Assembly (NCBI GenBank): GCA_003339415.1
Contig: PDHQ01000352.1
Coordinates: 1-32,904 of the forward strand
DNA from: Ophiocordyceps camponoti-saundersi (nom. inval.)
Lineage: Eukaryota > Ascomycota > Sordariomycetes > Hypocreales > Ophiocordycipitaceae
Direction: 5' to 3'
Length of the DNA: 32,904 nt
Below are positions 1 through 32,904 of this stretch, piece by piece (position 1 is the first letter of the stretch; each line of letters opens with the position of its first letter). The notes beneath the pieces are model-generated. The model saw nothing but the letters and a program-made list of their open reading frames with translations. It did no database searches and was not told where the DNA came from. The translations under genes and the position numbers were made by a program.

Positions 1-935
1 CCTTCCATTTTTTTGCCTTTTTTTGTTCCCCCTCTCTTCCCTGGGGGGGAAAACCCGGCTTTTCCCCCCCCGCCCCCGGGGGGGGGGGGGGGCGGGCCCC
101 CCCCCCCCCCCCCCCCCGGACGGCTGGACTTTTGGCTGTCAGCTTCACCCTCCCTCCCATCACACCGCCAGTTGCGCCGTTCCTTAACAGACACATAAGT
201 AGTAGCATGGTTGGTTAGCCCAGAGAGAGACGCATGTCAACCATGCGCTGGCGTCCGACGGATGCTCGCACGGCCATCTCTCCCTCCTCCCGATGCTCGC
301 GGCTATCTGCCTACCTACACACATAGATTATATCGACACCATTACCGTGCCGTTTCTTTTTCCTCCCTGTTCCCCTCTTGAGAACTCAGCACATGGAAGT
401 TGTTGTATGTATGTATATTGTATCCCGTACAACAATGTAAACTCCGTGTTGCTTCTTCTTCTTCTTCTTCCATCTTCCTCGCCACGTACCCAGTATCAAT
501 CAACGTTGTATCCCGTTCCAGCCGGGCATGGCAACTTAGTGGCGTCAAGATTTTCCCACCTCATTCTCTCCCTCAACTACCAAGATTTTTTACCGTATGT
601 GAGTGACACAGCTGGAAGCATTACACAGCACGTTCTTCACCCGGCAGAGCAGGGGGTTTCCAGAAACCACATTACCTCTTTCGACAACAGCTCAGACCTT
701 TTCATCAACAAGCACAGACTCCAACCTTTGTGAAAGCTCTAATTCTCCCGGGATGAGAGGAAGAGAATTCCATCCCTCCTTTTTCCTTCCTCGGGAAACT
801 GGAAAGGGAGCCATGGACAAGCAACTCACGTCACATGACCTCCCTTGTCAATGACGAGCGACGACCTTGAAACCGTCTTCGCCTCACAGCGAGTAACAAA
901 CAGCTTAGAGAACACACAGCAACAAGTCTCCCACG
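1..935. other. Low-complexity edge and intergenic sequence, no gene seen
   Basis: The first 120 bases are homopolymer runs of C and G broken by a few other bases, which looks like a contig edge or a poorly resolved tract. From about 130 to 935 the sequence is ordinary, pyrimidine-rich fungal intergenic DNA with a short CTT run near 451-470. Open frames here (for example 293-733) have low-complexity composition and no recognisable domain. The last few hundred bases presumably hold the promoter and leader of the Mpv17-like gene. Confidence 0.6.
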
Positions 936-1681
936 ATGCCCTCGCCCATCCTCATCACCACTCTACAGGCGGCCGGCCTATCCATGGCATCGAACCTATG
1001 CGCCCAGTTCCTCGAAGCGTACCAGAACCAGGTTCCGTCACCCCAGCCTAACCTCCCCCCCCTGATTCCTACCTAGGTACTCTTGCCTCGTGAAAAGAAA
1101 GTATTGTTAACCCTCGTGGGAAAAAAAAAAGCACGCCTTCGTCCTCGATCCGAGTCAATTAAGTCGCTTCCTCGCCTTGACTCTCGTCACCACGCCCCCC
1201 AACTACCTGTGGCAACAGTTTCTAGAGCGCAGCTTTCCTTCACATCCGCGCGTCTCCGTCATCGCTTCCGACGACATTGAGCTCAAGGCAGCAGAGGAGG
1301 CGACGCCCGCACCGGCTCCGATCCGGCCGCTGAGTATCCGGAATACGGCTACGAAGTGGTTCGTCGACTGCATCACCTTGGGCGCCCTGGGCAATACCGT
1401 CGCTTTCCTACTTCTTATGGGCTTGCTCAAGGGTCAGCCTGCTGTACATATATGGCACAATATCCGCTCCGTATGTTTCTTCAGCCTACCTTTCCTGTTG
1501 CTGGGCTGACGGTCAGAATCTCTAGGAAACGATACCCATCATCGTCGCCGGCTACAAGATCTGGCCTCTTGCCTCCGTCATAAGCTTCTCCTTTGTCCCC
1601 GTCCATCGTCGCGTCGTCTTCTTGAGCTTTGTCGGCTTGCTGTGGGGGATATATATGAGTCTCGTTGCCGCTCGTGTGTAG
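936..1681 (+). CDS. Mpv17/PMP22 family integral membrane protein
   Basis: Predicted exons are 936-1031, 1132-1470 and 1526-1681, giving 196 residues. Both introns are phase 0. The first has donor GTTCCG and an acceptor after an A10 run; the second has GTATGT, branch GCTGAC and TAG. The start matches the family's N-terminal helix (MPSPILITTLQAAGLSMASN). Exon 2 carries the conserved TTPPNYLWQQFLE segment and the KWFVDCITLGALGNT helix. Exon 3 carries the ETIPIIVAGYKIWP and VGLLWGIYMSLVAARV hallmarks. Proteins of this family (Mpv17, PMP22, yeast Sym1) sit in the inner mitochondrial or peroxisomal membrane and probably act as channels. Which organelle applies here cannot be told. The first intron is the least certain part: the exon-1 frame otherwise stops at 1074. 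Confidence 0.87.
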
Positions 1682-2042
1682 CCGGCGTTGATGATGGACG
1701 GGAATATCGAGCGTGAAAGCCGATTAGACGACGGTTTTACAACAAGGGGCTCATCTTCAGGGTCTGGATATCCTCAACGAGGGCTCTCTGGTCAACTCCT
1801 TACCAAAACTAGGCCGGTAATGAACCTAAGCAGTTCGACAGTAGCATTCAGCAGCAACAAGGTAGGCTTCTGCCGTATAGACCAAGACAAAATATATACC
1901 GAGTAAACGTACGAATATCGTTACAGATTAGAAAAAGAAGCAATAACATCATCGGCATGCCATCCAACATGTCCTCGTTGCCCGCGCCGGGGCTGTCAAG
2001 TCCTCGCACGTTCCGTCGTCAAATCGTCGCATCTCTCGTCGG
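1682..2042. other. Short intergenic region between convergent genes
   Basis: This is the space between the stop of the Mpv17-like gene and the stop of the DUF2434 gene, which face each other. It presumably holds both 3' ends. An AT-rich stretch around 1889-1935 could carry polyadenylation signals. No gene is visible. Confidence 0.5.
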
Positions 2043-3766
2043 CTACACGTCCAGCATGCTCCGCACCTTGGGCTGCGTCGACTCCGAAGGCGTTCCCGGT
2101 TCCGTCTCCGGCTCAGGCTCTGATGCTCGCCTCGAGCTTCCGTTGCTGTAGGGCGGCGGCGAGCTGTCTTCCATCAGATATGCCAGCCGCTGTGCCCGCT
2201 CCGTCGACGCCGCCGACACATCTATCTCGGGAAGAAGCAAGGTCGTCGACCTGTTGGGACCCCGCCGCTGCCCCTCCGGTAAGCTCGTGTACGGCGATGG
2301 TCTGGCCGTCACGTTCGCGAGCTCCACGTCGCTGTCCTCGTTGACGGCCGAACGCAACGCTTCGAGTCGGGCGGTCCGCTCCACGTCGTCTTCCACCCGG
2401 CGGCCGACGCCGCGCTCGCCGCCAACTTCCGCCACGTTCTTCTGAATCTTGTCGCGCAGTGTGCCGGTAATGTGATCCCCCCGCACGCGCCGCCACCAAG
2501 CCGGCCGCTTGACGATGCCGAGCTCGCGGTTGATGTCGTCGCCTCGCTCCCTGCGCTGCCGCAAGAGCTCCTTGTCCTCGTTCGGCGTCACGAGGCCGTA
2601 GATGATTTGGATACATACTATGAGCAGCGTCGGGCCGTATCCCCATGCGAAAACGACCGGTACCATCATGCCCTCAAATCGAAAGAGGGAAAGATCCCAG
2701 ACGAAAGAGATGAGCACTTGATATGCGATGAGAGCGAGACATAGAGGTAACATGAGCACGAATCGCCATGGCACGACGCGAAAGAGGCCGAGAAAACGGT
2801 TCAGAATACCGCGGTTGCGCGGCTTGTAGTGATGGATGGAATGGCGAAGCGAGTAGATGATGGTGAGCCAGGCGATGAAGAGGCAGAAACCCGCGCCTTT
2901 AAAGCGGCCGCCAGTCGCCGTCGGTATGGCCACGGCCAGCGTCTGCTCGACAGATCGCTGCTTCTCCACGAAGCCCCAGCCGCGCGGAACAACGAGGAAA
3001 AAGTTCTGAATAAAGGGGCCATGATCAGCATCAATGGTGGAGGTAGTGATAAGGAGTTTGAGTTTGGAAGAGAACCCACCATCCAGACCCAAAAGTAGAA
3101 CCATAACGGCATCCAAAACTCAATCATAGCTCGACGGTCATCCTGCCGGTAGACAAATGGGTTCGGGTCGACGTATTGACGCTCCAACCAGCTTCCCCAG
3201 TGCCGAACGGCCTCCCATGTCAGAGCCAGGGTGCCCTGGCAGATGAGGAACCAGAAGAAGCAGGTGAGGACAATGGGCAGCTCTTGGATATAGTAGCGGT
3301 CGACATCGATATTGGACAGTAAGCTGATGAGAGCGCAGGCGCAGACAAAACCAGCCCAGTACCACTGCCAGCGGCGACCGATGGGGTAGAAGCGCGTCTC
3401 CTTGGGCAGGTACATGGCGCCATGCTTGGTGAGGGCCGTGAGGGAGAGGACGAGGGCGACGCCGTAGAGACTGGCAAGGATGATGCCGACGACACCGCGG
3501 GTGCCGATGGGGTCGATGGCGACCCAGCACTTGGTGGCGTTGACAAAGGTACCATTGTTGAGAAGAAAGTCGGGTTGGTAGGGCTGCATCGTAAGCCAGC
3601 ACTTGGTACCGTTGGAGAGAGTCTGGTTGCTGAAGAGAGTGTAGTTCCAGTGCCGCAGCGTCGTCAGGTTGAAGTGATTGCCAGCCAGGACGGTGTCGGT
3701 ATCATTGTCTCCGGAGGGAAAGGCCAGTAGCTCTCGGGCCCGGAGAAGGTCGAGCGGGACGGCCAT
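2043..3766 (-). CDS. DUF2434-family multi-pass membrane protein
   Basis: Exon 1 is 3766-3080 and exon 2 is 3005-2043 on the minus strand, giving 549 residues. The single phase-0 intron of 74 nt has donor GTGGGT and acceptor CAG and joins VWM to NFF inside a conserved stretch. The N-terminal part (about residues 1-85) has several N-glycosylation sequons (NLT, NYT, NQT, NGT, NAT) and looks lumenal or extracellular. It is followed by about seven hydrophobic helices, with the conserved RRWQWYW, VDRYY, RHWGSWLERQ and RHSIHHYKPRNRG segments. The roughly 200-residue C-terminal tail is charged, cytosolic in appearance, and ends with a PPPY motif. The family is fungal and of unknown function; I recognise it from its overall pattern, not from a catalytic motif. 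ATG 3766 was chosen because the sequence just upstream is a TC microsatellite. Confidence 0.85.
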
Positions 3767-4525
3767 GGAGGGCGTGCTGGGAAGAGTCTCTTCAATCTCT
3801 CTCTCTCTCTCTCTCTCTCTCCCCCTCCCTCCTTTCGTCCTCCTTTTCCCTAGATATTTTGGTCTTCCGCTCCTCGTCGTCCCCCCTCTCCAACGTTCCC
3901 CGCGACGGCGTTCTGCAGAGGGCCGAGAGGTCAAAAAGGCGATGCGACGACGGGATTGTCCACGAGGTCGCAGCAATCGATAACCGGATAAAGCCAGACG
4001 CCGAGGGTAAGATGCCGAGGGTAACGACGACACGCGGACACGCAGCGAGAGAGGAAATAGCACAGCGCAGAGAGTGTAAGCGCAGACGAGCGACTGTCGG
4101 GTCGGTTAGATGGAGGGAGCAGTCAAGAGAAACAAACAACAGCGATAACGGGAGAGAAAATCGCCGAGCAAGCCGCCTCTCACAGGTGCCTTGTTATGTA
4201 CAGTGCGGGCGCACACAGGGGGGTTGCCGCCATCCCTCTCCGCCACCCCTGCGCCACCTGGAATGTTGGGGCGTCCCTAGCACGAGAAAAACAAGGGTTT
4301 CGCACGGTGTCCGGCACCGAGTTACGTACATACATGTACGCACCGATCAAGAATTTCCTGTCTCGAAGCTGTCCACAGAGGTGCTCTTCTGCCCCAGGTT
4401 GTCGGTCAAGCTCAAACAAACACCATTACAGCTCCAAAGTCTCTCCTTTCTTGGTGATCCCTGATAGTGGCCGTCTCCGGATATTCCTCCCCCGGGCCCT
4501 CCTCCTTCACCTTCCCTACCCGAAA
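3767..4525. promoter_or_regulatory. Divergent promoter region between the DUF2434 gene and COG5
   Basis: About 760 bases separate two divergent start codons. Next to the minus-strand start is a (TC)13 run at 3796-3821 followed by more pyrimidines, which reads as GA-rich leader on that gene's mRNA. Nearer COG5 the + strand becomes CT-rich (about 4484-4520), as is usual just upstream of fungal starts. No TATA box or defined operator was recognised. Confidence 0.5.
3796..3821. repeat. (TC)13 microsatellite
   Basis: A perfect dinucleotide run in the 5' leader region of the minus-strand DUF2434 gene, about 30 bases upstream of its start codon. Length polymorphism between isolates is likely. Confidence 0.95.
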
Positions 4526-5881
4526 ATGGCCGCCTCCGGTCCCGGTCTCGATCCCGACCCCGTCTCCGGCCCCGGCCCCGACGACGAAGACACCGACCCC
4601 CCCTCCTACGTCGACTATGAGACCTTCCTCGCCCCCGACTTCTCTCCCGCCGCCTTCGCCAACTCTCTCGTCATCGCGACAAATAATCCAAACGACTCCC
4701 CCCTCGACCTATCCACGCCCCTCTCGCGCGTCCTCTTCGACGCCCAGGAGCTGGACACACACATCGACCTCGTCGCCACCCGACACGCCGACACCCTTCT
4801 AAAACACACTCAGGCCCAGAATGCCGCTAGTCAGCGCATCTTCGCCGAGCTGGACCCCCGCATCAATAGCCTCAATGAGAGCTATCGGCAGCTCGAAAAG
4901 GAGGTCATCGTCAAACATGCAGAGGCCGATGAGGTGCGGCACGTTGCCCTGCGATTGTGGGAGACGCTACGACTCGCTAGCGCCACTGCTCGCTGTCTTC
5001 AGCTCGGCAGACAGCTTGAACTCCAGCATGCGGGGCTTGCCGACAATGACCACGGTGCTCTGGTCCGCTGCAGTCACACTATACTCGCCCTCCGCGAAGT
5101 CCTCGAATATCAAGCCCCGGACGAAGAGGGTCATGGGCTCGGTAAAATCGACGCCATTCGCGCCCTCGAAGAGTCGGTTGTGACTCCAGTGCAGCGCTCT
5201 GTGCGCGAAGCCGCCGACCGCATCGTCCGTGACTTGTCAATCCCCGCCACCATGACCTTTGCGCAGGCCGCAGAAGCCCGTGCCAAGATGGAGTCAGCTC
5301 TGGCCGCGCTGTATCTGCTATCACCGACCTTGGCCGTTGACCTGCATCGCTGGAAGCCGCGGCTTCTCCTGCAGGCCGTTGAGTCCTACGTGCGCTCGGC
5401 GCTCAATACGAGCCTCACCGCCCTCTCTCGCGCTCTGGGCCAGCTGCCCACCTTCGATAGGGCCTTGGCCGACGTCACGGCTCGATGCCAGAACCTCGTC
5501 TCTCTTGAACTCATCCTCGAGTCGACTAGCCCGCCCGACCACCTCTTGTTGCCGCCTGAATTACAGAAGCCGCCGAGCTTGGCGCAGCCGGTACTGGCCC
5601 ATCTCGAGACGACCTCTCTGGCTTCCTATTTCTGGCGCAATTTGGCTGGTGGCTTCGCCTCCCGCGTCCAGGAATTGGCCAGCCGTCCCGGCGCTGTCAC
5701 CCGCTTGCTCAGGGCGAATAAAAATGCCGTGGGCGACGCCATTCGACAGGCCGTTCTCAAGGGCTGTCGCCTGCCGCCCGCCCTGGACGATGTGAAGAGC
5801 CGCGGCCGGACGGCGGAAGCTAATTGGGACCGCGAGGCAGCTGTCATGGTAGGCAGCTTGGTGAACAACTTAGGCAGATAA
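4526..5881 (+). CDS. COG5: Conserved oligomeric Golgi complex subunit 5
   Basis: Single exon of 451 residues. After a short Pro/Asp/Gly-rich lead come the fungal Cog5 N-terminal signatures: SYVDYETFLAPDFSPAAFAN (about residues 26-45), then NPNDSPLDLSTPLSRVLFD and a helical, coiled-coil-like region (DTHIDLVATRHADTLLKHTQ). The rest is alpha-helical with the conserved ELDPRINSLNESYRQLEKEV block. COG5 is part of lobe B of the eight-subunit COG complex, a cytosolic tether for retrograde vesicles at the Golgi that maintains glycosyltransferase recycling. Length is normal for filamentous fungi, which lack much of the metazoan C-terminus. The frame is open upstream of 4526, but that part has no family resemblance, so the MAASGPG start is preferred. 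The next gene begins only 199 bases downstream. Confidence 0.9.
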   Translation: MAASGPGLDPDPVSGPGPDDEDTDPPSYVDYETFLAPDFSPAAFANSLVIATNNPNDSPLDLSTPLSRVLFDAQELDTHIDLVATRHADTLLKHTQAQNAASQRIFAELDPRINSLNESYRQLEKEVIVKHAEADEVRHVALRLWETLRLASATARCLQLGRQLELQHAGLADNDHGALVRCSHTILALREVLEYQAPDEEGHGLGKIDAIRALEESVVTPVQRSVREAADRIVRDLSIPATMTFAQAAEARAKMESALAALYLLSPTLAVDLHRWKPRLLLQAVESYVRSALNTSLTALSRALGQLPTFDRALADVTARCQNLVSLELILESTSPPDHLLLPPELQKPPSLAQPVLAHLETTSLASYFWRNLAGGFASRVQELASRPGAVTRLLRANKNAVGDAIRQAVLKGCRLPPALDDVKSRGRTAEANWDREAAVMVGSLVNNLGR

Positions 5882-6080
5882 GCACATTTTTTTTCCGTCT
5901 AAACTTGGCTGTCCTGCCCCCTTGCGTGGAGCCCGTCTGTGCTCATGCCCCCACGGTCCTCTGACGAAGCCTGCGACGCTACGTCCTTGTCGAACATGTC
6001 TCCAAACCCCATCATTGGCTCTCCTCATTTCCCCATCTACATACACACTCCAGGCGCAGAAAGGCCTCAATCCCGCGACT

Positions 6081-7274
6081 ATGGCGCCTCACGATGGATT
6101 GGTTCACCCCAAGAAGTATGACATTCTAGACAGCAACGTCGAGTTCGTCGGATCCGACATAGACCATCGCGTCAAGTATAACTCGGCGGCGACGGAGCCG
6201 GCTTGGAACGACGGGGCCGTGGGCAGCGAGCCGGGGCTTCGAGTCTGGCGCATCGAGCAATTCCAGGTGGTGCCTTGGCCCAAGCAGCGCTACGGCGACT
6301 TTTACGACGGCGACAGCTACCTCGTTCTGCACTCGCAGCAGCTGGCTGACTCACAGAAGCTACGACATGACATCTTCTTCTGGCTCGGCAGCCAAACAAC
6401 GCAGGACGAGGCCGGCACGGCGGCCTACAAGACGGTCGAGCTGGACGAATTTCTGCACGGCGCGGCGACGCAGCATCGCGAGGTGCAGTGCGCGCCGTCG
6501 GATGAGTTCCTGGCGCTGTTTCCGCGCATCTCTATCCTGTCGGGCGGTGTGCGCTCGGGGTTCCGTCATGTCGAGGAGGGTGCGACCAAAGACAAGCAGC
6601 CGAAACAGACGCTGCTGCGCGTCTTCCAGGCCGGCGCCGGCGGTTCCAACGTTGTTGTCTACGAGGTTCAGCCGACGTGGCGCAGCCTCGACGACGGCGA
6701 TGTCTTCGTCCTAGACGAAGGCTCTAAGATCTGGGTATGGCAGGGCCGCCGCTGCAGCCCAATGGAAAAGGCCAAGGCGGCGCAGGTGGTGCACGACATG
6801 ACGCAGGCGAAGCATGTTGATGTCGAGGTTGTATCACAGGACGAAGCGCGATCGCGCCGCATCGTCGAGCTGCTCGGCGGCGACGACTCGACGCCACGCG
6901 ACGGCTTCGCTCAACCGCGGCCTCTAGCCGTGCCCTCGGCTGCCACTGAGGTTGCGGCCCCGAGGCGGCTGTTCCGGTTGAGCGATGCTTCGGGACGGCT
7001 GGAGCTTAGCCTCGTCAAGGAGGGTGGGCAGATATCCGCTGCCGATCTGGACGGGAGTGACGTCTTTCTGCTCGACGACGCGGGACGTGGCCTCTGGGTG
7101 TGGGAGGGACGAGGTGCAAGTCGTGCTGAGAAGGCTAGGTGGCTGGCTACCGCTCGAGCCTATGTTCAACGCAGGCAGGCCGAGTGCGCTGAGGCCCTCG
7201 CGATCCCGGTGGCTAAGGTGGTGGAAGGATGCGAAAGCCCGGCGTTTTTGAGGGCGGTCGATGCGCGATGCTAG
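6081..7274 (+). CDS. Gelsolin-repeat (severin/fragmin-like) actin-binding protein
   Basis: Single coding exon, 397 residues from the chosen ATG. Three gelsolin-like repeats are visible. Repeat 1 (about 50-165) has the YGDFYDGDSYLVLHS and HDIFFWLGSQTTQDEAGTAA signatures. Repeat 2 (about 175-270) has DVFVLDEGSKIWVWQGR. Repeat 3 (about 295-390) has DVFLLDDAGRGLWVWEGR. Gelsolin repeats bind actin and Ca2+ and can sever or cap filaments, so a cytosolic role in actin turnover is expected. Three repeats and about 400 residues match severin, not the six-repeat gelsolin. The frame is open upstream to 5922 through a possible intron acceptor (CCAG at about 6054), so a leader intron is possible. ATG 6081 fits the usual fungal N-terminus MAPHDGLVHPKKYD. 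Confidence 0.88.
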   Translation: MAPHDGLVHPKKYDILDSNVEFVGSDIDHRVKYNSAATEPAWNDGAVGSEPGLRVWRIEQFQVVPWPKQRYGDFYDGDSYLVLHSQQLADSQKLRHDIFFWLGSQTTQDEAGTAAYKTVELDEFLHGAATQHREVQCAPSDEFLALFPRISILSGGVRSGFRHVEEGATKDKQPKQTLLRVFQAGAGGSNVVVYEVQPTWRSLDDGDVFVLDEGSKIWVWQGRRCSPMEKAKAAQVVHDMTQAKHVDVEVVSQDEARSRRIVELLGGDDSTPRDGFAQPRPLAVPSAATEVAAPRRLFRLSDASGRLELSLVKEGGQISAADLDGSDVFLLDDAGRGLWVWEGRGASRAEKARWLATARAYVQRRQAECAEALAIPVAKVVEGCESPAFLRAVDARC

Positions 7275-7540
7275 ATGGCCGTATCTACATGAAGAGCCAC
7301 TCTGTTGGCCAGATCAACGTGCTTGAACTGAACCGTACTGTCCTGCACCATCGTGTGTTTGTTGTTTGTTCTGCTGCCATTCCTAAGTGTCGCGCCTTGA
7401 CTACCTATGCACGTACCCTATACCCACTTACTGCTGACACTGCAACGTCTAGTGTCACACGTCACAGCGCATCCGCGTCTCAGCGCACTTCTCTCATGAT
7501 CATTTTTGCCTCTCACCTCTCCTCCAACCTTGACACCGCC

Positions 7541-8486
7541 ATGGACGGCACGATACCCGTCAGCATCGATAACGCGTGTCTCTCGAGGCCGGCTTCGTAC
7601 CTTCGCCGCGCTGCCATTGCTGCATCGTACCCGATACGCGGCATCTGGTACTGCGCGCGAGATCGTGACTTTTGGCCCTTGTTTGCTGGCCGGCTGCTGC
7701 CGCTTTCGCTCATCTCGCTTGTCGTCTATTTCGTTCTCTTCACTTTTGCCTTTCTGCCGCAGTATGCGTTTATTGCCATCATTCACGGCTGGGGTGCCTG
7801 GCTGAATGCTGTGGTTTTGACGCTTGGTGAAGGACTGGTTATTACGCAGGCGCTGTTTGAGGGCTTCTTCGTTGACGAGTGCCGTGTCGACGTCTTTGAT
7901 GTGAGTCTCTTTGCTCAGAAGTGGGATCATGGCACAAGTCTCTCTGCTAACCGCAAAAAAACAATCACAGGCCGTTCTCATTAAGCGCGGTCTCGCCGAC
8001 CTCGTTGCGCAGAACCGCCTCTTACACGACGACGCGCCCAGCGCCGTCAAGATGCTGGGGAAGCCAACAAGCCCAGCCGCCTACCAGCCATGGAGTGTGA
8101 TCCAGATCATCGAGCTCATCGTCTTCCTGCCGCTCAATCTGGTTCCCGTCGTCGGCACGCCCGCCTTCATCATCATCACGGGCACGCGTCTGGGCAAGCT
8201 GTCGCAGTATCGCTGGTTCCAGTTGCGCGGCTTGTCGCGGCGTGAGCGGAAGCGGGAGATTGGCACCCTCACGTGGGATTATGTGTGGTTTGGAACTGTT
8301 GCGATGCTCTTGGAGCTGGTTCCCCTGTTGTCTTTTTTCTTTCTGCTTACTACTTCGGCTGGCTCTGCGGCTTGGGCCGCCGCTATGGAGCATCATCGGA
8401 GACAGGCAGCTCGGGCCGTTGTGGAGTCTAGAGCCGCCGCGCGGGGTGGGTCTCCGCCGCCGGCGTATACCGATGAGCCTGTTTGA
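7541..8486 (+). CDS. Rrt8/Lds-like (EI24-type) multi-pass membrane protein
   Basis: Exons 7541-7900 and 7971-8486 give 291 residues. The 70-nt phase-0 intron has donor GTGAGT, branch GCTAAC and acceptor CAG. Four or more hydrophobic segments are seen: LLPLSLISLVVYFVLFTFAF, an AIIHGWGAWLNAVVLTL region, the VFLPLNLVPVVGTPAFIIIT segment (typical of EI24/CysZ-like proteins), and a C-terminal MLLELVPLLSFFFLLTT helix. The layout is that of the fungal outer-spore-wall/lipid-droplet family of yeast Rrt8, Lds1 and Lds2, implicated in dityrosine spore-wall formation. The role in this fungus is unknown. The charged C-terminal tail ends with a PPAY motif. Confidence in the family is moderate to high; function is inferred from yeast only. 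Confidence 0.8.
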
Positions 8487-9628
8487 CTCGAGAGGCGAGT
8501 GTTCTTTTCTTTCTCGTCTTGCTTTCCAACAGCCTTAAGTTCCTTCTGCCGTCCGGTTCTTTACTCGGCTCGCTTCCTCCCACGCCATCCCTCGTCCTTC
8601 CTCCCTCTTCGAGGTTCCTTGCCTCCCAAACCGGGCCGACACTCGAGAAAAGCAGTGCAGTTCCTTCCGCCGTGAACAGGACGAGACGCTTCACCGCCTC
8701 GCTTCGCCGGCGGCCCCGCGGCAGAGCAATTTCCGCCTCGGACCATCGGGCCCGCATTATGGCGTGATGAAAACGGCTCGCAGCACCTGGAGAGAGAAGG
8801 AGTTGGTCGGCAGACTCGCCACCCCTGCGGAGCGAATGGCGCCAGCGCCGGAATGGTGGAGAAGTTGCGGGATGGCTTTTCCTGCGGCGGGGGGAAGAGG
8901 TGGCTGCCTTCTCCGTTTCAACGGGGCTGTTTCAATGTCCTCGGAAGGATCGAGCATCGCGGCACGGAAGACACCGTGCGGAGAACGACTTTTCGGCGGG
9001 GGTTCGTCGGCCGCAGAGACGCAGAGACGGTCCGTCCTCCGGGTATGAAGCCGTTCTCTCACCTCCGGTCGTCTTTACCGTGTATCTCTATTAGGTACTA
9101 TCCTCCATTGCCGTGCATTCATCATCTTGGTCATGGATGTCATCTTACTGCTTCAATCATACATCTCTGTTGTCATCGTCGTCGCCGTCGTCTCCTGCCA
9201 CTTGCGGAGCTCTTCTTCCCTGCCCGACTCCATCATGCGTTCTCGCTTGCTCACCGACCGTGGTCTACGGATTGGAAGCCGCGCCTTCCTTCGCCTGCTC
9301 CCGCCTCTACACCCTTCCCATCGGCTCACCGGCGACTGGTAGGAGACGCCTGCCGTCTGTCCCTTTCCACTTCCCCGCCCCCGACGGCCATGGAGCCTGC
9401 TGCTCTTCCCTCCCCCCCAGTCAGGATCCTCTTCCCTTCCCACTCTCCGTCGATCCTCGTCTCTCCTCGTTTCCCCTCTTCTTCTCTCATCCTTTTCCCC
9501 CCCTTCACTCGTTTTGCCCATCAGCTCTACTCTGATCATCTCATTCTTCTCGTCCTCCTCGTCCTCTTCTCAGCCGTCATAACCCGCTGCTGCATCTTCG
9601 TCGTATCTTCTCGCCCTTCCCCTTTGCG
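8487..9628. promoter_or_regulatory. Long intergenic region, promoter of the repeat-rich surface-protein gene
   Basis: About 1.1 kb without a supported gene. The distal part (8500-9060) has open frames on both strands with Arg/Pro/Ser-rich, unrecognisable products. From about 9360 to 9625 the + strand is almost pure pyrimidine with CTTC and TCCTC runs, the usual signature of a fungal promoter or leader just upstream of a well-expressed start at 9629. Confidence 0.5.
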
Positions 9629-12600
9629 ATGCGTGTCCTCGCGTCCGTCGGGGTCCTGGCGGCCAGCGGCATCTTCCTCCATGGCTCGCCTGCCCATGCA
9701 GCTGGCTACGGGTGAGAGCTCAATCTGACCTTTCGTAGGTGGCAGTGCTTTTCTGACGATGGTGCTCAGATCCTCCGACGGCGGCTCTGAGGCCGAAACC
9801 TATGGCGAGCCGAGCCGTGATACCCAAGGCGAAGGCCCATCTGCCACTCTGGAGAGCTTGCCGGACGGTCCAAAGTGTACGGCTCGGACGGACACGACTA
9901 CTGTCTTTATAACCGTCTACCCAACCAGCCCTGCATCTGCCGATGATTCCATCTCGGCTGCCAGTGCATCTGAACACGCTACCCACCACACTTTCCATCA
10001 TCACCCGGGCGGCCACTCGTCGCTCCATTCAGTCTCCATCTGGACCACCGTCACGTGGGACTTGTCTGGCGTCAGTGCTGGTGTCAACGGCGGATCTGGC
10101 TCTCCTTTCTCCGGCATTGATGCTACTGCTTCCTCTCTCGTGAATGGCGCCTCTCCAACGACGCACGACTCTCCTGAAGGCGACTACGGCGGTGCCACTG
10201 GTTCTGCCGCCGCCGCCGGTTGGCCGCGACCGACTGTTACGTCCGATGCCACCAGTCCTGATGAGAGTGGTGCCTCTGGCGGCGACTCGGTTTTGCCCTT
10301 TGGCACGGGCTTGTCGATTGCTTCCGATGGATCCCCTTCTGCCTACGGTTCCGCTCAAGAAGCTGAAGCCACTCCCTCCAATCACGTTTCTTTCGGTGAC
10401 GGAGGCAACTCTGCTCGGCAGACGGTGGTGACTGACACTGAAGTTCACTGGTACCCTGGACCTTCGGGCCCGACTCCTGTCACTGTTCTGTCGGAGCACA
10501 CCATCTTCGGAGCCGGCCCTGCGCAGGCCTCTGCTGCCGGTGAGCCTGTGACCTGTCTCACCACGACTGGCCCCGACGGGCGTACCACTGTGTTCCAGTG
10601 GCCGTCTGGAACCCCGCGAGCAAGCGTTGGCCCCGTGGTGTCGACTGCCGGTATGCCTGACGACAATGGCGATGCCGGCGCTCAGGCCTTCTCCACTCTC
10701 ATCGCTCCCGCCTCGGCTGGTGCTGCCTCGACGACGTGCACAACGTACACTGTTCTCGGTACTGATGGCGTGCCCACCGTCGTCCATTCGTCTTGGCTCG
10801 TCTCTCAAGCCGCCCCGGTCACCGCCGCTCCCGGCTCCCAGCCTTCCGGCGTCTCTGGCCCGGTTTCTGCCCAGAATGGCCCCAACGGCGCCGGCGTTAC
10901 GACCTGCACCAGCTACACTCTTCTCGGAACCGATGGGAGACTGACAGTCGTAGAGTCCACAGTCGTCCTTCCCGGAACTGCGGGCATTCAAGGCGGAGAT
11001 GTTCCCGGCGGAGCTCCATCTCAGGTAACGTCTTTGACGGGCGGGTCCGTTCCTGTTCAGCCCGGTGAACACCAACTTCCGGGAGGCGGCCATGTGACCT
11101 GCACCACCTTCACCGTCCTCGGTTCCGATGGCCGTCCGACCGTTGTCGACACCACATTTGTTGCTCCCGGGCCCGCCGCCACTCCGGTCACCACCATCGC
11201 CGCCGGAGACGTCTTCACGGGCGTGCCGTCGCAGATCACCGGCTCGGCCGTTCTTCCCCAGCCCGGAAGCCCTGATGCCCAGGGCGTCACGACATGCATC
11301 ACTTTTACCACGGTCGGGCCTGACGGCAAGCCGACTGCTGTCGAGTCTACCGTGGTAATCCCTGCAACGGTCGTGCCTGGAGGTGCCTTCACTGGTGCAC
11401 CCGCTCAGATCACCAATTCTGCTGTCCTTCCCCAACCTGCCGAAGGCGCTGGTGCCCAGGGCGTCACGACGTGTATCACCTTCATCACGGTTGGGCCTGA
11501 CGGCAAGCCGACTGCGGTCGAGTCTACCGTGGTGATCCCTGCAACAATCGTGCCCGTAGGCTCCTTCACAGGTGTACCCTCTCAGATCACCGACTCTGCT
11601 GTCCTTCCTCAGCCCGCCGCCGGAGGAGCGAGTGCTCAGGGCGTCACGACATGCATCACTTTCACCACCCTCGGGCCTGACGGGAAGCCGACTGTGGTAG
11701 AGTCCACCCTCGTGGTGCCTGCGGCAACGCCAGTGCCTGGAGGTGCCTTCACTGGTGCACCCTCTCAAATCACCGACTCTGCTGTTCTCCCCCAACCCGC
11801 CGCTGGAAGCGCTGGTAACCAGGGCGTCACGACGTGCATCACCCTCACCACTCTCGGGCCTGACGGGAAGCCAACTGTGGTAGAGTCCACCTTCGTGGTG
11901 CCTGCGGCAACGCCTGTGCCTGGAGGTGCCTTCACTGGTGCACCCTCTCAAATCACCGACTCTGCTGTTCTCCCCCAACCCGCCGCTGGAGGCGCTGGTA
12001 ACCAGGGCGTCACGACGTGCATTACCCTCACCACCCTTGGACCTGACGGGAAGCCGACCGTGGTCGAGTCTACCATTGTGGTGCCTACCAGCAGTGCCTT
12101 GTTCCCGGGCACCGTGCTCGGCCTCCCGCCATTCGCCAGCGCGCAGCCCTCCAATCTGCCACAAGGGGCTCCTCTGTTCACGTCTCTCGGCAGCCCCTTG
12201 ACCACTTGCCTCACATTTGACGTTCTGGGACCCAACGGTGCCGCCACACCTGTCGTTCGGACGGTCGTCTTGACGCCCTCGGCCGCTCCAAGCGTAACAA
12301 CACTTGGCTATCCCTCGATCACGGCGCAGCAGCAGGCAACGGATCTTCCTCAGGGTGTCCCGCCCTTCGCCCCCTACAATGGCAACGGCGCAATCACGAC
12401 TTCCCTCACGATGTACAGTCTTGGACCCAATGGCGTCGTCACTCCTGTCGTACAGACCGTAGTCCTGACCCCGAGCGCCGCGGCTCTCGGCCTGCCCACT
12501 GCGCCTCAGGCCCCGAACGCTTCTGGGTTGACGCTGCAGCCGCCCGGCCCGGTCGTACCAGTTGGCTCACCCACCACTTTGGCCCCTGGTGTTCCCAGTC

Positions 12601-14049
12601 TCAGCGCCTACGGACCGGACGCACCTGACGCCCAGTCCGTTGTGCCTCCTCCTGGTCTTGTGTCCGGACTCAACGTGGGGACTTTGACGGGACCGCTCAC
12701 GACTGTTCTCACCTTGGTCCCCGGGCAACTAGGCGCTTCAGGTGCCGCTGGCCTTCCCTTTCCCTACGACGGGTCCGCTGGCACGGGAGTCTCGGCGGCT
12801 GGTGTCGGTGCTCAACCCGGCGATGTCAACCACAACGGCTACGGATGGAGTACCCCCAGCGCAGGTCCCTATGGACCGTTGTCTTCGCCTGTCGTGCCCC
12901 AACCTCTCTTGACGGTGACGACGCTGCAGACTCTCACCTGGACCAACTTCATCCCGGAGCCGACGACGACGTACACCATGAACTTTCCCCTGACGACACT
13001 AGAGACGGTGACTATCTCTGCCCCGCTTGGAAAGCGTCTTCGCCGACGCCAGCAGAGGTTCGTCGGCATCATCTCCCTTTCGCCTTCACGAAAACTGACT
13101 TCGACACAGTTCCCTGCTCCTGGATCCCTCGTGGAGCAATGCCACCGCGTTTGTACCGCCCGTCGCGCCGGTTCCCACTCCAGTTCCGGACGTCCCTGTC
13201 TCGGCGGCCTCGCTCGTGCCAGTCGTTCCCAGTTCGGTGTGTCCCTTTGGAGGCAAGGTCGGCAATGTGACTGTAAACGTGAGTGCCGCACTTCGACGCA
13301 GAGCAAAGACAGGACATGCACTGACCCGCGCGCAGTTTGACGACGTCAAACCCGGCCCTCTGTTCAACCCCTCTGGGGACGTGTGGTTCTCGGAAGGCTT
13401 CCTCGTCGCACCTCCTGCGGCGCAGATCGCCCAGTCCTTTGTCCCGTCGTCTGGCGGTCAGCTCGTAGAGTTCGTGCCACCTTCGCTCGCCAGCTTGCCT
13501 ATCGGCCACCAGGGATCGGGTGACAGAGCGGAAGTGGGAGTCGGCCCCAACGCGCCCAAGCCCTGCTTCAGGTTCGACTTCTTCAGCGCCGAGCTTGGAT
13601 GCGCCGCCACGGCGGTCGAAGGTTGGTGTGAGTTCGAAGTAGCGGCCTACAGGTACGAACCTGCCGCCACATTTGAGCAGTCGATTGCCTGGTCGGAGAC
13701 GAAGCGTGTACCGGCCTGCCCCAGCTTCCCCAGCGGCAGCTGTGCCCTGACGCCGGTGACTTTTGAGGGCTACAACAACATCTCGTCGGTTCTCATCAAT
13801 GTCCGCGTCGGCCTCGAGATGCGGGCTTGGTGGGGCGATGACTTCAAGTTTGGCTGGACTGACAACAGCTGCGAAGCGGCGAACTGCCGGGCGCAGACGA
13901 CTCCGCAGCACGTCAAGCGTGAGACTGTCGAGCTGGCCCTTCGTCGCGGGATCTGGCACTGGACCTCTGCCGGCTTGCAGCGGCTGGACGATGACTACAT
14001 CAGGGAGTCGGCTTATTCAAGGGGGGTAAAGGGGTTGAGGATGAAGTAG
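9629..14049 (+). CDS. Large secreted repeat-rich cell-surface protein
   Basis: Predicted exons 9629-9711, 9770-13057, 13110-13278 and 13336-14049 give 1417 residues in a consistent frame. Introns are 58, 52 and 57 nt, each with a CTGAC branch and CAG acceptor. Exon 1 encodes a signal peptide (MRVLASVGVLAASGIF..., cleavage likely near the AHA-A site). Residues of about 30-285 are Ser/Gly/Thr-rich. About eleven repeats follow (around 285-935), each with a core like TTCITFTTLGPDGKPTVVES. A Pro/Gly-rich spacer then leads to a C-terminal domain (about 1165-1417) that opens with CPFGG and GNVTVNFDDV and carries many Cys. That end resembles uncharacterised domains found at the end of fungal Thr-rich surface proteins (possibly DUF7371; from memory). 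An adhesin or wall role is inferred. No GPI signal is seen. Confidence 0.82.
11284..12100 (+). repeat. Near-identical coding tandem repeats (about 177-183 bp period)
   Basis: The phrase GCGTCACGAC recurs at 11284, 11461, 11641, 11824 and 12007, so five highly similar units have periods of 177, 180, 183 and 183 bp, all multiples of three. More diverged units extend the array on both sides, from about 10530 to 12480. The high DNA identity of the central units suggests recent duplication or gene conversion. Confidence 0.92.
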
Positions 14050-14717
14050 GGCGAATGAATGAGATACGAGTTGCTGTGGGGGGGAACGATTTGCTCTGTT
14101 GACTGAAACGATTTGACGTGGATTTCTTGGAAGGCAGTCTGAGGGGGACTGCGACATGGAGGTAATTGCGAGGCCGAAGGCGGGTTATGTATGGAGATAA
14201 TGGCAAAAGAAATTGATTGCGCATGAAGGGTGTTTGCTGGGTCTGGCGGAGTGGTGAGAGTAGACGGGGGGAAGGATGGGTATTGGCGTTGGGCTCGTGG
14301 AGGGTGGTGAAGTGTGGTGTTTGTTGATGATGATGGAGAGGCGGTGGGTGGGTGAGTGAGTGGTGTTTTGTGTTGGAGAGAGGGGGGTGGGGGTGAGTAG
14401 GAGGTAGGACAGGTAGTCTACGGCTAGGTAGGTACGGTTGCTCATCAGACGAATGCAGTATGTACAGTTGACGAAGAACAGAGGTAGTGAAGACATGAAG
14501 ATGTCGATGTTTTACTATCAAGATTAGCAGAGAGAAGGGAAGGGAGTGCCTAAGTTAGTTAGTAGTAGGTGGGTGGTGGTTGGTGATGTGGGCCTGAAAA
14601 GAATGAGTGCAGTCTGGTCATGAAGGATGCATGTTTTCCTGAATCTTCATCTACGGTCTCGGTTTCGTCGTTGGTCTTGACGTCTGCCGGTGATTTGATG
14701 TCGAAGTCTGTTATGCT
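14050..14717. other. Convergent intergenic region with G-rich top strand
   Basis: This lies between the stop of the surface-protein gene and the stop of the RiPP-precursor gene. From about 14060 to 14420 the top strand is strikingly G-rich (GGGTGGGTGAGTGAGTGG-like, with a GGGGGGTGGGGG block near 14380). It could form G-quadruplexes. From 14717 to 14559 the minus-strand frame of the precursor stays open beyond its TGA (see findings). No other gene is supported. Confidence 0.55.
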
Positions 14718-14990
14718 TCATTTATAGCTCTGGATGGCGTCTTCCTGGAGATGGGAGGAGTCTCGCTTATAGCTTTGGATCATGTCTTCATGAACGTCTG
14801 TCATGCCTCGTTTATAACTCTGGATGGCGTCTTGATCGGCTATCATATAACACATTTAGTCAGAGTCAGGAACATGGCAACTCGAGAGAAAAGCAGCAGC
14901 ATGGTGTGATGGGCCCAACTCACGGTGAATAGGCTGAGCCAGAGCGACGGCCACCAGCGACAGGAGAGTGACGAAGTTGGAGCTAAGCAT
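14718..14990 (-). CDS. Putative Kex2-processed repeat RiPP precursor (dikaritin/ustiloxin-like)
   Basis: Exons 14990-14924 and 14839-14718 (minus strand) give 62 residues. The 84-nt intron has donor GTGAGT, branch CTGAC and acceptor TAG. Exon 1 encodes a clear signal peptide (MLSSNFVTLLSLVAVALAQP). Exon 2 is essentially three tandem 15-residue repeats with cores DAIQSYK, DMIQSYK and DAIQSYK. The first two cores are followed by Arg, making the dibasic KR site cut by Kex2 in the Golgi. The third ends at TGA. Signal peptide, acidic spacer, Tyr-containing core and KR is the architecture of dikaritin precursors such as UstA. Each core holds both Ile and Tyr, the residue types cross-linked in ustiloxin. 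The gene is divergent from a UstYa-like oxidase 401 bases away, which strongly supports the call. Product structure and activity are unknown. The small size and the TGA leave open partial loss of function. Confidence 0.82.
14721..14839 (-). repeat. Three 45-bp coding repeats in the RiPP precursor
   Basis: The Tyr codons of the three cores start at 14816, 14771 and 14726, exactly 45 bases apart. The core DNA (GCCATCCAGAGYTATAAA in copies 1 and 3) is nearly identical, while the 24-base spacers differ. This pattern fits selection on the core or duplication followed by spacer divergence. Confidence 0.93.
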
Positions 14991-15391
14991 GATGATGAAA
15001 TTCAGGGTCTGACGATGTGAGCGAGTTGAAGTTGTTGGGAAAGAGTTGTCTCCTATGGGAACGGTCTATGTACGCAGCTTTTATGCACACACGCTGGGGC
15101 CTTCATCATCGATCGTGGCTGGCCCATACGATGCGAGGTCTATCGATGAATAATGATATCAAAAGGTCACAGTCGTCAGTTGATGGCGCTCGTATCGGCA
15201 GAAATATTGCCTATATCGTATATATTAAACGTTATATCGAGTAGGTGGATGGTAGTTCAGCTTCGTATCATGGCGAGCGTTTGACGCCATGGTATAGACT
15301 ATAGAGGAAGACTGTCGTGATAACTCTACGTTTGGTCAACTCCTTTTTTCCCTCTCGACGGTCACGGAACTTGTCTTTATCGCCGGTAGAT
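14991..15391. promoter_or_regulatory. Bidirectional promoter of the RiPP precursor/UstYa pair
   Basis: 401 bases separate the two divergent starts. On the minus strand a TATA-like CATAAAAG lies at 15085-15078, about 90 bases upstream of the precursor ATG. On the plus strand TATATTAAA at 15221-15229 lies about 165 bases upstream of the oxidase ATG. The region is AT-richer than its flanks. A shared promoter would co-regulate precursor and modifying enzyme, as is common in fungal RiPP clusters. Confidence 0.6.
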
Positions 15392-16339
15392 ATGGAATCA
15401 TTAGATATGGAATCATCTGAGTCTCTCTTGACCGAGTTCGAGGGAAAGCACCCATTTCGAGAGCGACAAGCTCGGCGCTGGTGGCAGCACTGGGTCGTTT
15501 CTATCATCCTCTTGACCGTCTATAGCATCCTGCTGATACTAACCGGTGCCAACTTCTGGGGCTCAAACAAGGGTGATGATGGTGATGGGTTCATGACTTA
15601 CAGTATGTGAGGTACGCTGCTGGAAGCTTGGAGAGCAAAGAAAAAGACTAATTGCTGGGAAACCGTCAGCACCGGCCAGAGAAGCCGTCAAGTTCCATCA
15701 AGTCCGCTTCGACGGCTCTCTCGGCCTACGCAGCCGGTACACGGGAGAGCCTCGCGAAGAGACGGAGTCGTCATGGGGCCGACTCTTCCAGCACTATAAC
15801 ATCCGCTTCACGGCGGAGGAGATGCGAAGGATGAACCGCTCGGCGCTGGAGTTGCGCAACGGAGGGGGCTTCTACGGCCAGCTGAGCGCTTACCATCACC
15901 TCCACTGCCTCAAGATGCTTCGGCGGGTGGTGTGGCACGATCGATACAACGTTAGTATCGTCGAGATGAGGCATCACGCTGATCATTGCATTGAGGATAT
16001 TCGTCAGTCGCTCATGTGTCATGCTGATCTTTCCGTCGTCACTTTTGACTGGTTGCCTCGTAGACGGAAGCCTTGGCCTGACTTTCGTGTGGATCAGACT
16101 TGTGTTGATTGGGAGGCGTTGGATCAGTGGGCGGCTAAGAGGTCGTTTTCTATATTTGATCAGAAGACGTTGGTTCATCCTCAGCTTGGTTTGTTTTCCT
16201 ATCCTGTCTTTGTGATTTTGCTGTTGCTGTGGCTGATTGGAAGTGAGTAGGGATTTCGTTTCCGGAGGTTGATGGGAAGATTGTGGTTGAGGAGCGGGAT
16301 ATGGCTCCGGTGTGGCCGGCGGATGGTGACGGAGGATGA
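15392..16339 (+). CDS. UstYa-like (DUF3328) RiPP-modifying oxidase
   Basis: Exons 15392-15602, 15670-16188 and 16251-16339 give 272 residues. Intron 1 is 67 nt (GTATGT...ACTAAT...CAG, phase 1). Intron 2 is 62 nt (GTTTGT...GCTGAT...TAG, phase 1). A short cytosolic N-terminus is followed by one membrane helix (about residues 34-51, VVSIILLTVYSILLIL), so this is a type II membrane protein. The lumenal part has the family's two HxxHC motifs: YHHLHC (H146-C150) and HHADHC (H173-C177), followed by IEDIRQSLMCHAD. A family-typical PAREAVKFHQVRF segment lies just after the helix. UstYa-type proteins are copper-dependent oxidases that form the Tyr ether cyclisation in ustiloxin, phomopsin, asperipin and cyclochlorotine pathways. 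Both motifs are intact, so an active enzyme is expected. Without intron 2 the frame would end at 16250 with an atypical hydrophobic tail. Confidence 0.9.
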
Positions 16340-18273
16340 TGTATATATATAAAGAGAGAGAGAGAGAGAGATAGTTTGGCATACTTTAATAGTTCTCTCT
16401 TGAGGAGTTGTTCCGCAAACTTTAGAGCAGGGTTGTCGTTGTTGGCAAGCTTGATCAAGGGGTTGTCCTTGAGGAGTGCGCAAGGTGATAGTTGTACGCC
16501 TCATCAGAGTCTCAGACAACCAAAAACGTGTTCAGGAAATCCGTATACAGGTATTCATTCAGCTTCGTCAACCTATCTGGTTAGATAGACACTTGGTCAT
16601 TACTTGGCTGACCTTGGACGTACATGTGGTCCTATCATCATCTGCCAAGTACAATCAATATACGATTCAGCTTATACACGAAGGCGATGCTGAGAAATTG
16701 CCATGACAGCCGGCAGAGTATGAATACCCCCCATACAGTTTATGGCGTTTTTCTGGAGTTTACCCTCACCTGATTTTGCAAGGAGAGTTGTGTGAGGTGA
16801 TGTTTTCTTTTGCTGTGCTATTTTTGAGAGCGATTCCAGAAGTTGGAGGTTGGAATTAAACTTGATAAACAGGGTTTCGTTATGACGTTTTCGTGCCTCT
16901 ATATATACACTACATTGTGTATTATTATATATACACATATATTGAGACCTATAGACACAATCTTCTCGTCCCAAGTACTTGTCAGGTAAACTACCTAAGG
17001 TTGTGCCGAGAGGGTTCAGCTATGTTAGGTATTGGCTGCGCACAAGAAGAAGTTTACCACAGAGTTTCACAAGAGCTGGTATTTACATAATAGTGTGTCT
17101 CTTATCATCACCTTTTCAATCTTTGATTTCGAGACTCCGTTGTGACGGCGCTTTCAAAGGGTGGCTGTGTTATGGACAGTTCGGAGTCGGTCTGTTGTAG
17201 CAACTACCTGTATGTATGTAGTTACGAGTAGCCAGTCAGTTGCCCAGGAAGTTTTTACTTTTCTGGGAACTCGGTCAGCCAAGCCGAGCGACGCGGCTGG
17301 TCCGTTGAATCGTGTAGGTAGGGATGCGCACAGATATTGACTTGGGCAAGTCGGCTTTCACGGGGGAGCGCGGAGTAGATATAATGCAGGTTTTTATCTT
17401 TACATGAACTGGGATAATCTAGACTGGGATAGAACCGGGTTGCAGACGAGTTATTGGCCGGTGTTAAACGTTGCTCGTCTATAGTTGGTAGAACAACTAT
17501 CTATCGTGTTGAACATGAGCCGAAAGCTTCACTTTGCTACACAACACGCCTTGACAAGCACTGTAGTTGTAGGCCACATATGTATAACTTCCAGCCCGAT
17601 GGGTTAAACTATAAACGCCCTTTTCGCATGAAACGGGTTCAAGTTTCAATGGTTGATACCTACCAAAGTAGAGGAGGCAGTTGTCGACTCTTGTGTCCTT
17701 TTAAGAAGACGAAAATCGACTGGCTGGGTAGAATATCTATCTATAACGGATGGGCTATATATAAACAACTGGCTATATATGTACAGAATGGTTTATCTAC
17801 AGTATGGCCTCGACTTGTGATGGATATTTCCCGCTCGGCCTTGAGAGAGCAGAGTTTCGATACTGCCGCCCTTTTTCTACAGGGATCCGCCGGCGACTAT
17901 CTTTCTCACCTGCATAGGCTTCCTACCCGCATACACTCACTCACATACATAGGGCTCCTACCTACATAGGGTTCATGATTCATCAAGGTAAGTCCGGAGC
18001 TCATGTAGGATCTTTTCGCCAAGGACTTTAGATGTGGATTGACAAGAGCAAAAGGTGGATAGGTTGGTGCTATTCCGACCTGATGTCCTTCGGCCAACCC
18101 ATTCTCGGCTTCTCTGGCTGTCCGTCGATTGCTTTCCGATGACGATGACGATTTGCTTCAGGCCTATTTAAAGCTGGTGGTAGCTGAGGCTTGAGTTGTT
18201 GTTTGGACGGTGGTTTGTCGATCCTTCATCTTGGGGAAGAACCTTTTGACTTGTTATCGAAACCTGTTGAGGG
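16340..18273. other. Gene-poor AT-richer intergenic region
   Basis: About 1.9 kb with no supported gene. It begins with TATATATATAAA (16342-16353) and an (AG)9 run (16353-16370). There are scattered TATATA and TACATA stretches (16900-16950, 17756-17785). The longest open frame (17454-17969, +) has no signal peptide, no domain and a composition like random translation. The region may be decayed sequence beside the toxin-like gene, but no transposon ends or RIP-like pattern could be shown by eye. The last 110 bases hold the promoter of the next gene. Confidence 0.5.
18165..18172 (+). promoter_or_regulatory. TATA-like box of the enterotoxin-A-like gene
   Basis: TATTTAAA lies about 100 bases upstream of the ATG at 18274, a sensible distance for a fungal core promoter. 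A clear TATA box fits a regulated, possibly host-induced, gene. This is inference from sequence only. Confidence 0.5.
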
Positions 18274-19684
18274 ATGAAGTCCGTCTTTTTCGTCAGTATC
18301 CTCCTTGCTGGAGCGGCATCGCAACGTCCTCCTATTGCGTCTGGCAGAGTCACATGGAAAGACTCCGGTAAGTCGGACGTTTTACCTTGGGCCCTATCTT
18401 CCCTCACCTATCTGACTATGCTGGACGGTTTCAGAAGAGGAGAATCTTGACTATACGCCCTCCTACACGCTGCCGACGATGCCAAATATCGATGGTATCT
18501 TGATCGTGTTGGAACCGCTTGTTCATCCTCAGTCGCCCGCTTCACCGCAGCCAACAGCCGTCCAATCCTCGGAAGAAGACGAAAAGTCTAAGACGAAGAA
18601 GCGCAAGAAGCATAGGAGGCTCGGGAAACACAGGAAGTCAAAGAGGCTCGGGAGACACAGAAAGTCAAGGAGGCTCGGGAAGCACAGGAAGCTAAAGAAG
18701 CTGAGGAAAAATGGGAAACAGTGGAAGATCAGGAAGCAGCTCGCGGAGGCGGCCAAGATGTTGATGGAAGAAGCAAGCCTGGAAGTGAAGCAGTCGCTTC
18801 CTAAGATGCCCGCGCCGGAAATCCTACTAGAAGCAGACCCCGAAGACGACAGGATTGCAAAGATCGTCTACCGAGGCGACGAGAGACCGCCGTGGATGCT
18901 GCGAGCACTGGGCGGGATCCCGGCCGAGTTTGAAGGCCCGGTGGTGAACGCGTCGTTTAGCTTGGAGGCTCATCATCTGGTCGACGGTCGATGGCGGAAC
19001 TTTAGATCGGCTTATACGACGACGGCGAGGAGGTTTGGTAGCGCTGCTCTCTGGGCTGCTGATCCGAGAGTTTCCGACGGATGGATCTACATGATTCATG
19101 CTACGCCCAACATGATTAACTTGACCGACTCGGGCTTCTCGCTCACTTACAAGGCCGAGACGGAGATTTCGGCCTTGGGAGGAATCCGCTGGGATCAGAT
19201 CATGGCTTGGACTCACGTTCCCATGTACGACAGGCCCGTTGTCAACCCGAGAGATATGTGCAGCTTGTTTCTTGAGAATCCATTCCTTCCCAAGTCGTGG
19301 ATTGCAAATGGTGAGTATAATCACGGTTACGATCTCTACTACTCCAGCGAGGGTCAGCCGCAGCTTGGGGTAGAGTACAACGTGGACGGTGACGAGGACG
19401 ACGTTGATGAGGACGACGGTGATGAGGACGTCGGTGATGAGGACGACAACGGTGATGAGGAGAGGCAGCAGAGGATATCGCTTGAGCAGCATGCGCTCGA
19501 GTTCATGAGGAAGAATGGACGGGTTGTTGGTTGGGACGAGGACTCGTTTCCGTTTCTTAACCTCTCGGCTCCGACTGGTCCCTGGCCTGGACCGTTTCCG
19601 CTGAATGCTACTGAGGCTGCGTACATTCGGGGGTCACAGCCGTTGTGTATTGACCCTGGAAGTGACTCTTGGAAGTGGCCATAA
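18274..19684 (+). CDS. Secreted heat-labile enterotoxin A-subunit-like ADP-ribosyltransferase
   Basis: Exons 18274-18367 and 18435-19684 give 447 residues. The 67-nt phase-1 intron has GTAAGT, CTGAC and CAG. The protein starts with a signal peptide (MKSVFFVSILLAGAASQ), then a strongly basic, repeat-like stretch (about 75-130, with RLGKHRKS-type units). The catalytic domain follows with all three elements of the R-S-E class: YRGDERPP (R178), the YTTT strand (225-228) and an ExE pair (E273, E275) just before ISALGGI. Proteins of this type transfer ADP-ribose from NAD+ to host proteins; fungal copies are numerous in insect pathogens. The catalytic residues look intact. A very acidic Asp/Glu repeat follows (about 348-376). 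No B-subunit gene is nearby, as is usual in fungi. The host target is unknown. Confidence 0.87.
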
Positions 19685-19809
19685 GGGGGGGGGGGGTTGG
19701 TAAAAGTGAGTTTCTCCCCCACTGCCATACGACGTATATCGTTTCATATGTTTGTGTGTGGGCTCTTCTCTGTTATGGTTCTCGCATTGGATAGAAGGTG
19801 GCTGTGTTG

Positions 19810-19818
<9 letters not shown>

Positions 19819-19848
<30 letters not shown>
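19819..19848. repeat. (AG)15 microsatellite
   Basis: A perfect dinucleotide run 135 bases downstream of the enterotoxin-like stop codon, preceded by AGAT units. Confidence 0.95.
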
Positions 19849-19851
<3 letters not shown>

Positions 19852-21153
19852 TATACAGGTTGCTTATACATACATACATAGATAGAAGAGTGGCAAGGGA
19901 TGAGGCTGTTGCGTGTTTGTACATACATATGGATAGATGGAGAGTCTTGGCTGACGCCTATAAACCCCCTATAATTCATGCTGTGTTCCCTCCGCTATAG
20001 TTCATACGGACAAGTTTCAGTTAGGAATTCTAATTCGCCTCGTGACGATTCTTGTCTACTTGTGAGATCTTGAGACTCGGGGGGGGGGGAAGGGAAAGGA
20101 TCGGAGAGCCCCATCCGCAACTCCCCCCCTTACAGGCTGATCGAAGGGAGGGGGGGGGGCCACGCGATACGGTTCCGAATTCCGATCAGCCCACTGAGAT
20201 AGTGTTGTGGATAGTTTATGCCACGAGATAGGAAACAAGGCACTATTCAGCGGCGGGTTTCTCGCTGTAGAATTCGTCGAATCATGGTCAACGTAATGGG
20301 TATGTATGTACATAGGCCATGTAACCCTACTAACCCTACCCCCTTGATGATACGAGGCTGGATCAGATTGGACATAGCCCATGGCGATGAACAAGAGTAT
20401 TCTATTTATGTATGTATGACCATGCTTGAATTCACTCTGGGGTCTTTGACAACAGAGGCTTTCAGAGGGCGGGAGAAAGAACATGTTCGGGATGAGCAAG
20501 ACTTGATATGAAGATATCTTGTCTCTGAGTGGTTCAGAAGATGCTGTCGATTCATGAGGCTACTTCAGGTAGCTTGCAAGTAAGTAAGTAAGTGACACGC
20601 ATCTTTGTGGGAGAGGTGGACAAATAGGTGATGGGCCTGTACATATAGTCCATACACAACGTCATACAAGTCTTCGACCACAGCTTGAAAAGCCTTGCCA
20701 GCTGAAGTGGATGAAGACGATGATGTAGGCTATTATGCATATGATGACTCACGAGATTGATCAGCTTCAAGCCGTCTAGAAGATCCTTGTAACTGTGTTT
20801 CTCCCCTCCCCTTCATTAACCGCACTCGCCTTGTGGTATCCAACGAAGCTGGATTTGTATAGCCGGACGGCTATTGACAAGGCTTTCTCATCAGAACATG
20901 ACCTACATATTCACTTACATACGCACATATCCATGTACATACATACAGAGGAGGCTGAATTCCAAGGCTGAATTCGTCCAAAGTGCCGCGCGTCTACATC
21001 GTCACTAAGGCGATCTGCATAATCCATGTGGCAGGTTGAGAAGAACGACGGCCAGGTATGTACATAGACTCGGTGGATACGCGTCTATACGCATGTACAG
21101 ATATAGGTACACGTTGTTATGCAAGGCTTTCCTCGAGAGGCAATCTACAGCCC

Positions 21154-21319
21154 GGGGGGGGGGGGGGGGGGGGGCGGGTGTCGCTCCACCCCCCCCCCCC
21201 CCCCCCCCCNNNNNNNNNNTGCGTTCATTCATATGTGCTTTGTTGCGTTGTTTTTCTTTTTTTTTTTTGTGCGGACCCAGAGGGGGGGGCGGGGGGGGGG
21301 GGGGGGGGGGGGGGGGGGG
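21154..21319. repeat. Poly-G/poly-C tract with a 10-N assembly gap
   Basis: A G21 run (21154-21174), a C21 run (21189-21209), ten Ns (21210-21219), a T-rich stretch, then G8-C-G29 (21282-21319). Runs of this kind cause polymerase and base-calling failure, so the gap size and run lengths should not be trusted. A G run facing a C run could also fold as a hairpin. Confidence 0.9.
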
Positions 21320-21451
21320 TCTGATATCGTCCACTATGCCTCGTGCCTTGTCGACTGCCTCGTCAACTGACTGGGACAATCTCACAATGCCTCATTCTCT
21401 CTTCTTCGCAAGGCGGACAAAGCTGCTGGTGAATACGTGCAACAGATAAGC

Positions 21452-21458
21452 TATATAA
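21452..21458 (+). promoter_or_regulatory. TATA box of the small secreted-protein gene
   Basis: TATATAA, 117 bases upstream of the ATG at 21575. It is followed by a CA/CT-rich leader with repeated CTCATCTCA-like sequence, typical of a strong fungal promoter. Confidence 0.55.
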
Positions 21459-21574
21459 GATGGAGAGAAATCTCCTCTGGAATGCAACCTTTTCTCATCT
21501 CATCTCACCATCACACTCTCTTCACTACAAAGCAACAAGCAAACACACAGCAGCTATCACCGCTCTCTACAACC

Positions 21575-22054
21575 ATGTTTCACAATCGTTGGACTCTTTT
21601 CCTTCTCTCGGTCGCTGCTCTCCTCTTCCTCTGGCCGGGGAACAGCTACGCCGCACCGCCCGGCATAGGATCATCTCGCGGTTCCTACAGCTTCAATTCG
21701 GGATCTCGTAACCCCGGATCTTCAGGCGCGGGTGGTGCCATTAGACCTGCTACGGAGAGGCGTCCCGTCACGTTTGGACGCGGAGGCGCGATGATGCCCT
21801 TCTCTACTCGGCCTCGTCCCAGCGACTCTTCCTCTTCCTCTTCTTCGCCCGGCGGTGGCGGCTCTTCTTCCGGAAGGGATAGGCCTCCTTCTTTCAACGA
21901 CGCCGTCTTCCCCGGTAGGAACCCCGGTCCTCCCCCGGACTACAGCCGGACCCCGCCTCCGCCACGGTTCGGCCCGTCCAAGAAGCCGCCTACCTCTTTC
22001 GATGCTCCCCCTCCTTATGGCAACGGCAAGGATTCCAAGGACAAGGGGAAATGA
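21575..22054 (+). CDS. Small secreted Pro/Ser/Gly-rich protein
   Basis: Single exon of 159 residues. The first 27 or so residues form a good signal peptide (MFHNRWTLFLLSVAALLFLW... ending NSYA-A). The mature part is disordered: Gly/Ser/Arg-rich, then a Ser run (SSSSSS), GGGGSSSG, and a Pro-rich end with several PP motifs and a Lys/Asp/Gly tail. No Cys is seen in the mature part, so it is not a disulfide-rich effector. No family is recognised. Its position after the enterotoxin-like gene and the clear TATA box suggest another secreted accessory product. A wall-associated or host-contact role is possible, but nothing in the sequence shows a function. Confidence 0.75.
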   Translation: MFHNRWTLFLLSVAALLFLWPGNSYAAPPGIGSSRGSYSFNSGSRNPGSSGAGGAIRPATERRPVTFGRGGAMMPFSTRPRPSDSSSSSSSPGGGGSSSGRDRPPSFNDAVFPGRNPGPPPDYSRTPPPPRFGPSKKPPTSFDAPPPYGNGKDSKDKGK

Positions 22055-23078
22055 AGGGGATGAGCAATGGGATGAAGCAAAGTGAAGATAAGAGTGTTGA
22101 TGGTTTTGTTTCTTTCTCTTCTTGTCTTTGGGGGGGTTGGGAAACGTACACGATGGGCTTGGACAATGGACTTGACTGAGGTCGAGGATGACGACGATGC
22201 AGAGCTGTTTATAAGACCGTTTATATTTCTTTGGTGAGAGAGTTTTTAGAATCCGAGATGCAGACGGATTCCATGTCAGTTATATACCATCATCTGTGCT
22301 TATCATCAACGTCTTGTCAACTCGTAGACGCCTTCTCTCAGCAACATCCTTCATATTACCAAGTTGAAGCATCTTCCCTACCTAACAACGTCATCACTTC
22401 CTTCAAGAAGTAGAGATGGAGGCAAGGGAAGGGAGAGGGCTAGTCATGGGTGGCTAGATCCGGGTGTGAACAAGGCATCTTATGCACGCTCTAGTCGCCA
22501 ATGTTTCGCACCGGCTTTAAGCCATTTCTCATATCCCCCCCCCAAATCTCAAAAGAGAGCATTTCCCTTCAATTCCTTTTCCCGTCTCGCCGGAGGAAGA
22601 ATCGGCGATGACGGTCCCCCCGGGTGGATCCCCGGACCGGGCCGGACCGCATTCAGTTTCCCTCCGCCTTCCTCTCCGCGTGTGGGTGCCAGTGATACGA
22701 CTTCAAAGACACACACACGAGCCTAGACTCTGCGGGTAATAAAAACCCGATATTAACCCATGGAAATATTACGGTACGACAAGGGAAGCCTTGTACGATA
22801 CGAGGACGGCATCTAACTAGGTGGCCAGGCAGGTATGACGTGGCACGCCCGCTCACCTCCTCCATTTGCGTTACCAGGAATGGCCTTGCCCATTTTCTTT
22901 TTCTTCTTCTCGTCTGTTCAATCTCAAACTGAAGCTTCTTCTTAAGATTGGAGAAGAAAAAAAAAGCAAAAAGGGCTTGAGCAAGGGGGTTTATGCACAC
23001 AAACACAGAGAGAGAGAGAAGCCGTCTCCTCCTTAGGCTTGCTTAAATACACCCACATCCCTACCTACCTAGGTAGCC
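22055..23078. other. Intergenic region, promoter of the CorA-like gene
   Basis: About 1 kb with no supported gene. A minus-strand open frame (22653-23006) has a Phe/Lys-rich product with no domain and is taken as chance. An (AG)-type run lies at 23009-23020. CCTACCTACCTAGGTAG sits at 23061-23077, directly before the ATG. The CCTAGGTA palindrome is a frequent intergenic motif in Sordariomycetes, with similar copies near 1070 and 14420. Confidence 0.5.
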
Positions 23079-24659
23079 ATGGAAGACTCTACCTCCAGTC
23101 TTCATCACACCCTCAGCAAGAAACGACCTCGTCGAGCAAGTCTCCGCCTCTCCACCATGTTCCGCACCGTCGAACAAAGCAACGACGTCCTCCTCCCAGA
23201 AGACTACGACTCACCAGCATGGCAACCCGGCGCGGAACCAGGCTACGACCCGGACCTACCAGACGGGGGCCACGCGTCGATGCCTACGCTCAGCGTGCCG
23301 TGTGAAATCACGGTGATCGACTTCTCGGCTGAGCGGATGGTGAAGCGTCATTTTGATAACGAGGCTTTCATCGCTTTTTTGCATAGGCCTAAGGAGGAGT
23401 GGGCTGCTTGTCGTTGGATTAACGTCAATGGCTTGAGTTGGGATGTTATTCAGGCTGTTGGTTCTAATAAGGGGTTGCATAAGTTGGCGTTGGAGGATGT
23501 TATGAACTTGAGGAATCGCACAAAGGCCGACTGGTTTGTTTCTTCAGCCTCGAATGGAAGACTTCAACTCAACTGACGACATGTCAACTCAACTCAACTC
23601 AACTCATCAGGTATCCAAACCACGCATACATCGTCCTCACCCTTCTCAAGCTCGTTCACCCCGTCGATGGCAACGACAACTCATCCGATAAAGCCGACGC
23701 CACAACCTCTCCAACCTCAGCATCACGCCTCAGTTTCCTGCGACGAATCTTCCAACGACGCGCAAGACCATCCGAAGCAGTCGAGACGGAAAAGGGTCGT
23801 CCTCCGATCCAACGCTCGTCGTCATCCCCCTTCCTCCCTCGATCGCTACACCGTTTCCACGCCTCGGCCAACGAAGCACGGACAGCGATGATGGAACGTG
23901 AATCTCTCCTCGCCCCTCGCAACATGGCTGTTTCGGCGGAGCAGGTGTCCATCTTTCTTACGAGTGATAACACGGCTGTTTCCTTCTTCGAGGCTTCGGC
24001 TGCTGATGTTGAGAGACCGATGGTTACGCGCCTTAGCACGGCGGGGACGATCCTTCGTGCTTCGTGTGATGCCTCGTTGCTTGTTCAGGCCTTGCTGGAC
24101 GCCATAGTCGATCTCGCCCTGCCGCTTACGACCGTCTACTCTGATGTTCTCGGCGATCTTGAGCTGGACGTTCTCACCGCGCCGTCCATCTCTCAGAGTC
24201 GGTCTTTGTATCTTTGCATTGCGGAGATTAACAAGATGCTTCGCTTCTTGCAGCCTGTAGATGGCCTCGTCAACGCTCTTCGCGATCATCACTCTCCGGA
24301 TAGGGGTGCCGTTACTGAGCGTCGGAGCGGAGGCGAAGAGGGTGTCATCGTCTCGTCTGTCACACGCACCTATCTGGGAGACGTCCTTGATCACTGCATC
24401 GTCATCTGTGATGCTCTGCAGCAGCTGAAGCAGTCGAGTGAGGATCTCATCGGTCTCATCTTCAACACCATCTCCGCCACGCAGAACGAATCCATGCGGC
24501 AGCTCACCACCGTCACCATCATCTTCTTACCCCTGACCTTCATCACCGGCTTCTTCGGTCAAAACTTTACCGACTTTCCTGAACTGCATCAGGGCATTTG
24601 GTACTTGTATGTTTCTGCTTGCTCGCCTTCTCTGTTTCTCCTTTCCATCAGTGCCTAAC

Positions 24660-24698
<39 letters not shown>

Positions 24699-24849
24699 CT
24701 GGGCCTGCGCCGTACCCACAGCCGTGGCCACCGTCTTGATCCTCATGCACGACATGATATACTCCTGGTTTGTCCGCCTCTTCCGCCGCAAGAGGATCCT
24801 CAACATTCGCAAGAGAGCTAGGGTTGCGTCATGGCCGAGGCGTCCGTGA
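23079..24849 (+). CDS. CorA-like Mg2+ transporter protein
   Basis: Exons 23079-23533, 23611-24606 and 24699-24849 give 533 residues. Both introns are phase 2. Intron 1 has GTTTGT and ends in TCAAC repeats; intron 2 has GTATGT and a long CT tract before TAG. The N-terminal domain contains the CorA-type ITVIDFSAERM and WINVNGLSWDVIQAVG segments. A low-complexity insert (about 175-240) follows, then the long helical stalk (for example SRSLYLCIAEINKMLRFL). Two C-terminal membrane helices end the protein: TTVTIIFLPLTFITGFFG and WACAVPTAVATVLILMHD. The loop after the first helix reads GQN (468-470) where CorA/Mrs2/Alr proteins have GMN. The expected role is divalent cation transport across the plasma or an internal membrane; ion choice may differ given GQN. 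The very short basic C-terminus is normal. Confidence 0.87.
23564..23603 (+). repeat. TCAAC repeats inside a CorA-gene intron
   Basis: Two TCAAC units (23564-23573), a short break holding the likely CTGAC branch site (about 23573-23577), then four more units (23584-23603) ending just before the TCAG acceptor. The array lies wholly within the first intron. Confidence 0.9.
24664..24694 (+). repeat. CT dinucleotide run acting as polypyrimidine tract
   Basis: An uninterrupted CT run directly before the ATAG acceptor of the second CorA-gene intron, much longer than a normal fungal polypyrimidine tract. Confidence 0.93.
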
Positions 24850-25011
24850 GGCTCTCGTCCTGAGTTTCGTCACCCATGGCTTCACAGCGTCACTCAAAAG
24901 TTCGGCAAAAAAAAGCAACTGTAGAAACTGTCCTCAACTCTTCCTCTCCCGCGATATCCTAGCTAGCTGGCCTGAAACACAAAGGAAAGGGGCCTCCTCG
25001 AATATGAGCCC

Positions 25012-26274
25012 TCAGCGAGATCTGTACATGTGCAACTCCGGAATCTGGCCCAGCGCTGGTTGTTCGTCCAGCATTGCACGAGAGAGCCGTCTACCAGGCT
25101 GATACTGCTGAACAATCGTGTCCCACTCCCAAGACCAGTCCGCATCCAGGCTCAACCTCTCGGCGAGCATCTTCCATCGATCGCCGCGGCTTATGTCCCT
25201 CTCTCCGAAGCTTTGCACAATCTGATCGGTACGGCGGTTCGACCTCTTGAACTGCGCGCTGCTGACCACCATGACGCGGCACAGCGTCAAGGCAAGCTTG
25301 ATCCAAAAGTTGGTCACGTCCACGTCGTCGTACGGATGCCATAGCGCGTAACGGAACGCTATAATGCACGCAGACGGTGGTTCTCCGGCTTCGTCGTTGG
25401 GGCTCGCGTAAAGCGAAAAGGCCAATGATTGCCCGTCGCTGCTGCACAGGGCCTCGGCCAACTCTCTCAGATCGGCGCATGCCCAAAGTCGCTGCAGCTG
25501 CTCCTGTTTGGCGTCGTCTAGAAGCCTCGGCGTATGGCGCTCCATTGCCGCCAACAATTCTGGGTGCTGAGGCCGGCTATTCTCGACACCCTGGAGGGGC
25601 CGAGTAGCCGCGGCGGCGTGGGTCGTTACTGGCATCATCCGACCGGGCGTATCGTCGGCCACATCCGGACGAAGGTACTGCATCATGTCCTGTTCCAAAA
25701 GCCAGACGATCGTCGCCGCCTTCTTTACGTGATCCAAGGCCATGCGGCTCGTCCGGATGAGGACGTCAAAGGGACATGTCGAGTTGACGTGCAGACGCAG
25801 CGCCATTCGCAGAGCTCCGATGCACCACTTTACCGTCGAATTCGGGTTCGTGAGCTCCGTGTCAAAGTAAAGCGGACTGCGAAGCCTGACACCGATCCAC
25901 TCGTACTGCTCGGGGCAGCCAGGCCGGGCAACGGCGAACCTAGCTGGCTGCAGGATCCATGACTCGGACTGCAGCGAGTCCCAGGGCAGCGCCGAGTCCG
26001 GGTCTGAGTCTTGGACGATTTCAACGGGCTCATTGTTTTTGGAGAAGACCAGGGAACACTGGTACAAGACTTCCTCTAGATCGTCGGTTACGTCGGCAGG
26101 ACAATTCCATCGAAGTTGGCAAAGAGAGCTCTGATCGGACCCAGAGTCGGTTGCCGAGTCCTCGTCACTGTAGCTGTAGCCGTCACGTTCTTTGGCTATG
26201 AGGAATTCCATCTCGAAACAGTACTTTGTGCCGATGTAACCGATGGCATCGTCCGAGTCGAGCATGACGGCCAT
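25012..26274 (-). CDS. Amidoligase-like protein lacking the usual His motif
   Basis: Single exon of 420 residues from the ATG at 26274. The layout resembles fungal putative amidoligases (ATP-grasp-like/glutamine-synthetase-fold family): a GTKYCFEMEFLIA start (residues 15-27, with two of the acidic strand residues), the EYEWIGVRLRSPLYF-type strand (about 123-137, here QYEWIGVRL), and W-CIGALRMALRLHVNSTC (about 150-167). In active relatives the Cys is followed by a His-x-His metal-binding motif. Here the sequence is CPFDVLIRTS, so the His pair is absent. The C-terminal third matches the variable part of the family. The likely reading is a divergent, perhaps non-catalytic, member. Family assignment is by pattern and only moderately sure; a fungal-specific protein of another kind is possible. 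It is divergent from DNA ligase IV. Confidence 0.62.
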   Translation of the reverse strand: MAVMLDSDDAIGYIGTKYCFEMEFLIAKERDGYSYSDEDSATDSGSDQSSLCQLRWNCPADVTDDLEEVLYQCSLVFSKNNEPVEIVQDSDPDSALPWDSLQSESWILQPARFAVARPGCPEQYEWIGVRLRSPLYFDTELTNPNSTVKWCIGALRMALRLHVNSTCPFDVLIRTSRMALDHVKKAATIVWLLEQDMMQYLRPDVADDTPGRMMPVTTHAAAATRPLQGVENSRPQHPELLAAMERHTPRLLDDAKQEQLQRLWACADLRELAEALCSSDGQSLAFSLYASPNDEAGEPPSACIIAFRYALWHPYDDVDVTNFWIKLALTLCRVMVVSSAQFKRSNRRTDQIVQSFGERDISRGDRWKMLAERLSLDADWSWEWDTIVQQYQPGRRLSRAMLDEQPALGQIPELHMYRSR

Positions 26275-26979
26275 GATGATTTAGGATGAAATGAGATAGG
26301 GTCAAGATAAAGCGGAGGGAATGGGACAGAAGGCGCTCGTTGGTCCATTTTCTCCCGCGACAGATGCGAAGGCGAAGTCGAAGGATTTATAGGCAGGATC
26401 CTGAGGCTCGGCAGCCGTGAGCCAAGACGTCGGTGATTCGCGGGAGCAGCAAGGCTGACGGGGGGGGTCCTCGAGCAAGCGCGATTCGAACACAGACAGC
26501 CCGGGCGGTTGGACGAGGAGGGAGCCACTGACAGTGGCGTGGAGGGATGCGGTTCGTGCTTCACGGCAGCGCGACCTTCTGCAGCCGAGCCCAAGGATCA
26601 CGACATGGCTTGCTTGACTGGGAAGAGGTGGCCATGGCGTGGCGGCCGTGGCTGACGGTCGCGCAGTAGGTACGACAGGGTCGGCAGCCGGCAGCCGGGA
26701 GATGGCAGAGGAAAGAAGAGGTGAGTGATTTATGTCGTTAGATCGCGTCTCTCATAGAGGCTTTCTCTTAGAGCCGTTGGTGATGTCACGTGCGCCAAAT
26801 TGTCGGTGATGCGCGTATGGCTCTAGGGTAGTTTCTATCTTTCCGCTTCTGGTCGACCTCGTCAACATCACTGGCCGAGCCCATTGCCTTTCTCCCCTCC
26901 CACATCACGGTTACATCTCCCTACCTATTCGCGATGCGCAGACATCGTCCTTCTCTGATACTCAAATCACCCGCCACTC
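26275..26979. promoter_or_regulatory. Divergent promoter between the amidoligase-like gene and LIG4
   Basis: About 700 bases between two start codons. A CACGTG box lies at 26787-26792 (context TCACGTGC), about 190 bases upstream of LIG4. The region near 26890-26920 is pyrimidine-rich. Open frames on the minus strand (26196-26601) run into the upstream leader of the amidoligase-like gene and are unconvincing. Confidence 0.5.
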
Positions 26980-29900
26980 ATGGCGTCACCTCGCGATCCG
27001 ACTGCTGTCCGCGAGGACGAGATGCAGTACGGATCTGTCGGCTTGACCCAACAAGAGCTCGATGAAAAGTACCATCCCAGACCATCTCCCTCATATGTAT
27101 ATCCTGCCTCTGACGCTCATCTAGATACCCTGACCGACCCCGGAATCACTCCAAGACTCTTCCCTTTCACGACCTCTTTGATCGCCTCTTCAACCCGCTC
27201 AACGAAAACAAGAAGCAACCACCTCGTGGCAAAGCTCCCCGCGGCACTTTTCACGGCCCATCACCACCGGAGCAGCGGAGGCGCATCATCGAGTCCTTCA
27301 TTGCGAGATGGCGCAAGAACGTCGGCGACGACTTCTACCCAGCCCTGCGCCTCATCCTCCCGGACAAAGACCGCGATCGCGGTGTATACGGACTTAAAGA
27401 AAACGCCATTGGCAAGCTTCTCGTTAAGCTCACTAAGATCGACAAAAACTCGGACGACGGGTATGCGCTGCTGCATTGGAAGATCCCCGGCCAGACGGCG
27501 GCCGCCAGACTTGCCGGTGACTTTGCCGGCCGCTGCTTTGAAGTCCTCTCCAAGCGGCCGATGAGGACGACGGTCGGAGACATGACCATCGCCGAGGTCA
27601 ACGAACAGCTCGATAAGCTGGCCGCTGCATCGGGCGAGGCAGAAAGTCTGGCTGTTTTCGAGACCTTGTACGAGCGCATGAATGCCGAGGAGTTGATGTG
27701 GCTCATCCGCATCGTCCTCAAGCAACTCAAGGTCGGCGTCTCGGAGAAGACGATGCTCTACTTGTGGCACCCGGATGGCGAAAAACTGTTCAACGTCTCG
27801 TCGAGCCTTCAGCGTGTCTGCTGGGAGCTCTACGATCCAAAGCTTAGGCTTGAACAAGAAGAGGCTGGCGTCGGCCTCATGCAGTGCTTTCAGCCTCAGC
27901 TGGCCCAGTTTCAGATGCCGGCCTCCTTCCAGAAGATGGTCGAGCTGCTGCGTCCGACCGACGACGACGCCGAGTTCTGGATCGAGGAGAAGCTCGACGG
28001 CGAGCGTATGCAGATGCACGTCGTTGAAGACCCCAGCCACCCTGGAGGTTGGCGCTTTCGCTTCTGGTCTCGCAAGGCCAAAGACTACACCTATCTCTAC
28101 GGCGATGGCTTGCTCGACGAAGGCTCTAGCCTGACCCGATATCTGACCCACGCGCTGGCGCCCGGGGTGCGCAATCTCATACTCGATGGTGAGATGATCA
28201 CCTGGGACATGACCTTGGATAAAATTGTGGCCTTTGGCACCCTCAAGTCGGCCGCCCTATCGGAGCAGAAGAAGCGGATGGGCGACGACGACGACAACGG
28301 TCATCGGCCGCTGTTCCGTGTCTTCGACGTGCTCTTTCTCAACGACAAGCAGCTGACGCAATACACGCTGCGGGATCGGCGTCGCGCGCTGGAAAAGGCC
28401 ATCCGGCCGGTCCACAGGCGGCTCGAGCTGCACAAGTTGACGCGGGCGACGACGGCCGACGCCATCGAACCGCTGTTGCGCGAGGTGGTGGCCAGCGCGT
28501 CCGAGGGCCTCGTGCTCAAGAACCCGCGGTCCATGTACCGGCTCAACAGCCGAAACGATGATTGGCTCAAGGTGAAGCCCGAATACATGTCCGAATTTGG
28601 CGAGTCGCTCGACTGCGTTATCATCGGCGGCTACTACGGCAGCGGTCGTCGCGGCGGCATTCTCTCCAGCTTCCTCTGTGGCCTGCGAGTGACGGCGAAT
28701 CACGTCCAGGCCGGAGCCAACCCGGAAAAATGCTTCAGTTTCTTCCGCGTCGGCGGCGGCTTCAGTGCCGACGACTATGCCGAGATTCGCCATCGCACGG
28801 AGGGCAAGTGGCAGGTCTGGGACGCGAGCAAGCCGCCGTCCGAGTTCATCGAGCTGGCCGGCGGCGAAAGGCGGCAGATTGAGCGGCCGGATATGTGGAT
28901 TCGGCCGAGCGACTCGGTCGTCGTCTCCGTCAAGGCATCCAGTATCGGTCCTTCGGACTCCTTCGCTCGGGGTATCACGCTGCGCTTCCCTCGATTCCGG
29001 CGGCTGCGCCTCGACCGCAGCTGGGATTCGGCCTTGACGCTGGAGGAGCTCGAGGACCTGAAGCGACGTGTCGAAGAGGAGTCGCGCGACAAAGCAATGA
29101 CGGTGGAGGATACCAAGCGGCGTAAGCCGAAGCGTGTCAAGAGAGAGCTCGTCATCGCAGGCGGTGATAACTCGCCGTCGCAGCCGCCGGCAGTTCAAAG
29201 GCCTGGCGTCTTCCAAGGCTTCGAATTTAGCGTGCTATCCGAGTCGCCGCGGCCGTTCAAGAGGACCAAGGTGCAGTTGGAGGCCATGATCAAAGAGAGT
29301 GGCGGCTCCGTCTCGCAGCGGGCTGCGCCGGGCACGCAGACGGTCCTCGTAGCCGACAAGAAGACGATCAAGGTGGCGAGCCTCATCAAGGCTGGCGACG
29401 TCGACATCATCCGCCCGATCTGGATCAAGGACTGTCTTGAGCCGGGGGACGGGAGCTCGGATGCCGCGCTATTACCTTACGAGGAGAGACATCTTCTGCA
29501 CGCGAAGGAAGTGACATGGGAGGCGGCGGCTCGGAACACGGATCGCTTCGGCGATAGCTTTGCCCGTGCCGTGTCGGTCGAGGAGCTGAGACGGATTACG
29601 GACGCCATGACAGCGAGTCATAACTCGGAAGACGCCGCTGCGTTCCTGGCGCAGCTCGAGGAGCGAGACAAGGGCCTGTCGCACATGCGCGCCTTCATGT
29701 TTGCCCGGTGCATTGTGCAACTGCGTGCGGCTGACGAGGATTGTGCGACCAGGAGGGCCATCGATAGGTCGGCGCGCTATGTTCGGTACGCCGGGGGGCG
29801 GTGCGCTGGCGAGGAGGAGGAAGAGGCTGTTACGCACGTCGTCGTCGTTGGAGCGAACGCTGACAAGGCGAGTCGGCTGGCGGAAACGGTGTCGCGCAGA

Positions 29901-30005
29901 CAGGTAAAGGGGGGCCGCGGCATAGCCCGGGTGGTGACGGGGCAGTGGGTTGAGGACTGCTGGAGGGAGGGAACGCTGTTGGACGAGGAGCTTTATGCGG
30001 TGTGA
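26980..30005 (+). CDS. LIG4: DNA ligase IV (non-homologous end joining)
   Basis: Exons 26980-27096 and 27156-30005 give 988 residues. The 59-nt phase-0 intron has donor GTATAT, a CTGAC branch and an unusual AAG acceptor. Exon 2 resumes at TLPFHDLFDRLFNPLNENKK, the conserved start of the DNA-binding domain. The nucleotidyltransferase domain has the active-site motif EKLDGERMQ (adenylated Lys about 318), then LDGEMITWD, EGLVLKNP and DDWLKVKPEY. The OB fold follows, then two BRCT domains (about 720-800 and about 900-988, the last ending VTGQWVEDCWREGTLLDEE). The segment between them should bind the XRCC4/Lif1 homologue. The enzyme seals double-strand breaks in the nucleus and is the fungal mus-53/lig4 type. 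All catalytic motifs look intact. The small first exon is the least certain part. Confidence 0.95.
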
Positions 30006-30088
30006 GAGCTGTAGGGACATACATATGTACGGATATCTTGATGACGACACATTATCATTACATACCTACATATGTACAGTCTCCTCTC

Positions 30089-30928
30089 TCACTTGCCCGT
30101 CGTCAAAAACAACCTATCGCCAATATCGCCCAATCCCGGCTCGAGCATGCCGTTGGAAGTCAGCCTCTCGTCGAGTCCGGCGACCCACAGCTCACAGCCC
30201 TCAGGCCACTCGGAAGCAGCAGTGCGGAGGCCCTCAATGGCGCCGATGACAGCGATGACGACGATCTTCTTGGCACCCCACTCGCGGAGGGCCTGTATAG
30301 CGGCAGCGCAGGTGCCGCCCGTGGCGATGACAGGATCGACGATGAAGGCGAGAGAGCTTGCGGGCGAGGCATCGGCGCGAGTTAGGTTGTTGTAGTACTC
30401 GACTGGTGCGAGGGAGGCGTGGTCTCGATAGAGGCCTAGATGGTGGACGGGGACGGGGCGGGGGAGCATGTCCTGCACGGCTAAGGGGGGTTCAGCAGGT
30501 GGAGATACTTGGCAGTGGTGAGCGAAGGGGAAGATGCGAAGCATAGAACCTTGGACTAGGGCGAGGCCGGAGCGGAGAATGGGCACGATGCACATTGACT
30601 GCGGGACGGTGGTGGTGGTCGTATACTCGAAGCCGAGGGGCGTGGTATCCTGTCACAAGGACAGTCAGGAGACTTGATTCTCATTGCAAGTGAAGCTCAA
30701 GCAAGGATAAACAATCGATGACGAGGCAACAGTATTTCAGGGCCACACCTTGGGGCCATCAACCGCCTCGACGTTGGCAGCCATGGCATCGCAGCTGACG
30801 ATGAGGCCGATCTGATGGACCAGCGCTTCCACGTCTTTGGGACCTGCTGATTGTGACCTGAGCTGGCTCAGCTTGGCGCGGAGGCATGGATGTCGCGATA
30901 CGTGTACGTTGGTTGGGAGAGAGTCCAT
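30089..30928 (-). CDS. FUR1: Uracil phosphoribosyltransferase
   Basis: Exons 30928-30749, 30649-30550 and 30480-30089 (minus) give 223 residues. Intron 1 is 99 nt (GTGTGG...CTGAC...CAG, phase 0). Intron 2 is 69 nt (GTTCTA...CTGAAC...TTAG, phase 1). The N-terminus NVHVSRHPCLRAKLSQLRS and DTTPLGFEY are typical, as are IVPILRSGLALV and PVPVHHLGLYRD. The PRPP-binding loop is VDPVIATGGTC (about 141-151), and the end is GLGDIGDRLF. The enzyme makes UMP from uracil and PRPP in the cytosolic pyrimidine salvage pathway and activates 5-fluorouracil. Intron 2 is a multiple of three and has no stop, so an unspliced message would insert 23 residues between V-Q and the VQDMLP stretch. Family comparison strongly favours splicing. 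It is convergent with LIG4, with only 83 bases between the stops. Confidence 0.93.
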
Positions 30929-31422
30929 TTTCTTCACGAGCTGGTTGGTGAAGACTGAAGGGCGGCTGTTGGTGGCTTTACATCCGTAAAGGGAGAGAGC
31001 TTATCTGATGGGGATCGGCCTTTGACTTGATGATGGTGCACGTGATGGCTTGACGCCCGGGGGGTACACGTGATTTCGTGATGCTTCACTGCAGCACGTG
31101 ATGATATACTGAGACAACATTATACACAATCATTTGTTTTGTGTCTCTGTTCATCTTCCCCTGATGCAGAGACTTTGTATCGCCATTGACCAAGACTCTC
31201 CCAGCCGAGAACAACGGAGACTCAACGGACCTCGGCGATGCGCATGAGGGGCGGAGAGAGAGGGTCCTGAGGCTGGGGGCCCGTTAGTGCGGGCAGTCAG
31301 TTTGGACGCGAGTCGCGCTCTCCGGACGGCTCTTCAACATCGTCCAGGCGCGCCGTCGAAGCCTTTTCCGACTCTCCGAGTCCTCAGTGTATACCCAGCT
31401 CGCCGGAGAAACTATCAGAGCA
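30929..31422. promoter_or_regulatory. Divergent promoter between the UPRT and fluoride-exporter genes
   Basis: 494 bases between divergent starts, containing the three CACGTGAT boxes described separately. An AT-rich patch (31105-31140) lies closer to the fluoride-exporter side. No open frame here is convincing. Confidence 0.6.
31039..31102 (+). promoter_or_regulatory. Three CACGTGAT boxes at exact 28-bp spacing
   Basis: CACGTG starts at 31039, 31067 and 31095, each followed by AT on the + strand, so three 8-base identical elements share orientation and a 28-bp period. CACGTG(A) is the core site of bHLH factors such as Cbf1 and Pho4 in yeast and of some bZIP factors. The bases between copies are not repeats, which argues for spaced binding sites, not a tandem duplication. 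Confidence 0.7.
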
Positions 31423-32673
31423 ATGGGACTGTCAGGCGAAAGCGGCGAGGATGCAAGCGATCGCACCCACTTCTCCGTCTCCGACGAAACATGGGCCAAC
31501 GTCGACGAACTCGCAGCCGGACGCCCCGTCGAGGCCTCCCCGACTCGCACAGACAGCCTCGAAGCCACGCGTAGACGACAACGGTCCAGATCGTCTTCGC
31601 ATGCCGGCTCGCGGCGACGGGATGTGGCGTCGCGGCTTGCCACCCAGCTGTACACGCTCTCATATCTCATCTTCTTCTCCTTTTTCGGCACGCTGGCGCG
31701 GCTCGGCCTCACGGCGCTGACGAGATTTCCCGGCGCGCCTGTGACTTTCAGCACCATCTGGGCCAACTTTGCCGGCTGTATCGTCATGGGATTTCTTGCT
31801 GAGGATCGGCGCCTCTTTCGGCATGAGTGGGGGGAGGGAACATCTTCTACGTCGTCTTCGCCTGGGCCGGAGGCTGCCAAGGCTCATCTTGCGGCCAAGA
31901 AGACGATTCCGCTGTACATTGGACTCGCTACGGGCTTCTGCGGGAGCTTCACTAGCTTCTCGACCTTTATCCGTGACGTCTTCCTTGCCATGATCGACGA
32001 CCTCTACCGGCCCGTGACGGCCGAGGTGCGAATTCCTGGCGAGGGTGGTCGCAGTAGCGGACGCGCTTTCATGGCCTTGATGGCTGTTGTCATTGCCACC
32101 GTGTCGCTATCGCTTTCTGGTCTCTTTATGGGCGCTCATGTGGCGCTGGCAACGGAGCGAGTGCTGCCTTCACTTCCCCAGCCTGGAACGCGGCGGTACT
32201 TGGACCCGATCGGCGTCGTGCTTGGATGGGGATGCTGGGTAGGCGCCATCTTGCTCTGCGCCCTACCACCACACGAGGACTGGCGAGGCGTGACTTTTGC
32301 CCTCGTCTTCGCGCCCCTTGGGACCCTGCTGCGCTTCTACCTCGCGCTCTGGCTCAACGGTCGACAACCGGCTTTCCCCCTCGGTACCTGGGCGGCGAAC
32401 ATGCTGGGAACGGCGGTGCTGGGTATGGCATGGGACATCGAGCATGTGCCAATCGGCGGTATCGTCGGTTGTCAGGTCCTGACGGGCATCGCAGACGGCT
32501 TCTGTGGCTGTCTGACTACCATCTCCACCTGGGCGGTGGAGCTAAGCAGCTTGAGGAGGAGGCATGCGTGGGTTTACGGCGTCGTGAGCGTGGTGGTTGG
32601 GTTTTCGCTTCTGGTGTTGATTATGGGTGGTTTGCGATGGACGCATGGGTTTGCCATGCCTGAGTGTCGTTGA
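31423..32673 (+). CDS. FEX1: Fluoride exporter, CrcB/FEX family
   Basis: Single exon of 416 residues. A Ser/Arg-rich cytosolic N-terminus of about 80 residues is followed by two homologous CrcB-type halves of four membrane helices each, joined by a linker helix, as in eukaryotic FEX. Half 1 has FFGTLARLGL, WANFAGCIVMGF and GFCGSFTSFSTF. Half 2 has FAPLGTLLRFYLA, WAANMLGTAVLG and GFCGCLTTISTW. These are the fluoride-channel signatures (Arg of the GxxxR motif, pore Asn, and the Phe/Ser/Thr box). In half 2 the Phe positions of the box are replaced (CLTTISTW), as expected since only one pore of the fused eukaryotic protein is functional. It acts at the plasma membrane to expel fluoride. ATG 31423 is the first in-frame ATG. 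It shares its promoter with the UPRT gene. Confidence 0.92.
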   Translation: MGLSGESGEDASDRTHFSVSDETWANVDELAAGRPVEASPTRTDSLEATRRRQRSRSSSHAGSRRRDVASRLATQLYTLSYLIFFSFFGTLARLGLTALTRFPGAPVTFSTIWANFAGCIVMGFLAEDRRLFRHEWGEGTSSTSSSPGPEAAKAHLAAKKTIPLYIGLATGFCGSFTSFSTFIRDVFLAMIDDLYRPVTAEVRIPGEGGRSSGRAFMALMAVVIATVSLSLSGLFMGAHVALATERVLPSLPQPGTRRYLDPIGVVLGWGCWVGAILLCALPPHEDWRGVTFALVFAPLGTLLRFYLALWLNGRQPAFPLGTWAANMLGTAVLGMAWDIEHVPIGGIVGCQVLTGIADGFCGCLTTISTWAVELSSLRRRHAWVYGVVSVVVGFSLLVLIMGGLRWTHGFAMPECR

Positions 32674-32730
32674 GAGGAGGGAGGAGGCTGGGGCAAAAAG
32701 GGGGGGGGGGGGGGGGGGGGGGTTGGGGGT

Positions 32731-32779
<49 letters not shown>

Positions 32780-32904
32780 GGCGTGCAGTAGATAGTATAG
32801 AGGCGTGTGCGTCTTTGGAAGCGAGCAGAGATTGTGTGCGTGTGAGTAAATGCGCGCGTGCGTCTGATTGTGGGTGGTCAAGATGCCGCGTTATCGTAGG
32901 TCGT
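32674..32904. repeat. Long poly-G tract at the window end
   Basis: From 32699 to 32778 the top strand is almost pure G: runs of over 20, then 5, then 48 G, broken only by TT and T. It begins about 25 bases after the fluoride-exporter stop. After it, GTGTGCGTG-like sequence continues to the edge. Length accuracy is doubtful. No gene is visible. Confidence 0.85.

Follow-up and report, generated by a model that had tools for sequence, protein, structure and literature searches.

A probable UstYa-type RiPP locus in Ophiocordyceps camponoti-saundersi, with a tyrosine-containing repeat precursor divergent from its oxidase gene

Introduction

The ustiloxin and phomopsin loci combine a Kex2-repeat precursor with an oxidase of the UstYa family, and they also have a tyrosinase and 2 or 5 DUF3328 genes (PMC7329392). 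The same survey names the tyrosinase as required for these compounds and not for asperipin-2a. In the ustiloxin and phomopsin cores Tyr is N-terminal and Ile internal (PMC9233826), and in the phomopsin pathway UstYa homologues carry out desaturation of residues as well (PMC10512285). The asperipin-2a pathway has a single DUF3328 gene (PMC7329392) and is reported to take four genes for heterologous production (PMC10512285). Its product is bicyclic, with two linkages (PMC9233826), and its ether between the Tyr oxygen and the Phe beta-carbon is made by a UstY enzyme that uses a dicopper site and oxygen (PMC12186524). The epichloecyclins, cyclic nonapeptides derived from GigA of Epichloe, arise from a precursor with a secretory leader, short imperfect repeats and likely Kex2 processing, and their core has an N-terminal Ile with Tyr after it (PMC9233826). 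In victorin, a C-terminal aromatic residue is joined to an internal aliphatic one (PMC9233826).

Precursors of this kind have been surveyed by Umemura, who searched annotated proteins for at least three tandem repeats of at least eight residues between Kex2 sites (PMC7329392). Of 7878 Kex2-repeat proteins in that survey, 1758 lie near DUF3328 genes, which are commonest at the position adjoining the precursor, and Tyr occurs in 65.6% of the repeats near DUF3328 genes vs 38.2% of the other repeats (PMC7329392). The survey's G-6 and G-10, both Tyr-containing types, include Ophiocordyceps. Beauveria bassiana, a pathogen of insects, expresses three genes with the annotation oxidase ustYa 3-10 fold more strongly inside the insect than it does in culture (PMC12142624).

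Here we describe a precursor and oxidase gene pair in a window of 32,904 bases, which is the whole of contig C280 in the genome of Ophiocordyceps camponoti-saundersi (Hypocreales; 45.7 Mb in 733 contigs). We take this species to be a zombie-ant fungus. The pair shares a Kex2-repeat precursor and a UstYa-family oxidase with the ustiloxin and phomopsin loci, although its core has the reverse order of Tyr and Ile. Like the asperipin-2a pathway it has one DUF3328 gene, and it differs from that pathway in its core. Its putative leader, short imperfect repeats, likely Kex2 processing and the placing of Ile before Tyr recall the epichloecyclins, which have another core; the present precursor has only three repeats.

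Results

Precursor gene

The precursor gene lies on the minus strand and was modelled from its open frames as a putative signal-peptide exon, an 84-base intron and a repeat exon, which together encode 62 residues. Exon 1 (14924..14990) begins with the ATG at 14990 and encodes MLSSNFVTLLSLVAVALA-QPIH, of which the N-terminal part up to the Q looks by eye like a signal peptide once the modelled splice has been made. The intron (14840..14923; donor 14923, acceptor 14840) reads GTGAGT...TAG and contains two CTGAC branch-like motifs, with the A at 26 and 20 bases from its 3' end. Exon 2 (14718..14839) encodes three 15-residue repeats, which begin at residues 26, 41 and 56 and share the unit D[A/M]IQSYK. 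Core 1 (DAIQSYK, 14811..14831) and core 2 (DMIQSYK, 14766..14786) run into KR sites at 14808-14813 and 14763-14768, respectively, and core 3 (DAIQSYK, 14721..14741) is directly followed by the stop codon (14718-14720), which leaves the last repeat without its Arg. Among the splice pairs tried, two gave a product that starts at the ATG at 14990 and ends in IQSYK; the second of them, with its acceptor at 14831, removes the D from core 1. By inspection, a TATA-like CATAAAAG stands about 90 bases upstream of the ATG on the minus strand. Re-deriving the gene model reproduced the length, the 15-residue repeats, the two KR sites and the intron coordinates that the initial annotation had given, and likewise its 401-base spacing to the oxidase and the two HxxHC motifs of the latter.

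To judge the repeats against chance, we used a pattern that was set after the feature had been seen, namely three equally spaced 6-mers that are identical at 5/6 positions or more and are each followed by K or R. When the window was shuffled 100 times under a first-order Markov model, no shuffle gave such a triple, and the real window has three triple rows, comprising the precursor and two overlapping rows in a Lys/Arg-rich tract of the open reading frame at 18416-19684. Over the three copies of the seven-codon core, three codons vary silently (Q, CAG/CAA; S, AGT/AGC; K, AAA/AAG), one carries a replacement (A/M) and three are invariant, in a sequence where 10 of the 63 possible single-base changes are silent. 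In contrast, spacers 2 and 3 differ by replacements in six of seven codons, with no silent change. Although the numbers are small, this difference suggests constraint on the core peptide. The analysis confirms that the repeats and their reading frame are real and non-random.

The precursor had no match in the protein collection, and a search of the whole genome with the precursor as query found no second copy. The first of these results says little about relatives, because so small a split gene easily goes unannotated, and it agrees with the earlier expectation that automated annotation would miss the gene.

Oxidase gene and its conservation

The oxidase gene is on the plus strand, divergent from the precursor, with 401 bases between the two start codons (14991..15391). 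Its model has three exons and encodes 272 amino acids: exon 1 (15392..15602) covers the N-terminal tail and a putative membrane anchor, which corresponds to a helix at residues 23-48 in a low-confidence structural model of the relative P0002; exon 2 (15670..16188) holds the catalytic domain and matches the Pfam family UstYa (PF11807, DUF3328) with a score of 159.4 bits, where the cut-off is 25; and exon 3 (16251..16339) encodes a C-terminal part (GISFPEVDGKI...) common to relatives. Both HxxHC motifs, HHLHC (15894..15908) and HADHC (15975..15989), are nearly invariant among the relatives. Other splice pairs are open too, and those of the model were chosen because relatives read the same. The public model CP533_6230 (P0001), which is 92% identical to ours, misplaces the first intron (15603-15669) and carries an insert where the relatives P0002 and P0004 have TYTPAREAV.

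At E up to 1e-3, the protein collection contains 22 homologues of the oxidase. Six are Ophiocordyceps entries with 60-92% identity, in which 92% is the window's own protein and other Ophiocordyceps reach up to 85%. Oxidases of Nemania sp. FL0916, Lasiosphaeris, Neopestalotiopsis, Canariomyces and Cytospora are 60-72% identical over 68-96% of the query, and the remaining homologues are less similar, down to 23%. The O. australis protein is 74% identical to the present oxidase, compared with 43% (over 80 residues) to the best paralogue of that oxidase in the O. camponoti-saundersi genome, which suggests that the Ophiocordyceps and other Sordariomycetes oxidases are likely orthologues of the present UstYa. 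Because the oxidase is kept in other Ophiocordyceps and in several other Sordariomycetes, it is not special to ant pathogens, which argues against an ant-specific toxin and speaks for a general role.

Surroundings and classification of the locus

To characterise the contig, we ran Pfam scans on 24 ORF stretches drawn from 115 listed ORFs of at least 100 amino acids, many of which are shadow frames. Half of the stretches (12/24) match a family (COG5, gelsolin, DUF2434 in two, DUF7371, EI24, UstYa, Enterotoxin_a, CorA, DNA ligase, UPRTase and CrcB), and the other 12 match none. Within these 24 stretches we recognised neither a methyltransferase nor a transporter or a peptidase; genes of many small exons could escape such a scan. 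No tyrosinase was found on this contig, the six matches in the genome being on C562, C22, C720, C733 and C112, and the contig has no second DUF3328 gene, with one found in only 32,904 bases. Since no tailoring enzyme was recognised in the scanned stretches and the tyrosinases are on other contigs, precursor and oxidase appear to form a unit of two genes among mostly ordinary ones.

Several neighbours deserve description in their own right. About 2 kb from the UstYa gene, the ORF at 18416-19684 (+), which holds the Lys/Arg-rich repeat tract mentioned above, matches Enterotoxin_a at 43.5 bits (cut-off 21); genes like the heat-labile enterotoxin alpha chain are reported to be numerous in ant-infecting Ophiocordyceps (PMC7341126). 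A very long Ser/Thr/Pro-rich frame with tandem repeats (9729-14049, +) runs into the DUF7371 match in another frame, and the two are perhaps one intron-split cell-surface protein. A short Gly/Ser/Pro-rich, secreted-looking protein without a Pfam family is encoded at 21371-22054 (+).

The class of the locus depends on the definition used. In one account of UstYa-type RiPPs, DUF3328 is the class-defining enzyme (PMC12048977). Among the marks of that class, a DUF3328 protein with two HxxHC motifs and repeated cores with Kex2 sites (three cores, two KR sites) are present here; the N-terminal signal peptide of the precursor is putative, and a cross-linked or desaturated peptide would be the predicted product of the oxidase. 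The dikaritins in the sense of Ding are defined there by five kinds of gene, including a tyrosinase and multiple DUF3328 genes. With no tyrosinase and a single DUF3328 gene on the contig, and no methyltransferase, transporter or peptidase recognised in the 24 scanned stretches, the locus falls outside that five-gene definition. The initial annotation had called it a minimal dikaritin-type RiPP locus, of which the repeat precursor with KR sites beside a UstYa gene stands and the dikaritin label, in Ding's sense, does not. When set beside the survey of Umemura, the precursor has three repeats, of which the first has the putative signal peptide and the last the stop codon as its outer boundary. 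Cutting at KR or RR yields three fragments, where the criterion given by Le Marquer is at least four (PMC6339444).

A full-text search of the CC-licensed literature, with supplementary core tables outside its scope, returned no fungal paper for the cores IQSYK, AIQSY or IQSYKR, and we found no report of a comparable Ophiocordyceps locus in that literature. A related type may nevertheless be listed among G-6 and G-10, given that Ophiocordyceps is represented in both (PMC7329392). The locus had been described as apparently new; this holds for its core within the print searched, whereas its kind is known, as the many Kex2-repeat proteins near DUF3328 genes attest. Most likely, the locus adds a core not found in print to the known UstYa-type RiPPs.

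Other UstYa loci of the genome

We also investigated whether other UstYa genes of this genome have repeat precursors nearby. A Pfam UstYa search gave 11 matches on six contigs, which we grouped as eight genes at seven places, and the Kex2-repeat scan covered the window and, for each of the six other places, flanks that reached about 10 kb at most in either direction and were shorter at contig ends. Repeat genes were found near UstYa at four of the seven places, the present locus included; two of the others are clear and one is weak. The scanned flanks on C104 and C201 contained no Kex2-bounded repeats, and those of the place at about 386 kb on C659 contained only loose matches, which we judged to be chance.

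The closest counterpart is on C15, where a gene at C15:100086-100594 (-), beside two UstYa genes, would encode 150 residues after splicing, with ten copies of EPDRHQSYI. It has the same layout as the present precursor (signal exon, short intron, repeats and last core directly at the stop), and its ten cores are identical in protein although all nine codon positions vary silently. The cores of the two genes have in common D-x-x-Q-S-Y, then 0 or 1 residue, then K or R. The C15 gene differs in its repeat period of 13-14 residues, in having His where the present core has Ile, and in the sites that follow its repeats: KR follows 3 of 10, RDN or RSN follows 6 of 10, and the last meets the stop codon, which suggests that C15 processing may differ. 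A tree of UstYa proteins gave no clear placing of the C15 UstYa and thus no support for common descent of the two pairs.

The second clear gene is on C659 (~61925-62692, -), about 3 kb from a UstYa gene, and has 15 DEAW units by a count of its frame, 10 of them grouped by the scanner. The units fall into two kinds, one DEAWKFHTAEKR-like and the other DEAWKFSTHxxKR-like. These units hold Trp, Phe and His and no Tyr; a signal-peptide-like stretch is present just upstream in another frame. The weak candidate, on C22 (~195065-195865, +), lies about 1 kb after a UstYa gene; it has a signal-peptide-like start, four RR-bounded units around SSNVTLH and a partial fifth, with Tyr in one unit. Among these three genes, only that on C15 has Tyr in every unit.

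Further background came from the other frames of the 144,924 scanned bases (overlaps included), with thresholds set once the finding was known. Outside the four repeat genes, a stricter scan for at least three units found a repeat ORF at C15 (L019:3558-6143) besides the Lys/Arg-rich tract that the window contains. A looser scan added other frames of the same repeats, an Arg-rich tract at C15 and two matches at the 386-kb place on C659, namely the units DDVSQAGL/DGLSRAGP/DELSLLGP (L027:4068-4298) and a pair in L027:4172-4261, both of which were set aside as chance.

Discussion

We consider it probable that this is a minimal UstYa-type RiPP locus, in which the oxidase cross-links the cores of the neighbouring precursor. 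What can be read directly from the DNA are the open frames, the gene models, the repeats with their KR sites, and the family and motifs of the oxidase. From these we propose that the transcript would be spliced as modelled and that the precursor would enter the ER through its putative signal peptide. In the Golgi, Kex2 would then cleave behind both KR sites to release three short peptides, which carboxypeptidase trimming may leave ending in D[A/M]IQSY. The UstYa protein, predicted to be membrane-anchored and, by analogy with its family, copper-dependent, would oxidise each core. Most likely the Tyr oxygen would be joined to the beta-carbon of an upstream residue, for which Ile is a candidate, as are Gln, Ser and Asp, and the resulting small cyclic peptide would be secreted. 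The ether between Ile and Tyr suggested in the initial annotation is a guess: the Ile-before-Tyr order of the epichloecyclins keeps it in play, and victorin offers a precedent for joining a C-terminal aromatic residue to an internal aliphatic one (PMC9233826). The His of the C15 core weighs against it, and D, Q and S, which both cores have, could serve Tyr as partner just as well.

The reading as a RiPP locus is supported by the non-random repeats, by a UstYa domain far above its cut-off with both HxxHC motifs kept in relatives, and by the further repeat precursors near other UstYa genes of the genome, among which the C15 gene shares layout and D-x-x-Q-S-Y. Precedent comes from the frequency of DUF3328 genes and of Tyr around surveyed precursors (PMC7329392) and from the ether made by the dicopper UstY enzyme (PMC12186524). 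Against it stand the presence of the oxidase in distant genera while the precursor is matched nowhere in the protein collection, a count of three repeats and two KR sites that is below Le Marquer's four fragments (PMC6339444), the lack of a tyrosinase on the contig and of another tailoring gene in the 24 stretches, and the restriction of Tyr in every unit to C15 among the other three repeat genes.

The same observations bear on other explanations. The precursor could yield unmodified linear secreted peptides, such as signals or pheromone-like peptides, while UstYa acts on something else. Most surveyed Kex2-repeat proteins (6120 of 7878) have no nearby DUF3328 gene (PMC7329392), and a widely conserved oxidase next to a precursor with no homologue in the protein collection would fit such a separation. 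However, the two genes are direct divergent neighbours 401 bases apart, Tyr is present in all three cores, other UstYa genes of this genome have repeat genes nearby as well, and pheromone-type precursors are described in the survey as without DUF3328 neighbours, with three exceptions (PMC7329392); we regard linear peptides as unlikely. It is distinctly improbable, in our view, that the precursor is a decaying or orphan gene, left over from one with more repeats, while the oxidase serves a different substrate encoded elsewhere in the genome. The three repeats, where dikaritin precursors average about five (PMC10512285), the missing Arg of the last repeat and the absence of homologues in the protein collection would fit a remnant, but the frame is open and the donor consensus-like, and in the larger C15 gene, too, the last core runs directly into the stop codon. 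The ratio of three silent changes to one replacement in the core, against replacements in 6/7 spacer codons, also suggests constraint, albeit from small numbers. That the repeats arose by chance in non-coding DNA is hardly credible: the gene is short and without a match in the protein collection, yet none of the 100 shuffles produced its pattern, the signal-peptide-like exon joins in frame, and the layout is that of the C15 precursor.

Beyond the preferred reading of a cross-linking UstYa-type locus, the data invite a wider and tentative one, possible rather than probable, in which D-x-x-Q-S-Y marks a family of UstYa substrates. A single ant-infecting fungus would hold two or more pairs of such a "DxxQSY" family, the present locus and C15, with Tyr at or next to the C-terminal end, and UstYa would close the ring in the direction opposite to that of the ustiloxins. 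Because the oxidases of Nemania, Lasiosphaeris and Canariomyces keep about 60% identity with that of Ophiocordyceps, matching precursors would then exist for many of the orphan UstYa genes in Sordariomycetes, and gene finders would miss them as they are intron-split, shorter than 70 residues and poor in KR sites. Such a peptide would act as a conserved signal or antimicrobial, secreted by the fungus, and not as a host-specific toxin.

If the locus is what we propose, it would add an unrecorded core to the fungal RiPPs, and it would mean that surveys of annotated proteins, as described for thresholds of at least three Kex2-bounded repeats (PMC7329392) or at least four fragments (PMC6339444), can overlook precursors that are small and split. 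Where a conserved UstYa gene has no known substrate, the pairing would become directly testable, by way of a tiny gene of signal exon, intron and repeats in the divergent promoter, and the three or four such loci in this ant fungus would be candidate sources of secreted small molecules.
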